Below, piece after piece: positions 1 to 64,000 of a stretch of 64,000 nt of DNA. The stretch is from Phreatobacter sp. (GTDB lineage Bacteria > Pseudomonadota > Alphaproteobacteria > Rhizobiales > Phreatobacteraceae). Below the pieces are notes generated by a model that made no database searches, was not told the DNA's origin, and saw only the letters and a list, made by a program, of their open reading frames with translations. The stretch's first letter is position 1; every line of letters begins with the position of its first letter. The position numbers and the translations under genes are program-made. The stretch is taken from assembly GCF_030691135.1 (NCBI RefSeq), contig NZ_JAUYFA010000063.1, positions 1 through 64,000 on the forward strand, in the 5' to 3' direction.

Positions 1-389
1 GCGAGCTTGTCCTCGACATTGCCGAGATCGACCTGCAACTGCTGGAAATTGGCGCTGGCCTTGAGGTCCGGATAGGCCTCGCCGAGGGCGAGGAGCCGGC
101 CTACGGCCCCGGAGAGCTGCTGCTCGGCGGCGGCCTGTGCCGCCGGACCATGGGCGCCCTGCGCGCTGTTGCGCGCGGCGATCACCGCATCCAGCGTCGA
201 CTTCTCGTGCGCCGCATAACCCTTCACCGTCTCGACGAGATTGGGGATGAGGTCGTGGCGCTGCTTCAGCTGCACGTCGATGTCGGCGAAGGCCTGGTTG
301 ACCCGCTGCCGCAGCCCGACGAGGCCGTTATAGACGAAGACCGCGTAACCGGCGGCGGCGGCAACGATGCCGAGAATGGCCCAACCCAT
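1..389 (-). CDS. lemA: LemA family protein (3' end cut by window edge)
   Basis: The frame opens at an ATG whose complement ends at 389 and runs off the left edge, so the C-terminus is missing. The visible 129 residues start with a single hydrophobic helix (about residues 2-20, rich in Ala, Ile and Val, ending YNGLVGLRQ). A helical region follows with the LemA hallmark 'ADIDVQLKQRHDLIPNLVETVKGY' split across residues 34-57, then 'EKSTLDAVIAARN'. LemA proteins are membrane-anchored four-helix bundles, N-terminus outside, of uncertain biochemical role, often next to a TPM-domain or htpX-like gene. The neighbours that would confirm that context lie outside the window. Identity is confident; function is not. 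Confidence 0.88.
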   Translation of the reverse strand, partial: MGWAILGIVAAAAGYAVFVYNGLVGLRQRVNQAFADIDVQLKQRHDLIPNLVETVKGYAAHEKSTLDAVIAARNSAQGAHGPAAQAAAEQQLSGAVGRLLALGEAYPDLKASANFQQLQVDLGNVEDKL

Positions 390-543
390 GACGTGGCTCC
401 TGCACAGGACGACGGACGGCGATAATGCCCGGTGACAGTGTCACGGGCGTGGCCGGTTCGCAAAGACAAGGCGGGCAGACATGTTTCAGCCCGATGTCGG
501 GGGGGCGTTCCTGTCGCGCGCCTGCCGCCATCCCGGACATGGC

Positions 544-574
544 GAGGCCCCGGACGCTTTCGCGCCGGGGCCTC
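544..574 (-). terminator. Hairpin at the 3' end of rnpB
   Basis: A perfect 10-bp inverted repeat (GAGGCCCCGG at 544-553, CCGGGGCCTC at 565-574) has an 11-base loop. It lies 8 bases beyond the inferred 3' end of rnpB in the direction of transcription. There is no run of T after the stem on the minus strand, so it may act as a processing barrier rather than a strict intrinsic terminator. Confidence 0.5.
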
Positions 575-581
575 TCAACAT

Positions 582-964
582 ATCAGTCGGCCTGTAAGCC
601 GGGTTTTGTGGGGCGGGATTGCTCCCGCGCGACGGCCATTCCTCTAGGCGACCGATTGCTCGGCCGCTCTGGCAACCTACCCGGACGACGACGCGGATCC
701 ACGCCCGGGGTTGCCCCCTGTCGTCCCTATTCGGTTTTGCTCCCGGTGGGGTTTACCATGCCGCTTCCGTTGCCGGTCGCGCGGTGGGCTCTTACCCCAC
801 CTTTTCACCCTTGCCGGGGCGAACCCCGGCGGTCTGTTTTCTGTGGCACTGTCCCTGGGGTCGCCCCCGCCGGACGTTATCCGGCACCGTGTTTCCGTGG
901 AGCCCGGACTTTCCTCCCCCGCGCCCTTTCGGGTGATGCGGCGGCGGCCGTCCGGCCGGCTGAT
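582..964 (-). ncRNA. rnpB: RNase P RNA, bacterial type A (rnpB)
   Basis: This is the catalytic RNA of ribonuclease P, which trims the 5' leader of tRNA precursors. On the minus strand the conserved core is present: GAGGAAAGTCCGGGCTCCA near the 5' end (about 908-926), the ACAGTG / ACAGAAA segment, AAGGGTGAAAAGGTG, GTAAGAGCCCACCG, and GAGCAA...GAATAGGG. The 3' part shows CCTAGA.GAATGGC followed by the ACAAAACCCGGCTTAC tail (about 597-612). Ends were set from helix P1: ATCAGCCGGCC at the 5' end (964-954) pairs with GGCCGACTGAT at the 3' end (592-582) with one mismatch. The length of about 383 nt suits alphaproteobacteria. Exact ends could differ by a few bases. Confidence 0.95.
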
Positions 965-969
965 GGCCC

Positions 970-998
970 CAAGTGAAACAGCGGCGGCGCGCTGTCAA
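970..998 (-). promoter_or_regulatory. Candidate promoter of rnpB
   Basis: A consensus -35 box TTGACA (complement of 993-998) is followed after 17 bases by CACTTG (complement of 970-975). That is a poor -10 match but correctly spaced, 6 bases before the inferred RNA start at 964. The perfect -35 and the position are the evidence; the weak -10 lowers confidence. Confidence 0.45.
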
Positions 999-1011
999 GC
1001 GCCGCGCCGGC

Positions 1012-1254
1012 TCAGTCCTCGGCGGGACGATCGACGGATTCGCGTCCCGCCGGGGCGCCGAGGCTGCTCGTCGGGGTCGAGGGCTTGGCCGGGTCGCTGG
1101 CCGGGAAGGATCCCTCCAGCGCCTCGTTCAGCGCGGCTTCGTCGGCCTTGTTCATCGTGCTTTTCGGCATCTTCGGACCCTTGCCGGAGATCGCATCCTC
1201 GAACTCACGTGTACCCTCGGCCTGCAACGCTTCGGTCTTGCTCTGTGCGGACAT
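1012..1254 (-). CDS. Small hydrophilic protein of unknown function (80 aa)
   Basis: An 80-residue soluble, charged protein starting MSAQSKTEAL. An upstream in-frame start at 1299 is less likely because the internal ATG has a good ribosome site (GGGAGA, 6 bases before it). The centre carries 'MNKADEAALNEALEGSFPASDPAKP', split here as residues 31-55. The E-x-SFPASDPP-type motif recurs in small alphaproteobacterial proteins of unknown role. There are no membrane segments or cysteines. It is divergent from the following pcaB gene and downstream of nothing obvious. Function unknown. Confidence 0.7.
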   Translation of the reverse strand: MSAQSKTEALQAEGTREFEDAISGKGPKMPKSTMNKADEAALNEALEGSFPASDPAKPSTPTSSLGAPAGRESVDRPAED

Positions 1255-1402
1255 GTTGCTCTCCCATGGCCATGCTGCTTCGACACCGACAACCCGCAAG
1301 GGTGTTCCGAGGTTCCCGGCGCAAGGTTACCGTCCAGCCGACCGCCTTGGTTCGGGGTGCCCGGCTCTGCTAAGGCTGGGGCCTGCCAGTAAAGAGGTTT
1401 CC

Positions 1403-2749
1403 ATGCCGTCGCCGCTTCTCGCGCCCCTCTTCGGTTCGCCCGCCATGGAGGCGGTCTGGTCGGATGAGGCGGCTGTCGTCGCCATGCTCCACTTCGAGGC
1501 GGCACTGGCAGTTGCCGAGGGCGAAGCGGGCGTCATACCGGCCTCGGCGGTCGTGCCGATCAATGCCGGCTGCATGATGCTCGACGTCGATATGGCGGCG
1601 CTGGCGGAAGCGGCCGGCATCGCCGGCAACACGGCGATCCCGCTCGTCAAGATGGCGACCGCAAAGGTGGCCGAAGCCGATCCGGAAGCCGCTAAATGGG
1701 TTCACTACGGCGCCACCAGCCAGGACGTGATGGATAGCGGCCTGGTGCTGCAACTGCGCTCGGCCTTCAAGCTCATCGAGGCCGATCTTGCCCGCGCCAT
1801 GGCCGCCGCCGCGGCGCTGGCGAAGGACCATCGCGACACGCCGATGGCCGGTCGCACCTGGCTGCAGCAGGCCCTGCCGATCACCTTCGGGCTGAAGATG
1901 GCGGGAACGCTCGATGCGCTGATGCGCCATCGCGAGCGGTTGGCCGAGGTCCGCCCGCGCATCCTCGCGCTGCAGTTCGGTGGCGCCGCCGGAACGCTCG
2001 CCTCGCTCGGCGGCAAGGGGCCGGAGGTCGCCCGCCTGCTCGCCCAGCGCCTCGACCTGTCGCTTCCCGACACGCCCTGGCACGGCCAGCGCGACCGCAT
2101 TCTCGAGGCCGCGAGCCTGATGGCGGGCCTCGTCGCCACCGCGGCCAAGGTCGCCCGTGACGTCGCCCTGATGATGCAGACGGAGGTCGGCGAGGTGCTC
2201 GAGCCTTCCGCGCCGGGCCGCGGCGGCTCCTCGACCATGCCACACAAGCGCAATCCGACACTCTCGGCCACCATCCTCGGTGCCGCTGGGCTCACGCCGC
2301 AACTCCTCGCCACCATCGCTGCCGGCGGCGCGGGCGAGCACGAGCGCTTCGCCGGCGGCTGGCAGTCGGAATGGCTGGCGCTGCCGGAGCTCGCCCGCCT
2401 CGCGGGCGGCGTCCTGGCCCGTCTAGCCGAACTCCTCGAGGGGCTGGAGGTGATGCCTGAGCGGATGCGCGTCAACCTCGACGCCACCGGCGGCCTTCTG
2501 ATGGCCGAAGCCGTGCAGATGGCGCTGGCGCCGGTGCTCGGCCGCCTCGCCGCCCATGACGTGATCGAAGCCGCATGCCGCAAAGCGACGGGCGAGGGCA
2601 GGGCGCTGCTCGACATGCTGGCCGAAGATGCCGCCATCGCGCCCCATGCGTCCCGCGATTGCCTCGCCGAACTCCTCGATCCCGCCGGCTATCTCGGCGC
2701 GGCGGGGATCTTTGTGGACCGGGTGCTAGAGCGGTATGCAGCCAGCTGA
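1403..2749 (+). CDS. pcaB: 3-carboxy-cis,cis-muconate cycloisomerase
   Basis: This enzyme cyclises beta-carboxymuconate to gamma-carboxymuconolactone in the protocatechuate branch of the beta-ketoadipate pathway. The 448-residue product belongs to the fumarase/aspartase (argininosuccinate lyase) superfamily. It shows the opening MPSPLLAPLFGSPAMEAVWSD, an early 'VHYGATSQDVMDS' region carrying a catalytic His/Ser environment (about residues 99-111), and the superfamily signature 'GGSSTMPHKRNP' near residue 275. The ATG at 1403 matches the family N-terminus; AAAGAGG (1391-1397) is its ribosome site. No other pca genes lie next to it, so the pathway must be completed elsewhere. It converges with matB, the stop codons being 2 bases apart. 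A related adenylosuccinate-lyase-like cyclase cannot be fully excluded. Confidence 0.85.
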   Translation: MPSPLLAPLFGSPAMEAVWSDEAAVVAMLHFEAALAVAEGEAGVIPASAVVPINAGCMMLDVDMAALAEAAGIAGNTAIPLVKMATAKVAEADPEAAKWVHYGATSQDVMDSGLVLQLRSAFKLIEADLARAMAAAAALAKDHRDTPMAGRTWLQQALPITFGLKMAGTLDALMRHRERLAEVRPRILALQFGGAAGTLASLGGKGPEVARLLAQRLDLSLPDTPWHGQRDRILEAASLMAGLVATAAKVARDVALMMQTEVGEVLEPSAPGRGGSSTMPHKRNPTLSATILGAAGLTPQLLATIAAGGAGEHERFAGGWQSEWLALPELARLAGGVLARLAELLEGLEVMPERMRVNLDATGGLLMAEAVQMALAPVLGRLAAHDVIEAACRKATGEGRALLDMLAEDAAIAPHASRDCLAELLDPAGYLGAAGIFVDRVLERYAAS

Positions 2750-2751
2750 AC

Positions 2752-4269
2752 TCAGCCGCCGTAGATGCCCTTGTAGGTCTCGCGCAGCACGTTCTTCTGC
2801 ACCTTGCCCATGGTGTTGCGGGGCAGATCGTCCACAACGATCACTCGCTTCGGCAGCTTGAACTTGGCCAGACGGGTCTCGAGGGCGGCGAGGATCGCAC
2901 CCTCGTCGAGCCGCGTGCCGGGGGTCGCGACCACCACGGCCGTGACGCCCTCGCCGAAATCGGGATGGGGGACGCCGATCACCGCGCTCTCGAAGACGCC
3001 GACCATGCCGTCGATCTCCGTCTCCACTTCCTTCGGATAGACGTTGTAGCCACCGGAAATGACGAGGTCCTTGCCGCGCCCGACGATATGGACATAGCCG
3101 TCGGCGTCGATCTTGCCGAGGTCGCCGGTGATGAAGAAGCCGTCTCCGCGGAATTCGGCGGCCGTCTTTTCCGGCATGCGCCAGTAGCCCTTGAAGACGT
3201 TCGGCCCCTTCACCTCGATCATGCCGATCTCGCCCTTCGCCACCTCGGTTCCCGTCTCCGGATCGGTGACGCGCAGGTCGACCCCAGGCAGCGGGAAACC
3301 GACCGTGCCGGCGACGCGCGCGCCGTCATAGGGGTTCGAGGTGTTCATGTTCGTCTCGGTCATGCCATAGCGCTCTAGGATCGCCTGGCCGGTCATCTCC
3401 TTGAAGGCGCGATGCGTCTCGGCGAGCAGCGGCGCCGATCCCGAGATGAAGAGGCGCATGTGACGCGTCGCGCCGGCGGTGAGGCGCTTGTCCTGGACGA
3501 GGCGCACGTAGAAGGTCGGGACGCCCATCATCGTCGTGGCGCGCGGCAGCAGTTCGAACACCTTGTCGGCATCGAACTTCGGCAGGAACAGCATGGTCGC
3601 GCCCGCCATCAGGATCGTGTTGGTGGCAACGAACAGGCCGTGGGTGTGGAAGATCGGCAGGGCGTGCAGCAGCACGTCGTCGCGGGTGAAGTGCCAGTAG
3701 TCCTTCAGCGTCAGCGCGTTGGAGGCGAGGTTGTCGTGGGTCAGCATAGCGCCCTTGGAGCGCCCTGTCGTCCCCGACGTGTAGAGGATGGCGGCCAGAT
3801 CGTCGGCGCCGCGGGTCACCGTGTCGAAGACCGGCTGTTCGGCGATTGCCTTCTGCCAGAGCGAGCCGTCCTTCCCCCGGCCGAGCGTCTCGACCGCCGG
3901 CACGCCGGTGCGGGCCGCCACTTCGGCGACACCTTCGCGGCGGGACGGATCGCAGACCACCATCGCCGGCTCGGCGTCGGAGAGGAAATACTCGATCTCG
4001 GCGAGCGTGTAGCCCGTATTGAGCGGAAGGAAGACGGCGCCCGCCCGGACACAGGCGAGATAGAGGAAGATCGCTCCTGGCGATTTCTCCACCTGCACCG
4101 CCACCCGGTCGCCGGGCTTCACCCCGTTAGCCACCAGCGCATTGGCGAAGCAGCCGGTCGCGGCGAACAAATCCTCATAGGTGAAGAGCGTGCCGTCCTC
4201 GGTCTCGATGAAGGTCTTGGTCGGATCGGTATCGAAGAGACGGACAAGATCGAAGAGGTGATTGGCCAT
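2752..4269 (-). CDS. matB: Malonyl-CoA synthetase (acyl-CoA synthetase family)
   Basis: The enzyme activates malonate (or methylmalonate) to the CoA thioester with ATP. The 505-residue ANL-superfamily protein has the P-loop 'ILYTSGTTGRSKGAMLTH' (about residues 161-178) and the A5 motif 'ERYGMTETNM'. The motif 'FFITGDLGKIDADGYVHIVGR' follows around residue 373. Then come the hinge 'GRGKDLVISGGYNVYPKEVE' and the C-terminal catalytic lysine in 'PRNTMGKVQKN'. 'GAVFLPLNTGYTLAE' and 'GGYNVYPKEVE' are typical of MatB rather than acetyl- or long-chain synthetases. The start ATG at 4269 has no strong ribosome site. It is a single gene, downstream of and co-oriented with the Amt-kinase gene (99 bases apart). 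Confidence 0.85.
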   Translation of the reverse strand: MANHLFDLVRLFDTDPTKTFIETEDGTLFTYEDLFAATGCFANALVANGVKPGDRVAVQVEKSPGAIFLYLACVRAGAVFLPLNTGYTLAEIEYFLSDAEPAMVVCDPSRREGVAEVAARTGVPAVETLGRGKDGSLWQKAIAEQPVFDTVTRGADDLAAILYTSGTTGRSKGAMLTHDNLASNALTLKDYWHFTRDDVLLHALPIFHTHGLFVATNTILMAGATMLFLPKFDADKVFELLPRATTMMGVPTFYVRLVQDKRLTAGATRHMRLFISGSAPLLAETHRAFKEMTGQAILERYGMTETNMNTSNPYDGARVAGTVGFPLPGVDLRVTDPETGTEVAKGEIGMIEVKGPNVFKGYWRMPEKTAAEFRGDGFFITGDLGKIDADGYVHIVGRGKDLVISGGYNVYPKEVETEIDGMVGVFESAVIGVPHPDFGEGVTAVVVATPGTRLDEGAILAALETRLAKFKLPKRVIVVDDLPRNTMGKVQKNVLRETYKGIYGG

Positions 4270-4368
4270 GGCTCAGCGGACGGTGCTCGGCGATGCGATC
4301 TGGGAACGCGGGAGGGCGGACCATGCCGCATCCCGTCGGTCAGGTCGAGGGGCGGGCAGCGGCGCCCG

Positions 4369-6573
4369 TCAGCCGGCGAGCGCCATAGGCTTGCCGAGAT
4401 GGTCGGCGCGGATGGTGGCACGAACCTGGGTCCCCGCCCCCGGCTTGGAGCGGATGGTCAGCGCGCCGCCATGCAGGTCGATCAGCTTCTTGACCAGGGC
4501 GAGGCCCAGTTCGTCCCCCTCGCCCACGCCTTCGGCCAGCGGGTCCAGGGCCTGCGCCAATTGCCCCGGCGATACGCCGGTGCCGGAATCGGTCACGTCC
4601 AGCACCAGTTCGCCGCCGGGCCCCTGTTTGACGGAGACATTGACGATGCCGCCGCGCGGGGTCGTGGCGATGGCGTTGTTGACGAGTTCGCCCATGATCT
4701 TGCGCAGTGCCGCCGCGTTGGCGGACATGGTGGAGACTTCCGGGGTCCAGACCACCCGGAACTTCACGCCCTTGGATTCCGCGCGCGGCCGGCAGAGCAG
4801 GTTGACCTCGCCGATGAGCTTTTCCATCGGCGCCTGGTCGCCGGCCGGCGGTCCCTCGATGGCGGAGGCCTGGGCATAGTCGAGCACGTCGGCGAGACGG
4901 CGGGCCAGCCTTGCCGATTCCTCGCGCGCCGCCTCGATCAGCGCATCGATGTCGTCCTGATGCCGGCTCGACGCGGCACGCCGCGCCATCAGGTGCAGGC
5001 GTTCGATCGGCTGGCGGAACGTTCTGCCTATCAGCCGCACGAGGCCCGAGCGCACGCCCTTGAGGTTTTCGACGGCGATCAGCGAGCGGGCGACCTGGTC
5101 GGTCAGGAAGGCGACCTCGCGCGTCGCCGAATCGAGCCTCGACTCGCGCTCATGCACCTCGCCGGAGAGCCGGGCATTGAGGTCGTTGGCCTGCTCGGCC
5201 GCTGCCTCTGCGAGGGAGAGCTTTTCCTTCACGCCCTTGATCTGCGCCTGGAAGATGTCGACGGCGCGGTTGTATTCGCGGGCGATCTGTCCGAGTTCGC
5301 CGTCGGAATCGGCCTCCAGATAGGCGAAGGCACCGGCATTCAAGTTGAGCGCCCCGAGCTGGCTGACCAGCATGGCGACGTCGGTCGTCATCGCGTGTTC
5401 GGTGACGTTCAGGCCGATGCGCTCCTCCTCGGGGCCGACCCTCAGGCGGATGACGTAGCGCAGGCCGAAGGTCGCGGCGCCCATGACCGCCGCCGACCAT
5501 GCGACGATGGCGAGCAGGCCGATGGCCTGCATGGTCAGGGTCGCAACGAGCGTGTCGGGCAGACAGAGGGCGACGGCGAGGACGCCGAGCATGCCGGGAA
5601 AAACGTGCGCGGAGGCGATGCCGAGGGCATCGTCGATCTCCAGGTGTTCGAGCGCCCGCCCGCCCGCGAGCGCAACCGCCGCCCCCGCCGCTCCGAGCCC
5701 GATCGCGCCGAGCGGATGAAGGAGGTGAGCCGCTGCCGATGCCGCCACGACGCCGGCGAGGGTCGCGTGGATGATATGGACGACGGTGACGCGGGACGGG
5801 CGGATCTGGTTGGCGAGGAAGGTCGCGGTGATCGCCGCGGCGCCGGCGAGAACGAGATTGATCACGACCGGAGCGATGGCGATGCCGGCGGCCATCGCCT
5901 GCCCGATGGCGATGCCGAACCAGCCGAGCCACAGCAGCATCACGCCGAGGGCGGCGAAGGGAAAGCTCTGGCTCTGCACCACGAGGGTTCGCCGGGTGCC
6001 GTTGAAGCGGCCTGTGCGGGCGCCGATGGCATAGGCGACCACCAGCGCGGCAGTGCCTCCGGCGACATGGATGACGCCGCCGCCGGCGAGGTCGATGAAG
6101 CCGAGCCCCTTGAGCCAGCCGGCGGTCTCTCCCTGTGCCCATGCCCAATGCAGGACGAAGGGGAGAACGCCGAGGCTGTATACCGCCACCAGTGCCGCAT
6201 AGCCGCGCAGCGTCGTGCGTTCCGCCAGCGGTCCGGACAGGAGCGTTGCCGCGGCGCAGGAGATGGCGAGCGCGAAGACAAGGTCCGATCCGCCGTCGGC
6301 GGGCATGAAGGGGCCGTTGCCGGCGAGGGGGCCGCCGGCATTCATGATGCCGTATCCGGCAGCCCAGACGATCAGCGTGGTGATCCCGACCTGGACGAGG
6401 AGCTTGGCGGCAGCGTTCACGCTGTGCTTCGCGCGTACCAGGCCGCTTTCCAGCGTGACGTGGCCGGCAAGGACGAGGAACACGCAGAGCGCGATGATGA
6501 CGGGCCAGAGCAGATCTTGCGGCGTCGGAGGCATCATGAAACCGGTGGCGAGACGCATCGCTCGCGATCGCAC
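4369..6573 (-). CDS. Ammonium-transporter/histidine-kinase fusion lacking the phosphoacceptor His
   Basis: Residues about 17-375 form an Amt/Rh-type membrane domain (about 11 helices). The first pore histidine is His169 in 'DLAGGGVIHVAGG' with Asp161 conserved. The second, His323 in 'DDALGIASAHVFPGMLG', aligns with AmtB His318. A coiled linker (440-500) leads to a dimerisation helix (505-567) and a HATPase domain (580-725). The N box (ELVNNAIATTP), G1 (VTDSGTGV) and G2 (GLALVKKLIDLHGG) are intact. The H-box reads 'IGRTFRQPIERL', so the place of the phosphorylated His is taken by Arg517. Related Amt5 sensor kinases detect ammonium; this one may be an ATP-binding pseudokinase. The first start is GTG at 6573; ATG at 6558 is equally possible. 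No response regulator is adjacent. Confidence 0.85.
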   Translation of the reverse strand: MRSRAMRLATGFMMPPTPQDLLWPVIIALCVFLVLAGHVTLESGLVRAKHSVNAAAKLLVQVGITTLIVWAAGYGIMNAGGPLAGNGPFMPADGGSDLVFALAISCAAATLLSGPLAERTTLRGYAALVAVYSLGVLPFVLHWAWAQGETAGWLKGLGFIDLAGGGVIHVAGGTAALVVAYAIGARTGRFNGTRRTLVVQSQSFPFAALGVMLLWLGWFGIAIGQAMAAGIAIAPVVINLVLAGAAAITATFLANQIRPSRVTVVHIIHATLAGVVAASAAAHLLHPLGAIGLGAAGAAVALAGGRALEHLEIDDALGIASAHVFPGMLGVLAVALCLPDTLVATLTMQAIGLLAIVAWSAAVMGAATFGLRYVIRLRVGPEEERIGLNVTEHAMTTDVAMLVSQLGALNLNAGAFAYLEADSDGELGQIAREYNRAVDIFQAQIKGVKEKLSLAEAAAEQANDLNARLSGEVHERESRLDSATREVAFLTDQVARSLIAVENLKGVRSGLVRLIGRTFRQPIERLHLMARRAASSRHQDDIDALIEAAREESARLARRLADVLDYAQASAIEGPPAGDQAPMEKLIGEVNLLCRPRAESKGVKFRVVWTPEVSTMSANAAALRKIMGELVNNAIATTPRGGIVNVSVKQGPGGELVLDVTDSGTGVSPGQLAQALDPLAEGVGEGDELGLALVKKLIDLHGGALTIRSKPGAGTQVRATIRADHLGKPMALAG

Positions 6574-6646
6574 TGTCTGCGATCATAGTTAACGCAACGT
6601 TACTCGGCGCGGAAACCGACAGGATCAGAACCGTTTAGCAGAGGCG

Positions 6647-7189
6647 TCAGCTTTCCGGCGTCACCCCCGGCCGGTGGCGGTCGCGCCATTCGCGGGGGCG
6701 GACGAACTCGCCGGCCCAAAGGCCGCGCCGACCGGTCCGGGCCGAAGCTTCGTCCTGGTAATAGGCTCCATAGGCAACGGCGTTGCCGGAGAGAACCTGC
6801 GCCCGCCCAAGGTCGACATCCTCGACGCGGCAAATGGCGACGGTCCGCCCATATTGGTCGATGTCACGACGCTCGCAGGTGAGGGGCTGGCCGGCGACCA
6901 TGGCGATGAGGGAACGGGCGGATTCGCGCCCGCAGCGCACCTCCCGACCGTCGCGCGTGCAGCGCTGGAACAGTTCCGGCGCATCGATGCCGAAGAGCCT
7001 CACTTCGATGCCGGCGACGACGAGGCTGTCGCCGTCGACGATGCGGGCATAGCCGCCGAAGGCGCGGCCGGCCGCAGGTCCCTGCAGGGCATGGCGGATA
7101 GCATAGGCCGTTACCGCCGCGACGGCCAACACGAGCCATACGAAACCGGTATTGGGCCGCAGGCTGCGGAAACGTGAGAAGCGCAGCAT
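6647..7189 (-). CDS. Membrane-anchored thermonuclease (SNase-like) family protein
   Basis: A 180-residue protein with one N-terminal membrane helix (about residues 15-33, GFVWLVLAVAAVTAYAI) and an SNase/TNase OB-fold domain (about 45-170). The nuclease core is visible: 'ARIVDGDSLVVAGIEVRLFGIDAPE', given here as residues 48-72, with the catalytic Arg in VRLFG, Asp/Glu in GIDAPE, and the second Arg in 'DQYGRTVAICR'. The family cleaves DNA and RNA with calcium. The anchor suggests action in the periplasm. No signal-peptidase site is evident. The gene has no clear ribosome site and lies alone between two signalling genes. Confidence 0.82.
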   Translation of the reverse strand: MLRFSRFRSLRPNTGFVWLVLAVAAVTAYAIRHALQGPAAGRAFGGYARIVDGDSLVVAGIEVRLFGIDAPELFQRCTRDGREVRCGRESARSLIAMVAGQPLTCERRDIDQYGRTVAICRVEDVDLGRAQVLSGNAVAYGAYYQDEASARTGRRGLWAGEFVRPREWRDRHRPGVTPES

Positions 7190-7322
7190 GGGAGGGCCGG
7201 GGCGGAGAATCAGGAATGAAACAGCGTGTTCATGGTTCGTTTACCATGGATCTCGACCTGCCGTTAATCAACCTCTGCCACGATCTGGACTGAGTGGCGT
7301 TGCGTTGGAGAGGTGCCCGGGG

Positions 7323-8935
<1,613 letters not shown>

Positions 8936-9024
8936 CGCCTATCCCCCGTCCCGCCGGGTTGACCCTCGCGCGCCTCTGATGTGCAGTTACACGATAAAAA
9001 GCCTGCTGCAGGAGGACGCTCGCG

Positions 9025-9636
9025 ATGAAGCTCTACGACACCCCGCTCGCCCCCAATCCGCGCCGTGTGCGCGTCTTCCTCGCCGAAAAGGGCATCGATA
9101 TCCCGAGGGTCACCATCGACCTCGGGAAGATGGAACAAAAGTCGGAGAGCTACGCGGCCGTCAATCCGCGCCAGCGAACGCCCGCCCTTCAGCTGGACGA
9201 CGGGTCCATCCTGTGTGAATCCGTCGCCATCTGCCGCTACATCGAGGCGCTCCATCCCGAGCCGAACCTGTTCGGGCGGACGCCGAAGGAGATCGGCGAG
9301 GTCGAGATGTGGTCGCGCCGGGCGGAACTGAACCTGCTGTCCACCATCGCCTTTGCCTTCCGCCACCTGCACCCGGCCATGGCCGTTATGGAGGTGCCGC
9401 AGGTGAAGGAATGGGGCGAGATTAACAAGGCGCGCATCGTCGACGAGCTTACCTTCCTCGACAGGCAGCTCGCGGGCCGCGACTTCGTCTGCTGCGACCG
9501 CTTCACCAATGCCGACATCACCGCGATGATAGGCGTCGACTTTCTCAAGCCGACCCGCGTCGCCGTTCCCGACGAACTGGTCGACCTGAAGCGCTGGCAT
9601 GCGGCCATGGCCGCCCGTCCCAGCGCGAAGGCATGA
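9025..9636 (+). CDS. Glutathione S-transferase family protein
   Basis: A 203-residue cytosolic protein. The N-terminal thioredoxin-like half (residues 1-78) starts 'MKLYDTPLAPNPRRVRVFLAEKG'-like (residues 1-23) and contains the cis-proline and glutathione-binding motifs 'QRTPALQLDDGSILCESVAI' (about 51-70). The C-terminal all-helical half includes 'DRQLAGRDFVCCDRFTNADI', with the conserved N-capping Asp of the GST fold. The first-strand Ser/Cys position is occupied by Ala-Pro-Asn, so the catalytic class is not obvious. AGGAGG (9010-9015) gives a strong ribosome site. It is followed by a UDG-family gene 51 bases on, possibly co-transcribed. Confidence 0.86.
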   Translation: MKLYDTPLAPNPRRVRVFLAEKGIDIPRVTIDLGKMEQKSESYAAVNPRQRTPALQLDDGSILCESVAICRYIEALHPEPNLFGRTPKEIGEVEMWSRRAELNLLSTIAFAFRHLHPAMAVMEVPQVKEWGEINKARIVDELTFLDRQLAGRDFVCCDRFTNADITAMIGVDFLKPTRVAVPDELVDLKRWHAAMAARPSAKA

Positions 9637-9687
9637 GGACGGCGCCTGACCGCCAGGCGGCGTTCCCCTGACGGCACGGGAGGCGAA

Positions 9688-10317
9688 ATGGCGGAAGACC
9701 TCGACGCCCTCGGACGCGCCATCACCGCCTGCAGGATCTGCGTCGAGACCCCCCGCGGCGCGCCGCTTCCTCACGTGCCGCGCCCCGTCGCCTGGCCATC
9801 GGCGACGGCGCGCATCCTGATCGCGGGCCAGGCCCCCGGCACCCGTGTCCATGCGTCGGGCCGGCCTTTCACCGACCCGTCCGGCGACAGGCTGCGATCC
9901 TGGATGGGGCTGGACGAGGCCGTCTTCTACGATCGTACACGCCTCGCCATCGTTCCGATGGGCTTGTGCTTCCCAGGCCTCGATGCCAAGGGAGGCGACC
10001 TGCCGCCGCGGCGCGAATGCCGGGACACTTGGCACGACCGGCTGATGGCGGTCATGCCGCAGGTCGACCTCATCCTTGCCATCGGTGTCCCGGCGCAGGC
10101 CTATCACCTCGGCCGGCTCGGCCTGGGCCATCTGCGCGGCGCGACTCTCACCGAGACCGTCGGCGCCTGGCGCGCCGTTCTCGCGGCCCGCGGCAGCCCG
10201 GCCGTCTTCGTGCTGCCGCATCCCTCCTGGCGCAACTCGGGATGGCTGAAGCGCCATCCCTGGTTCGACGCGGACCTTGTTCCGGCCCTGCGTCGGGCGG
10301 TGTCGGCAAGGCTTTAG
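9688..10317 (+). CDS. Uracil-DNA glycosylase family protein
   Basis: A 209-residue protein of the UDG superfamily, which removes damaged bases from DNA. Motif 1 is 'AGQAPGTRVHASGRPFTDPS' (about residues 50-69), a GEAPG-type loop with Gln for Glu. The end of the fold shows motif 3 'LPHPSWRNSGW' (about 180-190), where His and Ser sit in the minor-groove loop. An N-terminal 'ACRICVE' cysteine pair recalls the iron-sulfur ligands of families 4 and 5, but only two Cys are visible there. The sequence is therefore not a classical Ung and may have another substrate. GGAGG four bases before the ATG (9679-9683) supports the start. Confidence 0.78.
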   Translation: MAEDLDALGRAITACRICVETPRGAPLPHVPRPVAWPSATARILIAGQAPGTRVHASGRPFTDPSGDRLRSWMGLDEAVFYDRTRLAIVPMGLCFPGLDAKGGDLPPRRECRDTWHDRLMAVMPQVDLILAIGVPAQAYHLGRLGLGHLRGATLTETVGAWRAVLAARGSPAVFVLPHPSWRNSGWLKRHPWFDADLVPALRRAVSARL

Positions 10318-10354
10318 GCCTGGGCGCCGGGGCAACCCGGCGAAGCGGTGCGCG

Positions 10355-11227
10355 TCACTTGCGCTCGAGGCGGGCGAACAGGCTGGACGTGTCCCAGCGG
10401 CCGCCGCCCATCGCCTGGACCTCGCCGTAGAACTGGTCGACCGCCGCCGTCACCGGCAGGGTCGCGCCGTTGCGGCGGGCTTCGGCGAGGCAGATCGACA
10501 GGTCCTTGCGCATCCAGTCGACGGCGAAACCGAAGTCGAACTTGTCCTGGTTCATCGTCTTGTGGCGGTTTTCCATCTGCCAGGATCCGGCGGCGCCCTT
10601 GGAAATGACGTCGACGAGCTGCTCGATGTCGAGACCGGCCTTGCGGGCGAAGTGCAGGCCCTCGGACAGGCCCTGGACGAGGCCGGCGATGCAGATCTGG
10701 TTGACCATCTTGGCGAGCTGGCCGGCGCCGGGGCCGCCGAGCCGGCGGGCGGCGCGGGCAAAGGCCATGATGACCGGTTCGGCGCTGGAATAGTCGGCCT
10801 CCTCTCCGCCGCACATGACGGTGAGAACGCCGTTCTCGGCGCCAGCCTGGCCGCCCGAGACAGGCGCGTCGACGAAGCCGATACCGAGGGCCTTGGCCTT
10901 GGCCTGGAGTTCGCGCGCGACATCGGCGGAAGCGGTGGTGTTGTCGACGAAGACGGAGCCCGGCGCCATGGCCTGGAAAGCACCATCAGGGCCGATGGTG
11001 ACGGCGCGCAGGTCGTCATCGTTGCCGACGCAGGCGAAGACGAAATCCTGCCCTGCGGCAGCCTCCTTCGGCGTCCGCGCCGCCTTGCCGCCATGCTGGG
11101 TGACCCAGGCATCCGCCTTGGCGGCCGTGCGGTTGTAGACCGTCAGATCATGGCCGCCCTTGGCCTTGAGGTGGCCGGCCATGGGATAGCCCATGACGCC
11201 GAGACCGAGGAACGCGACTTTCGCCAT
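10355..11227 (-). CDS. NAD(P)-dependent beta-hydroxyacid dehydrogenase
   Basis: A 290-residue member of the 3-hydroxyisobutyrate dehydrogenase / tartronate semialdehyde reductase family. The Rossmann motif 'VAFLGLGVMGYPMAGHL' opens the protein. The substrate motif 'FVDAPVSGGQAGAENG' lies around residue 118, the catalytic lysine region 'GAGQLAKMVNQ' around residue 167, and the cofactor-end motif 'KDLSICLAEA' near residue 240. Asn at 'YNRT' after strand two suggests NADP rather than NAD preference, a weak inference. Sequence alone does not separate MmsB, GlxR/GarR or related reductases. It is a single gene, convergent with the UDG gene. Confidence 0.85.
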   Translation of the reverse strand: MAKVAFLGLGVMGYPMAGHLKAKGGHDLTVYNRTAAKADAWVTQHGGKAARTPKEAAAGQDFVFACVGNDDDLRAVTIGPDGAFQAMAPGSVFVDNTTASADVARELQAKAKALGIGFVDAPVSGGQAGAENGVLTVMCGGEEADYSSAEPVIMAFARAARRLGGPGAGQLAKMVNQICIAGLVQGLSEGLHFARKAGLDIEQLVDVISKGAAGSWQMENRHKTMNQDKFDFGFAVDWMRKDLSICLAEARRNGATLPVTAAVDQFYGEVQAMGGGRWDTSSLFARLERK

Positions 11228-11402
11228 GACATGAAGCTCCGCTGCGATAGCTGGACAAAAAGGACGCCTACCATCCCCGTGACGGACGACAGGTCAAGCC
11301 TCCACGGCTGCAAACCCGCTCCTGAAACGACATTACGTACAAACACTTAGCCATGCAAAATTCGGAAGACCGCCAATCCGCAATGCTGGCATGCGCCGGT
11401 AA

Positions 11403-12569
<1,167 letters not shown>

Positions 12570-12590
12570 CCAACGCCAGATCGTCACATG

Positions 12591-12624
12591 AAAAACCCCG
12601 GCGGAGCGATCCGCCGGGGTTTTT
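12591..12624. terminator. Strong bidirectional intrinsic terminator
   Basis: AAAAACCCCGGCGG (12591-12604) and CCGCCGGGGTTTTT (12611-12624) form a perfect 14-base inverted repeat with a 6-base loop. A and T runs lie on the two sides. It serves the TRAP binding-protein gene on the plus strand and the patatin gene on the minus strand. Confidence 0.93.
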
Positions 12625-12670
12625 GCATGGGATCACGGGATGCTTGTTGCCCGAACCTCTACCCAGCAGA

Positions 12671-13849
12671 TCAGGGACGATAGCCCGGAGGGCGCTTCAG
12701 CCAGGGCTGGTTGGTGCGGATCTCGTTACGGCCGAACTCGAACAGTGCGTTCATGTAAGGCGGATCGAAGGGCTTCACATAGGGCACCGTGAAGCGGCGG
12801 GAGATGTAGGCCAGGTTGAAGTCGACCCGGTCGCGCTGGGTGACGAGGTACATCCGGTAGATGTCGCCGATGGCGTTCGACGTGATCATCGTCGAGATCG
12901 AACGCGCCGCGATCTGCAACAGACCGCGCTGGACCTCCTCGTTCAGTTCCTGCGTGCGACCGTTGCGGATGATCCAGGCCACGCGCGGGACGCGGCGGAC
13001 CACGGCAGGTGCATTCCGTAGCGGTGCATCGCTCGGATAGAGGAATACCTGGGTCGTCGCCCCGCCGTCGACATGCATTTCCTGACGACGGTTGGCGCCC
13101 ACCATGACGTCCAGCATCACCGGGGGGAACGCTCCGGGAATCGAGGCAGACGCGAGCAGGATGTCGCGGATCGCCTGAACCTTGCCCGGATGGTTGCTGA
13201 CGGCGATCGCGCCGATGTTCCAGGCCACCGGCTGGCCGAGATCGAGATTGGTCGTGCCGATCATCAGCACGCGACCCTTCTGGTACTCGCGGCCGATCTC
13301 CTCGACCATTTCCGGCGTGATGTGGGTGGCGATGAGCGCGGCAAGCGGCCGGCTGTCGGCGACGGAATCACCATTGAGGATGGTGATGATCGGCAGGAGC
13401 TGTGCGATGTTGTCGCGCTGGATGGTCGTGTAGACCGTCTTCAACTGCTCATCGTAACGGCTGCCCAGGAAGGCGAAAGGCGCGGTCAGGGCGCCTGTGG
13501 ACACGCCGGTGACCAGGCGGAACTGCGGACGGTCGCCACGTTCGGTCCAGCCGTAGAGCAATCCTGCACCGAAGGCGCCATTCTCGCCGCCGCCCGAAAT
13601 GGCGAGCAGATGGTCGGTGCCGGTCACCCCCGACAGACGCCGCCGCTGTTCGGCCGCGGCGAAGCTTCCGGTGAGGGCCACCGTGTCCCCGCTCAATGAG
13701 AAACGGGCATCGGGAATGCCGAGAAACGACGCCTCGGATGTCTCGTGCCGCGGAACGGCGGGCAGACGCGGCTGGGTCGAACAACCGGCGATGACCAAGG
13801 TCATCGCCATGACGGCCAGCTGGAACAGGCGGGGGACTGTCGGTTGCAT
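12671..13849 (-). CDS. Patatin-like phospholipase lipoprotein
   Basis: A 392-residue predicted lipoprotein. The lipobox 'LVIAGC' puts the lipidated Cys at about residue 23. The patatin domain (about 80-330) shows the oxyanion loop 'ISGGGENGAFGAGLL', the nucleophile elbow 'GVSTGAL' (G-x-S-x-G) and the catalytic 'DGG' in 'HVDGGATT'. Together these give a complete Ser-Asp dyad. Such proteins hydrolyse acyl esters of phospholipids at the inner face of the outer membrane or in the periplasm. It sits between the TRAP binding protein (convergent, sharing a terminator) and the TRAP permease genes (co-oriented, 95 bases upstream). It may therefore be read from the permease transcript. A link to transport is unproven. 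Confidence 0.88.
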   Translation of the reverse strand: MQPTVPRLFQLAVMAMTLVIAGCSTQPRLPAVPRHETSEASFLGIPDARFSLSGDTVALTGSFAAAEQRRRLSGVTGTDHLLAISGGGENGAFGAGLLYGWTERGDRPQFRLVTGVSTGALTAPFAFLGSRYDEQLKTVYTTIQRDNIAQLLPIITILNGDSVADSRPLAALIATHITPEMVEEIGREYQKGRVLMIGTTNLDLGQPVAWNIGAIAVSNHPGKVQAIRDILLASASIPGAFPPVMLDVMVGANRRQEMHVDGGATTQVFLYPSDAPLRNAPAVVRRVPRVAWIIRNGRTQELNEEVQRGLLQIAARSISTMITSNAIGDIYRMYLVTQRDRVDFNLAYISRRFTVPYVKPFDPPYMNALFEFGRNEIRTNQPWLKRPPGYRP

Positions 13850-13944
13850 GAACCACTCCGTGCCCCATCGATAATGGTCCGCCGACGGAGCGTCTAGGGC
13901 TGAAAAGACACGGGCCGCAACGCAATGTCACGGCCCGGTCGGCA

Positions 13945-15942
13945 TCAGTTGCGCGGAGCCGGCGGCGGCTCCAGCCCGGGCGGCGGACCGCCGAGGCCCG
14001 GTGGCGGCCCCCCGAGGCCAGGCAAGCCACCCGGCGAGTCGAAACTCGGAAGGCCGTTGCCGAGGCCCGGCAACTCGATACGGATCTCGACCTTGGAGGG
14101 ATCGACCGTCGACACCGCGCCCTTGTAGTGCATGACCATGCCCGGGAAGGCGATCACCAGGCCCACCATGATGCACTGGATGACGACGAAGGGCACCGCT
14201 CCCCAGTAGATCTGCATGGTGGTGACGGGCTCCATGCGCAGGCCCGTTATCTTGTCGATATAGGCCTCTTTTGGCGCCACAGATCGCAGGTAGAACAGTG
14301 CGAAGCCGAAGGGCGGATGCATGAAGCTCGTCTGCATGTTGACGGCCAGGATGACGCCGAACCAGATCAGGTCGATGCCGAGTTTCTCAGCTGCCGGACC
14401 GAGCAGCGGCACGACGATGAAGGCCAGCTCGAAGAAGTCGAGGAAGAAGGCCAGCAGGAAGACCATGATGTTGACGACGATCAGGAAGCCCGCCTGGCCA
14501 CCCGGCAGCGATACGAGCAGATGCTCGACCCAGATATGGCCGTTGACGCCGTAGAAGGTCAGCGAGAAGACGCGGGCACCGACCAGAATGAACAGCACGA
14601 AGGCGGACAGCTTGGCCGTCGATTCCGTAGCCTGGCGGACGAGGTCAAAGGTCAGTCGCCGCTTGATCACGGCCAGGATCATCGCGCCCGCCGCGCCCAT
14701 GGCACCACCCTCGGTCGGCGTCGCCAGGCCGATGAAGATGGTGCCGAGGACGAGGAAGATCAGGCCGAGCGGCGGCACCATGACGAAGGTGACCTGCTCG
14801 GCGATGGGCGAGATCATCTTGAAATTGCCGAACCGCTCGATGAGGCCGACCACGATCGCATAGGCAAAGCCGAAGGCGGCGGCTTCGGCGATCAGTGACC
14901 AGACCTGGTAGCCACCCTGCTTGAGGAGGAAGTAGGCGACCATAAGCGCCAGGGTCATGGCGACAGTGAGGAGCAGCCGCTGCGCGCCGAAGTAATGATT
15001 GCAGGCGACGGCGATGAAGGCGACCATCACCGCCACCGACATCGACAGGATGACGAAGTCGGCGCCGCCACGGACGCTCGTCTGGTTCATGATGAAGACG
15101 GCGACGATGGCCGAGAACAGGACGAGGACACCGAGCTTCCAGCTGCCGCGCTTGCCGTCGTCCTGCATGTAGAGGAGCGCTTCCTTGGGCAGCCCAGGTG
15201 CGTTCTTCGGCTGCGTCATGGTCACGAGGAAGACATAGCCCGCATAGAGCCCCGCCAGCACCAGTCCGGGCACGAAGGCGCCCTCATACATGTCGCCGAC
15301 CGAGCGTCCCAACTGGTCAGCCATGACAATGAGGACGAGCGAGGGCGGAATGATCTGCGCCAGCGTGCCGGATGCTGCGATGACGCCGGAGGCGAGCCGG
15401 CGGTCATAGCCATAGCGCAGCATGATCGGCAGCGAGATAAGGCCCATCGAGATGACGGAGGCAGCAACGACGCCGGTCGTGGCCGCGAGCAGTGCACCGA
15501 CGAAGATGACCGCATAGGCGAGACCGCCGCGGATCGAGCCGAAGAGCTGGCCAATCGTGTCGAGCAGGTCTTCCGCCATGCCGGAGCGCTCAAGGATGAG
15601 GCCCATGAAGGTAAAGAACGGGATGGCCAACAGGGTGTCGTTGTTCATCGTCCCGTAGATGCGCTCGGGCAGCGCCTGCAGGAAGTTCGGCTGGAACAGC
15701 CCCAGTTCGATGCCGACGATGGCGAAGAACAGGCCGTTGGCGGCGAGCGCGAAGGCAACCGGGTAGCCGAGCAGCAGGAAGAAGACGAGCGCCACGAACA
15801 TGACCGGGGCCATGTTGGCGCGGACGAAGTCGCCGAAACCGGAGCCGGCGGCGGCATGCGCCGGCTCGGCGAAGAGGGCCAGGGCGAGGAGTGTGAAGGC
15901 GGCGGCGGCGAGCGCGCCCGAGAGGGAACGGCGGATGGACAC
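13945..15942 (-). CDS. dctM: TRAP transporter large permease (DctM type) with Pro/Gly-rich tail
   Basis: A 665-residue inner-membrane permease, longer than the usual 430, as in the TakP / mannitol-chloroaromatic TRAP class. It begins with a cleavable-looking signal (residues 5-33, ending PAHAAAGSG). DctM motifs follow: 'AIPFFTFMGLILERSGMAEDL', given as residues 98-118, 'GTLAQIIPPSLVLIVMADQ', 'ATPTEGGAMGAAGA' and 'MHPPFGFALFYLRSVAP'. An inserted stretch of about 150 residues with extra helices separates the halves. The last 35 residues are a cytoplasmic or periplasmic repeat of GLGGPPP units. The GTG at 15942, six bases after GGGAGA, is preferred over GTG 15966 because it avoids overlap with dctQ. 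Confidence 0.88.
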   Translation of the reverse strand: MSIRRSLSGALAAAAFTLLALALFAEPAHAAAGSGFGDFVRANMAPVMFVALVFFLLLGYPVAFALAANGLFFAIVGIELGLFQPNFLQALPERIYGTMNNDTLLAIPFFTFMGLILERSGMAEDLLDTIGQLFGSIRGGLAYAVIFVGALLAATTGVVAASVISMGLISLPIMLRYGYDRRLASGVIAASGTLAQIIPPSLVLIVMADQLGRSVGDMYEGAFVPGLVLAGLYAGYVFLVTMTQPKNAPGLPKEALLYMQDDGKRGSWKLGVLVLFSAIVAVFIMNQTSVRGGADFVILSMSVAVMVAFIAVACNHYFGAQRLLLTVAMTLALMVAYFLLKQGGYQVWSLIAEAAAFGFAYAIVVGLIERFGNFKMISPIAEQVTFVMVPPLGLIFLVLGTIFIGLATPTEGGAMGAAGAMILAVIKRRLTFDLVRQATESTAKLSAFVLFILVGARVFSLTFYGVNGHIWVEHLLVSLPGGQAGFLIVVNIMVFLLAFFLDFFELAFIVVPLLGPAAEKLGIDLIWFGVILAVNMQTSFMHPPFGFALFYLRSVAPKEAYIDKITGLRMEPVTTMQIYWGAVPFVVIQCIMVGLVIAFPGMVMHYKGAVSTVDPSKVEIRIELPGLGNGLPSFDSPGGLPGLGGPPPGLGGPPPGLEPPPAPRN

Positions 15943-15962
15943 TGGTTTTCTCCCGGTACGCG

Positions 15963-16571
15963 TCACTTCTTGGCCGCGTCGAGCAGGCCTTGCGCCTTGG
16001 CGATTTCGAGCAGCCGTGCGGCTTCCGCCTCGGCCATCTCGTGATGTCCGCCGCCGTGCACGTCCTCAAGTTCGCCGCGCATGATGGCGACGCGCTTGAT
16101 GAGCTCGCTGATGCCCTGCAACAGCAGCAGCACGAAGCCCGCCAGAACAAGGAACTTGGCCGGCCAGACGACGAGGCCGCCGGCATTCATCGACTGTTCG
16201 TTCTGCAGGTAGGATTTCAGGAAGAACGGCCAGCTGTCGTAGAGCAGCAGGATGCAGAACGGCATCAGGAACAGGGTGTGGCCGACGACATCGATCCAGT
16301 TGCGCACCCGCTTCGAGAACAGGCTGTTCACCACATCGATGCGGATATGCTCGTTGGCGAGCAGCGTCCAGGCGGCACAGAGCATGAAGACCGCGCCGAA
16401 CAGATACCACTGAGCTTCGAGCCAGGCGTTCGACGAACTCGAGAACACCTTGCGGATGATGGCGTTGCCGGCCGAGATGACGACGGCCACGAGAATCAGC
16501 CAGCTGGCGGCCTTGCCGATATAGGTGTTGACCGTATCGATGACACGGCTGATCGAAAGCAGTCCCTGCAT
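15963..16571 (-). CDS. dctQ: TRAP transporter small permease (DctQ type)
   Basis: A 202-residue membrane protein with four helices (about residues 20-40, 52-75, 95-115, 135-155). It carries the DctQ pattern 'NAIIRKVFSSSSNAWLEAQWYLFGAVFMLCAAWTL', given here as residues 36-70, then 'NEHIRIDVV' where the conserved Glu-His-Ile-Arg-x-Asp closes the first pair. The last 40 residues are charged and His-rich (HGGGHHEM). Starts further upstream to 16808 are open but lack homology; ATG 16571 follows GGGGAG. dctM begins 20 bases downstream, so the two are one transcript. The matching binding protein is encoded on the opposite strand at 11.5 kb. Confidence 0.87.
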   Translation of the reverse strand: MQGLLSISRVIDTVNTYIGKAASWLILVAVVISAGNAIIRKVFSSSSNAWLEAQWYLFGAVFMLCAAWTLLANEHIRIDVVNSLFSKRVRNWIDVVGHTLFLMPFCILLLYDSWPFFLKSYLQNEQSMNAGGLVVWPAKFLVLAGFVLLLLQGISELIKRVAIMRGELEDVHGGGHHEMAEAEAARLLEIAKAQGLLDAAKK

Positions 16572-16958
16572 GCCGGGTAGACTCCCCTGGAAGGCCCTGA
16601 CCTTGCGGAGCCGCAGGAGAGGACGCCTGGGCACCCCGCTCTCACGCATGCGAGCGGAAGACCCGCCGCCATGAAGCATCATGAAACGTGTCTCGCGACA
16701 ATGGCCGGTCGCTACGTCAGGGACGCAGCCCGCCTTGTCTCTCGATCGCCCACCATGCCTGTCCCGCTGACCGTTCCCGCGATTGTTGTGCGGTGACCGG
16801 TGCGACATCGAAATGTCGTAAGTCCTCTATGCCACGGCTGTGGCGGGGACAACAGTGGTCTGCGGAAGATTTGGACCGGAATCCCCATCCCGGCGCAATG
16901 ATGGGGTGGATCATTCCGTCCGCGGCGACATTTTCCCGACAGTGCCGCAGCCGCGGGA
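16572..16958. other. Intergenic region upstream of dctQM
   Basis: 387 bases with no convincing gene on either strand. It holds one short inverted repeat, CGACAT-CGAA-ATGTCG at 16803-16818, and probably the promoter of dctQ-dctM on the minus strand and the 3' end of the EamA transcript region. No T-tract terminator is visible. The palindrome could be an operator but no regulator gene is adjacent. Confidence 0.4.
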
Positions 16959-17894
16959 TCAGGGGAGGGTCGTCCGCGCCTCCACCTCGGAGCTCCTCAT
17001 CTTGAGCCTGACCCGCTCGCGGTGAAGGGTATAGAGGCCGGCGCCGACGATCAGGACGATACCACCCCAGCTGGTTGCATCCGGCCATTCGCCGAAAACG
17101 GTGATCCCCGAGACAATGGCCCAGACCATGACCGAATAGCGGAAGGGCGAGACGAGCGAGACCTCGACGCCGCGGAAGGCGAGGATCATGGCGTGGTTAC
17201 CGACCACGACGACGGTCGCTGCCGCGAAGAGAAGTCCGACATGGGTGGCGGTCGGCGTGACCCAGTGCTGGAACGGGATCATGGCCGCACCGAACAGGGC
17301 GACCGCGACGCAGGTCGTCAGCGTGATGACGATGGTCGGAATGCGCGGGTCGATGAAGCGCGTGACCATGTCGCGGACCGCGCAGAAGGCGACGCTGGCG
17401 AGCGCCATGGCGGTGGCCGATCCGGCGACGAAGCCCGCGCCGCCCGGCTTCACCACCAGCAGCATGCCCACGAACCCGGCGGCGACCGCCGACCAGCGGC
17501 GCCAGCCGACCTTCTCTTTCAGGAGCGGCCCGGACAATGCGGTGATCAGGAGTGGCGTGATCAGGAAGATGGCGGTGATGTCGGCGATCGGCATCGACGC
17601 GATGGCGGTGATGAAGAGGAAGGCGACGATCGCCTCGAGGCCGGCGCGCGTCGCCACCAGCGGCGATGCCGCCATGCCGATCTGACGGGCGTGGCCGGCA
17701 ATCACCAGCCAGGTGAAGACCATCACGGTCGCGAAGGCGCCGCGGATGGCGATCATCTGGCCTGAGGGCAGGTCCTCCGCCACCAGCTTGACCAGCGTGT
17801 CGTTGGTCATGAAGCAGGCCATGGCGGTGCACATGGCGATGATGCCGCGCCGGTTGGCGCCGCTGTCGACGGCAGGCGCGGTCAGGGGCTTCAC
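16959..17894 (-). CDS. EamA/DMT-family permease
   Basis: A 311-residue inner-membrane protein with ten predicted helices in two EamA repeats (about residues 15-150 and 160-295). Repeat landmarks are 'FMTNDTLVKLVAEDLPSGQMIAIRGAFA', given as residues 28-55, and in the second half 'PFRYSVMVWAIVSGITVFGEWPD' (about 249-271). Members of this drug/metabolite transporter superfamily export amino acids or metabolites; the substrate cannot be read from sequence. The GTG start overlaps the stop of the upstream oxidase gene by four bases (17891-17894), indicating translational coupling. A joint role, such as export of a product of that enzyme, is only suggested by the overlap. Confidence 0.85.
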   Translation of the reverse strand: MKPLTAPAVDSGANRRGIIAMCTAMACFMTNDTLVKLVAEDLPSGQMIAIRGAFATVMVFTWLVIAGHARQIGMAASPLVATRAGLEAIVAFLFITAIASMPIADITAIFLITPLLITALSGPLLKEKVGWRRWSAVAAGFVGMLLVVKPGGAGFVAGSATAMALASVAFCAVRDMVTRFIDPRIPTIVITLTTCVAVALFGAAMIPFQHWVTPTATHVGLLFAAATVVVVGNHAMILAFRGVEVSLVSPFRYSVMVWAIVSGITVFGEWPDATSWGGIVLIVGAGLYTLHRERVRLKMRSSEVEARTTLP

Positions 17895-19039
17895 GAACGG
17901 GCTCCGGCCGGAGCGAAACGGTCGAGGCGGAACAGCGAGAGGTCGTGTCGGCTGCTGCCCGTGGTGGTCAGGTCGGCGAGGACCTCGCCGATGACGCTGG
18001 CGAACTTGAAGCCGTGGCCGGAACAGGGGGAGGCGACGACGACCTGCGGCAGGCCCGGCAAGGTATCGACGATGAAATGCTCGTCGGGGGTATTGGTGAA
18101 GAGGCAGCAGCGCAGCGCCAGGGTCGGCCCGTCCGCTTCGGGAAAGACGTCCCGCAGCACCTCACGCAGCGCGGCTTCGTCCTGCTCGTTCGGCTCCCGC
18201 GAAAGGGTGTCGGCATGGCCGGTCTCCCTGCGGTGGTTGTAGAGGCCGATCTTGAAGCCAGGAACGCTGAAGACCGGGAACTGGTAGCAGGAGCCGAAGC
18301 GCGTCTCGACGATCGAGACCGGGAAGGCGCCGAGCGCAAAGGGTGCGGGATCGCGCGGCTGGAACCAGCCCAGCACCTGGCGCTCGGGCACGGCGATGCG
18401 GGCGAGGCCGGGCGCATGGTCGCTGATCCAGGCCCCGGTCGACAGGATAAGGCGCTCCGCCTCGTAGGTGCCGCGCGTCGTGGTGACCCTGACCCCACCG
18501 CCGGCGGTCGGCTCCCAGCCGGTCAGCGCCTCGCGTCCGCGGATATCGGCGCCTGCCGCCATCGCCATCGTGCTGTGGGCGACGATGGCCCGCTCGCTCA
18601 TGACGAAGCCGGCATCCGCCTGGAAATTGGCGACGTGCCCCTCGGCCAGCCGATAGGCCGGAAAGCGGCGGCGGGTCTCGCGCGCATCCATCACCTCGTG
18701 GGGCAGGTCGTGCTCGCGGCAGGCCGCCAGCGATCCCGCGACGACGCGGCCGTCCGCAGGACCGGCGTCGAGCCCGCCGGTGACGTAGAGAAGCTGTTCA
18801 CCGAAGGCCGCCTCGGTCTCGCGCCACAGCTCGTAAGCCCGGCGCAGCAGCGGCACGTAGAGCGGATGCTCGAAATAGGCGAGGCGGATGATGCGGTTGA
18901 CACCGTGGGACGAGCCCATGGCGTGGGGGATGTCGAACCGCTCGAGGCCGAGCACCCGGCGCCCCCGCCGCGTGAGCTGATAGGCCGCGGCGGATCCCAT
19001 CGCGCCGATGCCGGCTACGATCACGTCATAGTGGGCCAC
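17891..19039 (-). CDS. FAD-dependent oxidase, monomeric sarcosine / N-methyltryptophan oxidase type
   Basis: A 382-residue flavoprotein of the DAO family that would oxidise a secondary amino acid, forming H2O2. The N-terminus holds the FAD fold 'DVIVAGIGAMGSAAAYQL' (residues 4-21) and the following 'LERFDIPHAMGSSHGVNRI', the segment around the flavin N5 and substrate. The Cys of 'LRCCLFTNTPDEHFIVD' (about 313-329) matches the residue that binds FAD covalently in monomeric sarcosine oxidase. The C-terminal 'PCSGHGFKFASVIGEVLADL' closes the domain. The start is GTG at 19039 with GGAG upstream. MSOX and SolA cannot be separated by reading, so no symbol is given. Confidence 0.85.
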   Translation of the reverse strand: MAHYDVIVAGIGAMGSAAAYQLTRRGRRVLGLERFDIPHAMGSSHGVNRIIRLAYFEHPLYVPLLRRAYELWRETEAAFGEQLLYVTGGLDAGPADGRVVAGSLAACREHDLPHEVMDARETRRRFPAYRLAEGHVANFQADAGFVMSERAIVAHSTMAMAAGADIRGREALTGWEPTAGGGVRVTTTRGTYEAERLILSTGAWISDHAPGLARIAVPERQVLGWFQPRDPAPFALGAFPVSIVETRFGSCYQFPVFSVPGFKIGLYNHRRETGHADTLSREPNEQDEAALREVLRDVFPEADGPTLALRCCLFTNTPDEHFIVDTLPGLPQVVVASPCSGHGFKFASVIGEVLADLTTTGSSRHDLSLFRLDRFAPAGARS

Positions 19040-19138
19040 GCTTCGGCGCTCCGGTCGTTTCGTCCCTCCGCCCGTGCTAGCGCCCGGCAGGCTGGCGGTC
19101 GAGCGCCGCTTCGTCGCATCAGCCCCGCAGGGCCCGTT

Positions 19139-19795
19139 TCAGTCGACGACTTGCCGGTAGCTGCGCTGCACCTGGTAGTGGATCTGGTCGAGCATCGGAT
19201 CGCCGGCAGGAGCCTTGGCTGCTGCGCGGACGCGCTTGTAGGCCGGTTTGACCTCGGCCGCATAGGGCGCCATATCGGAGCGCATCTGAACCGCCATCAG
19301 CGATACGGTCATCGCCAGGTCCATCGCGAGGATCGCCGAGATGGCGATGAGCCAATTGGCCGACGTCGAGAAGGCGACGCGCCTGCTGCGCGGCGCAACG
19401 GCCGGCAGCGCGGGCTCGGCGGAAATGCCAGGCTCAGCCTCGACCGCCACGGGTTCGAAGGTCGGCCGATAGCTGCCCGGCGCCATCCGGATGCGCAGCG
19501 GATCGCGTGCACCCGGGCCGGCGTAATAGAGGTCGAGGGCGTTACGCAGCCGCATCGCCGCGACGCGCACGGTGGAATCGCGGTCCGGATTGAAATCCGG
19601 CGACCGGCCGAGACCCTCGACGGCGATCGTATAGGCTTTGATGGTGCGATCGTCCCCGGCGAGCGTGCGCTCGACGACATGGGTCAGGATTGTCGCCGGA
19701 ACCGATCCGGTCGGAACGAGGGTGGATGCTGTAATCCGGCGCAGCGCGTCCCGTATGATTGCGGGATCAGGCTGCGGCGTGGATGAAGGTTTCAT
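19139..19795 (-). CDS. Winged-helix-like N-domain plus single membrane helix, unknown function
   Basis: A protein of 218 aa from ATG 19795 (251 aa if the TTG at 19894 is used; neither has a good ribosome site). Residues about 25-115 match a region found at the front of alphaproteobacterial class III adenylate cyclase-like and TPR proteins: 'VVERTLAGDDRTIKAYTIAVEGLGRSPDFNPDRDSTVRV', given as residues 40-78, then 'LRNALDLYYAGPGARDPLRI' and a closing 'PGSYRPTFEP'. A single helix (about 147-168) leads to a short extracytoplasmic tail. The cyclase or TPR part of those relatives is absent, so this is a minimal form. A transmembrane one-component regulator is possible but unproven. The AT-rich 242 bases upstream hold no gene. 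Confidence 0.6.
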   Translation of the reverse strand: MKPSSTPQPDPAIIRDALRRITASTLVPTGSVPATILTHVVERTLAGDDRTIKAYTIAVEGLGRSPDFNPDRDSTVRVAAMRLRNALDLYYAGPGARDPLRIRMAPGSYRPTFEPVAVEAEPGISAEPALPAVAPRSRRVAFSTSANWLIAISAILAMDLAMTVSLMAVQMRSDMAPYAAEVKPAYKRVRAAAKAPAGDPMLDQIHYQVQRSYRQVVD

Positions 19796-20037
19796 CGCGG
19801 ACGCCTTTGAAAAAAAATCGTCATTGCGCGCGAAGGCGTCGGACGACGGTTGATCTGGGATGCGTGTCGGGTCCGTCGCAGTTTGAACTGCCAAAGCGAG
19901 CCGCCCGTCTGGTGCGGCTTAAGCGAGAGAATTAAGGCTGAAAAACGGCAAATTCCCTTGCGTCACTTGCATAGCTTCCAATCTATTCGAGTATTATCAT
20001 AATGTTGCAGGCGGTCGTCCTAAGACGACACGATCTA

Positions 20038-21060
20038 TCATCCTCCCGTCATGCTCATGTGACGCGACACGGCCGGCTGGCGGGTGCGCCGATCGATCAC
20101 GAAGTCATGACCCTTGGGCTTGCGGGCGATGGCGCGGTCGATGGCCTCGTTGAGCAGATCGTCGGACTCCGAGGCCCGGAGCGGCGCTCGCAGGTCGGCG
20201 GCGTCGTCCTGCCCGAGGCACATGTAGAGCGTGCCGGTGCAGGTGATCCGCACGCGGTTGCAGCTCTCGCAGAAATTATGGGTCATCGGCGTGATGAAGC
20301 CGACGCGGCCACCGGTTTCGGCCACATCGACATAGCGCGCCGGTCCCCCGGTCCGATGCGGGCTCTCGGTCAGCGTCCAGCGTTCACCGAGCCGCGCCCG
20401 CACCAGCGACAGCGGCAGATACTGGTCGAGGCGCGAGGGCTCGATGTCGCCGAGCGGCATGACCTCGATGAAGGAAATGTCCATGCCCTTGCCATGGGCC
20501 CAGGCGACGAGCCCCTCGATCTCGGCCTCGTTGACGCCGCGCAGCGCCACAGCGTTGATCTTGACGTGAATTCCGGCGGCGAGGGCCGCGTCGATCCCCT
20601 TCAGGACGGCATCAAGGTCGCCCCAGCGCGTGATCTCGCGAAACTTCGCCACGTCCAGCGTATCGAGCGAGACATTGATGCGCCTGACGCCGCAGGCGGC
20701 GAGGTCGGCGGCATGGCGGGCGAGCTGTGACCCGTTGGTCGTCACCGTCAGTTCGTCGAGTGCGCCACGGTCAAGATGGCGCGACAGCGAGCGGAACAGT
20801 GTCATGACATCCTTGCGGACGAGCGGCTCGCCGCCGGTCAGGCGGAGCTTGCGGACACCCTTGCCGATGAAGGCCGAACAGAGACGGTCGAGTTCCTCGA
20901 GCGTCAGCAGGTCCTTCTTCGGCAGGAAGGCCATGTTCTCGGACATGCAATAGACACAGCGGAAATCACAGCGGTCCGTCACCGAGACGCGCAGATAATC
21001 GATCGACCGCCCATAAGGGTCGATCATCGGGACTGGTGTCGTCACAGCCTGGTCGAACAT
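20038..21060 (-). CDS. moaA: GTP 3',8-cyclase (molybdenum cofactor biosynthesis)
   Basis: A radical-SAM enzyme that converts GTP to 3',8-cyclo-GTP, the first step of molybdopterin synthesis. In the 340-residue product the N-terminal cluster motif 'CDFRCVYC' (C-x3-C-x2-C, about residues 31-38) binds the SAM 4Fe-4S cluster. '[13 protein letters not shown]' is the SAM-binding GGEP motif. The second cluster motif is '[18 protein letters not shown]' (C-x2-C-x13-C). The protein ends in the conserved Gly-Gly (SMTGG) needed for catalysis. ATG 21060 sits five bases after GGGAGG and is preferred over GTG 21066, which overlaps that site. It is a single gene here; other moa genes are outside the window. 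Confidence 0.95.
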
Positions 21061-21218
21061 GCGCACCTCCCGGTCGCGTCCCGGAGGATGCCGACCGCCT
21101 CTTTCGTCTATTTAGGCGCTGACGGCGTCGCCGTCACCTCCTGCGACGTTGAAGATGGCGAGAGAACAGTCTACCTCTCCGATCCGTCCTGCGACACGTC
21201 TCAGACAGGAGCTCCGCG

Positions 21219-21623
21219 ATGACGGAGATCAGCACCGTTGAGAGCGCGACCGGCCGGCAGCACGCCTGGCCGACAGAGCTCCGGCTGTCCGCCGACCGCC
21301 GCCGGCTGACCGTCACCTATGACGACGGGCACATTTTCGCCCTCGACGCCGAATATCTCCGTGTGGAGAGCCCGTCTGCGGAGGTGCAGGGGCATTCGCC
21401 GTCTGAACGCAAATTCGTCGGGGGCAAGAAGGACGTCCAGCTGATCGGCATCGATCGGGTCGGGCATTACGCGGTCCGCCTGACCTTCGACGACATGCAT
21501 TCCTCCGGCATCTATTCATGGGACTACCTGTATGAGCTCGGACGAGACAAAGACGCGACCTGGACCCGCTACGTCGACGGACTCGCCTCCGCCGGCGCCT
21601 CCCGCGAACGCCCCGGCCGTTGA
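21219..21623 (+). CDS. DUF971 domain protein
   Basis: A 134-residue cytosolic protein. The DUF971 (GBBH-like N-terminal) domain covers residues about 15-115: 'WPTELRLSADRRRLTVTYDDG', given as 17-37, then 'LDAEYLRVESPSAEVQGH', 'VQLIGIDRVGHYAVRLTFDDMH' and 'GIYSWDYLYELGR'. The domain is also found at the front of gamma-butyrobetaine hydroxylases. Stand-alone copies often lie near moa or Fe-S genes, and moaA is the divergent neighbour here. AGGAG, eight bases upstream of ATG, fixes the start. Its last 92 bases overlap the start of the next gene in another frame. Confidence 0.85.
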   Translation: MTEISTVESATGRQHAWPTELRLSADRRRLTVTYDDGHIFALDAEYLRVESPSAEVQGHSPSERKFVGGKKDVQLIGIDRVGHYAVRLTFDDMHSSGIYSWDYLYELGRDKDATWTRYVDGLASAGASRERPGR

Positions 21624-22593
21624 ACTCGGGCCTGACGACCGGCTGAAGCTCGACGAACTCTCCGCCGCGCTCGAAGGGCTCAGCCTCGACCGCCCGGATC
21701 CGCCGTTCGCGGCGGCCGTTGTCGCAGCCCCTGCGTCGCCGGAGCCAACGGTGGTCCGCGAACCCGTCGCCGAGCCGCCCCCGGTCGCGGCCGACCCGGT
21801 TCCCGCTGAACTGCCGCCCGTCATGGCCCCGGAGCCTGTCACGCCCCCGCCGAGCGCCATCGCATCGATGCCTGTTCCACCCGACGCCCCGGCCCCCGTT
21901 CCTGCTCCCTCCCTGCCCACGAGTTCCGCCGCCATGATCCCCTGGATCGAGACCAAGCAATTCACCGTCGACCTGTTTCCCAACTGGACCAAGACCGAAG
22001 GCGACAAGGAGTGGAGCCTCGGCGCGGTCACCGTCGACGTGCCCGCCATCACCAGCCGTCTCGATCAGCTCATCGCCTCCCTCAACGAGGACCAGTGGGA
22101 GATCAAGATGGTCGTGCCGCTCGAAAAGAGCCTGACCTATCACGAGCACCAGAAGGTCGTGCGTGCGGGCAGCCGCCGCGAGCCGGAAGCCGTGCTCGGC
22201 GCCTTCGGCCTCGGATGGGCGGCGGGCACCACGGCCTCGCTGCTGGTCGTCTGCCAGCGGACGGAATGGCTGGAAGCGGCCGATTATCGCGCCCGCATCG
22301 ACGCCCGGAACGCCAAGCTCGCCGGCGTTCAGCGCGAGCGTGACCGGGGGCTCGCCCTCGATCACAACGCCGCCGTCAACGCCAAGATCACCGCGGCCCA
22401 GACGATCCTCGACGACCTCAAGACCCATGGCGTGAAGGTGAAGAAGTCCGGCTTCCTGCGCGGCGAGAAATTCGTCGTCGACGGCGCCGAGTTCGCCAAT
22501 CGCACCGAAGCCGAATCGGCCTTGCGCGCCCGCATGGGCGAGCTAGAGGCCGATCTCGCCGCGCTGCCGCGGCAGTTGAAGGCGATGCCCTGA
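21532..22593 (+). CDS. Hypothetical protein with Pro/Ala-rich N-terminus
   Basis: A 353-residue protein I do not recognise. Residues 1-135 are low-complexity Pro/Ala/Val, with no membrane segment. The C-terminal half (about 136-353) looks folded: 'MIPWIETKQFTVDLFPNWTK', 'WEIKMVVPLEKSLTYHEH', an apolar patch 'AFGLGWAAGTTASLLVVCQ', then a charged helical region rich in Glu and Arg. The start at 21532 overlaps the DUF971 gene by 92 bases. No ATG, GTG or TTG lies in frame near the end of that gene, so the overlap seems real unless translation begins much later. Possible coupling with the DUF971 gene. Confidence 0.65.
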   Translation: MSSDETKTRPGPATSTDSPPPAPPANAPAVELGPDDRLKLDELSAALEGLSLDRPDPPFAAAVVAAPASPEPTVVREPVAEPPPVAADPVPAELPPVMAPEPVTPPPSAIASMPVPPDAPAPVPAPSLPTSSAAMIPWIETKQFTVDLFPNWTKTEGDKEWSLGAVTVDVPAITSRLDQLIASLNEDQWEIKMVVPLEKSLTYHEHQKVVRAGSRREPEAVLGAFGLGWAAGTTASLLVVCQRTEWLEAADYRARIDARNAKLAGVQRERDRGLALDHNAAVNAKITAAQTILDDLKTHGVKVKKSGFLRGEKFVVDGAEFANRTEAESALRARMGELEADLAALPRQLKAMP

Positions 22594-22763
22594 GGCGAGC
22601 GTGGCGGCGAGGGCGCCCCCGCAGGGGCGCGCCGCCGCCGCCGTTCTGGCATCCATTCCGCCTCCCGTGCGTGGCAGCCTCGGCGGTTGCGCACGCGTGA
22701 AGCCGTGCTAGGGTCCGGCCCAAGACGGGATCAAACCCGCATGGATTCATCCTAGGAGGAACT

Positions 22764-23756
22764 ATGACCAAGGCTATCGACAGGCGTACCGTGCTCGGCT
22801 TGGCGGCCGGGACGATCGCTGCCCCTCTGCTCGGCACGGAGGGCTTCGCCCAGAGCTACCCGGCCCGTCCCGTCACCTGCATCGTGCCTTTCGGCGCCGG
22901 CGGTTCGACGGATGTCATCGGCCGTATCGTCTGCGAGAAGCTCACCCAGAGGTTAGGGCAGAGCTTCGTCATCGAGAACCGCGCTGGCGCGGGCGGCAAT
23001 GTCGGCGTCGCGGCGATCGCGCGCGCGCAGCCGGACGGCTATACGATCGGCATGACGACCATCTCCACCCACGGGATCAATCCGAACCTCTTCGGTGAGC
23101 GCCTGCCGTTCAAGCCGATGGACGATTTCGAGTTCATCGGCCTGTCCTCGTCGCAGCCGAACTTCCTCTGCATCCACCCGTCGATCCCGGCCAACAATCT
23201 GGTCGAGCTGATCGCCTATCTGAGGGCCAATCCGGGCAAGGAGAATTTCGGCTCTTCCGGTATCGGCACCTCCATCCACCTGTCGGCCGAGCTCTTCATG
23301 CAGCTCACTGGCACGCGCATGACCCACGTTCCGTTCCGTTCCTCGGCCGCCCTCGTTCAGGGCTTGATCACCGGCGAGGTCAAGCTGTCCTTCGACAACT
23401 TCACCTCGCCGTTCCCCCACTACAAGGCCGGTTCCATCCGCGGCATCGCCGTGACCTCGGCCACCCGGGCCGCCATCGCTCCCGAAATCCCGCCGCTCAA
23501 CGACACCCTCCCGGGCTTCGACATCACCTCCTGGAACGGCTTCGTCGCCCCCAAGGGCACACCGAAGGAGATCGTCGAGGCGCTGGAAAAGGCGCAGATG
23601 GAGGCGCTCAAGGATGCGGCCGTTGTGAAGCGCTTCGAGGAGATGGGGGCCGCTGCGATTCCCTCCACCGGTGCCGAAATGCGCCAGAAAGCCGTCATCG
23701 AGATCGCCAAATTCAAGACGATCATCGAAAAAGGCAACATCAAGCTGCAGAACTGA
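22764..23756 (+). CDS. Bug-family (TctC-type) periplasmic binding protein
   Basis: A 330-residue extracytoplasmic receptor. A Tat-like signal (KAIDRRTVLGLAAGTIAAPLL, residues 3-23) ends before 'FAQSYPARPV'. The Bug core shows 'CIVPFGAGGSTDVIGRI' (anion-binding loop), 'VIENRAGAGGNVGVAAIAR', 'QPDGYTIGM' and 'MTHVPFRSSAALVQGLITGEV'. Bug proteins bind carboxylates and normally serve TctAB permeases. None is adjacent, so this is one of the many orphan members typical of such genomes. AGGAGG six bases before ATG is a strong ribosome site. The ligand cannot be inferred. Confidence 0.88.
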   Translation: MTKAIDRRTVLGLAAGTIAAPLLGTEGFAQSYPARPVTCIVPFGAGGSTDVIGRIVCEKLTQRLGQSFVIENRAGAGGNVGVAAIARAQPDGYTIGMTTISTHGINPNLFGERLPFKPMDDFEFIGLSSSQPNFLCIHPSIPANNLVELIAYLRANPGKENFGSSGIGTSIHLSAELFMQLTGTRMTHVPFRSSAALVQGLITGEVKLSFDNFTSPFPHYKAGSIRGIAVTSATRAAIAPEIPPLNDTLPGFDITSWNGFVAPKGTPKEIVEALEKAQMEALKDAAVVKRFEEMGAAAIPSTGAEMRQKAVIEIAKFKTIIEKGNIKLQN

Positions 23757-23786
23757 CGGCTCTGCCGTGCGGACCCGCCATCGCGC

Positions 23787-24137
23787 TCAGGCGCGGTGGC
23801 GATCGCGGCTGTCGTCGGGTGCCTGGTCCCGGTTCTCGGTCATGTCGTAGTCGCGCATCACCGCCGCGACGCGCAGGCGATAGCCGGCGAACATGCCGTC
23901 CCGTCCCGCCGCCTGCGTCGCCCGATGCATGGCATGGTTGCGCCAGGCCTTGACCGCGGCCTCGTCGCGCCAGAACGACAACGACAGAAGCTTTGTCGGA
24001 TCGGTCAGGCTCTGGAAGCGCTCGACGGAAATGAAGCCATCCATCGCCTCCAGTTCCGGCCGGAGCCTTTTCGCGTGCTCCAGATAGCCGGGGAGGGCTC
24101 CCTCGGCCGGGATCACCTCGAAGATCACCGCGATCAT
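23787..24137 (-). CDS. Antibiotic biosynthesis monooxygenase (ABM) domain protein
   Basis: A 116-residue single-domain protein of the ABM dimeric alpha/beta-barrel superfamily. It opens 'MIAVIFEVIPAEGALPGYLE'; residues 30-50 hold 'PELEAMDGFISVERFQSL' and 'KLLSLSFWRDEAAVKAWRNH'. 'AVKAWRNHAMH', with its conserved Trp-Arg and His, is the family hallmark. The function in this subgroup is unknown (quinol or heme-related monooxygenases are the characterised relatives). ATG 24137 is preferred over GTG 24146 because of its spacing from AGGGTGG. It converges with the Bug gene. Confidence 0.82.
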   Translation of the reverse strand: MIAVIFEVIPAEGALPGYLEHAKRLRPELEAMDGFISVERFQSLTDPTKLLSLSFWRDEAAVKAWRNHAMHRATQAAGRDGMFAGYRLRVAAVMRDYDMTENRDQAPDDSRDRHRA

Positions 24138-24314
24138 CTCATCCACCCTCGTTTTCGCGTCACCTGTCTGGTGTCTAAGACATACCGTCTGCCCTGTCAG
24201 GAGGCGGGCAGGGCGGCGGGCGTTCGCCGGAGAAGGGTATTCGGCTTTGACGCTGGCGGTCGCGGATGATCGGATGGCAGCTTCTCCACGAGTCGTCCTG
24301 CAAGAGCCTCATCC

Positions 24315-24947
24315 ATGACCCTCGGCCTTTTCTTCGCCACCCTCGCCGCCGCGATGATCTATGTGCTCACGCCCGGGCCGGCTTTCCTGGCGATCTTCGC
24401 CCTGGCGGCCAGGGAAGGGCGGATGTCGGGAACATGGTTCGTCACCGGCCACCTCGTCGGCGACCTGCTCTGGGGCACGCTGGCGCTCGCCGCCATCGTC
24501 GGCGTGAACCAGATGGGGCCGCTCCTCTTCGAGGTTCTCGGCCTCGCCTGCGGCGCCTATCTCATCTTCCTCGGCATCAAGGCGCTGATGGCGAGAGAAG
24601 CGGCCGGCACGGCGGTCGTCGGCAGCCGCCATCCCCTGCTCGCCGGTCTCATTTTCGGGCTCACCAATCCGAAGGCCTATCCCGTCTCCGTCGCCATGTT
24701 CACGGTGCTGGTCGGCCATTATTCCGGCCTCTTGACCTGGGACCTCGCGCCGCAGGTCATGCTGGTCGCCTTCCTCGGTTTCATTCTCGCCGACGTGATC
24801 CTGGTCGCCGTCGCCGGCCTGCCGGCAGTCCGTCGCTTCTTCATGACCCATGGGCTGATCGTGACCCGCCTCGTCGGGCTGACCTTCGTGCTCTTCGGCG
24901 CGAAATCCGTGGCGGACGCCGTGCAGAGCTATCGCCAGCGCGCCTGA
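24315..24947 (+). CDS. LysE/RhtB family translocator
   Basis: A 210-residue inner-membrane exporter with six hydrophobic helices. The LysE signature is present: 'VLTPGPAFLAIFALAAREGR' (about residues 17-36), 'LGLACGAYLIFLGIKALM', 'LAGLIFGLTNPKAYPVSVAMF' and 'LFGAKSVADAV'. Relatives export amino acids such as lysine, homoserine or threonine; the substrate is not readable. The ribosome site is weak. The GT39 gene starts 18 bases downstream, so the two may be co-transcribed. Confidence 0.86.
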   Translation: MTLGLFFATLAAAMIYVLTPGPAFLAIFALAAREGRMSGTWFVTGHLVGDLLWGTLALAAIVGVNQMGPLLFEVLGLACGAYLIFLGIKALMAREAAGTAVVGSRHPLLAGLIFGLTNPKAYPVSVAMFTVLVGHYSGLLTWDLAPQVMLVAFLGFILADVILVAVAGLPAVRRFFMTHGLIVTRLVGLTFVLFGAKSVADAVQSYRQRA

Positions 24948-24965
24948 TCGGCTAATCCGCCCGGC

Positions 24966-26501
24966 ATGACCGCAGCGACGAGCGCCAAGCCCTTTCGCCT
25001 TCTGCCCGACGATCCCGGCCGGGCCGCGCTGGTGATCATCGCCGGCTTCACGGCCCTGCGCATCGTCTTCGCGGTCCTGCTCGGCTTCGGCGTAGACGAG
25101 AGCTACACGCTCGGCCAGGCCCGCCGCCTGGCGCTTTCCTATTTCGACCATCCGCCGCTGCATCTCTGGCTCGCCAACATCTCGATGGCCGTCTTCGGGA
25201 TGACATGGGCGGTGCGTCTGCCCTTCATCCTGCTCTTCTCCGGCACGTCCTGGCTGCTGTTTGCCCTGACGCGCCGCCTCTTCGGCGGCTGGGAGGGGGT
25301 CTGGGCCGTCGCCGCTCTCAACGCCTCGCTGTTCTTCCTCGCTTCCCCCGGCACCTGGATCGTCCCGGACGGGCCGCTGCTGTTCTTTCTCGCCGGTGGC
25401 GTGCTGGCGCTGGCCCGGCTGTTCTTTCCCGTGCCGGGCGAGACCCCATCCCCCTGGACGGCCTGGCTCGTCGCCGGGCTCTGCTTCGGCCTCGCCGGCC
25501 TGTCGAAATATTCGGCGCTCTTCGTCGTCGCCGGTCTCGCAATCTTCCTTCTCGCCAGCGAGCATCGGCGCTGGCTCGTCCATCCCGCGCCCTATGCCGG
25601 TGCCATCCTCGCGGCTCTCGCCGTTTCGCCGGTCATCCTCTGGAACATCGCCAACGACTGGGCGTCGCTGCGTTTCCAGGCGGGCAGGGGCGGCGGACGC
25701 GGGCTGACGCTTGCCGCCTTCGCCCAGATGCTGGCCGGACAGTTCGTCTGGCTGGCGCCCTGGATCGCGGTCCCGCTTGCCACCATCGCCGCGCAGAACC
25801 TCCGCCTCCTCAAGGATCCGCCGCGCCTCTTCCTCATGGCGCTGGCGGCCCCGACCATCCTCTATTTCACGCTGCAGTCGCTGTGGTCGGGCTGGGCGCT
25901 GCCGCACTGGCCGATGCCGGGCTGGTTCTTCGTCTTCCCGCTGCTCGGCGCCTGGATGGTGGCCAATCCCGCGGCCAGCCCTTTGCCCAGGGCCTGGGCG
26001 GGATGGAGCGCCGGTCTCGCGGTCGCCATCGTCCTGGTTGTCGGCGGGCTCGGCGCCACGGGCCTTCTGACGCGCATGGGCGTGCCGGTCAGGGCCGATC
26101 CGACCATCGACGCCTTCGACTGGGCGGCGCTGCGGCCCGTCATCGCGGCGAAGGGCGCGGCGCGCGGCGCCGGGCCGGTCGTGGTCGGCCTCACCTGGAA
26201 CGAGGGCGGCAAGATCGACCTCGCCGTCGGCGACCGCGCCGACGTCATGGTGATCGGTCCTGATCCGCGCGGCTTCGCCTTCCGGCAGGTGCCCCGCGCC
26301 TACCAGGGCGCGGATATCCTCATCGTCGCGCTGGCAGGCACATGGGCGCGCCAGCAGGCGACGCTCCAGGGCCAGTTCGCCGTGATCGGGGAGCCGGAGC
26401 GCCTGTCCATCGGCCGCGGCGGGCGGCCGGAGCTCGACCTCGTCGTCGTGCCGGCGCGCGGCCTGAAATCGCTGTCACCGGTGAGCGTGGCGGCGCGTTG
26501 A
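24966..26501 (+). CDS. Glycosyltransferase family 39 (ArnT/PMT_2-like) membrane protein
   Basis: A 511-residue integral membrane protein with about eleven helices. The first periplasmic loop has the GT-C acidic motif 'FGVDESYTLGQARRLALSYFDHPPLHLW', given here as residues 41-68. It contains the catalytic Asp-Glu and the DHPP motif of the PMT_2 domain. 'LSKYSALFVVAGL' and 'ALPHWPMPGWFF' follow. The last 120 residues form a soluble periplasmic part. Such enzymes transfer a sugar from a polyprenyl-phosphate donor to lipid A or another envelope acceptor. The target cannot be assigned. Confidence 0.82.
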   Translation: MTAATSAKPFRLLPDDPGRAALVIIAGFTALRIVFAVLLGFGVDESYTLGQARRLALSYFDHPPLHLWLANISMAVFGMTWAVRLPFILLFSGTSWLLFALTRRLFGGWEGVWAVAALNASLFFLASPGTWIVPDGPLLFFLAGGVLALARLFFPVPGETPSPWTAWLVAGLCFGLAGLSKYSALFVVAGLAIFLLASEHRRWLVHPAPYAGAILAALAVSPVILWNIANDWASLRFQAGRGGGRGLTLAAFAQMLAGQFVWLAPWIAVPLATIAAQNLRLLKDPPRLFLMALAAPTILYFTLQSLWSGWALPHWPMPGWFFVFPLLGAWMVANPAASPLPRAWAGWSAGLAVAIVLVVGGLGATGLLTRMGVPVRADPTIDAFDWAALRPVIAAKGAARGAGPVVVGLTWNEGGKIDLAVGDRADVMVIGPDPRGFAFRQVPRAYQGADILIVALAGTWARQQATLQGQFAVIGEPERLSIGRGGRPELDLVVVPARGLKSLSPVSVAAR

Positions 26502-26508
26502 GGCGGCC

Positions 26509-26719
26509 TTGCATCCGTCAAGTGCGTCCTTCGAGGCTCGCCAACGGTCGATGCTGACGCATCGCCCGGTCTCGCACCTCAGGATGAGGAGGGGTGAGAC
26601 TGGCATACCCGGTCTGGCTGGCGGTTTGGGAGAGCGCCCCAGTTGCCATGCACCAACCTCCTCATCCTGAGGTGCGAGCCTGAAAGGCGAGCCTCGAAGG
26701 ACGCTCTTGACGGATGCAA
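26509..26719. repeat. Long imperfect intergenic palindrome (REP-like element)
   Basis: Outer arms TTGCATCCGTCAA (26509-26521) and TTGACGGATGCAA (26707-26719) are exact complements. Inside them CGTCCTTCGAGGCTCGCC (from 26525) pairs with GGCGAGCCTCGAAGGACG (to 26703). CTCGCACCTCAGGATGAGGAGG (starting 26571, 22 bases) pairs with its complement at 26656-26680. There is no open frame and no transposase. The same words occur, to my recollection, in many intergenic palindromes of Bosea/Bradyrhizobium-type genomes. It may also end the GT39 transcript. Confidence 0.8.
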
Positions 26720-26744
26720 CGCGCCTCTGGATCCCAAAAGACAA

Positions 26745-26768
26745 GGGCGGCGCCTCGCGACGCCGCCC
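26745..26768 (-). terminator. Intrinsic terminator of gabD
   Basis: GGGCGGCG (26745-26752) and CGCCGCCC (26761-26768) form an 8-bp stem with an 8-base loop. On the minus strand it is followed by TTGTCTTTT, a T-rich tract. It lies 26 bases past the gabD stop codon. Confidence 0.75.
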
Positions 26769-26794
26769 CCCGTTCAACTCCGGGATGACCCGGC

Positions 26795-28267
26795 TTACTG
26801 GATGCCGCCGAGCATCATCAGCTTGATCTCGATGAACTCGTCGAGGCCGTAGTGGGAGCCCTCGCGGCCGAGGCCGGATTCCTTGACGCCGCCGAAGGGC
26901 GCCACGTCCGTGCCGACGAGGCCGGTATTGATGCCGACCATGCCGTATTCCAGCGCCTCGGCGACGCGGAAGATGCGGCCGATATCGCGACCGTAGAAAT
27001 AGCTCGCCAGGCCGAACTGCGTGGCATTGGCCAGCGCCACCGCCTCGTCCTCGGTCTTGAACTTGTAGATCGGGGCGAGCGGCCCGAAGGTCTCCTCGTT
27101 GGTCACCAGCATGTCGGTGGTGACGCCGGAAATCACCGTCGGCTCGAAGAAGGTGTGGCCGAGGGCGGAGCGCTTGCCGCCGGTCTCGACCTTGCCGCCC
27201 TTGGCGATCGCGTCCTTCACGTGGGTCTCGACCTTGTCGACGGCGGCCGGCTTGATCAGCGGGCCCTGGTCGATGCCGGCCTCCAGGCCGTTGCCGACCT
27301 TCAGCGCCTTCACCTTGGCGGTGAACTTGGCGACAAATTCGTCATGCACCGATTCCTGCACGAAGATGCGGTTGGCGCAGACGCAGGTCTGCCCCATGTT
27401 CCGGTACTTCGAGACCATGGCGCCCTCGACGGCGGCATCGACATCCGCGTCGTCGAAGACGATGAAGGGCGCATTGCCGCCGAGTTCGAGACCGACGCGC
27501 TTCACGGTGGAGGCCGCCTGCGCCATCAGCAGCTTGCCGACCGGCGTCGATCCGGTGAAGCCGATGAAGCGCACGGTCGGATGCTCGCACCAGACCTTGC
27601 CGATGGGCGCCGCGTCGCCGGTGATGATGTTGATGACACCGGCCGGAATGCCGGCGCGATGAGCGAGTTCGGCCAGCGCCAGGGCGGTGAGCGGTGTTTC
27701 CGGGGCGGGTTTCACCACCATGGTGCAGCCGACCGCGATGGCCGGTGAGCACTTGCGGGTGATCATCGCCGCCGGGAAGTTCCACGGCGTGATGGCGGCG
27801 CATACGCCGATGGCCTGCTTGTGCACGAGGATGCGGTGGTCCGGACGGTGCTGCGGGATGATGTCGCCATAGACCCGCCGGGCCTCCTCGGCGAAGAACT
27901 CGACGAAGGAGGCGGCATAGGCCACCTCGCCCTTGGCCTCCGCCAGCGGCTTGCCCTGCTCCGCCGTCATGATCAGGCCGAGATCGTCGGTATTGGCGAT
28001 CATCAGGTCGAACCACTTTCGCAAGATGTTCGAGCGTTCCTTGGCGGTCTTCTTCGACCACAGCTTGAAGGCCTTGTCGGCGTGCGCGACCGCCTCGCCG
28101 GCTTCCTTCGCGCCGAAGCGCGGCACATGGCCGATGGTCTGGCCGGTGGCCGGATTGACGACGGGATCGATGGGCGTGCCGATCCATTCGCCGTTGACGT
28201 AGCACTGCGACTTCAGGAGCGTCGGGTCCTTGAGCGGCAGGGGCGTGGTCGTCAGGGGCGCGTTCAT
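26795..28267 (-). CDS. gabD: NAD(P)-dependent succinate-semialdehyde dehydrogenase
   Basis: The enzyme oxidises succinate semialdehyde to succinate at the end of the GABA shunt. The 490-residue aldehyde dehydrogenase has the substrate-entry motif 'ITPWNFPAAMITRK' (catalytic Asn), the cofactor motif 'GFTGSTPVGK', the general base 'GLELGGNAPFIVFDDADVD' and the nucleophile 'NMGQTCVCANR', whose second Cys position carries the thiol. Late residues include 'EETFGPLAPIYKF'. 'NFPAAMITRK', 'GNAPF' and 'GQTCVCANR' are typical of GabD rather than betaine aldehyde dehydrogenase. GGAGG five bases before the ATG is strong. There is no gabT adjacent; the class III aminotransferase at 42.7 kb is unlinked. 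Confidence 0.87.
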   Translation of the reverse strand: MNAPLTTTPLPLKDPTLLKSQCYVNGEWIGTPIDPVVNPATGQTIGHVPRFGAKEAGEAVAHADKAFKLWSKKTAKERSNILRKWFDLMIANTDDLGLIMTAEQGKPLAEAKGEVAYAASFVEFFAEEARRVYGDIIPQHRPDHRILVHKQAIGVCAAITPWNFPAAMITRKCSPAIAVGCTMVVKPAPETPLTALALAELAHRAGIPAGVINIITGDAAPIGKVWCEHPTVRFIGFTGSTPVGKLLMAQAASTVKRVGLELGGNAPFIVFDDADVDAAVEGAMVSKYRNMGQTCVCANRIFVQESVHDEFVAKFTAKVKALKVGNGLEAGIDQGPLIKPAAVDKVETHVKDAIAKGGKVETGGKRSALGHTFFEPTVISGVTTDMLVTNEETFGPLAPIYKFKTEDEAVALANATQFGLASYFYGRDIGRIFRVAEALEYGMVGINTGLVGTDVAPFGGVKESGLGREGSHYGLDEFIEIKLMMLGGIQ

Positions 28268-28420
28268 CGGAGCCTCCAGGGCTTGTCGGATGGGGAGACT
28301 TGCGTTCTAGCACCGGCCCGCAAGCGGTGCATCCCGCCCGCCGGCACGGCAGCCAAACGTCAGGTGACATTCCCGCGCATATTCGGCATGACCTGCCGGA
28401 CCTTCACGGAGAGCCCAGGC

Positions 28421-29101
28421 ATGTCGGCCGCCACCATCGTCTTCGATCTCGACGGCACGCTCGTCGATACCCATCCCGACCTGATCGGCACGCTCTCCTG
28501 GCTCCTCGAGGAAGAGGGCCTCGACGCCATGGACATGGAGGCGGCGAAGCAACTGATCGGACACGGCATGAAGCCGATGGTCGAGAAGGCGCTGAAGCTG
28601 AAGGGCAGGGGCGACACCCAGGACGAGATCGAGGCGGTCTATGCCCGCTATATCGCCGTCTACGAGACGCGCCTGACCCGCGAGAGCCGCCCCTTTCCCG
28701 GCATGCTCGACGCACTCGACCAACTGGCCGACGAGGGCATGATCCTCGCCGTCTGCACCAACAAGGTCGAACGCCTTGCGAAGAAGCTGCTCGAGGAACT
28801 GGACATGACGCGCCGCTTCGCCTTCATCGCCGGCGCCGACACCTATGCGCTGCGCAAGCCCGATCCCCGCCACATCCTGCTGACCGTTCGCGATGCCGGC
28901 GGCGACCCCACCCGCGCCGTCATGGTGGGCGATTCCGACACCGACATCCGCGCCGCCCAGGGCGCCGGCGTGCCGGTCGTCGCCTATTCCGGCGGCTATA
29001 CGGCGGTGCCCCTCCAGAGCCTCGCCCCCGACGTCATCATCGACCACTACGACACTTTGCCAGCGACCATCGCGCGCTTGCTGACTTCGCCGAAAGTCTA
29101 A
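28421..29101 (+). CDS. gph: Phosphoglycolate phosphatase-like HAD hydrolase
   Basis: A 226-residue HAD-IA phosphatase that would dephosphorylate 2-phosphoglycolate from DNA repair or photorespiration-like metabolism. Motif I is 'IVFDLDGTLVDTHPDL' (nucleophile Asp and acid Asp). Motif II is the Thr in 'LAVCTNKVE', motif III the Lys in 'LRKPDPRHIL', and motif IV 'MVGDSDTDIRAAQGAG'. The cap domain lies between residues 18 and 85. ATG 28421 follows GGAGAG; an in-frame ATG at 28388 would add 11 residues without homology. HAD enzymes of this group overlap in substrate, so the symbol is a best estimate. Confidence 0.8.
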   Translation: MSAATIVFDLDGTLVDTHPDLIGTLSWLLEEEGLDAMDMEAAKQLIGHGMKPMVEKALKLKGRGDTQDEIEAVYARYIAVYETRLTRESRPFPGMLDALDQLADEGMILAVCTNKVERLAKKLLEELDMTRRFAFIAGADTYALRKPDPRHILLTVRDAGGDPTRAVMVGDSDTDIRAAQGAGVPVVAYSGGYTAVPLQSLAPDVIIDHYDTLPATIARLLTSPKV

Positions 29102-29209
29102 GACGGGGCGTCGGCCCGCCAAGCGATACGGTTAAGCGGCCGTTTACCCTGTTGCGCGACAATTCCCGCAATCTTCTCGTCAATTGACGCGAAGAAAGAG
29201 GGAACGCCG

Positions 29210-30976
29210 ATGGATTTTCGCCGCATGCTGACGGCGCGCGAGCCGGCGGCCTCACCGTCGTCGCATCCACCCGCCAGCGCGACGGAGGATGCGATCGCGG
29301 AGGTCGTACGGCTGAAAGCCGAGATCGTCCAGATCCGCGACACGATCGGGCTCGTCGAATCCGACCTGATGAAGGTGATCGCCGACGTCTCGGACTCCGC
29401 CGACCATGTCCATGACGGCACAGCCGCCGCGAGCCGTGCCCTGGCGGCGATCCGCGAACGGTCGCGCGCGCTCGACCGGCTCGCCGCCGGTGCCTCGCAG
29501 AATTCGAGCCAGCTCGCCGCCGCCACCGAGGAGTTCGGGCAGAGCGCCGCGGCGATCGGTGACCGCGTGCGCCAGGCGACGCGCTTCACGCAGGAGGCCA
29601 TCGAGGCGGCCGGCCATGCTTCCGCCAGTGTTGACGGCCTTCGGGCCTCGTCGACCGAGATCAATCAGGTCGTGGGGCTGATCGGCAAGATCGCCCGCCA
29701 GACCAACCTCCTCGCCCTCAACGCCACCATCGAGGCGGCGCGCGCCGGCGAGGCCGGCAAGGGCTTCGCCGTGGTCGCCACCGAGGTCAAGAGCCTCAGC
29801 CTCGAGACGCAGCGCGCGATCGACGAGATCTCCCGGCGCATCGCGCAGCTACAGGCGGATTCGCAGGCTTCCATCGCCGCCGTCCAGCAGATCGCCGGCG
29901 CCGTCGACGCGATCCGCCCGGTCTTCGCCTCCGTCGCCGAGGCGGTGGAACAGCAGGTCGCCACCATCGGCGAACTCTCGCGCTCGGCCGGCGACAGCGC
30001 CGCTTTCATCGCCGACGTCGCCTCCGGCGCCGGCGCCATCGATCAGGCGGCGGTGGAGGCCGAGACGACTTCGGACGAAGCCGACAAGGCCGGCCGTCAG
30101 GCCAAGCTGCTGACCGAAAAGCTGCGCTCGCGCTTCACCATCTTCCTGCGCCAGTCGGAAGTCGGCGACCGCCGCCGCCACGACCGGCTGCCGGTGGAAC
30201 TCGCCGTGCGCGTCGATGGACCGCAGGGTGCCATCCGCGCCAAGACCATGGACCTCTCCGAAGGCGGCATGCTGCTGGCGGCGGGCGAGGTCGACCGGCT
30301 GGCCGTCGGCGCCGTGGTGACCGCGGCCGTCAACGACATCGCCGCGTTCCGCATCAAGGTGGTCGCCCGTTCGGCGCTCGGCACCCATTGCGAATTCGTC
30401 GCGCCGGACGAGGGCGGGCGTGTGGCCCTGGCGAAGAAGATCGCCGCGCTGCGCGAGGCCGATGCCGTCCGCATCGATTACGTCGTCAAGGCGTCCGCCG
30501 AGATCAGCCGTGCCATGGAACAGGCCATCGAGGCCGGACGGCTGTCGCGCGACGACGCCTTCGACAACGACTATGTACGCATTCCCGGCACCGATCCTGT
30601 CCAGTTCTCGACCCGCTACCTCAAGGTCTTCGAGGAGATCCTGCCGCCCATCCAGGAGCGCTGGCTCGCCGTCGACAAGCAGATGACGTTCTGCGCCGCG
30701 GTGGACCGCAACGCCTATCTGCCGGTTCACAACCGCATCTACGCCCATCCGCAAAGGGCGGGCGACCCGACCTGGAATGCCGCCAACTGCCGCAACAAGC
30801 GCATCTTCGACGACCGCGCCGGCCTTTCGGCGGCCCGCTCCTCGCGCCCCTGTCTGATCCAGTCCTATGCCCGCGACATGGGCAACGGCGTCACGGTCCA
30901 CATGAAGGAGATCGACGCGCCGATCCGCATCTTCGGCCGCCACTGGGGCGGTCTGCGGATGGCTTACCGCCTCTGA
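29210..30976 (+). CDS. Cytosolic chemoreceptor with PilZ and C-terminal sensor domain
   Basis: A 588-residue protein without membrane segments. Residues about 30-310 form the helical MCP signalling region. The kinase-contact hairpin is '[36 protein letters not shown]', given as residues 158-193. A PilZ domain (about 321-405) shows the c-di-GMP residues 'RRRHDR' and 'DLSEGGM'. The C-terminal part (about 415-588) contains '[13 protein letters not shown]', '[18 protein letters not shown]' and the closing '[12 protein letters not shown]', a cache-like pattern seen at the end of other alphaproteobacterial receptors. The sensor being behind the signalling hairpin is unusual and suggests cytoplasmic sensing combined with c-di-GMP input. 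AGAGGGAA upstream of ATG supports the start. Confidence 0.86.
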
Positions 30977-30980
30977 CGGC

Positions 30981-32147
30981 TTAGGCGCCCTCGGCCCGCA
31001 GCGCGGCCGCGGGCTGGGACGCCGACGGTACCGCCTGTGCAGCCACCGCCGGCTTCGTCCATGGCGCCGACTTGAACAGGCGCGCGAGCCAGGCTGCCGC
31101 TACGATACCCGCAAGGCCGACGAGATTGACCAAAGCCGCCGGTCCGGCTCCATCGCCGACGATGTCGAGCGCGATGCCGCCGATCCAGGCGAGCACCGTA
31201 CAGGCGAGGAAGGCCGGCAGCGACTGGGTGCCGACGAGGGTCAGGACCGCCGCCGCGCGTGTCTCGAGCAGCCAGCGCGCCCCTTCCAGCAGCGACAGGG
31301 CAAGATAGGCCAGCGCCAGGAAATGGATGATGCGGACCGGGTGGATGTTGGTCCAGGTATTGGCCGGCAGGGCCATCATCTGCAGGTCGATGAAGACGGG
31401 AAAGGCGTCGGTGACGAGCCAGAAGTTGAACGGGACCGAGACGATGACGATGGCCGCCGTCAACCCGACCAGCCGCGGCCGCCCCAGCGCTGGTGGCTTC
31501 CACCATCCGAGACCGATGGCGAAGCCGGCGAAGAACAGTACCTGCCAGGCGAAGGGGTTGAAGAACCAGGTTCCGGCATTGTCGGAGCGGCCGGGCATGG
31601 CCAGGCCGAAGGCCAATGCGGCGATGTAGAGTGCGGCCGAGAGGGCGAAGGGGGCGACGGGGTGCAGCCGGTGCGCTGCCATCATCACCGGCACCAGCGC
31701 CAGCACGACGATGTAGAGCGGCAGGATGTCGAGCAGCATCGGCACATAGGTCAGCGTCACGAGCCCGCCGAGCGCTTCGGCCGGGGCCGCGAAGACATGG
31801 GCGAGGGCGCGCATGGCATGGCTGTCGGCCGGAGCGGCAAGAACGGTGACGCCGGCCAGCGCCATGAACAGCGCCAGATGGGCCCAGTAGAGCTGCCAGA
31901 TGCGCTGGACGATCTTCAGCGTCGCCGGGATGAAACCCGCGGTCGCATAGGTCCGCCCGAAGGCCGTGGCACTGGCGAAGCCGGAGCCGAAGACGAAGAG
32001 TTCGGTGGCCGAGGAAAAGCCGAACCGCGCCGGAATCCAGGCGAGCCAGGGGTTCTGCGGCATGTGGGCGATGAAGATGATCAGCATGCACAGGCCGCGG
32101 AAGACGTCGAGGCGCAGATCGCGCGGGCGCTTGGGCGGTGCGGTCAT
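30981..32147 (-). CDS. opgC: OpgC-type membrane acyltransferase
   Basis: A 388-residue inner-membrane protein with about ten helices. It belongs to the OpgC family, which adds succinyl groups to osmoregulated periplasmic glucans. The N-terminus 'RDLRLDVFRGLCMLIIFIAHMP' (about residues 8-29) has the D-x-x-RG and His expected of acyltransferase-3-like enzymes. 'FSSATELFVFGSGFASATAFG' follows, the S-x-x-E/F region typical of OpgC. The open frame extends to 32582 but homology begins at ATG 32147, which has only a weak ribosome site. No opgGH genes are nearby. Confidence 0.82.
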   Translation of the reverse strand: MTAPPKRPRDLRLDVFRGLCMLIIFIAHMPQNPWLAWIPARFGFSSATELFVFGSGFASATAFGRTYATAGFIPATLKIVQRIWQLYWAHLALFMALAGVTVLAAPADSHAMRALAHVFAAPAEALGGLVTLTYVPMLLDILPLYIVVLALVPVMMAAHRLHPVAPFALSAALYIAALAFGLAMPGRSDNAGTWFFNPFAWQVLFFAGFAIGLGWWKPPALGRPRLVGLTAAIVIVSVPFNFWLVTDAFPVFIDLQMMALPANTWTNIHPVRIIHFLALAYLALSLLEGARWLLETRAAAVLTLVGTQSLPAFLACTVLAWIGGIALDIVGDGAGPAALVNLVGLAGIVAAAWLARLFKSAPWTKPAVAAQAVPSASQPAAALRAEGA

Positions 32148-32340
32148 GTCGGGCTCGTCTGTCGGTTGCTGCAATGCAGGATACGCAGTCACCGAAACGG
32201 TCGTTACGCGGACGCGGCGTCGCCGTGAGATTGCCGCTTCACGGTTTGGTGAACCCTCGAGACGGTAACGCCGTGACGTTGGCCGCGAATTGTCGGGGGA
32301 GGGCGAGGTTGCCCGCATCAGGACCTGAGGGGGCCCCGCC

Positions 32341-32871
32341 ATGATTGCCGACACCGCTCGAACCATTACGAACCACGAGTTCCGCATCGCCGGCATCGCC
32401 CTGCCGGGCCTCAGGGAGATGATCGCCCTCATGGTCGGCGGCTTCGCCGGCCTCGGCCTGTGGGAGATCTGGGCCAATGTCCCCACCGCCATCGTTGCCG
32501 GCGGGCCGCTGGAGCCGCCGGCCCTGATCAAGGCGCTGTTCGCCGCCCGCCTTGGCTTCGAGCCTTCCGACGTCGCCGCCAAGGCGCTGCACTACGTCAC
32601 CGGCGTCGTCGGCTACCCGCTCGGCTACTATCTCCTGACCCGCAACGGTATCTCGCTGGGTCGGCGCTGGAACGGCTGGGTCTGGGGCGCCTTCACCACT
32701 TTCATCGCGCTCGGCATCTTCGCGCCGCTGGCAGGCCTGCCCTTCCTTCTCCTCGCCTGGGGCGGCCAGCTCACCATCATGAGCACGATCGGCCACGCGC
32801 TCTACGGCGCCATGGCGGCCTATGTGACCGAGATGATGCTCGACCGTGACCGTGACCGCGACCGCCCCTGA
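32341..32871 (+). CDS. Hypothetical membrane protein (176 aa)
   Basis: I do not recognise a named family. The protein has four hydrophobic segments: about residues 29-50 (MIALMVGGFAGLGLWEIW), 85-103 (YVTGVVGYPLGYYLL), 115-140 (WVWGAFTTFIALGIFAPLAG) and 140-165. It ends in a repeated Asp-Arg tail (DRDRDRDRP) produced by a short 'gaccgt' repeat in the DNA. GAGGGG lies 8-13 bases before the ATG. It is divergent from opgC (193 bases between starts), and a shared regulatory region is likely. Confidence 0.65.
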   Translation: MIADTARTITNHEFRIAGIALPGLREMIALMVGGFAGLGLWEIWANVPTAIVAGGPLEPPALIKALFAARLGFEPSDVAAKALHYVTGVVGYPLGYYLLTRNGISLGRRWNGWVWGAFTTFIALGIFAPLAGLPFLLLAWGGQLTIMSTIGHALYGAMAAYVTEMMLDRDRDRDRP

Positions 32872-32924
32872 GCCTTCACGGCACCTGGACGGCGATCGCG
32901 ACACTTGGAGCGACCAAGACAAGG

Positions 32925-32961
32925 AACGGGCAACCCTGATCCCCATCAGGGCTTGCCCGTT
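32925..32961. terminator. Long stem-loop between two genes
   Basis: AACGGGCAACCCTGAT (32925-32940) and ATCAGGGCTTGCCCGTT (32945-32961) pair over 16 bp with a single bulged base and a CCCC loop. It starts 53 bases after the stop of the 176-aa membrane protein. There is no long T tract, so it may be a rho-assisted end, an mRNA-stabilising hairpin or an operator. It is the most stable hairpin I saw in a gap. Confidence 0.55.
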
Positions 32962-33023
32962 AACCATTCCTGTACGAGAAAGTCGCCATTCTGCCGCTCA
33001 AGAGCACGTTCGAGGATGCGCGC

Positions 33024-33227
33024 ATGACCACCATCAAGCTGCAGATCCCGCCGGACCTTCTGGCCGCGGTCGATCGTTTCATCGAGGAAGAGGTGCCCGA
33101 GGTGAGCCGCCCCGACGCGCTGCTCGCCGCCCTGCGCGCCTGGGCCGTCGGCAACGGGCTCATGCTCTCCTGGCGCGGCCCGCAGGAGCCGCCCGCGACC
33201 TGGCCGCAGGCGGCGAACGACGGGTGA
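33024..33227 (+). CDS. Small ribbon-helix-helix-like protein (67 aa)
   Basis: A 67-residue protein beginning 'MTTIKLQIPPDLLAAVDRFI'. The short beta stretch (TIKLQIP) followed by two amphipathic helices ('DLLAAVDRFIEEEV', 'SRPDALLAALRAWAVGNGL') is the pattern of MetJ/Arc-type DNA-binding antitoxins. The tail 'ATWPQAANDG' is of unknown role. No partner toxin is adjacent. A diverged copy of the last 13 codons and stop recurs at 38329-38372 on the other side of the phosphite block (EPPATWPQAANDG here, GPRATWPQAANDG there), with mostly synonymous differences. The ribosome site is weak. Confidence 0.6.
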   Translation: MTTIKLQIPPDLLAAVDRFIEEEVPEVSRPDALLAALRAWAVGNGLMLSWRGPQEPPATWPQAANDG

Positions 33228-33269
33228 GGGGCGGAGACAGCGGTTCGACCGCGCGATCACGCTGCAAAC

Positions 33270-33311
33270 GGGTGCGACAGGGATCGACCTGTGACTCCAC
33301 CCGTGTGAAGG
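33270..33311 (-). repeat. Decayed 3' fragment of tRNA-Val, att-like scar
   Basis: This stretch matches the 3' part of the intact tRNA-Val(CAC) gene at 42476-42518, from the anticodon loop to the acceptor end. It is in the same orientation, with four substitutions and one deleted base in the T loop. The 5' half is absent. Integrases often use precisely this part of a tRNA gene as attachment site, so it is a plausible left end of an integrated element. No integrase remains. Confidence 0.65.
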
Positions 33312-33353
33312 CCAAGAAGTGAGCCGCTTCGGTCGAGATTCGACTTTCAACGG

Positions 33354-34193
33354 CTATTTGAGGTTGCGCCTCAGCCAGGCGCCGATGGCGTCAACAATCA
33401 GGACACAGGCAAGGATGGTCAGCAGGATCGCGCTGACCTGATCATATTTGATCAGCCGCAGGGCCGCGATGAGTTCGAAGCCGATACCGCCGGCGCCGAC
33501 GATTCCGAGCACGGCGGAGGCACGGAAATGATACTCCCACCTGTAGATCGTCACATCGGCGAGTTGCGGCAACACCTGCGGCAGCACAGCGTGGCTGATC
33601 ACTTGAACAGACGTGGCCCCGGCAGCACGCGCTGCTTCCAGCGGGCGTGGATCGACGTGCTCGATCGCCTCTGCGTAGAATTTACCCACCATGCCGACCG
33701 AGTGGAGAGCCAGCGCCAGGACACCCGGCAGCGCACCGAAGCCGACGGCGGCAACGAACAGGATGCCCATGATAATCTCGGGCACCGAACGCAGGAACGA
33801 CAGCAACGTCCGCACGATGTGCATCAAGATTGGATGGGGAGTTGTGTTCGGGGCCGCGAGGATCGCCAGCGGCAGTGATAGGATGACGGCGAGCACTGTG
33901 CCGGCAATCGACATGGCGAGCGTATCCAGCAGTGGCCTCATCCAGTTGCGCCAACGCCCGAAATCAGGCGGCACCATCTCGCTGAACAGCTGGCCCAGAG
34001 CAGGAAGGCCATCGTTGAACCGTTCGGCATCGAAGAAGCCGGTGATTGCGAGCGCTGCGATGCAGATCAAGCCGATGCCGCCCATGATCACAAGGCGACG
34101 CAGCCCGGCTGCACGCTCTTGGGAGAGCAGTGCGTCATGACGAACAAGACTGGAAGTGACCTGTCGGGCAGGCAGTGGTGCGAGGTTGTTCAT
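33354..34193 (-). CDS. ptxC: Phosphite/phosphonate ABC transporter permease
   Basis: A 279-residue inner-membrane permease of the PhnE type, with six predicted helices. The cytoplasmic coupling motif reads 'EAARAAGATSVQVISHAVLPQVLP', given as residues 183-206, the EAA loop that contacts the ATPase. The family words 'RSVPEIIMGILFVAAVGFG' and 'IVGAGGIGFELI' are present. It is the last gene of the cluster; its ATG overlaps the stop of ptxB by four bases (34190-34193). Assignment to phosphite rather than phosphonate rests on the linked ptxD and the absence of C-P lyase genes. Confidence 0.85.
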   Translation of the reverse strand: MNNLAPLPARQVTSSLVRHDALLSQERAAGLRRLVIMGGIGLICIAALAITGFFDAERFNDGLPALGQLFSEMVPPDFGRWRNWMRPLLDTLAMSIAGTVLAVILSLPLAILAAPNTTPHPILMHIVRTLLSFLRSVPEIIMGILFVAAVGFGALPGVLALALHSVGMVGKFYAEAIEHVDPRPLEAARAAGATSVQVISHAVLPQVLPQLADVTIYRWEYHFRASAVLGIVGAGGIGFELIAALRLIKYDQVSAILLTILACVLIVDAIGAWLRRNLK

Positions 34194-35068
34194 CCGCGCA
34201 CTTTGGTCAGGTCGAGATCAAGCACCTTCGCAGTGTCGCGCAGGACATCGTAAGCCTTGTCGTCGGTGGCCGCGAAGCCCTGTACGCGGAAGGCCTTCAG
34301 GATTTCAGGGTCCTGGAGGCCGATGAAGGCCTCGCGGATACGCGCTTTCAGTTCAGGTGCAAGATTGCCCTGCATGACCATCGGATAATTGGGAATGGGA
34401 TCAGACAGGCCGATCTCGATGATCTTGGACTTGTCGACCGTACCGCGTGACGTCAGATTGTCGAGAATGGCTTTCGAAAGTCCACCAGCCGGAACCTGCC
34501 CGTTCTGGACGGCGCGTGCGACCGCGTCATGCGTGCCCAGATGTACGGCCTGATAGTCGCGACCGGCGATCAGGTCGCGATTGGCGAGGAAGGCGCGCGG
34601 GATCAGGTGGCTCGATGTTGAGGCCTGATCACCGAAAGCAAAGGACTTGCCCTTGATGTCTTCAACCTTGGCAACGAGGCCGCCAGCCTGGGCGATCAGC
34701 ACGCCGTTGTAGGTCGGCGAGCCACGCTCGATGCCGACGGCGAAAGGCTCGAGTTCTGGTGCGCGTGACTTCGCGAGCACGTAGGAAAGCGGGCCGAAAT
34801 AGGCAATCTCGATGCGTCCGAAACGGGCTGCCTCGATCATCGAAGAATAGTCGGTTGTAACCACGAGCTCGACGCTTCTGGCCAACACTTTTTCAAGATG
34901 CAGCCTGAGCGGCTCGGCGTTCTGGATGATCGTGGCCGCATTTTCATCCGGCAACAGCGCCACACGGATGCGCGAGGGATTGCGCGTCTGCGCCAAGGCC
35001 GGGAGGGTCTGTGCGCCGATGGCGGCAGCCGAGAGTGCCATCAGGATGCGACGGTTCAACATGGTCAT
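34190..35068 (-). CDS. ptxB: Phosphite/phosphonate-binding periplasmic protein
   Basis: A 292-residue receptor of the PhnD/PtxB family. The signal peptide (MLNRRILMALSAAAIGAQTLPALAQ, residues 3-27) ends before 'TRNPSRIRVALLP'. The pocket motif 'VVTTDYSSMIEAARFGRIEIAYFGPLSYVLA', given as residues 68-98, contains the Tyr/Ser/Thr residues that hold the oxyanion. 'FAFGDQASTSSHLIPRAFL' holds the second set of Ser/Thr/His ligands typical of phosphite and phosphonate binders. The start overlaps ptxA by four bases. GC content is lower than that of the flanking chromosome. Confidence 0.86.
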   Translation of the reverse strand: MTMLNRRILMALSAAAIGAQTLPALAQTRNPSRIRVALLPDENAATIIQNAEPLRLHLEKVLARSVELVVTTDYSSMIEAARFGRIEIAYFGPLSYVLAKSRAPELEPFAVGIERGSPTYNGVLIAQAGGLVAKVEDIKGKSFAFGDQASTSSHLIPRAFLANRDLIAGRDYQAVHLGTHDAVARAVQNGQVPAGGLSKAILDNLTSRGTVDKSKIIEIGLSDPIPNYPMVMQGNLAPELKARIREAFIGLQDPEILKAFRVQGFAATDDKAYDVLRDTAKVLDLDLTKVRG

Positions 35069-35850
35069 GCGACAAGCTCCATGGCGGAATGATCAAGGTT
35101 TTTCGCAGCACCAACCATCGGCGCTGTCTGATAAAGGCGGGTGATGTCGAGTTCGCTGAGGTCCGTTGGCTTGCCGTCGAACACGACCTCACCATGGGCT
35201 AAACCAATGATCCGGTCGGCAAAGCGGCGTGCGAAGTCGAGTTGGTGAAGTGAAACGACCGCTGTCAGTCCGTCCTGCTTGGCGATGCCGTGAATGAGCG
35301 AAAGCACGGCCTCCGCAGTGGCCGGGTCAAGACTGGCAACGGGCTCGTCGGCGAGGATAATGTCCGGCTGCTGCACCAGCGCGCGGGCGATCCCGACCCG
35401 CTGTTGCTGGCCTCCGGACAGCTGGTCAGCACGACGCAAAGCGTATTCGATCAAGCCGACGCGCTCGATGGCTGACAGGGCCCTCAGCCGCTCGTCGCGC
35501 CCAAACGGGAACAATGTGCGCAAGCTGTTATGGTAGCCAAGCCGGCCCATGAGGACATTTTCGAGCACGCTCGAACGTCCGATCAACTGATGTTGCTGAA
35601 AGATCATCCCGGTGCGGCGGCGATGACTGCGTAAGTTCGCGCCGCTGCTCAACGGCCCGAAATCTGCTGTGACGACTTTGCCCGAGGTGGGCTTCACGAG
35701 CCCGTTGAGGGCCCGGAGCAGCGTAGACTTGCCCGCGCCTGAGGCCCCGAGCAGCACAGTAAAGGCGCCGCGCTCAAAGCTGAGCGTCGTCGACTTCAGC
35801 GCAGGCGCTGCTTGGCCATACGAAACGGACAACGCCTCTACTGTGATCAC
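35065..35850 (-). CDS. ptxA: Phosphite/phosphonate ABC transporter ATP-binding protein
   Basis: A 261-residue ATPase of the PhnC type. Walker A is 'GASGAGKST', followed by '[14 protein letters not shown]'. The Q-loop is '[20 protein letters not shown]', the signature '[15 protein letters not shown]', Walker B '[12 protein letters not shown]', and the switch His is in '[10 protein letters not shown]'. The frame is open to 35964, but the family N-terminus '[12 protein letters not shown]' points to the GTG at 35850. GGTGGG lies just upstream. The gap to ptxE is 64 bases, so it may have its own weak promoter. Confidence 0.87.
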
Positions 35851-35914
35851 GACCCACCTGCTGATTGCAAATAGAGATGAAAAGGAGCGTTTGATTGAGA
35901 TCAATAATATCGGT

Positions 35915-36808
35915 TCAGCTTGACAGCGATGTGACAGCCTCATTCCGGGCGAGGTGTGCTCCAAACAATCTGGCGGGTGCCGCGATTGGCAGACTGCTTG
36001 GCGTGGCCGCCCACAAGGCTTTGGTCATGGGCGCATCGGCGACCGTCAACGCCACCAGCAACCCGGCTGCCACCTCTTCCGCAACGGTCGCATGCAGGAC
36101 GATGGAGATGCCGAGACCAGCCATGACGGCCCGCTTCACCGCTTCTGTCGAACCCAAAACAGGACCAATCTTCAGCCGCCGCGCCAGTTCCGCACCAAGC
36201 GCCTGTGCGAGCACGCGCCCGGTCCCGGTGCCGGCTTCGCCACCAATCATGGGCTGGTCAGTCAGCTCTTCAGGGTTGACAACGCTCCGCCCAGCCCAGG
36301 CGTGACCAGGCGGCACAATGACGACCAAAGGCTCGTGCCGCCAGCAAAACGCCTGAAAGCCATCTGTCTCGGTCCACCACTCGGTGAGTGCGATATCAAC
36401 TTCGCCATGTTGCAGGCGTTCGATCACGGTCGGGTTGGGTCCAATGCTCCAGCCGACAGGCTTGGCCGTCGGGTAAACTTCGCAGAACCCTTTGACCGCC
36501 GGTGGCAGCAGATAGATCCCGATATTCGAGGCCGCACCGATCACGAGCCGGTCTGGTTGCACGGATATCCGCGCCTGTTCCTCCGCCTGGAGCAGGCGTT
36601 TCGCGTGGGGCAGGAAGGCCAAGCCTTTCGGCAGGGCCCAACATCCGGCGTTGCTGCGCGCAACCAGACCTGTCCCGAGGGCCTCTTCCAGTTTGCGGAT
36701 ATGCTGCGAAACGGTTGGCTGCGCCAGACCGAGCCGTTTGGCGGCTTCATGGAAGCTGCCGCAAGCCACCACGGCGACAAAACTGCGCACCTGAGCAAGA
36801 TCAAGCAT
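35915..36808 (-). CDS. ptxE: LysR-type regulator of phosphite oxidation
   Basis: A 297-residue LysR-type regulator. The N-terminal winged helix is 'VRSFVAVVACGSFHEAAKRLGLAQPTVSQHIRKLEEALG', given as residues 7-45, with the recognition helix around 'AQPTVSQHIRKLE'. The C-terminal periplasmic-binding-like domain covers about 95-290. Its ATG overlaps the end of ptxD by eight bases, so it is translated from the same message. In the Pseudomonas stutzeri ptxABCDE operon the fifth gene is also a LysR regulator of unclear effect. Here it lies between dehydrogenase and transporter. Confidence 0.83.
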   Translation of the reverse strand: MLDLAQVRSFVAVVACGSFHEAAKRLGLAQPTVSQHIRKLEEALGTGLVARSNAGCWALPKGLAFLPHAKRLLQAEEQARISVQPDRLVIGAASNIGIYLLPPAVKGFCEVYPTAKPVGWSIGPNPTVIERLQHGEVDIALTEWWTETDGFQAFCWRHEPLVVIVPPGHAWAGRSVVNPEELTDQPMIGGEAGTGTGRVLAQALGAELARRLKIGPVLGSTEAVKRAVMAGLGISIVLHATVAEEVAAGLLVALTVADAPMTKALWAATPSSLPIAAPARLFGAHLARNEAVTSLSS

Positions 36809-37823
36809 GCGACATGTCTGCCGTGGCTGGCGACGTCAGAGTATTGGGACTGCTCCGTCCTGCAAGGACATCGATAATGTCTTGCGCTGCACTCATCGCG
36901 ATCGCGCGCCTGACATCGTCGACTGCCGAACCCAGATGCGGCGTGAAAAATGTCGCGTGGTGGGCCAGTAGCCGCGGCGGGATCGTTTTGGGTCTGTCGG
37001 GCTTTGCCCAGTCCTCAAATGCAAAAACATCGGCGGCGTAGCCACCGAGGTGCCCGCTTTCCAGAGCTGAAGCCACTGCACTCTCGTCGACGATCGAGCC
37101 ACGGGCAGGGTTGACCAGCAATGCGCCGGGTTTCATCGCGGCCAGCATCGAGGCGTTGAACAGCCCATCGGTGTGCTGGTTGAGCGGCAGCGCCAAAACC
37201 ACTACGTCGCTGTTGGCCAGAAGGTCGGGCAGTCCGACGATGCGTGCCGGGGTGCAACTCTCCGGTTCAAGTGGCCGTTCATCAAAGGCGAGAACCGTCG
37301 CGCCAAGTGCTGCAAACGGTGCCACCAGTGCTCGTCCCACAGCGCCTTGTCCGACCACGCCCAAGGTGGCTCCTGCCAGCCCACTTCCGTAAAGCACTGG
37401 CTTCCATCCGACGAATTGACCCGAACGCACCATGGCATCGCCATGCCGCAGATTGCGCGCCAGACCGATCGTCAGCCCGACCGTCAGTTCAGCGGTTGGA
37501 ACCGTCAGCAGATCCGGCACAAAGGTCACGGTCACCCGATGCCGCATGCAGGCATCAATGTCGAAATTGTCCGCCCCCTTGAGGGCGCAGGCGATCACCT
37601 TCAATTTTGGTGCTTCGCGAAGAAAGGCGTCATCAACGCAATCGGTCATGAACGCCATCATCGCGTCAGCACGTGCCATCCGGCTCGCAAGCTCACCAGG
37701 CGGCAAGGGTTCCTGCGAGTCATTCGCGACCACCTCACAGCCCTGACCCAGATTCTCTCGCAAGTGAGAGAGAACCTCTGGGTGGACCCAGTTGGTCAAG
37801 ACAACGACGGGGGACAGCGGCAT
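36801..37823 (-). CDS. ptxD: Phosphite dehydrogenase (NAD-dependent)
   Basis: The enzyme oxidises phosphite to phosphate with NAD. The 340-residue D-hydroxyacid-dehydrogenase-fold protein follows the P. stutzeri PtxD pattern throughout: 'DAMMAFM', 'CALKGADNFD', 'TFVPDLLTVPTAEL', 'GALLVNPARGSIVDE', 'GGYAADVFAFEDWA' and 'FTPHLGSAV'. Catalytic residues align: Lys82 (PtxD K76), Met59 (M53), Arg241 (R237), Glu270 (E266), His296 (H292); also Trp140 and Tyr145. The Rossmann loop is 'GQGAVG', and Asp181 after the second strand favours NAD over NADP. ATG 37823 is used; the frame extends further upstream without homology. It is the first gene of the cluster. Local GC is clearly below the surroundings. 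Confidence 0.93.
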   Translation of the reverse strand: MPLSPVVVLTNWVHPEVLSHLRENLGQGCEVVANDSQEPLPPGELASRMARADAMMAFMTDCVDDAFLREAPKLKVIACALKGADNFDIDACMRHRVTVTFVPDLLTVPTAELTVGLTIGLARNLRHGDAMVRSGQFVGWKPVLYGSGLAGATLGVVGQGAVGRALVAPFAALGATVLAFDERPLEPESCTPARIVGLPDLLANSDVVVLALPLNQHTDGLFNASMLAAMKPGALLVNPARGSIVDESAVASALESGHLGGYAADVFAFEDWAKPDRPKTIPPRLLAHHATFFTPHLGSAVDDVRRAIAMSAAQDIIDVLAGRSSPNTLTSPATADMSHA

Positions 37824-38127
37824 CGACGATCGCCTAATCAAATTGATGCGCGATCTTGATTGCGTTTGATGACTGGCCTGTGACGTTGGTCGGCCGTTGA
37901 CCTGCCACGGAGCTTTTCCTCGACGCGGAGTTCGAGCCCGGCCCTTCGAAGAACGGACAGATGAAGCGGGAACGGTCCACGGAAGAGCAGACACCGCCAC
38001 CCGGGACGCGACCAGACGATTGATCCGTTGGCCTGAGCAGACGATGTTTCCTATCGTCCGCAGTCCATTTCGGGAATGTCGGTTTTCGCCGCTATTGGGC
38101 CTCGAGTCGTGCTTCCATGGGTGCTGA

Positions 38128-38328
38128 ATGATCCGGACCGCGATGATTTATGCCAAAGTCGGCGCTCTGATCCTGTTTGGGTTTTCACAAGCCAGCGCCG
38201 CCGAGACCCGCCCGTGCTCGAGGGGTTTGCACCGCTCGACGCGCTGTCGGTTTACGAAGGGGCCTGTCTGTACGGGGAGGCAGATGCCGGGTTTTCGCGG
38301 TTTGACCTGCCGGTCGGCCCGATGAGGG
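38128..38328 (+). pseudogene. Fragment of a secreted-protein gene, frameshifted
   Basis: The first 29 codons encode a signal-like peptide ending in ASA. One base missing in the C run near 38211-38214 shifts the frame. After it an acidic, globular-looking stretch (LEGFAPLDALSVYEGACLYG) runs to about 38325 and stops at the border of the copied small-gene tail. I do not recognise the family. That the two frames belong together is an inference from continuity of composition. Confidence 0.35.
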
Positions 38329-38372
38329 GCCGCGCGCGACCTGGCCCCAGGCCGCCAACGACGGGTGAGGGG
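38329..38372 (+). repeat. Partial copy of the 3' end of the 33-kb small gene
   Basis: About 44 bases equal 33184-33228 with roughly six differences. Several of these are synonymous in the shared frame (coding ...RATWPQAANDG then stop TGA). The copy lies in direct orientation 5.1 kb away, on the other side of the phosphite genes. Sequence similarity ends abruptly on both sides, the mark of a recombination junction. Confidence 0.75.
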
Positions 38373-38447
38373 GCTCACGCCCGGCCCCCGCACACTGGCA
38401 TGACGCCCGGCCCCAGCGCCGGGCTCTTCATTCCTGCCGCCTCGCGG

Positions 38448-39722
38448 TCAGCGATACCAGAGCGTCGGCAGCGCCGTGGTGAACCACGGGAAGACCGAGA
38501 TCAGCACCAGCACGATCAGCAGCGGCACGAGGAAGGGCGTCACGCCCGCCACCGTCCGCTCGAACGAGATGTTGGCGACCTTCGACAGCACGAAGAGCAC
38601 CATGCCGACGGGCGGCGTCAGCAGCCCGATCATCAGGTTCAGCACCATCACCACGCCGAACTGTACCGGATCAATGCCGACCTTGAGGATGATCGGCATG
38701 AAGATCGGCACCAGGATCGAGATGGCGGCGATGGTCTCCATGAAGCAGCCGACCACCAGCAGGAAGAGGTTGATGAGCAGCATGATCAGCAGCGGATTGT
38801 CGGTGATCGACAGCAGCCCCGTGGCGATCGCCTCGGTGACGCGCGTGGTGGTCAGCACCCAGCCGAAGAGCGACGCGGCGGCCACGATAATGAGCACGCT
38901 GGCGGTGGTCTCGATGGTCTCCAGCGTGATGCGGTAGAACTGCTTGAGCGACAACGACCGGTAGAGCAGCGCCCCGAGCAGCAGCGCCCAGGCACAGGCC
39001 GCGATCGCCGCCTCTGTTGGAGTGAAGATGCCCAGCGACATGCCGCCGATGATGAGCGCCGGTGTGAACAGCGCCGGGATCGCGCGGACGAAGGTTTGCC
39101 CCAGCGCCTTCATCCGGAACACCTGGTCGCGGCCGATCCCGTGCCGGCGTGCATACCATGTGACATAGAACATCAGGATCACGGCCATCAGGACGCCGGG
39201 AATGAGCCCGCCGGCGAAGAGCTGGCCGATGGAGACATTGCCGACGACGCCGAAGATCACCATCGGCAGCGAGGGCGGGATGATCGGCCCGATGGTCGAC
39301 GAGGCCGCAGTGATGCCGACGGCGAACTCGTCCTTGTAGCCATGGTCGCGCATGGCCTTGATCTCGATCGTGCCGAGGCCACCGGCATCCGCCACGGCCG
39401 TGCCCGACATGCCCGCGAAGATCACCGACCCCACGACATTCACGTGGCCGAGGCCGCCCTTCATCCACCCGACCGCCGAGACGGCGAAATCATAGATGCG
39501 GTTGGTGATGCCGGCGGTATTCATCAGGTTGCCGGCGAGGATGAAGAAGGGCACCGCGAGCAGCGGGAAGGAATCGACGCCTCCCGCCATGCGGTGCAGC
39601 ACCACGAAGTCCGGGATCATGGTCTCGAACTTGATGTAAGCGAGCGATCCCGCCGCCAGTGCCACGAAGATCGGCGTACCAAGGAGCAGAAGGATCAGAA
39701 AGATGCCGAAAAGCCAGAACAT
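38448..39722 (-). CDS. dctM: TRAP transporter large permease (DctM type)
   Basis: A 424-residue inner-membrane permease of usual DctM length, with about twelve helices. Motifs: 'LLAVPFFILAGNLMNTAGITNRI', given as residues 54-76, 'GMSGTAVADAGGLGTIEIKAM', 'GPIIPPSLPMVIFGV', 'IFTPTEAAIAACAWALLLGAL' and 'GLLTPPVGMVLFV'. It forms the sodium-driven transport channel for an organic acid. It follows dctQ by 9 bases and is the last gene of the operon dctP-dctQ-dctM on the minus strand. The substrate is unknown. Confidence 0.9.
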   Translation of the reverse strand: MFWLFGIFLILLLLGTPIFVALAAGSLAYIKFETMIPDFVVLHRMAGGVDSFPLLAVPFFILAGNLMNTAGITNRIYDFAVSAVGWMKGGLGHVNVVGSVIFAGMSGTAVADAGGLGTIEIKAMRDHGYKDEFAVGITAASSTIGPIIPPSLPMVIFGVVGNVSIGQLFAGGLIPGVLMAVILMFYVTWYARRHGIGRDQVFRMKALGQTFVRAIPALFTPALIIGGMSLGIFTPTEAAIAACAWALLLGALLYRSLSLKQFYRITLETIETTASVLIIVAAASLFGWVLTTTRVTEAIATGLLSITDNPLLIMLLINLFLLVVGCFMETIAAISILVPIFMPIILKVGIDPVQFGVVMVLNLMIGLLTPPVGMVLFVLSKVANISFERTVAGVTPFLVPLLIVLVLISVFPWFTTALPTLWYR

Positions 39723-39731
39723 GCTGCGCCC

Positions 39732-40286
39732 TCAATCGATGATGAGGCCCTGACGGGCCGGGTCCGGGCGCCACCCGCGGCGGGCATTGGCGATGAACAT
39801 CTGGCCGGCGCGCCAGAGCATGAGCAGGCAGCCGACAAGGATGCCGCCGTAGACGATGCTCATCGACAGGTCGAAGACCGTCATGCGTTGGATTTCCATG
39901 CGCTCGGTCACCTGCCACGCGTACCAGACGAGCAGGGCGACGAAGCCGAGAACGATGACGTCGATGAGGAAGTTGAGCAGGCGCACCACCGGTTCGGGGA
40001 GGAACTGGTGGAGCACCTCCACCGCGATGTGGTTGCGTCGGCGCATGGCCACCGCCGAGCCGACGAAGGTGACCCACATCAGCAGATAGCGGGCGATCTC
40101 CTCCGTCCATGAGAAGGACGAGTTGAGGATGTAGCGGGAGAAGAACTGCAGGAAGACGACGAAGGCCATCAGCCAGAACAGGGCGAAGGCGATCCAGTCC
40201 TCGGGATAGTGCTCGATCCGCACGTCCGGGTCTTCGACGACGATCAGATGCTCCGCGCCGGGCGCGGTCGGGGGCTGCGGTGACAT
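39732..40286 (-). CDS. dctQ: TRAP transporter small permease (DctQ type)
   Basis: A 184-residue four-helix membrane protein. The conserved DctQ part is 'FSRYILNSSFSWTEEIARYLLMWVTFVGSAVAMRRRNHIAVEVL', given as residues 50-93. It contains the W-T-E-E-x-x-R-Y motif and the arginine-rich loop before His-Ile. Long N- and C-terminal tails are hydrophilic. AAGG precedes the ATG. It lies between dctP (99 bases upstream) and dctM (9 bases downstream). Confidence 0.88.
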   Translation of the reverse strand: MSPQPPTAPGAEHLIVVEDPDVRIEHYPEDWIAFALFWLMAFVVFLQFFSRYILNSSFSWTEEIARYLLMWVTFVGSAVAMRRRNHIAVEVLHQFLPEPVVRLLNFLIDVIVLGFVALLVWYAWQVTERMEIQRMTVFDLSMSIVYGGILVGCLLMLWRAGQMFIANARRGWRPDPARQGLIID

Positions 40287-40385
40287 GGGAACCTTGCCGG
40301 GCAGGCGGTGTGGGACGCTGCAGGGGACGGTGGCGCCGGCAAAGGCACCACCGTCTCGATGTCGGGCGGAGAAGGCGCCGCCGCC

Positions 40386-41396
40386 TCAGCTGGAGGAGGC
40401 AAGCCCCTGGAGCGCGTCGTACTCGGCCTTTGACCAGCCGGCACCCGAGGCCGCATCGTTGTGCAGCGGCACCGCCACGGCCCGGAACGCCGCGCGGTCA
40501 GGCGCGATGACGGTCTTGCCGAGCTTGCGGAACTCCTCGGCGAGCTTCTGCTCGCTCTCGCGGATATGGTCAGATGCGCGGGAGGCGGCCTCCATCAGCA
40601 CGTCGGAGAAGATCTTCTTCTCGGCGTCGTTCAGCCGGGCCCAGACGTGGCTGCCGACGATCGACAGCAGCGATTCCGTGATGTGGCCGGTGAGCATGAT
40701 GTGGCTCTGCACCTCGTAGAACTTCTTCGCCATGATGGTGGGAAGCGGGTTCTCCTGGCCGTCGACCGTGCCCTGCTGCAGGGCCAGATAGACCTCGGCG
40801 AAGGCGATCGGCGTCGCGTTGGCGCCGACCGACTTGGTGAACATCAGGAAGAGCGGCGCCGGCGGCACGCGCAGCTTCATGCCGCGCATGTCCTCGGGCT
40901 TGTTGATCGCACGGTTGGCGGTCACATGGCGCTCGCCGTAATAGGTGAGGGCGGTCACCTTGTGGCGGGTGCGGCCCTCGTAGCCCGCGGCGATCTGCCT
41001 GAACAGCGGCGAGTCGCGATAGGCCTTCCAGTGGTTGAAGTCGCGCAGCACATAGGGCGCGTTGGTGATGGCGATCGGCCTGTGGATCGAGCCGGCGAAG
41101 GCGACGCCGGTATAGATGATATCGACCGCCCCGAGACCGAGCGCCTCGTTGATCTGGTTCTCGTTGCCGAGTTGCGAGGCAGCGAAAACATCGATCTGGT
41201 ACTTGCCGTTGGTGCGCTTGGCGATTTCCGCCGCGGCCCAGAGGGCATCGGTGTGATAGGCCTCGCCCGTCTCGTAGACATGGGCCCATTTCAGCTTCGT
41301 CTGCTGGGCGCGCAGCGGCGTGGCGCCGAAGGGGCCGATCGCGGTCGTTGCAAGTCCCGCGCCCGCGATCAGGGCGTTGCGGCGTGTGATGGTCAT
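40386..41396 (-). CDS. dctP: TRAP transporter substrate-binding protein (DctP type)
   Basis: A 336-residue periplasmic receptor. A Tat-like signal (MTITRRNALIAGAGLATTAI, residues 1-20) ends near 'LRAQQTKLKW'. DctP features: 'HVYETGEAYHTDALWAAAEI', 'VFAASQLGNENQINEALGLG' and the arginine motif 'DMRGMKLRVPPAPLF', whose Arg clamps the ligand carboxylate. 'EVYLALQQGTVDGQENPLPTI' is the helix that ends the second lobe. GGGAGG seven bases before ATG gives strong translation. It is the first gene of the operon, 94 bases after the GntR gene. It differs clearly from the TakP-like protein at 11.5 kb, so the ligand differs. Confidence 0.9.
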   Translation of the reverse strand: MTITRRNALIAGAGLATTAIGPFGATPLRAQQTKLKWAHVYETGEAYHTDALWAAAEIAKRTNGKYQIDVFAASQLGNENQINEALGLGAVDIIYTGVAFAGSIHRPIAITNAPYVLRDFNHWKAYRDSPLFRQIAAGYEGRTRHKVTALTYYGERHVTANRAINKPEDMRGMKLRVPPAPLFLMFTKSVGANATPIAFAEVYLALQQGTVDGQENPLPTIMAKKFYEVQSHIMLTGHITESLLSIVGSHVWARLNDAEKKIFSDVLMEAASRASDHIRESEQKLAEEFRKLGKTVIAPDRAAFRAVAVPLHNDAASGAGWSKAEYDALQGLASSS

Positions 41397-41490
41397 GGGG
41401 TGTCCTCCCTACCCGTGGTGATGGTGTGATGGGCGGTTGATCCGCCGCTTGTTGCCGCAGGGTCCTTCGGGACCTGGCGGTGAATGGGCT

Positions 41491-42219
41491 TCAGGCGCGC
41501 TTCAGGTCGGGCCGCCCGCTATCCTCCACGAAAAAATCGGGGTTAAAGTGCTTAAGATCCTCGGTCCCGAGCTTGAGGCCGTCGATATGCCGGCCGAGCG
41601 CCTCAGCCGCGGCATCCGGCCGGCGCTGCTCAAGGGCATGCAGAACCGCCTCATGCTCGGCCACCACACGCGCCATCCGCCCCGCAAGCGGCAAGGTCAG
41701 GCGGCGGAACCGGTCGACCTGCAGCTTGACATGCCGGACTAGCGCCCAGACGCCGGGATGGCCGCCCGCCGCCGCGATCGCCTCGTGGAAGGCCTCGTCG
41801 GCGCGGTGGAAGGCCTCGGTATCGCCGGCCTCCGCCGATTCCGCCATGCGCGCCAGGATGGCGCCGAGCGCGATGATTTGGCTTTTCGTCGCGCGTTCCA
41901 CGGCAGCGCGCACCGCATGCTGCTCCAGAACGCGCCGGATGGTAATGGCTTCGGGAAGGTCGGCCAGCGGAATGCGCGAGACATAGGTCCCGGACTTCGA
42001 GACGATGTCCACCAGACCCTCGTCCGAGAGGCGGAGCAGGGCCTCGCGGACCGGCGTGCGGCTGACGCCGTGCTGGGCGGCGATGTCCTTCTCGTTGAGC
42101 TGAGAACCCGGAGCGAGGCGGAGCGACAGGATATCGTCGCGCAACAGGCCATGGACCGCCGTCGCCGCCGTCCGGCCGCGTGACGCCCTGTCCCGTACTC
42201 CGCCGATCACTGTCAGCAT
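41491..42219 (-). CDS. GntR-family (FadR/FCD) transcriptional regulator
   Basis: A 242-residue regulator. The winged helix-turn-helix (about residues 18-85) contains 'LAPGSQLNEKDIAAQHGVSRTPVREALLRLSDEGLV', given as residues 37-72, the GntR signature. The FCD ligand domain (about 95-220) holds Asp/His residues of the metal site ('HRADEAFHEAI', 'HEAVLHAL'). The family usually represses transport genes until a carboxylate ligand binds. AGGAG six bases before ATG 42219 sets the start; the frame extends to 42333 without homology. Two palindromes lie across its own promoter, so self-control and control of dctPQM are likely. Confidence 0.9.
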   Translation of the reverse strand: MLTVIGGVRDRASRGRTAATAVHGLLRDDILSLRLAPGSQLNEKDIAAQHGVSRTPVREALLRLSDEGLVDIVSKSGTYVSRIPLADLPEAITIRRVLEQHAVRAAVERATKSQIIALGAILARMAESAEAGDTEAFHRADEAFHEAIAAAGGHPGVWALVRHVKLQVDRFRRLTLPLAGRMARVVAEHEAVLHALEQRRPDAAAEALGRHIDGLKLGTEDLKHFNPDFFVEDSGRPDLKRA

Positions 42220-42225
42220 AGCCGC

Positions 42226-42259
42226 TCCTGATATGACAGGTACACCTGATATATCAGGT
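42226..42259. promoter_or_regulatory. Tandem operator of the GntR regulator
   Basis: ACCTGATATATCAGGT (42244-42259) is a perfect 16-bp palindrome. TCCTGATATGACAGGT (42226-42241) is a second, imperfect copy, 18 bases away centre to centre, that overlaps the regulator's ribosome site. Short, symmetrical sites in front of the own gene are the rule in this family. Confidence 0.8.
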
Positions 42260-42471
42260 TGGCAACGGGTTCCGGGAGAGCATGCGGGTGGCGCCGGGGA
42301 TCGGGTGTCGAAACGCCATAAGGAGCGCGCCACCGTCCAGGATCACGGGCGGCGGCGACCGCCATCCCGGCGTGACCCGGAGCACGATCCCAATGCTGGT
42401 GTCAGGCGAGTTCCGGGCCGGACAGGCGGCGCCACGCATCGCCATCGGTTCGGCTGGTCAGTCATAGAGAA

Positions 42472-42546
42472 TGGTGGGCGCGACAGGGATTGAACCTGTG
42501 ACCCCTCCCGTGTGAAGGGAGTGCTCTCCCGCTGAGCTACGCGCCC
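42472..42546 (-). tRNA. tRNA-Val (anticodon CAC)
   Basis: The minus strand folds as a full cloverleaf. The acceptor stem is GGGCGCG / CGCGCCC, the D arm GCTCAGCGGGAGAGC, and the anticodon stem CTCCC/GGGAG with loop TTCACAC (anticodon CAC, reading GUG). The T arm is CACAGG-TTCAATC-CCTGTC... The 3' CCA is encoded (42472-42474). It is the intact counterpart of the fragment at 33270-33311. Confidence 0.97.
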
Positions 42547-42715
42547 GCGCCATCGACTGGCGAAGAGCCGCGTTCCTAGCGGCTCCCCCCGACCGGTGTC
42601 AAGAATCGAGATGGCGGAAACGGTGGAGCTTCGGGTGCGACCGGCGGACGGGTGCAGCGGCGATGCGCTGCCACCGATGAACCAGCCCGGACCCTGACGA
42701 GAGGATACCCGCCTC

Positions 42716-44047
42716 TCACGCCGCCGCGGCGATCGCGGCGTCCACCGCCTCGCCCAGCCGTTCGACGATCCCGTCGATGTCGGAGGCGGTGGCGATGAAG
42801 GGCGGGGCGAGGAGAACGTGGTCGCCGCGCGTGCCGTCGGCCGTTCCGCCGGACGGATAGACCATCAGCCCGCGGGCCATGGCCTCGGCCTTGATGCGCG
42901 CATGCAGCTTCAGCGCCGGGTCGAAGGTTGCTTTGCTGCCGCGGTCGAAGACGAGTTCGATGGCCTGGAACAGGCCGCGGCCGCGGATGTCGCCGACATG
43001 ATGGTGGTTGCCGAAGCGCTCGCCGAGGCGACGCGTCAGGTGCGCCCCCTGCGCCTGCACATTGGCGAGGAGACCGTCGCGCTTGATCACCTTCTGCACG
43101 GCGAGGCCGGCGGCGCAGGCCAGCGCATGGCCGAGATAGGTATGGCCGTGCTGGAACAGCTTCGAGCCGCGGTCGAAGGCCTGGAACACCGTGTCGGCGA
43201 CCAGCACCGCGCCTATCGGGGCAAAGCCGCCGCCGAGCCCCTTGGCGATGGTCATGAGGTCGGGGGCGACGCCCTCGTGCTCGCAGGCGTGCAGCGTGCC
43301 GGTGCGGCCCATGCCGCACATGACCTCGTCGAGGATCAAAAGGATGCCGTGGCGGTCGCAAATCTCCCTGACAGTGCGGAAGTAGCCCGGCGGGGCGGTG
43401 ATGGCGCCGCAGGTCGCCCCGCCCACGGTCTCGGCGACGAAGGCGATGACGCTGTCAGGCCCGAGACGGTCAATCTCACCCGCCAGTTCGGCGGCGAGGC
43501 GCGCGCCATAGGCCTCCGGCGTCTCGCCGGGCTCGCGGCCGCGATAGTCATAGGCCGGCGCGACATGGTGGGCTTCGATCAGCAGCGGCGCATATTGCAC
43601 CCGCCGCGCTGCATTGTGGCCGATGGCGAGGGCCCCCAGCGTGTTGCCGTGATAACTCTGCCGCCGGCCGATGAAATGCCGGCGCTGCGGCTGGCCGATC
43701 TCGACGAAATATTGCCGCGCCATCTTCAGCGCCGTCTCGATCGCCTCCGATCCGCCGGAGAGGAAATAGACATGGCCCATGCCGGCGGGGGCATCGGCAA
43801 CGAGGGTTTCAGCCAGTTCCTCCGCCACCGCGGTCGTGAAGAAGCTCGTATGGGCGTAGGCGAGACTGTCGAGCTGGGCATGCATGGCGGCCAGCACGTC
43901 GGGATGCGAATGGCCGAGGCAGGAGACCGCCGCTCCGCCGGAGGCGTCGATATAGTCGCGGCCGGCGGAATCGCGGATGACGAGGCCCGTGCCCGACACG
44001 GCGACAGGGTAGTCGTGGGCGAGGCTGCGGTGGAAGATCGGCGTCAT
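42716..44047 (-). CDS. Class III PLP-dependent aminotransferase
   Basis: A 443-residue fold-type I aminotransferase of the omega-amino-acid group. Opening residues 'GRDYIDASGGAAVSCLGHSHPDV', given as 29-51, lead to 'FFLSGGSEAIETALKMARQY'-like 'YFLSGGSEAIE'. 'RRQSYHGNTLGAL', 'LILDEVMCGMGRTGTL' (Asp that binds the pyridine nitrogen) and 'LMTIAKGLGGGFAPIGAVL' (Schiff-base Lys) follow. 'QHGHTYLGHALACAAGLAV' carries the phosphate-binding Thr. ATG 44047, after GAGAGG, fits the family start better than 44113. The amino donor is unknown; it is probably catabolic. Confidence 0.87.
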   Translation of the reverse strand: MTPIFHRSLAHDYPVAVSGTGLVIRDSAGRDYIDASGGAAVSCLGHSHPDVLAAMHAQLDSLAYAHTSFFTTAVAEELAETLVADAPAGMGHVYFLSGGSEAIETALKMARQYFVEIGQPQRRHFIGRRQSYHGNTLGALAIGHNAARRVQYAPLLIEAHHVAPAYDYRGREPGETPEAYGARLAAELAGEIDRLGPDSVIAFVAETVGGATCGAITAPPGYFRTVREICDRHGILLILDEVMCGMGRTGTLHACEHEGVAPDLMTIAKGLGGGFAPIGAVLVADTVFQAFDRGSKLFQHGHTYLGHALACAAGLAVQKVIKRDGLLANVQAQGAHLTRRLGERFGNHHHVGDIRGRGLFQAIELVFDRGSKATFDPALKLHARIKAEAMARGLMVYPSGGTADGTRGDHVLLAPPFIATASDIDGIVERLGEAVDAAIAAAA

Positions 44048-44235
44048 CGGCGGGGCCTCTCGGAACCAGGGCGGCTTGGCGACCATTTGGACGCAGGCCT
44101 CGCCGTTCGGCAATGGCGCGGCAGGGACGCTGGACTGCGTCGGCGCGCGTTCTGGCGAAGACCACGAAATAGAAATAGTTATGGGGCTAGATCGTACCGG
44201 CGCATGAGATGCCGGAACAGTCCGAAGGGGGACAC

Positions 44236-45609
44236 GTGCAGGTTCTTCGGGGCCCCAGGAGGGCGGTGTGGCTGGCTTTGGCGGGGATGGCAGTCGCCAT
44301 CGCCGCCGATATGGCGCAGCCGTCCCAGGCCCAGGCGCAGGCCCCGGCGGTCTGCGGGCAGATTCGCGCCCGGATCGCCCAGCTCGACCGGGCGCCCGCC
44401 GGCGGCGCCGCCAACCGCCGCTTCGTCGCGGCGGCCCGCAGCCAGCGGGCCGAGATCGCCAACGTCACCCGCGCCTACCAGGCGGCAGGCTGCGGCGGCT
44501 TCTTCCAGGGCGCCCAATGCGCCGCCCTCGACGGGCGCCGCCGCCAGATGCAGGCCAATCTCGCCCAGCTGGAGACGCAGGCGGGCGGCGGAGGGATGGA
44601 GACCGCCCAGCGGGCCCAGCAGCGGGCGCAGCTCATCGCCGCCTTCGACGCCAATGGCTGCCGCGGTGGCGCGGTGACGCGCGAGGCCGCGGCCCCGCCG
44701 CGTACGGGCCTCTTCGGCTTCGGCGCCACGCCCGATCGCGATTTTCACCGTGAATACCGGACGCCGGACTCGCGGCCGCAGTCGGCCTACCGCGAAGGTG
44801 CCGAGCCGCAGCGTCCCGGCTTCGGCAATTTCATCGAGCACCTGTTCAGTGCGCGGCGCGACCCCCGCTTCGACGATGTCGCGCCCGTGCCCGAGGAGCA
44901 GTTGCGTCCCGGCGACGGCGACGCCCGTCCGCGCAATGTCGGTCACCGCGCCGTCTGCGTCCGCCTCTGCGACGGTGCCTTCTTCCCCATGACCTCGTCA
45001 CCGCGGCCGGGCGCGCAGCTCGGTCAGGAGGAGCTCTGCCAGATGCAGTGTCCCGGCGCCGAGGTCGCGCTCTACCGCATGCGCGACGACCAGATCGAGA
45101 ATGCCGTGTCGATGAGCGGCGCCCCCTACACGGCGCTGCCCAATGCCCTGCGCTTCCGCCAGCGTTTCGACGCCGCCTGCACCTGCCGGCCGCGCAACGG
45201 CTCCTGGGCGCAGGCCTTCGCCGATCGCGCCGACCCGACCCTGCGCTCCGGCGATCAGGTGATCTCCGCCGAGCAGGCGCGCCTCCTGTCCATGCCCGCC
45301 GACCAGCGGCAGGCGGTGCGCGAGGAGATTGCCTCCGAGCAGCGCACCCGCCGCGAGGCCGAGCGTCTGGAACGGCTCGACCGGGCGCGCGGTCGCGACG
45401 GTGCTCCCCGCCCGACCATCGGTCTCGACGGCACCGTTCGCGCCCCCGCCGAGCCGGAACCGCTGGAAATCCGCGGCACAACGCCGGATGCCCTGCAACT
45501 GCCGTCCCCCGCGCAAAGCGGCAGCGAGCCAGACCGGCGCAACATCCGCGTCATCGGCCCTCTCTACGCACCCCGCGCCGACACACCGGCGGCTCCCAGC
45601 GGCGGCTGA
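44236..45609 (+). CDS. DUF2865 family secreted protein
   Basis: A 457-residue exported protein from GTG 44236, which has AAGGGG six bases before it; ATG 44209 would add nine residues without a ribosome site. A signal peptide (about residues 8-36, ending AQAQA) is followed by a helical segment with four Cys (about 40-145). The DUF2865 hallmark is 'RAVCVRLCDGAFFPM', then 'CQMQCPGAEVALYRM' and 'ACTCRPRNGSWAQAF'. The Cys pairs suggest disulfide bonds in the periplasm. The tail is Arg/Pro-rich. The family is restricted, as far as I recall, to Hyphomicrobiales and has no known function. Confidence 0.82.
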   Translation: MQVLRGPRRAVWLALAGMAVAIAADMAQPSQAQAQAPAVCGQIRARIAQLDRAPAGGAANRRFVAAARSQRAEIANVTRAYQAAGCGGFFQGAQCAALDGRRRQMQANLAQLETQAGGGGMETAQRAQQRAQLIAAFDANGCRGGAVTREAAAPPRTGLFGFGATPDRDFHREYRTPDSRPQSAYREGAEPQRPGFGNFIEHLFSARRDPRFDDVAPVPEEQLRPGDGDARPRNVGHRAVCVRLCDGAFFPMTSSPRPGAQLGQEELCQMQCPGAEVALYRMRDDQIENAVSMSGAPYTALPNALRFRQRFDAACTCRPRNGSWAQAFADRADPTLRSGDQVISAEQARLLSMPADQRQAVREEIASEQRTRREAERLERLDRARGRDGAPRPTIGLDGTVRAPAEPEPLEIRGTTPDALQLPSPAQSGSEPDRRNIRVIGPLYAPRADTPAAPSGG

Positions 45610-45672
45610 CCTTCAGGGCGCGCGGCCGGGCAGCCTCGGCCCGCATCGCCCCCGATACCGAGAAAGTGCCTC

Positions 45673-45987
45673 ATGGATCTCGTTCTCCACGGTCTCGTCT
45701 GGCTCGCGCTGATCGGGGCGACAGCCTGGCTCCTCTCCTTCTGGCCGCGCTGGGTTGCCGACGAGCTCGGCGTGCCGGCGCGTGAGATGCTTATGCGGCC
45801 CTGGATGCGGGGCATCGCTCCCTATCGGATCCGCTGGCCCTTCGTGTCGCTCGCCTTCTACGCGCATTTGTGGCGCCGAGGCCGCGTTCTGGAATTCGTC
45901 CTGGCGGCGATCGCCTTCTTCTCGGCGTTCCGCATCGCCAGTGCCATCCTCAAGACCGCGAGCGCCGTCATGCGGGCCGGCGGCTGA
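45673..45987 (+). CDS. Small membrane protein of unknown function (104 aa)
   Basis: An unrecognised 104-residue protein with a first helix at about residues 5-25 (VLHGLVWLALIGATAWLLSF) and a second at about 75-95 (VLEFVLAAIAFFSAFRIASAI). Between them lies a basic loop with 'PWMRGIAPYRIRWPFVSLAFY'-like residues 43-63. Both termini are polar. It starts 63 bases after the DUF2865 gene on the same strand, and the FAD monooxygenase gene begins 80 bases downstream, so one transcript is possible. Confidence 0.6.
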   Translation: MDLVLHGLVWLALIGATAWLLSFWPRWVADELGVPAREMLMRPWMRGIAPYRIRWPFVSLAFYAHLWRRGRVLEFVLAAIAFFSAFRIASAILKTASAVMRAGG

Positions 45988-46066
45988 GCGACGGGGTGGA
46001 CGGGGGCGCCCGCCTCGGTCAAAACAGGCGGAAACGGTTTCAGGCGAAACCATCGGGAGGCCGTGC

Positions 46067-47953
46067 ATGCCGATCGCCGCGCCGGACGCGCTGCCGCTTC
46101 GCTTCACTTATCGGCGCCATCCGGATCAGTCCGCTGCGGCACCCGCGCGCCATCCCGTCGTCATCGTCGGCGCCGGACCCGTCGGCCTGTCGCTCGCCAT
46201 CGATCTCGCCCTCGCCGGCATCGCCAGCGTCGTCCTCGACGATGCCGACCGCATCGGCGAGGGCAGCCGCGCCATCTGTTTCGCCAAGCGGACGCTGGAG
46301 ATCTTCGACCGGCTGGGCGTCGGCGAAGGGCTGGTCGCCAAGGGTGTGACCTGGCAGCGCGGCCGCGTCTTCCTCGGCGAGCGCGAACTCTACGACTTCG
46401 ACCTGCTGCCGGAGGCCGGACATCGCCGTCCCGCCTTCATCAACATCCAGCAATTCCACGTCGAGGCGGCGCTGGTGGCGCGCGCCCTTGAACTCGGCGA
46501 CCGCATCGACCTGCGCTGGCTGAACCGCGTCGACGCCATCGCGCCGCAGGGCGATGGCGCCATCCTGACCGTCGGGACGCCCGACGGCCCGTACCGCATC
46601 GCCGCCGACTGGGTCATCGCCTGCGACGGCTCTCGATCGCCGATCCGCTCCATGATGGGGCTCGACTTTGACGGCGAGGTCTTCGACGACCGCTTCCTGA
46701 TCGCCGACGTGAAGATGAGCGCGGACTTTCCGACCGAACGCTGGTTCTGGTTCCAGCCGCCCTTCCATGCGGGACAGTCGGCCCTGCTGCACAAGCAGCC
46801 GGACGATGTCTGGCGCATCGACCTGCAACTAGGTCGCGATGCCGATGCCGAGGTGGAGAAGCGGCCGGAAAATGTCGTCCCGCGCATCCGCCGGATGCTC
46901 GGCCACGATGCCTTCACGCTCGAATGGGTGTCGGTCTACACCTTCCAGTGCCGCCGGCTCGCCCGCTTCATCCACGGCCGGGTGATCTTCGCCGGCGATG
47001 CCGCCCACCAGGTCTCGCCCTTCGGAGCCCGGGGTGCCAATTCCGGGATTCAGGATGCCGAAAACCTCGCCTGGAAGCTGGCCCTGATCCTGAGGCGGGA
47101 GGCGGGGCCGGGCCTGCTCGCGACCTATGATGGCGAGCGCGGCGCCGCGGCCGATGAGAACATTCTGAACTCGACGCGTGCCACCGACTTCATCGCGCCG
47201 CCCTCGCCGGGCGAGAGGACCGTCCGCGACGCCGCGCTGGCGCTGGCCGCTTCGGCACCTTTCGCGCGGCGCCTCGTCAATTCCGGGCGGCTCTCCACCC
47301 CGACGACCTATGACAGCGAACTGTCGACCCCGGACGGTGATGACTGGGCCGGTACGGCGCGTCTGGGCGCGCCGGTGCCCGACCTGCCCCTCATGCGTGC
47401 CGACGGTCGCCAGACCCACCTCACCGCGCTCGCCGCGGGGCGCTTTACCCTGATCACGATGGGAGAGACGGGCATGGCGGTTCCCGGCTGCGACCGCCTG
47501 ACCATCGGCCCGGACCTGCGCGACGGCGACGGGCTCTTCGCCCAGCGCTTCGACGCCACGCCCGGTGCGGGCTTCCTGTTGCGCCCGGACGGACATCTGG
47601 CGGCACGCTGGCGCAGCCCCGATCCCGTGAAGGTCGAACATGCGATGCGGCGCGCGAAGGGATTCCAGGACAAGGACTTGGCCGGCCGCGCTGAATCGGA
47701 ATCATCGCCTGAACGGGTTGAATCTCAACATGAGGACCAGCACGCGACGCCGCTGGTGACCGAAAACCGTTTCGCAGACCCCGATGCCGCCCTGCGCATC
47801 CTGGCCGATGCCCACAGGCCCCTGTCGGAAAGCGCCAGCGCCGCCTTCAACGCCCGGCTTCTGCTGATCCTCGCCAACCATGTGGGGGATCAAGCCGTAC
47901 TGGCAGAGGCCGTGGCCCTGGCACGCAAGGCCCTTGATTCCGAGGCATCCTGA
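46067..47953 (+). CDS. FAD-dependent aromatic monooxygenase fused to a DUF2783 domain
   Basis: A 628-residue protein. Residues about 27-395 are a group A flavoprotein hydroxylase: GxGxxG 'VVIVGAGPVGLSLAIDLA', DG motif 'VIACDGSRSPIR', and GD motif 'VIFAGDAAHQVSPFGARGANSGIQDA' (given as about residues 306-331). A thioredoxin-like C-part (about 445-545) is as in MhpA/PheA-type phenol hydroxylases. A polar linker (about 548-568) leads to a last 55 residues (ADPDAALRILADAHRPLS...LLLILANHVGD) that match DUF2783, usually a separate small gene beside such hydroxylases. GGGAGG lies six bases before ATG 46067. The substrate is probably a phenolic acid; not certain. Confidence 0.87.
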   Translation: MPIAAPDALPLRFTYRRHPDQSAAAPARHPVVIVGAGPVGLSLAIDLALAGIASVVLDDADRIGEGSRAICFAKRTLEIFDRLGVGEGLVAKGVTWQRGRVFLGERELYDFDLLPEAGHRRPAFINIQQFHVEAALVARALELGDRIDLRWLNRVDAIAPQGDGAILTVGTPDGPYRIAADWVIACDGSRSPIRSMMGLDFDGEVFDDRFLIADVKMSADFPTERWFWFQPPFHAGQSALLHKQPDDVWRIDLQLGRDADAEVEKRPENVVPRIRRMLGHDAFTLEWVSVYTFQCRRLARFIHGRVIFAGDAAHQVSPFGARGANSGIQDAENLAWKLALILRREAGPGLLATYDGERGAAADENILNSTRATDFIAPPSPGERTVRDAALALAASAPFARRLVNSGRLSTPTTYDSELSTPDGDDWAGTARLGAPVPDLPLMRADGRQTHLTALAAGRFTLITMGETGMAVPGCDRLTIGPDLRDGDGLFAQRFDATPGAGFLLRPDGHLAARWRSPDPVKVEHAMRRAKGFQDKDLAGRAESESSPERVESQHEDQHATPLVTENRFADPDAALRILADAHRPLSESASAAFNARLLLILANHVGDQAVLAEAVALARKALDSEAS

Positions 47954-47972
47954 GGAGCCGCGACGGCGTCTG

Positions 47973-48707
47973 TCAGCCGATCGACGAACGCCCCGACATC
48001 CATGCCGCCACCGCCATCCACGGGCGGTCGACGAGGCTGCCATGGGCGGGCCTGTCCTCGCGCGCGAGCTTCAGCGGATGGACGTCGAGCAGCGGCAGGG
48101 CGGGTCCGGAATAGTTCTCGCTGATGAGGATGCCGGAGCGTGCCCCGCGCACCAGCACCGCATCGGAAGGCGCTGCCGAGACGAACTTCTCGCCGGGGCT
48201 ACGCTCCCGGCCGGTGAGCCGCGTTTCCTCGAAGGCGACGACGGAGCCGTTGTCGGCGAGGACCAGATAGACGAGCGGCATGGTCTCGGCCTCCTGGAAG
48301 CCGATGGCCTCGACGAAGCGCCAGCTCTCCTCCTGCACGTCGCCCTCGGCGATGTCCGCGAGGATGGCCCGCCGCAGCGCCGTCGTCCGGCCCCTTCGCG
48401 CGACGACGCGCAGGGCGCTCATGCCGCCCCAGCCGCCGAGCCAGAAGAGCGCGGCCAGCAGCCAGGTCTGATCGTTGCCGAAGGACACGCCGGTAGCGAA
48501 TTGCAGGCCCCAGGCGGCGAGGAGCGCGACGGGACCGATGAACAGGAGCGAGATGAGGCCGAGACCGAACCCCGAGCCCACTTCGGCGAGGTCGGACTGC
48601 GCATCGTGGCGCAGGTCTTCCACGACATCCCGCAGCACGTTCTTCTCCGAACGGTCCGCAGGCCGGCGGTAGGACAACGACAGGGGCCGCTCGCGTGTCT
48701 CGACCAT
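47973..48707 (-). CDS. Membrane protein of unknown function in operon with the Atm1-type exporter
   Basis: An unrecognised 244-residue protein. The N-terminal 40 residues are charged. Two hydrophobic helices (about 48-70 'LGLISLLFIGPVALLAAWGLQF' and 80-98 'WLLAALFWLGGWGGMSALRV') precede a soluble C-terminal domain of about 140 residues. This includes 'PLVYLVLADNGSVVAFEETRL' and a possible mixed beta sheet. ATG 48707 lies 8 bases past the stop of the ABC transporter gene on the same strand, so the two are one transcript. The frame is open further upstream inside that gene, but translation is unlikely to start there. Confidence 0.65.
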   Translation of the reverse strand: MVETRERPLSLSYRRPADRSEKNVLRDVVEDLRHDAQSDLAEVGSGFGLGLISLLFIGPVALLAAWGLQFATGVSFGNDQTWLLAALFWLGGWGGMSALRVVARRGRTTALRRAILADIAEGDVQEESWRFVEAIGFQEAETMPLVYLVLADNGSVVAFEETRLTGRERSPGEKFVSAAPSDAVLVRGARSGILISENYSGPALPLLDVHPLKLAREDRPAHGSLVDRPWMAVAAWMSGRSSIG

Positions 48708-48715
48708 GGGGCCGT

Positions 48716-50680
48716 TTACTCCGCCGCCTGCCGTGGCGGCTTGACGAAGGCGGCAGCGCTTTCCGCGGACGAACCAGAGGCAGCTTCCTGTGACCGGGCG
48801 GGAGTGCCGCGATCGAGGCCTGCGATTTTTTCCTCGGCCTCGGCCGCTTCGCGCTGACGGTTCCACAATCCGGCATAGAGGCCGCCCTTGGCAAGCAGTT
48901 CTGCATGCGTGCCGCGCTCGGCCACTCTGCCGTCGTCGAGAACGATGATCTCGTCGGCATTCACCACGGTCGACAGGCGGTGGGCGATGACGATGGCGGT
49001 GCGGTCGCGGGAGATGCGGTCGAGGGCTTCCTGGATCTCCCGTTCGGTATGGCTGTCGAGTGCCGAGGTCGCTTCATCAAGGACCAGAATGGGCGGCGAC
49101 TTGAGGATGGCGCGGGCGATGGCGACGCGCTGCTTCTCGCCGCCGGAAAGCTTGAGGCCGCGCTCGCCGACCTCGGTCGCATAGCCGTCCGGACTGCGCG
49201 CGATGAAGTCGTGGATCTGGGCGAGGCCTGCCGCCTCCTCGACCTCGGCGTCGCTCGCCTCCCAGCGGCCGTAGCGGATGTTGTAGCGGATCGTGTCGTT
49301 GAACAGCACGGTGTCCTGCGGGACCATGCCGATGGCCCGGCGCAACGAGGCCTGCGTGACCTCGCGGATGTCCTGCCCGTCGACGGTGATACGGCCGCCG
49401 CTGATGTCGTAGAAGCGGAACAGCAGGCGCGAGATGGTCGACTTGCCGGCCCCCGAGGGACCGACGATGGCGATGGACTTGCCCGCCGGCACCTCGAAGG
49501 ACACGCCCTTGAGGATGGGCCGCGCCGGGTCATAGGCGAAGGTCACGTCCTCGAAGCGGATCGTGCCGCCGGCAACCGCGAGTTCCGCTGCGCCCGGACG
49601 GTCGACGATCTCGGGGGCACGACCGAGGATGGCGAACATCGCCTCGATGTCGGTCACCGCCTGCTTGATCTCGCGATAGACCATGCCCATGAAATTCAGC
49701 GGTTGATAGAGCTGGATCATCATGGCGTTGATCATGACGAAGTCGCCGACCGTGTTGCGCCCGCGTGTGATGTCGATGGCGCAGAGCACCATGGCGACCG
49801 TCATGCCGACGGTGAAGATCGCTGCCTGACCTGCGTTCAGCACGGCGAGCGAGGTCAACGCCTTGGTCGAGGCCGTCTCGTATTTCGCCATGGAGACGTC
49901 GTAGCGGGCCTTTTCGCGCGCCTCGGCGGAGAAATACTTGACCGTCTCGAAGTTCAGGAGCGAGTCGATGGCCTTGACGTTTGCGTTGGTGTCGCTCTCG
50001 TTCATGTCGCGGCGGATGGCGATGCGCCATTCGGTGGCGTAGTAGGTAAAGCCGAGATAGGCCGCCACGGTCACCAGGATGACCACGACATAGCGCCAGT
50101 CGAACATCCACAGGAGGATGCCGACGATCATCGCCAGCTCGAGGATGGTCGGCAGCAGCTGGAGGATGATCATCCTGACGATGGTCTCGATGGCGTTTCG
50201 GCCCCTCTCGAGCACGCGCGTCAGCCCGCCGGTCTTGCGCTCCAGGTGGAAGCGCAGGGAGAGCTTGTGCATGTGCTCGAAGGTGAGCAGCGCGAGGCGC
50301 CGCACCGCATGCATCGACACCTTGGCGAAGAGGCCGTCGCGCATCTGCGTGACGACGGCCATCAGGACGCGCGAGATGCCGTAGGCGAGGGTGAAAGCCA
50401 GCGGGGCGGCGAGGACGGCCGCCCACCAGCCGGCATCGGCCGCCTGCGGAGCGGCGAGGGCGTCGGTGGCCCATTTGAACGTAAACGGCACAACCATGGT
50501 GACGAGCTTGGCGATGACCAGCAGCACCATGGCCCAGGCGACGCGCGTCTTCAGGTCGGCCCGTTCATGCGGCCAGATGAAGGGCCAAAGATGCAGGATC
50601 GTGCGCGTCAGCGCGCCGCCCTCGGCGGAGACGGGCCGGGGCCCGGCCGCGGGCCCGGACGGCGCGTGAGGAGCTGTCAC
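48716..50680 (-). CDS. Atm1-type ABC exporter (half-transporter, ATPase plus permease)
   Basis: A 654-residue half-transporter of the Atm1/ABCB7 class. The six-helix ABC domain (about 45-345) contains the class-specific stretch 'HKLSLRFHLERKTGGLTRVLERGRNAIE', given as residues 138-165, and 'LNFETVKYFSAE' of Atm1 proteins. The nucleotide-binding domain has Walker A 'GPSGAGKST', signature 'LSGGEKQRVAIARAIL', Walker B 'ILVLDEATSALD' and switch 'IAHRLSTV'. Bacterial Atm1 exports glutathione conjugates and metal adducts. The start is GTG at 50680. A 45-residue acidic tail follows the ATPase. It is divergent from the LOG gene. Confidence 0.9.
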   Translation of the reverse strand: MTAPHAPSGPAAGPRPVSAEGGALTRTILHLWPFIWPHERADLKTRVAWAMVLLVIAKLVTMVVPFTFKWATDALAAPQAADAGWWAAVLAAPLAFTLAYGISRVLMAVVTQMRDGLFAKVSMHAVRRLALLTFEHMHKLSLRFHLERKTGGLTRVLERGRNAIETIVRMIILQLLPTILELAMIVGILLWMFDWRYVVVILVTVAAYLGFTYYATEWRIAIRRDMNESDTNANVKAIDSLLNFETVKYFSAEAREKARYDVSMAKYETASTKALTSLAVLNAGQAAIFTVGMTVAMVLCAIDITRGRNTVGDFVMINAMMIQLYQPLNFMGMVYREIKQAVTDIEAMFAILGRAPEIVDRPGAAELAVAGGTIRFEDVTFAYDPARPILKGVSFEVPAGKSIAIVGPSGAGKSTISRLLFRFYDISGGRITVDGQDIREVTQASLRRAIGMVPQDTVLFNDTIRYNIRYGRWEASDAEVEEAAGLAQIHDFIARSPDGYATEVGERGLKLSGGEKQRVAIARAILKSPPILVLDEATSALDSHTEREIQEALDRISRDRTAIVIAHRLSTVVNADEIIVLDDGRVAERGTHAELLAKGGLYAGLWNRQREAAEAEEKIAGLDRGTPARSQEAASGSSAESAAAFVKPPRQAAE

Positions 50681-50701
50681 GATGATCTTGTCCTTGGGGA
50701 G

Positions 50702-50730
50702 TGTGAGATTTTCTCTGGAACCGATATAAT
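50702..50730 (+). promoter_or_regulatory. Candidate promoter of the LOG gene
   Basis: TATAAT at 50725-50730 is a perfect -10 box. The matching -35 position (50702-50707, TGTGAG) is weak, with a spacer of 17 bases. It lies in the 186-base gap between the divergent Atm1-type and LOG genes, about 137 bases before the LOG start. Confidence 0.35.
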
Positions 50731-50866
50731 CTCCTTTCCCGGCCCGTGAAGCCCCGGCGTCGCGCGAATGCGCATGGCTGACCTCGGCCGGCGCGCCCTG
50801 CTATGGTCTCGCCCGCGACTCGCGGTCTGCGCCCTCGCAGCCGAAATCCCCGCTCACGAGGCCACC

Positions 50867-51478
50867 ATGGCGACGATCAAGTCCATCTGCGTCTATTGCG
50901 GCTCCGGCTCGGGCCATGACGTCGTCCACGAGCAGGCGGCGCGCGAACTCGGGGCGGCCATGGCCAGGGCCGGGATTCGCCTGGTCTATGGCGGCGGTGG
51001 CATCGGCCTGATGGGCACGCTGGCGAAATCCGTGGTCGACGGCGGCGGCAAGGTGCTCGGCATCATCCCGGACTTCCTCAAGCGCAAGGAAATGCCCCTC
51101 GACGCGGTGATCGACGTCGTCACCGTCTCCGACATGCACACGCGCAAGATGCGGATGTTCATCGAGGCCGACGCTTTCGTCGCACTGCCCGGTGGCATCG
51201 GCACGCTGGAGGAACTCGTCGAGCAGCTCACCTGGGCCCAGCTCGGCCGCCACGCCAAGCCCGTCATCATCGCCAATGTCGGCGGCTTCTGGGATCCTCT
51301 GCGGGTCCTGCTCGATCACATGAAGAGCGAGGGCTTCATCCGGCCCGGCCTCGCAGTGAAATACACTGTCATCGACGAGATCCGGGACATCATCCCGACG
51401 ATCCGCGACCAGGTGGCGGACCTGCCGCAGGAAGCGCTGGCCGCCGAGCACGACACGGTGGTCATCGAGAAGATGTGA
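50867..51478 (+). CDS. LOG-family nucleotide phosphoribohydrolase (TIGR00730)
   Basis: A 203-residue cytosolic Rossmann protein. The LOG motifs are complete: 'CVYCGSGSG' at the N-terminus, 'LVYGGGGIGLMGTLA', 'HTRKMRMFIEADAFVALPGGIGTLEEL' (given as residues 87-113, with the catalytic PGGxGTxxE and the preceding Arg) and 'PVIIANVGGFWDPL'. These enzymes release adenine or cytokinin bases from riboside monophosphates. Bacterial members may act on AMP and in housekeeping. ATG 50867 is preferred over 50768 because the family starts at 'MATIKSICVYCG'. Confidence 0.88.
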   Translation: MATIKSICVYCGSGSGHDVVHEQAARELGAAMARAGIRLVYGGGGIGLMGTLAKSVVDGGGKVLGIIPDFLKRKEMPLDAVIDVVTVSDMHTRKMRMFIEADAFVALPGGIGTLEELVEQLTWAQLGRHAKPVIIANVGGFWDPLRVLLDHMKSEGFIRPGLAVKYTVIDEIRDIIPTIRDQVADLPQEALAAEHDTVVIEKM

Positions 51479-51481
51479 GGG

Positions 51482-51511
51482 TTGTACGATTATACCAAAA
51501 ATTGGTATTCT
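51482..51511 (+). promoter_or_regulatory. parDE promoter with overlapping operator
   Basis: TTGTAC (51482-51487) and TATTCT (51506-51511) are spaced 18 bases. A perfect inverted repeat ATACCAA-AAA-TTGGTAT (51492-51508) covers spacer and -10 box, 10 bases before the parD ATG. This is the normal layout for autorepression by a ribbon-helix-helix antitoxin. Confidence 0.75.
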
Positions 51512-51517
51512 CCGCTA

Positions 51518-51856
51518 ATGGCAAAAAACACGTCCATCAGTCTCGGCGATCACTTTGCCACCTTCATCGAAGAGCGGGTCACCGAGGGGCGCTACGCGTC
51601 GGCCAGCGAGGTCGTGAGAGCCGGGCTGCGCCTCCTCGAGGAGCACGAGGCGAAGGTGGCGGCCTTGCGGGCGGCCATCGACGAGGGTGACCTCAGCGGC
51701 GTCTCCGGACCCTTCGACTTCGATGCGTTCATCGAGCGGAAGTCGGCGTCACGGCTGAGAGGCTCGAACTCACGCCACGGGCCGCGCGTGACCTGGAGGA
51801 CATCTTCGACTGGTCGGCGGAGACCTGGGGAACCGAGCAGGCCGTGCGCTATGTGA
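51518..51856 (+). CDS. parD: ParD-type antitoxin, C-terminus altered by frameshift
   Basis: A 112-residue product from ATG 51518. The first 78 residues are a classical ParD: 'MAKNTSISLGDHFATFIEER' (beta strand and first helix), 'YASASEVVRAGLRLLEEHEAK', then 'GPFDFDAFIERK'. Relatives end about five residues later. Here the frame runs on through 34 Arg/Ser-rich residues that are the parE region read in the wrong phase. Removing the T at 51743 would give an ending R-R-H-G and a stop TGA at 51753-51755, the expected length. The DNA-binding part is intact; the toxin-binding end is probably changed. Confidence 0.78.
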   Translation: MAKNTSISLGDHFATFIEERVTEGRYASASEVVRAGLRLLEEHEAKVAALRAAIDEGDLSGVSGPFDFDAFIERKSASRLRGSNSRHGPRVTWRTSSTGRRRPGEPSRPCAM

Positions 51857-52053
51857 GATCACTGCAGGCGGCGATGGAGCGGCTTCTCCGCTTTCCCGAA
51901 CTCGGGCGGCCGATCGACGACATCAAGGCCGGGGTGAGAATCCTGCCGGTGGAATCGCATATCGTCGTCTACAGGCGAAGCGCGGATGCAATCGGGGTGG
52001 TCCGCATTCTCCACGGCCGGATGGATATTCTCCGCCATCTCCGCCATCTCTGA
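51751..52053 (+). pseudogene. parE: ParE-type toxin without a start codon
   Basis: From 51751 a frame of 100 codons encodes a normal RelE/ParE toxin: 'AERLELTPRAARDLEDIFDW', 'AVRYVRSLQAAMERLLRFPELGRPIDDI', given as residues 32-59, and 'ESHIVVYRRSADAIGVVRILHGRMDI' at the end. The frame has no ATG, GTG or TTG before codon 32. The first codon is ACG, where ATG GCT GAG would overlap the restored parD stop exactly as in intact relatives. One T to C change therefore seems to have removed the start. Weak initiation at ACG cannot be excluded. ParE poisons DNA gyrase. Confidence 0.78.
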
Positions 52054-52055
52054 CC

Positions 52056-53669
52056 TCACAGCCCGACCCCCTCCTTCACCAGCTTGTAGGTGATGGAATC
52101 CGTCAGGGCCTGGAAGCTGGCGTCGATGATGTTGGCCGAGACCCCCACCGTGGTCCAGGTCTCGCCTGTGCCGTCGCGGCTCTCGATCAGCACGCGCGTC
52201 ACCGCGCCGGTGCCGCCGTTGAGGATGCGGACGCGGAAATCGACGAGTTCGAGATCCTCGATGAAGCGCTGGTAGCGGCCGAGATCCTTGCGCAGCGCCG
52301 CGTCGAGGGCATTGACCGGGCCGTTGCCCTCGGCCGCCGAGATCATGACCTCGTCGCCCACCTTCACCTTCACGGTCGCCTCGGAGAAGGTGACGAGATC
52401 GCCGACGGCGTTGTAGCGCCGCTCGACATTCACCTTGAAGCGCTCCACCGTGAAGAAGGCCGGCACCTCGCCCATGACGCGCTTGGCGAGCAGGAAGAAC
52501 GAGGCGTCGGCCCCCTCATAGGCATAGCCGAGGCTCTCGCGCTCCTTCACCTCGTCGAGGATGCGCGCGACGCGCGGATCGTCCTTGGCCACCGTCAGCC
52601 CGACGCGCTCGAGCTCGGCCAGCACGTTGGACTTGCCGGCCTGTTCCGACACGAGGACCCGGCGGCGGTTGCCGACCGTCTCCGGCGGCACGTGTTCGTA
52701 GGTCTCCGGCTCCTTCAGGACCGCCGAGGCATGGATGCCGGCCTTGGTGGCGAAGGCCGAGGCGCCGACATAGGGCGCGTGGCGGTTCGGCGGGCGGTTG
52801 ATGAGTTCGTCGAGCTGGCGCGAGATCTTGGTGAGCTGGGAGAGCTTGTCGAGGCTCACCCCGACGGCGAAACGGTCGGCATAGGCGGGTTTCAGCAGCA
52901 GCGTCGGGATCAGCGAGGTGAGGTTGGCGTTGCCGCAGCGCTCGCCGAGGCCGTTGAGGGTGCCCTGGATCTGCCGGCAGCCGGCGCGCACCGCCGCCAG
53001 CGTGTTCGCCACCGCCTGTTCGGTGTCGTTGTGGGCATGGATGCCGAGATGGCCACCCGGCACCACCGCCGCCACCTCCCGCACGATCGCCTCGACCTCC
53101 TCGGGCAGGGTGCCGCCATTGGTGTCGCAGAGCACCACCCAGCGCGCACCGGCCTCGAAGGCGGCATGCGCGCAGGCGAGGGCATAGGCGCGGTTGGCCT
53201 TGAACCCGTCGAAGAAATGCTCGCAGTCGACCAGCACCTCGCGGCCCCGGGCCTTGGCAGCGACGACGGAGCCGGTGATCCCCTCGAGGTTCTCCTCCAG
53301 CGTGCAGCCGAGCGCCACATGGACATGGTAGTCCCAGGCCTTGGCGACGAAGCAAATGGCGTCCGCCGCGGCATCGAGAAGGGCGGCGACCCCCGGATCG
53401 TTCGCCGCCGAGCGGCCGGCCCGCTTCGTCATCCCGAAGGCGGTGAACTGCGCCTTCAGGCGGCGCGGCGCGCTGAACAGGGCGGTATCAGTCGGATTGG
53501 CGCCGGGATAGCCGCCTTCGATGAAATCGAGGCCGAGATCGTCCAGCAGGGCGGCGATCTTCAGCTTGTCGTCAAGGGTGAAGTCGACGCCGGTCGTCTG
53601 GGCGCCGTCGCGCAGCGTCGTGTCGAAAAGATAGAGGCGTTCGCGGGTGTCGGTGATGGAATCGGTCAT
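52056..53669 (-). CDS. cimA: (R)-citramalate synthase
   Basis: The enzyme condenses pyruvate and acetyl-CoA to citramalate, a threonine-independent entry into isoleucine synthesis. The 537-residue DRE-TIM metallolyase starts 'LYLFDTTLRDGAQTTGVDFT' (residues 12-31, metal and pyruvate site). It has 'LCDTNGGTLPEEV', the metal-binding 'IHAHNDTEQAVANTLAAV', 'GTLNGLGERCGNANL' and a C-terminal LeuA-dimer domain (about 395-530) for isoleucine feedback. 'FIEGGYPGANPTD' separates it from 2-isopropylmalate synthase. It is the last gene of the cysS operon. It ends three bases from the parE stop codon, facing it. Confidence 0.9.
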   Translation of the reverse strand: MTDSITDTRERLYLFDTTLRDGAQTTGVDFTLDDKLKIAALLDDLGLDFIEGGYPGANPTDTALFSAPRRLKAQFTAFGMTKRAGRSAANDPGVAALLDAAADAICFVAKAWDYHVHVALGCTLEENLEGITGSVVAAKARGREVLVDCEHFFDGFKANRAYALACAHAAFEAGARWVVLCDTNGGTLPEEVEAIVREVAAVVPGGHLGIHAHNDTEQAVANTLAAVRAGCRQIQGTLNGLGERCGNANLTSLIPTLLLKPAYADRFAVGVSLDKLSQLTKISRQLDELINRPPNRHAPYVGASAFATKAGIHASAVLKEPETYEHVPPETVGNRRRVLVSEQAGKSNVLAELERVGLTVAKDDPRVARILDEVKERESLGYAYEGADASFFLLAKRVMGEVPAFFTVERFKVNVERRYNAVGDLVTFSEATVKVKVGDEVMISAAEGNGPVNALDAALRKDLGRYQRFIEDLELVDFRVRILNGGTGAVTRVLIESRDGTGETWTTVGVSANIIDASFQALTDSITYKLVKEGVGL

Positions 53670-53676
53670 GGCAATG

Positions 53677-53811
53677 TCAGATCAGGCCTTTCCAGCGCAG
53701 GACGACGAGCGTCAGCGCGAGGAGGAACAGGTTTTTCACGCCGACCCAGAAGGCGATGCGCTTCAGGGCGCGGGCCGTGTCCGCGTCGGCATGGCGAGGC
53801 GCTCCGCTCAT
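53677..53811 (-). CDS. 44-aa single-helix membrane peptide
   Basis: A short frame, ATG at 53811 and TGA at 53677-53679. It encodes 20 polar residues ([20 protein letters not shown]) followed by one hydrophobic helix (FWVGVKNLFLLALTLVVL) and a basic end RWKGLI. Its ATG overlaps the stop of the GFA gene in an ATGA (53808-53811). Its own stop lies 7 bases before the cimA start, so it fits exactly between two coupled genes. This tight fit and the clean membrane profile support translation. Function unknown. Confidence 0.7.
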   Translation of the reverse strand: MSGAPRHADADTARALKRIAFWVGVKNLFLLALTLVVLRWKGLI

Positions 53812-54266
53812 GCGGGCCACCGGCCGGTGTCGTGGTCGGGATGCTGGTAGGACACCACCGATGCGTAGAAGCCGGCGACCTTGGCCTCCTCCGCCGGGCT
53901 GCGTGTCGGCAGCGTCGCGATGTCGGCGATGAAAGGCATGCGCGCCTCGAGCCCCATCTGGATGACCGGGGGGAGGGCGGCCGGATCATCGAAGGCGCCA
54001 AGCGCAAGCTCGACGCCTTCGGCATGTTCATAGGTCAGCGGCGTGCCGCAATCGGCGCAAAAGCCACGGCGCACGATGCTGGAACTCTGGAAGTGCTTCG
54101 GTGCTCCGCGCGTCCAGGTCAGCCCATGGGCGCTGGCCAGCGGCGCGAAATAGCTGCCGAAGGCCTTCTGGCACATGCGGCAATGGCAGAGCGAGGCGCG
54201 GCCGAGGCTCTCGCAGGCAAAGCGCACGGCGCCGCACTGGCAGCCGCCGGTGAAGCGGGCGGTCAT
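53808..54266 (-). CDS. GFA family zinc-binding protein
   Basis: A 152-residue protein of the glutathione-dependent formaldehyde-activating enzyme (GFA/CENP-V) fold. Zinc ligands are '[12 protein letters not shown]' near the N-terminus, then '[16 protein letters not shown]', and '[12 protein letters not shown]'. The His in CHC and the seven Cys match the structural and catalytic zinc sites. The true activity of most members is unknown. Its ATG overlaps the cysS stop (54263-54266) and its stop overlaps the 44-aa peptide start, both by four bases, so all are translated in series. Confidence 0.88.
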
Positions 54267-55648
54267 CGCATCACCTCCCAGGTCGTCACCGGCTCGCCGG
54301 TCGCCGGGTCCTTGCCGTCCTTGAGCTGGATTCCCATCGCCGCGAGTTCGTCGCGGATGCGGTCGCTCTCGGCGAAGTTCTTCGCCTTGCGCGCGGCGAG
54401 GCGGGCGGCGATGAGGTCATCGATACGGTCGGTGTCCTTCATGTCCGCCTCCGCGTCGATCTCGGCCGAAAGCTCGCCGGCGCGGGCCTCGTCGAAGCCC
54501 ATCAGCGCCAGCGCTGCTCTCAGGCCCGGATAATCGCCGCGCTTGTCGAGTGCGTGCAGCTCAGCGATGGCCTTCGCCGTATTGAGATCGTCTCCCAGCG
54601 CCTCCAGAACGGCATCGGGAACTGCTCCTGCCGCCGTCCCCGCCGTCGCGCGGTACCAACCTTCAAGCGTCTTCCAGCTCTCTTCCATCGCCCGGACAGT
54701 CCAGTCGATGGGCTGGCGGTAATGCGTCTTCAACATGGTCAGGCGCAGCACCTCGCCCGGCCAGGCCTTGCCCTGCCAGCCGTCGAGCAGCTCCTGGATC
54801 GTCACGAAATTCCCCAGGCTCTTGGACATCTTCTCGCCCTCGACCTGCAGGAAGCCGTTGTGCATCCAGACATTGGCCATCATCGGATGCCCGAAGGCGC
54901 AGGTGGTCTGCGCCACCTCGTTCTCGTGGTGGGGGAAGACGAGGTCGATGCCGCCGCCATGGATGTCGAACACCTCGCCGAGGTGCTTCCAGCTCATGGC
55001 CGAGCACTCGATATGCCAGCCGGGACGGCCGGGCTGCGCAATGCCGCAGGGGCTCTCCCAGCCCGGCTCATGCGCCTCGCGCGACGGCTTCCACAGCACG
55101 AAATCCATTTCCGAGCGCTTGTAGGGGGCGACGTCGACCCGCGCGCCGGCGATCATGTCGTCCAGCGGCCGCTTCGACAGCCCGCCGTAATTCGGCATGG
55201 ACGGCACCGAGAAGAGCACATGGTCCTCGGCGACATAGGCGTGGCCGGCCGCCAGCAGCTTCTCGCAGAGCGCCTTCATCTCCGCGATATGCTCGGTCGC
55301 CCGCGGCTCGACCGTCGGCCGCAGGTTGCCGAGGGCGTCGATCGCCGCATGGAAGCGCGCCGCCGTGCCCTCGGTCAGTTCGCGGATGGTGATGCCGCGC
55401 TCATGGGCGCGCTTGTTGATCTTGTCGTCGAGGTCCGTGATGTTCCGCGCATAGGTGACATGGTCCGCGCCATAGACAAGGCGGAGCAGGCGGAACAGCA
55501 GATCGAAGACGATCACCGGCCGCGCATTGCCGATATGGGCGTCGTCATAGACGGTGGGACCGCAGACATACATGCGGATATTCGTGTCATCGATCGGGAC
55601 GAAGACGTCCTTCGATCGCGTCAGCGTGTTGTAGAGCCTGATCGCCAT
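54263..55648 (-). CDS. cysS: Cysteinyl-tRNA synthetase
   Basis: The enzyme charges tRNA-Cys. The 461-residue class I synthetase shows the zinc-binding Cys in '[20 protein letters not shown]' (with HIGN), '[14 protein letters not shown]', the zinc-coordinating '[18 protein letters not shown]' and the 'KMSKS' loop in '[13 protein letters not shown]'. The anticodon-binding helical part (about 340-461) ends with '[23 protein letters not shown]', given as residues 419-441. It is the first gene of the operon with GFA, the 44-aa peptide and cimA. The 179-base gap upstream holds its promoter. Confidence 0.96.
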
Positions 55649-55827
55649 AGCCGTCTCCGCACAGCACCGCTCGCCGCTGGCCGTGTCAGTGATCTTTTGC
55701 GCTTGTGGATTTTGGCAAAGAACGGCGACCGGCCAGCGAAAACGCTCAGCCGCAAATAATCCCGATGAGGATGATCGAACCGTTCATGCGTCAGAGATAG
55801 CGCAGAAGGGCGCGCGGACGTCAAGCA

Positions 55828-56280
55828 TCAACCTTCGACCGAGCAGGATACGCGGCCTGTAACCCGGCGGCTGCGGAACTCGCCGTTCACCGTCTCGCCG
55901 ATGCTCAGCACGTAGCGCCCGCGCCAGGTTTCGGCATTGGCGGTGCCGCGTGCCTCGACAGTGAGATCGATGGTGCCGTGGGGCTCGCCGGCGCGCTCGA
56001 AATGGACATGCATCTTCAGGTCGCGTGCGTCGAACCAGCTCTGGGTGAGGTGATCCTTCGTGAAGGTGACCTTTTTGAAGTCCTCGGCGACGTTGGCGGC
56101 GCGAACCTCGAGTTCGCCCTCGAACTGGAAGAAGGCACCGCCCGTCGAGCGGCCGATGGGGCTGCCGATGGTGAGTTTCGCCGCGCGGTCCTCCGCCTCG
56201 CAGGAAATGCCGCCAGTGGCGTGGGCGGGGGCAAACGACAGGCAGGCGAGAGCCGTGAGGACAAGAAGGCGGCGCGACAT
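55828..56280 (-). CDS. Secreted protein of unknown function (150 aa)
   Basis: An unrecognised exported protein. The signal peptide (MSRRLLVLTALACLSFAPAHA, residues 1-21) is followed by a small beta-rich domain. It has two Cys, in 'GISCEAED' and 'GRVSCSVEG' near the two ends, probably joined by a disulfide. Central words are 'GGAFFQFEGELEVRA' and 'DLKMHVHFERAGEPHGTIDLTVE'. CGGAG seven bases before ATG supports the start. creA lies 107 bases upstream on the same strand. Confidence 0.65.
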   Translation of the reverse strand: MSRRLLVLTALACLSFAPAHATGGISCEAEDRAAKLTIGSPIGRSTGGAFFQFEGELEVRAANVAEDFKKVTFTKDHLTQSWFDARDLKMHVHFERAGEPHGTIDLTVEARGTANAETWRGRYVLSIGETVNGEFRSRRVTGRVSCSVEG

Positions 56281-56387
56281 GGGAAACTCCGGGCGATGTT
56301 GTTGGCCGGAGAAATGCGACGGGCGTTTTTCAGCGTGACGTCACGGAGAATGGCCTGCGGAAACGCAGGAAACGCAGCCGCGGCCCG

Positions 56388-56909
56388 TCATGAAATGAAA
56401 TCGCCGCAGCGCACGATCTCGGCCTGCTGGCCCCAGGGCATGATCGGCACGGTGGAGGTCGAGTTCTGCGGCGATCCGTCGATCAGCTTGTCCGAATAGA
56501 TCATGTAGACCAGCACGTTGCGGCGGGCGTCGCAGCCACGCACGATCTGCACCCGCTTGAAGAAGAAAGACCGGCCCTCGCGGAACACCACGTCGCCCTG
56601 GGAGGAGCGGCCGGTGATGCGGATCGGGCCGATCTGCCGGCAGGCGAGCGAGGCCTCGGAGAATTCCTCGGCGAGACCGAAGGCGCCGGCCCAGCCGCCC
56701 TTTTCCGGCACGGTGAAATGGCAGGCGACGCCCTCCACCTGCGGGTCATCGATTCCATAGGTGGCCAGCTTGTCGTTGGGGGAAAGCAGGCGGAACACCG
56801 TCGAGCGGCGGAAGATCAGGTCCGGCGACTGGGCGAAGGCCGGCAGGACAGGCAGGCCAACGGGAAGGGCCACGATGACGGCAAGGGCTGCGGCGAGGAT
56901 GCGGCGCAT
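56388..56909 (-). CDS. creA: CreA family periplasmic protein
   Basis: A 173-residue exported protein. A signal peptide (about residues 1-27, ending AFAQS) precedes the CreA domain, with 'DPQVEGVACHFTVPEKGG', 'GLAEEFSEASLACRQIGPI', 'FFFKRVQIVRGCDARRNVLVYMIYSDKLIDGSPQNSTSTVP', given as residues 115-155, and a final 'AEIVRCGDF'. Four conserved Cys suggest two disulfides. The name comes from its position beside creBCD in E. coli; its function is not established. The GGAG before ATG is weak. Confidence 0.87.
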   Translation of the reverse strand: MRRILAAALAVIVALPVGLPVLPAFAQSPDLIFRRSTVFRLLSPNDKLATYGIDDPQVEGVACHFTVPEKGGWAGAFGLAEEFSEASLACRQIGPIRITGRSSQGDVVFREGRSFFFKRVQIVRGCDARRNVLVYMIYSDKLIDGSPQNSTSTVPIMPWGQQAEIVRCGDFIS

Positions 56910-57057
56910 GGGTTGGCTCCGGTGAGGCGCTCATAGGGAGCCTGCCGCCATGGTTTGGCAAGCCGATGGCGTTGACTGCTGGCGACAGGGAACGCCGGGG
57001 CGCTGCATCGGTTCCTCCATCTGTCCGCACCTCGCGCCAATTTGACGGAGACAGCCC

Positions 57058-57486
57058 ATGGAAACGAACGCACTGCACCGCGGCCGCCTCATCGACCATG
57101 TCCAGCTGGTCGTCGCCGATCTCGCCGCCTCCCGCCGCTTCTATGGCGCCGTCTTCGACGTGCTCGGCATCCCGATCGGCGGTGAAGAAGACAGCTACTT
57201 CTGGGCCGACGAACTCTTCATCTCCTCCCGCGACAGCGAGGCGGCGCAGGGCGTGCTGACAGGCCGCCATCACCTCGCCTTCCAGGCCAAGGACCAGGCG
57301 ATGGTGGAGGCCTTCCACCGGGAGGGCCTCGCCGCCGGCGGCCGCGACAACGGTCCGCCGGGCTTGCGCAAGTATCATCTGGGCTATTTCGCCGCCTTCC
57401 TCCTCGACCCCGACGGCAACAATATCGAGGCGGTGTTTCACGGCGAGCACCAGAGGAGTGCGGCATCGGTGGTGGTGACGTTCTGA
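57058..57486 (+). CDS. VOC family (glyoxalase/dioxygenase fold) protein
   Basis: A 142-residue protein of the vicinal-oxygen-chelate fold. The two beta-alpha-beta units begin 'LIDHVQLVVADLAASRRFYG' (metal His in DHVQL) and 'GRHHLAFQAKDQAMVEAFH' (second His). The last metal Glu lies in 'LDPDGNNIEAVFH'. This gives a full His-His-Glu site. The enzyme class within the superfamily is open (glyoxalase, dioxygenase or drug resistance). GGAGA seven bases before ATG sets the start. It is a monocistronic gene ahead of parC. Confidence 0.85.
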   Translation: METNALHRGRLIDHVQLVVADLAASRRFYGAVFDVLGIPIGGEEDSYFWADELFISSRDSEAAQGVLTGRHHLAFQAKDQAMVEAFHREGLAAGGRDNGPPGLRKYHLGYFAAFLLDPDGNNIEAVFHGEHQRSAASVVVTF

Positions 57487-57596
57487 CACGCTATCCCCGC
57501 TGACCACAGTCCCGAGGCCGTTCCCAGCTTGTTCCCGCCTGCCGCCCCGCTTATCGAGGGTCCATGTCCCTCATTCCGATTCGCGAGGCCTGACCC

Positions 57597-59846
57597 ATGG
57601 GCGAGCGCATAAACCCGCCCTCCGGCGACGACGATGGCATCGAGACCATCAACCTGCGCGACGCGCTGGAGGAGCGCTATCTCGCCTATGCGCTCTCCAC
57701 CATCATGGGCCGGGCGCTGCCCGATGCCCGCGACGGCCTGAAGCCGGTCCACCGGCGCATCCTCCATGCCATGCGGCTGCTGAAGCTCGACCCCGGCACC
57801 GCGTTCAAGAAATGCGCCCGCATCGTCGGCGACGTCATCGGCAAGTTCCATCCGCACGGCGACCAGTCCGTCTACGACGCGCTGGTGCGCCTGGCCCAGG
57901 ACTTCTCTCAGCGCTATCCCCTCGTCGACGGCCAGGGCAATTTCGGCAATATCGACGGCGACAACGCCGCCGCCTACCGTTACACCGAAGCGCGCATGAC
58001 CGAGGTCGCGCGCCTCCTCCTCGACGGGCTGGACGAGGACGCGGTCGACTTCCGCAAGACCTACAACGAGGAGGACGAGGAGCCCGTCGTCCTCCCCGGC
58101 GCCTTCCCCAATCTGCTCGCCAATGGCAGCCAGGGCATCGCGGTCGGCATGGCGACCTCGATCCCGCCGCACAATGCCGCCGAGATCTGCGACGCGGCGC
58201 TGCACATCATCGCCCATCCCGACTGCACGACGCGCGACCTTCTCGCCTACGTGCCGGGGCCCGATTTCCCCACCGGCGGCATCATCATCGAGGGCCGCGC
58301 CGCCATCCAGGAAGCCTATGAGACCGGCCGCGGCGCCTTCCGCACGCGCGCGCGCTGGCACCAGGAGGATACCGGCCGCGGCACCTATCTCGTCGTCGTC
58401 ACCGAAATTCCCTTCGGCGTCACCAAGGGACGGCTGATCGAGAAGGTCGCCGAGCTGATCAACGAGCGGAAACTGCCGCTCGTCGCCGACATGCGCGACG
58501 AGAGCGCCGAGGACATCCGCCTCGTCTTCGAGCCGAAATCGCGCAACGTCGATGCCGGCATCCTGATGGAGAGCCTGTTCAAGCTCACCGAGCTGGAAAG
58601 CCGCATCCCGCTCAATATGAACGTGCTCATGAAGGGCAAGGTGCCGAAGGTCGTCGGCCTCAAGGAGGTGCTGCGCGAATGGCTCGACCACCGCCGCGAC
58701 GTGCTGATCCGCCGCTCGCAGCACCGCCTCGCCGCCATCGACAGGCGCCTGGAGGTTCTGGCCGGCCTCCTCGTTGCCTATCTCAACATCGACGAGGTCA
58801 TCCACATCATCCGGACCGCGGATGAGCCGAAGAAGGCCCTCGTCGCCCGCTTCGACCTCAGCGAGGTGCAGGTCGAGGCCATCCTCAACATGCGCCTGCG
58901 CTCGCTGGCCAAGCTCGAGGAGATCGAGCTGCGCAACGAACATGCGGAACTGACCAAGGAGAAGGAGGGCATCGAGAAACTGCTCGCCTCCGAGGCGCTG
59001 CAGTGGAAGACGGTCTCCTGGGAGATCGGCAATGTCAGGAAGCAGTTCTCCAAGGAAACCCCGCTCGGCAAGCGCCGCACCACCTTCGGCGAGGCCAGCG
59101 AGGTCGATGTCGACGCCTTCGCCGAGGCCCTCGTCGAGCGCGAGCCGATCACCGTCGTCGTCTCCGAGAAGGGCTGGATCCGCGCCCTCAAGGGCCACGT
59201 CCAGGACCTTTCGACCCTCACCTTCAAGACCGACGACCGCCTGAAGCTCTCCTTCTTCGCGGAGACGACATCGAAACTCCTGGTCTTCGCCACCAACGGC
59301 AAGGTCTTCACCCTGGAGGGGTCGAAGCTCCCCGGCGGCCGCGGTGCCGGCGAACCCATGCGCCTGATGTTCGACCTGGAGCAGGAGCACGACATCGTCG
59401 AGGTCGTGCAATATCGCGGCGGCCGCAAGGCCCTTGTCGCCTCCCGCGAGGGCCGCGGCTTCGTCGTCGCCGAGGACGAGCTCGTCGCCAACACCCGCAA
59501 GGGCAAGGGCGTCATGGGCGTCGACACCCCGGATGAACTCGCCGCCGTGCGCTTCGTCGAGGGCGATCACGTCGCCATCGTCGGCCTCAACCGCAAGCTG
59601 CTCGTCTTCCCGCTCAGCCAGGTGCCGGAAATGGCGCGCGGCAAGGGCGTCCGCCTGCAGAAATACAAGGAGGGCGGCATGGTCGATCTGAAGACCTTCA
59701 CGCTCGCCGAGGGCCTGACGTGGAAGGATTCGTCCGACCGCACCTGGACGGTGTCGCAGGCCGACCTTTTCGAGTGGATCGGCAACCGCGCCGATACCGG
59801 CAAGCTGCCGCCGAAGGGCTTCCCCAAGACCAACAGGTTCGGGTGA
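57597..59846 (+). CDS. parC: DNA topoisomerase IV subunit A
   Basis: The DNA-cleaving subunit that unlinks replicated chromosomes. The 749-residue protein shows '[28 protein letters not shown]' (given as residues 32-59), the helix-turn-helix '[20 protein letters not shown]', and the catalytic Tyr129 in '[11 protein letters not shown]'. The tower and coiled-coil parts include '[15 protein letters not shown]'. A C-terminal beta-propeller has 'GFVVAEDEL' and '[14 protein letters not shown]'. The absence of a GyrA box and the length fit ParC rather than GyrA. At the site matching E. coli Ser80 this protein has Gln90, as usual in this class. Confidence 0.93.
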
Positions 59847-59850
59847 GGCG

Positions 59851-60822
59851 TCAGTCCGCGAGTTCGATCCGCGCCGCCTTCACCACGGCGCGGAAACTCT
59901 CGATCTGCGCGGCGAGATAACGACCGGTCTGCTCGGCCGAGGCATCGGCGATCGCCGTGGTGCCGGCCGCGGCGAGCCGCGTCCGCAGCGCCTCGGTCGC
60001 GAGAGCCTGCCGAGCGGCCTGCCCGATTTGGGCGATCCGCTCCGGCGGCGTCGCCCTCGGCGCGAGGAGCATGTTCCAGGTCGCGAGTTCGACGCCGGGA
60101 AGGCCGGCCTCGGCGAAGGTCGGCACGTCCGGCAGGACGGCCTGACGCGTGGGCGAGCCGATGGCGAGCGCCACCACCCGCTTGCCCTCGATCAGCGACG
60201 CCGCGGAGGCGAGGCTCTCGATGGTGAAGGCGACCTCTCCGGTGAGGACAGCCTGCATGGCCGGCCCGCCGCCCCGGTAGGGCACGTGGACGACATCTGC
60301 GAGATCAGCCTTCAGCTTGAACAGCTCGCCCGCCAGATGGGTGATCGAACCGGCACCGGCCGAGGCATAGCTGTGCTTGCCGGGCTCGCGGCGCAGGCGG
60401 GCGATGAGCTCTTCGAGGCGCGTCGCACCGAAGCCCGGCGCGGTCACCAGCACCAGCGGTGTGGTGCCGATCATCGTGACCGGCGCGAAATCGGCGACCG
60501 CATCGAAGCCGAGGCGACGCGCCACCGCCGGATTGACGCCGTGGGTCGAGGCCGAGGCGACCAGCAGCACATGCCCGTCGGGCTCGGAGCGGATGACGAC
60601 CTCGGACGCCACCGCGCCGTTGGCACCGGCGCGGTTCTCGACGATCACCGCTTGGCCGACCAGGGGGCCGAGCGCCTCGGCGAGCAGCCGCGCTGCGACG
60701 TCGGTGGATCCGCCCGGCGCGAAGGGCACGATCAGCCGCAGCGGTCGCTCCGGAAAGGCACCGGCGAGAGGCGCGAAAGGAAGGCTGGCAAGTCCGGCGA
60801 GGACGAGGCGACGGGAGGGCAT
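59851..60822 (-). CDS. Bug-family (TctC-type) periplasmic binding protein
   Basis: A 323-residue receptor, signal peptide about residues 1-22 (LVLAGLASLPFAPLAGAFP). Core motifs are 'LIVPFAPGGSTDVAARLLAE', 'VIVENRAGANGAVASEVVIR', 'EPDGHVLLVASASTHGVNPA' and 'VVHVPYRGGGPAMQAVLTGEV'. It is the second orphan Bug protein in the window and shares only the family pattern with the one at 22.8 kb. No permease is adjacent. It is convergent with parC, the two stop codons being 4 bases apart. Confidence 0.88.
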   Translation of the reverse strand: MPSRRLVLAGLASLPFAPLAGAFPERPLRLIVPFAPGGSTDVAARLLAEALGPLVGQAVIVENRAGANGAVASEVVIRSEPDGHVLLVASASTHGVNPAVARRLGFDAVADFAPVTMIGTTPLVLVTAPGFGATRLEELIARLRREPGKHSYASAGAGSITHLAGELFKLKADLADVVHVPYRGGGPAMQAVLTGEVAFTIESLASAASLIEGKRVVALAIGSPTRQAVLPDVPTFAEAGLPGVELATWNMLLAPRATPPERIAQIGQAARQALATEALRTRLAAAGTTAIADASAEQTGRYLAAQIESFRAVVKAARIELAD

Positions 60823-60915
60823 GGCTGGGACCGCGCGACAGGAGCTGATCTCGCTGGCTAGCGCGGCTGCCTGACACGCACATGACGCGGCGCCCGTGGG
60901 CCGGCGTCGATCCGG

Positions 60916-61674
60916 TCAGTTGCCCGCCGCCTCGACCCGGACCCAGCCCTCCGGCTGCAGCCGCTCCTGCGGCAGGAACCGCGCCTTGTAGTCCATCTTC
61001 GGCGAGCCCTCGACCCAATAGCCGAGATAGACGTAGGGAAGCCCCATGGTCTTGGCCCGGGCGATGTGGTCGAGGATCACCAGCGTCCCGAGCGAGCGGT
61101 CGGCCTGGTCGGGTTCGTAGAAGGAATAGACCAGCGACAGCCCGTCGCCGAGAATGTCGGTGAGCACGCAGGCGACGAGGTCGCCCTTCGAACGCCCGTT
61201 GATGGCGGTGTCGACGTCGCGCCTGCGATATTCCACCAGCCGCGTCTTCACATGGCTGTCCTCTACCATCATGGCGTAGTCTAGCACGGTCATGTCGACC
61301 ATCCCGCCGGCGCGGTGGCGGGCGTCGAGATAGGCCCGGAAGGTCGAGTATTGTTCGGAGGTCGGGATGGCCGGGCGCATCTCGCCGACGAGATCGCCGT
61401 TACGCAGCATCACCTTTCGGAACGATCGGCTGGGCCGGAAATCGGCCACCGGCACCCGCACGGAGATGCAGGCCCGGCAGGTCTCGCAGGCGGGCCGGTA
61501 GGCGATGGACTGCGACCGGCGGAAGCCGCCCTGGGTCAGGATATCGTTGAGATGCGGCGCCTTAGGCCCGACGAGATGGGTGAAAACCTTCCGCTCCGAC
61601 TGGCCGGGCAGATAGGGGCACGGCGTCGGGGCCGTGAGGTAGAACTGTGGCGTGTCGCGCGGTTGCTGCGTCAA
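60916..61674 (-). CDS. bpt: Aspartate/glutamate leucyl-transferase (arginyltransferase family)
   Basis: The enzyme attaches leucine from Leu-tRNA to proteins with N-terminal Asp or Glu, marking them for ClpS-ClpAP. The 252-residue protein matches Bpt/ATE from its first residues: '[28 protein letters not shown]', given as residues 7-34, '[25 protein letters not shown]', given as 50-74 with the Cys pair, '[20 protein letters not shown]' and '[22 protein letters not shown]' (given as about 214-235). The start is a TTG at 61674 without a clear ribosome site, chosen because the family begins there (M-T-Q-x-x-R-D-T-P). It may be weakly translated. Confidence 0.9.
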
Positions 61675-61815
61675 TGGAGCGACGCTCTTTCCAGATTCGT
61701 GGCCGTTCGCTTCCTACGATAGGCTCCCCGGGAGCGACGGCAAGTCCGTGATCCATCACGTCGCCGGGACCGCGCATCAGGCGCCCGCCGAACGAAACTC
61801 ACGAGTCGCCGCTGA

Positions 61816-63069
61816 TCAGCCGAGCTGGCCGCCGCCCGTCTCGATCCGCGTCGCCGGCAGGCCCTCCGCCTCCAGCGCCGCCAGGATTTCGTGAAGATGC
61901 GCGCCGTCTCGGACCTCCAGCGTCACGTCCAGCTTGGTGCCCTTGGCCGGGGTGTCGAGGAAGAGGCGACGGTGCTCCACCCCGAGGATATTGGCGCCGA
62001 GCCTGCCGAGGAGCGTCGCCACCATGCCGAGAACGCCGGGGCGATCGGGGATGGTGATACGGACCGAGACGATGCGGCCTTCGCGTTCCAGTTCGCGGAC
62101 CATGATGGAGGCGAGGATGCGTGGGTCGATATTGCCGCCGCACAGGATCAGGCCGACCCTGGCGCCGCGGAACCGCTCGGGTGCGGCCAGCATGGCGGCA
62201 AGTCCGGCCGCGCCGGCGCCCTCGGCGATGGTCTTCTGGCGGGTCAGGTAGAGATTGACGGCGCGTTCCAGGTCGCTCTCGCTGGCGAGCAGGATGTCGT
62301 CGACGAGGTCGCGCACCACCGGCAGGGTTGATCGCCCGACGATCTTCACGGCGATGCCCTCGGCGAGGGTCGGCCCGCCGACGGGGCGGTTCTCGCCGTG
62401 GATCGCGTTCCACATCGAGGGATAGAGCCCGGCCTCGACGCCGATGATGGAGATGCCGGGGCGGATCGCCTTGGCTGCCACCGCATTGCCGCCGATCAAC
62501 CCGCCGCCGCCGATGGGGATGACCAGCATGTCGAGATCGGGAACGTCCTCCAGCATCTCGCAGGCGATCGTCCCCTGTCCCGCCATGACGGCAGTGTCGT
62601 CATAGGGGTGCACCCAGACGCGGTTCTCCGCCGCCTGGATCGCCTCGGCACGGACCTGCGATTCCGCCAGGGTCTCGCCGTCGAGCACCACGGTGGCGCC
62701 ATGCGAGCGCGTCGCCGCGACCTTCACGAACGGCGTCGTCACCGGCATGACGATGGTGGCGGGAATGCCGAGCCGGCTCGCGTGGAGCGCCACGGCCTGG
62801 GCATGGTTTCCGGCCGACATGGCGATGACGCCGCGGCGGCGCTCGTCTGCGCTGAGCGAGGCGAGCTTCACCAGGGCCCCGCGCTCCTTGAAGGAGTTCG
62901 TGACCTGCAGGTTCTCGTATTTGACGAAGACCTCGGCTCCCGTGATGGCCGAGAGCGGCGGTGCCGGCAGCATCGGCGTGCGCATGACCTGCCCGGCCAG
63001 GACCGCGCGGGCGGCCAGGATATCGGCATAGGTCAGGGGTGGGGAAGAAGCGTCCGGCGCAGCTGTCAT
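61816..63069 (-). CDS. Threonine ammonia-lyase with ACT domain
   Basis: The enzyme deaminates threonine (or serine) to 2-oxobutyrate. The 417-residue PLP protein has the Schiff-base Lys in 'NLQVTNSFKERGALVKL', the Asn of 'MSAGNHAQAVAL', the phosphate loop 'IPIGGGGLIGGNAVAA' and 'LCGGNIDP' at the end of the catalytic domain (about residue 340). The last 75 residues form one ACT domain ('SVRITIPDRPGVLGMVATLLGRLGANI', given as about 344-370). The single ACT domain is the short IlvA/TdcB form of alphaproteobacteria, so biosynthetic or catabolic use is undecided. It is downstream of the lipoprotein gene by 40 bases. Confidence 0.88.
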   Translation of the reverse strand: MTAAPDASSPPLTYADILAARAVLAGQVMRTPMLPAPPLSAITGAEVFVKYENLQVTNSFKERGALVKLASLSADERRRGVIAMSAGNHAQAVALHASRLGIPATIVMPVTTPFVKVAATRSHGATVVLDGETLAESQVRAEAIQAAENRVWVHPYDDTAVMAGQGTIACEMLEDVPDLDMLVIPIGGGGLIGGNAVAAKAIRPGISIIGVEAGLYPSMWNAIHGENRPVGGPTLAEGIAVKIVGRSTLPVVRDLVDDILLASESDLERAVNLYLTRQKTIAEGAGAAGLAAMLAAPERFRGARVGLILCGGNIDPRILASIMVRELEREGRIVSVRITIPDRPGVLGMVATLLGRLGANILGVEHRRLFLDTPAKGTKLDVTLEVRDGAHLHEILAALEAEGLPATRIETGGGQLG

Positions 63070-63109
63070 GTCGACGGTCTTATCCTGCTGCGGCGCGTTC
63101 CGCGAGGCC

Positions 63110-64000
<891 letters not shown>

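Follow-up and report, generated by a model that had tools for sequence, protein, structure and literature searches.

The window analyzed here, a 64,000 nt stretch of Phreatobacter sp. DNA, contains five ptx genes in the order ptxD-E-A-B-C. The gene kinds are known; what is new is their architecture and history, as this order was not met in the loci compared. With ptxDE first and a dyad before ptxA, the architecture raises the question of whether oxidation and uptake of phosphite are controlled separately. The genes are as follows.

36801–37823, minus strand: ptxD, phosphite dehydrogenase (PDB 6ih4, E 3.1e-101)
35915–36808, minus strand: ptxE, LysR-family regulator (Pfam LysR_substrate 1.8e-38, HTH_1 1.7e-17)
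35065–35850, minus strand: ptxA, ATPase of the PhnC type, GTG start assumed (TIGR02315, 299 bits, cut-off 266.1)
34190–35068, minus strand: ptxB, phosphite-binding protein (PDB 5o2j, E 1.1e-82; D41, Y74, Y120 and Y228 kept)
33354–34193, minus strand: ptxC, permease of the PhnE type (TIGR01097, 295.5 bits, cut-off 216.7)

By ORF coordinates, ptxD and ptxE overlap by 8 nt, ptxA/ptxB and ptxB/ptxC overlap by 4 nt each, and a gap of 64 nt is present between ptxE and ptxA. The five minus-strand genes and their order, as proposed in the initial annotation, are borne out by the ORFs and homology searches. PtxD has as its best 14 PDB matches phosphite/phosphonate dehydrogenases in every case (E 3.1e-101 to 2.6e-98), and the next match is at E 2.5e-43. 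Residues M59, K82, R241, E270, H296 and S299, which we take to be the catalytic residues, are all present and are invariant across a seven-member PtxD alignment, in agreement with the earlier assignment of a phosphite dehydrogenase with a complete catalytic set. Phylogenetic analysis places PtxD in the phosphite dehydrogenase group, separate from nine other D-2-hydroxyacid dehydrogenases with support of 94/82. In the PDB search alignment an Asp is aligned with D175 of the Ralstonia enzyme (PMC8047080), and a preference for NAD is therefore predicted.

The transporter was previously described as PhnCDE-like, and this description stands: PtxA and PtxC score above the respective NCBIfam thresholds of PhnC and PhnE, and PtxB is a subfamily match, above the cut-off for the phosphate/phosphite/phosphonate-binding subfamily and below that for PhnD. 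The top three PDB matches of PtxB are solved phosphite-binding proteins. All four phosphite-pocket residues that are named for P. stutzeri PtxB (PMC5700983) are kept at the positions listed above, and the genes for the PhnC/PhnE-type ATPase and permease adjoin ptxB.

We infer from gene identities and kept residues that the operon serves ordinary assimilatory phosphite use, as had been proposed for it. PtxB would capture phosphite in the periplasm for import by PtxA and PtxC, PtxD would use NAD to oxidize it to phosphate with formation of NADH, and regulation would fall to PtxE. The genes of the dissimilatory ptx-ptd system are named ptdCFGHI (PMC11933879); none of these is in the island, which has the five ptx genes only. 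It is very improbable that the transporter and dehydrogenase act on another compound, i.e., a phosphonate or a 2-hydroxy acid. The Pfam and NCBIfam matches are to generic phosphonate-transporter and D-2-hydroxyacid dehydrogenase models, with no PtxD-specific model matched in either collection, but the wide step in E value below the solved phosphite dehydrogenases, the position of PtxD in the tree and the four pocket residues of PtxB all argue against such a substrate.

Phosphite use is patchy among the genomes sampled. At E <= 1e-75, PtxD is found in 14 of 397 genomes in the sample of the order and in 8 of 385 in that of the class, and when the 385 class genomes are searched for PtxB (E <= 1e-90), the sole match is the protein from the window itself. 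A scan of IMG/VR for viral PtxD shows no relative (0 of 132 pattern matches). In phage records, 25 matched PtxD; among the ten matches listed, identities are 31–36%, and where annotated these are other dehydrogenases.

The five-gene block is an acquired island of 5.1 kb. It has 61.3% GC compared to 67.2% in the flanks and is the lowest-GC stretch of its size in the 64 kb, with 0.04% of such windows equally low. GC3 is 0.66–0.74 in the five ptx genes vs 0.89–0.91 in six flanking genes; two further flanking ORFs have values of 0.87 and 0.78. The contrast in the initial annotation (50–57%, in a few lines up to 65%, vs about 70% or more) was thus right in direction and overstated in size. Its proposal of horizontal acquisition is supported by this foreign composition and by comparison with relatives, in that three close congeners (G009, G002 and G007) have no such block at this position. 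The island also has direct repeats at both ends, and these edges, together with two mobile-element relics and a probable two-module origin, go beyond what had been noted before.

33024–33227, plus strand: 67-aa target gene, its 3' end being the left edge of the island (orthologues of 87–99% identity in 8 of 11 congeners)
33184–33231, unstranded: left copy of a 48 bp direct repeat, with a 12 bp core CGCGACCTGGCC at 33194–33205
38325–38372, unstranded: right repeat copy, which is the native gene end in its displaced position; core at 38335–38346
33270–33311, minus strand: 3' half of tRNA-Val(CAC) in degenerate form, starting at the anticodon and running to the 3' end (88% over 43 columns, E 2e-9)
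37893–38008, plus strand: one end of an IS3-family element, including the beginning of the transposase gene; distance to ptxD, which lies downstream of it, 70 nt

The repeat copies have 90% identity and derive from the 3' end of the 67-aa gene, which has no match above cut-off in Pfam and, to our knowledge, is not among the known integration sites. The gene end in the left copy shows three synonymous C-to-G differences compared to the right copy. From ACCTGGCC through the stop codon the right copy does not differ from G009, and it runs on into the native flank. The three differences are on the gene side, and the far side has none relative to G009. The first of the three is also found in G001, G004 and G011, so that part of the left copy is within the variation of the genus (the comparison of gene ends covered seven of the eight congeners with the gene, G005 being left out). 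No second copy of the gene end is found in the eight congener stretches except for short partial matches of 12–24 nt. A synonymous gene end in the left copy, unlike the native end, would fit the pattern of an integrase-type insertion.

The relic of tRNA-Val is located after ptxC and was compared with the resident tRNA-Val at 42472–42546. Rfam detects the resident gene and not the 43 nt relic, whose assignment rests on DNA matches. The IS3 end matches sequences in G007, G011, G003 and other genomes as well as annotated IS3 transposase ends on plasmids. No integrase gene is present among the ORFs of the island, which are ptx genes only. A search of the genome with the Phage_integrase model alone gives five matches (E <= 1e-8), all on other contigs. 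With the 3' half of a tRNA-Val and an IS3 end, the island has the look of a mobile element that is scarred and carries no integrase. Integrative islands at the 3' ends of genes and tRNAs restore the gene end with element-borne sequence and have a repeat at the far end. The island here is similar in its putatively element-borne gene end, its far-end repeat and tRNA 3'-half relic, and differs in that it is without an integrase. The operon would earlier have been carried by an element, of which the tRNA-Val half and the IS3 end are leftovers. Entry would have been an integrase-type event at the 3' end of the 67-aa gene, in which the incoming island would have supplied the synonymous gene end and displaced the old one to its far side.

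Alternatively, the same fused operon might stem from a relative with the island already at this place, whose DNA was acquired through homologous or illegitimate recombination, with no site-specific recombinase acting in this lineage. The contig is without an integrase in the Phage_integrase search, the left repeat copy has CCGCGACCTGGCCGCAGGC in common with G004 and G011, and gene content from the 67-aa gene to tRNA-Val varies among congeners. We consider this doubtful, as the single copy at the empty site, the short identical core and the replacement of the coding end on one side only fit site-specific insertion better, and recombination with an island-bearing relative merely shifts the first insertion elsewhere.

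The gene order in P. stutzeri is ptxABCDE (PMC5698055), an order that is not found here. The order D-E-A-B-C is absent from all 111 other classified ptxD loci, 82 of which carry all five genes, and A-B-C-D-E is the most frequent order (68 of 111), so that the earlier remark on an unusual order is confirmed. A literature search shows no title or abstract start on a D-E-A-B-C order, and the string ptxDEABC is absent from the full texts searched, a set outside of which most subscription papers lie.

Closest in gene kinds is ptxABCDE of Pseudomonas stutzeri WM88 and relatives (L087, L095; PtxD of a further locus, L056, matches the P. stutzeri structures), with the same five genes on one strand and the same PtxD and PtxB residues. 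In contrast, D-E here precedes A-B-C, and PtxD identity is about 52%. The closest A-B-C genes are in the ptxE-less ptxABCD cluster of G009 (L048), with identities of 73% (A), 79% (B) and 78% (C). Similar clusters are found in Pseudolabrys and Acetobacteraceae (L083, L122, L126, L129). The G009 cluster is on another contig, its genome has an empty copy of the insertion site, D follows C, and its PtxD is only 54% identical and not sister. Stand-alone ptxDE pairs (L108, L118, L163, L192, L196/L202) and divergent cbaDE clusters have E directly after D, as here, and some of these give the best PtxE identities (50–52%), but they are without A-B-C downstream on the same strand.

Phylogenetic trees of the two parts are discordant. 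A-B-C is sister to A-B-C of the G009 cluster with support of 100/99, and PtxE has no settled position. In topology tests, where groups were picked after seeing the trees and the PtxD branch is long, PtxD constrained with that of G009 is rejected (AU p 0.0035 and 0.006), as is PtxD with L108, L118 and L163 (p 0.0105); a grouping of PtxD with the complete ABCD set withstands the test (p 0.334). As A-B-C is sister to the G009 genes and PtxD is not, the operon is probably a ptxDE module joined to a ptxABC module, the former having been placed before the latter. The operon htxABCD-ptxDE of Alcaligenes faecalis (PMC5698055) lends weight to a fusion because it puts ptxDE on record with a transporter of other origin; it differs in that the transporter genes are first and the system is for hypophosphite. 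The locus described here suggests that the ptxDE and ptxABC modules can be separated and move independently.

D-E-A-B-C is also an exact rotation of the most frequent order, and the island has repeat ends. A circular permutation, in which ptxABCDE formed an excised circle or a tandem duplicate that was reopened between C and D with no mixing of lineages, would account for both. It is unlikely given the discordance between A-B-C and PtxD relative to G009, and no DNA-level trace of a former C-D joint survives shuffling. The 43 nt tail after ptxC was compared, as a former ptxD start, with eight C-D junctions, and at least 61 of 300 shuffles reached the score at each. With the tail as a peptide, 2–4 shuffles in 500 reached the score against three PtxD proteins and 16–283 in 500 against four others, and no homology is claimed. 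We lean towards a fusion of DE and ABC modules, for assimilatory phosphite use, on a former mobile element that was inserted at the 67-aa gene in an integrase-type event. In this locus one acquisition can be followed through both of its edges, the empty site, mobile-element debris in two layers and a gene order that has changed.

One feature of the ptxE-ptxA gap bears on control.

35891–35904, unstranded: perfect dyad TTGAT-N4-ATCAA, possible PtxE site (the sole exact copy in 64 kb)

This perfect LysR-type dyad is before ptxA and not before ptxD, where only forms with three mismatches and one shorter dyad are found. A-B-C may thus be under control separate from that of D-E, and the suggestion in the initial annotation that oxidation is translated first finds no support as a meaningful feature. 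As a conserved PtxE operator the dyad was rejected: it is not conserved at other ptx loci, with one mismatch or fewer in 3 of 88 distinct upstream regions compared to 0.76 expected from shuffles. A more tentative reading is that the island is a small non-autonomous nutrient cassette without an integrase, moved in trans and site-specific for the end of the 67-aa gene, which its own synonymous tail repairs. It would carry a two-module phosphite operon of differing ancestry with two control points, one ahead of ptxD and one between ptxE and ptxA. Promoter matches were given no weight; the block has three sigma-70-like matches vs 0.8 +/- 0.9 in shuffles, and one of them, a minus-strand match, lies roughly 300 bp ahead of ptxD.

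The phosphite operon reported in the initial annotation is real and correctly named, with all five ptx genes present on the minus strand. It combines a known function, a gene order absent from our sample of other loci, and defined insertion edges. The features are as follows.

Positions 37823 down to 33354, minus strand: ptxD, ptxE, ptxA, ptxB and ptxC, in that order
Positions 33270–33311, just past ptxC: match to the 3' half of tRNA-Val(CAC), anticodon to 3' end (88% over 43 columns, E 2e-9)
Positions 37893–38008, upstream of ptxD: one terminus of an IS3-family element, including the beginning of its transposase gene

The ptxD and ptxE genes overlap by 8 nt, ptxA/ptxB and ptxB/ptxC by 4 nt each, and 64 nt separate ptxE from ptxA. 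This gap has a perfect TTGAT-N4-ATCAA dyad, the sole exact copy in the 64 kb. LysR proteins bind dyads of this shape, but other ptx loci do not conserve this one. PtxA scores above the curated threshold for PhnC, and PtxC above that for PhnE.

The best PtxD matches among PDB sequences are solved phosphite dehydrogenases from Ralstonia sp. 4506 and P. stutzeri (E about 1e-100); the next family is at E 2.5e-43. The protein retains the catalytic residues M59, K82, R241, E270, H296 and S299, which are invariant in an alignment of seven PtxD proteins. With nine D-2-hydroxyacid dehydrogenases of other kinds as outgroup, one of them on a very long branch, the tree puts it with the PtxD group, apart from these (split 94/82). 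For PtxB, the top three PDB matches are phosphite-binding proteins of solved structure (E 1e-82 to 2e-78). Its residues D41, Y74, Y120 and Y228 correspond to the P. stutzeri PtxB residues D16, Y49, Y94 and Y203 given in PMC5700983. On sequence evidence, assimilatory phosphite use is a well supported predicted role of the operon.

The ptx block forms an island. Three close congeners (G009, G002 and G007) lack it: their flanks adjoin directly and carry one copy of the sequence that marks both island ends in the window. These ends are a 48 bp direct repeat, 90% identical (33184–33231 and 38325–38372). Island GC is 61.3% vs 67.2% in the flanks, and no 5.1 kb stretch of the window is lower. The values proposed initially from sampled lines (50–57% vs about 70%) overstate the mean contrast. 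In the five ptx genes GC3 is 0.66–0.74. Neighbouring genes are higher: six have 0.89–0.91, and two further ones read in frame have 0.87 and 0.78.

The repeat sequence is that of the 3' end of a 67 aa gene (33024–33227), which has orthologues in 8 of 11 congeners (87–99% identity). Both copies share a 12 bp core, CGCGACCTGGCC. The right copy matches the native gene end of G009, being identical from ACCTGGCC to the stop, and continues into native flank. The left copy still terminates the gene and has three C-to-G differences from the right copy, all synonymous. Part of it is within genus variation, since the first difference is also present in G001, G004 and G011; at the other two, the GCGGCG is absent from all seven congener gene ends read. 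Judged from sequence, this is the pattern that would be left by an element carrying a substitute 3' end of the 67 aa gene and recombining at the 12 bp core. There is no integrase in the island, and the genome's five Phage_integrase matches are all off this contig, so we only infer the recombining enzyme. A drifted duplication was also considered; the free copy should then differ more than the coding copy, and the opposite is observed.

Gene content between the 67 aa gene and tRNA-Val or its surroundings differs among congeners, which marks the region as a place of cargo turnover. The stretch from this gene to tRNA-Val(CAC) (33024–42546) was compared with eight congener stretches (L221–L228), with gene kinds assigned by visual reading of ORF translations. 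The window, G009, G002 and G007 have a TRAP transporter operon here, accompanied by a GntR regulator. In G005 and G010 the stretch spans about 1 kb; G001 has other genes and G007 extra ones.

The resident tRNA-Val(CAC) gene is intact, 9 kb from the tRNA relic. Sequences matching the relic occur in 10 of the 11 congeners, and in eight the match is on a par with that to the resident tRNA-Val. The relic therefore derives from a tRNA gene, whether a native or a foreign one. Both tRNA fragments and IS3 ends are frequent in mobile DNA, and the two relics suggest an earlier residence of the ptx block on another element.

The genome belongs to the Alphaproteobacteria: the PtxD rows of Rhodospirillaceae ECT2AJA-110-B and Thalassobaculum sp. 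OXR-137 are identical to those of two genomes from its own class. PtxD at E ≤ 1e-75 is found in 2 of 12 genus genomes, the window's and G009, at different sites. The G009 ptxABCD cluster (L048, about 2100–5602), without ptxE, directly follows a gene that, by eye, resembles a sigma-32 factor. Its location on a different contig implies two separate ptx acquisitions within one genus.

Gene order was typed by tblastn, using the five window proteins as queries, at another 111 ptxD loci. Eighty are taken from at least 288 relatives in a scan of genome contigs, 12 and 7 from samples of 397 (order) and 385 (class) genomes, one each from G009 and G034, and 10 are plasmid stretches chosen among about 700 matching records. 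The orders (lower case, opposite strand) are 68 ABCDE, 8 ABCD, 6 acbED, 6 DE, 5 cbaDE, 4 D alone, 3 cbaD and 11 of nine other kinds; all five genes are present in 82. None is DEABC. Independent cases number fewer than 111, as at least two pairs are duplicates of a single record and the Pseudomonas set includes many near-identical loci.

In a concatenated A-B-C tree the window is sister to the E-less ABCD cluster of G009 (support 100/99). The window PtxD is not sister to that of G009 and is placed, with modest support, near Afipia/Xanthobacter/Ciceribacter and Rhodospirillaceae forms. Grouping it with G009 PtxD is rejected (AU p 0.0035, and 0.006 in a second test), as is grouping with G009 and two Acetobacteraceae (p 0.0013) or with three DE-only loci (p 0.0105); the test does not reject grouping with the complete ABCD set (p 0.334). 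These groups were picked after the trees were seen, and the window PtxD branch is long (0.82–0.84). PtxE trees give no firm placement; the best identities (50–52%) are to L065/L191, both ABCDE, and to DE loci. A rotation of an ABCDE operon would give exactly D-E-A-B-C, but it misfits the trees. The simplest reading of the sequences is that an ABC module lost its own D and a DE module was then placed in front, and a two-module origin is probable. In the Alcaligenes faecalis htxABCD-ptxDE operon named in PMC5698055, ptxDE is likewise joined to another transporter.

Stand-alone ptxDE is beside MBL-fold hydrolases in Thalassobaculum (L202, 2091–6864), where an MFS transporter is also adjacent, and, by eye, in a Rhodospirillaceae MAG (L118, 6372–9889). 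These neighbours possibly represent another uptake route. A Nitrospirae MAG has a tandem pair of ptxD genes in the order A-B-C-D-D (L079, 6973–8984). The plasmid collection has 701 records with PtxD relatives at E ≤ 1e-60 (577 named Klebsiella, 543 predicted conjugative), and ptx genes are thus common plasmid cargo.
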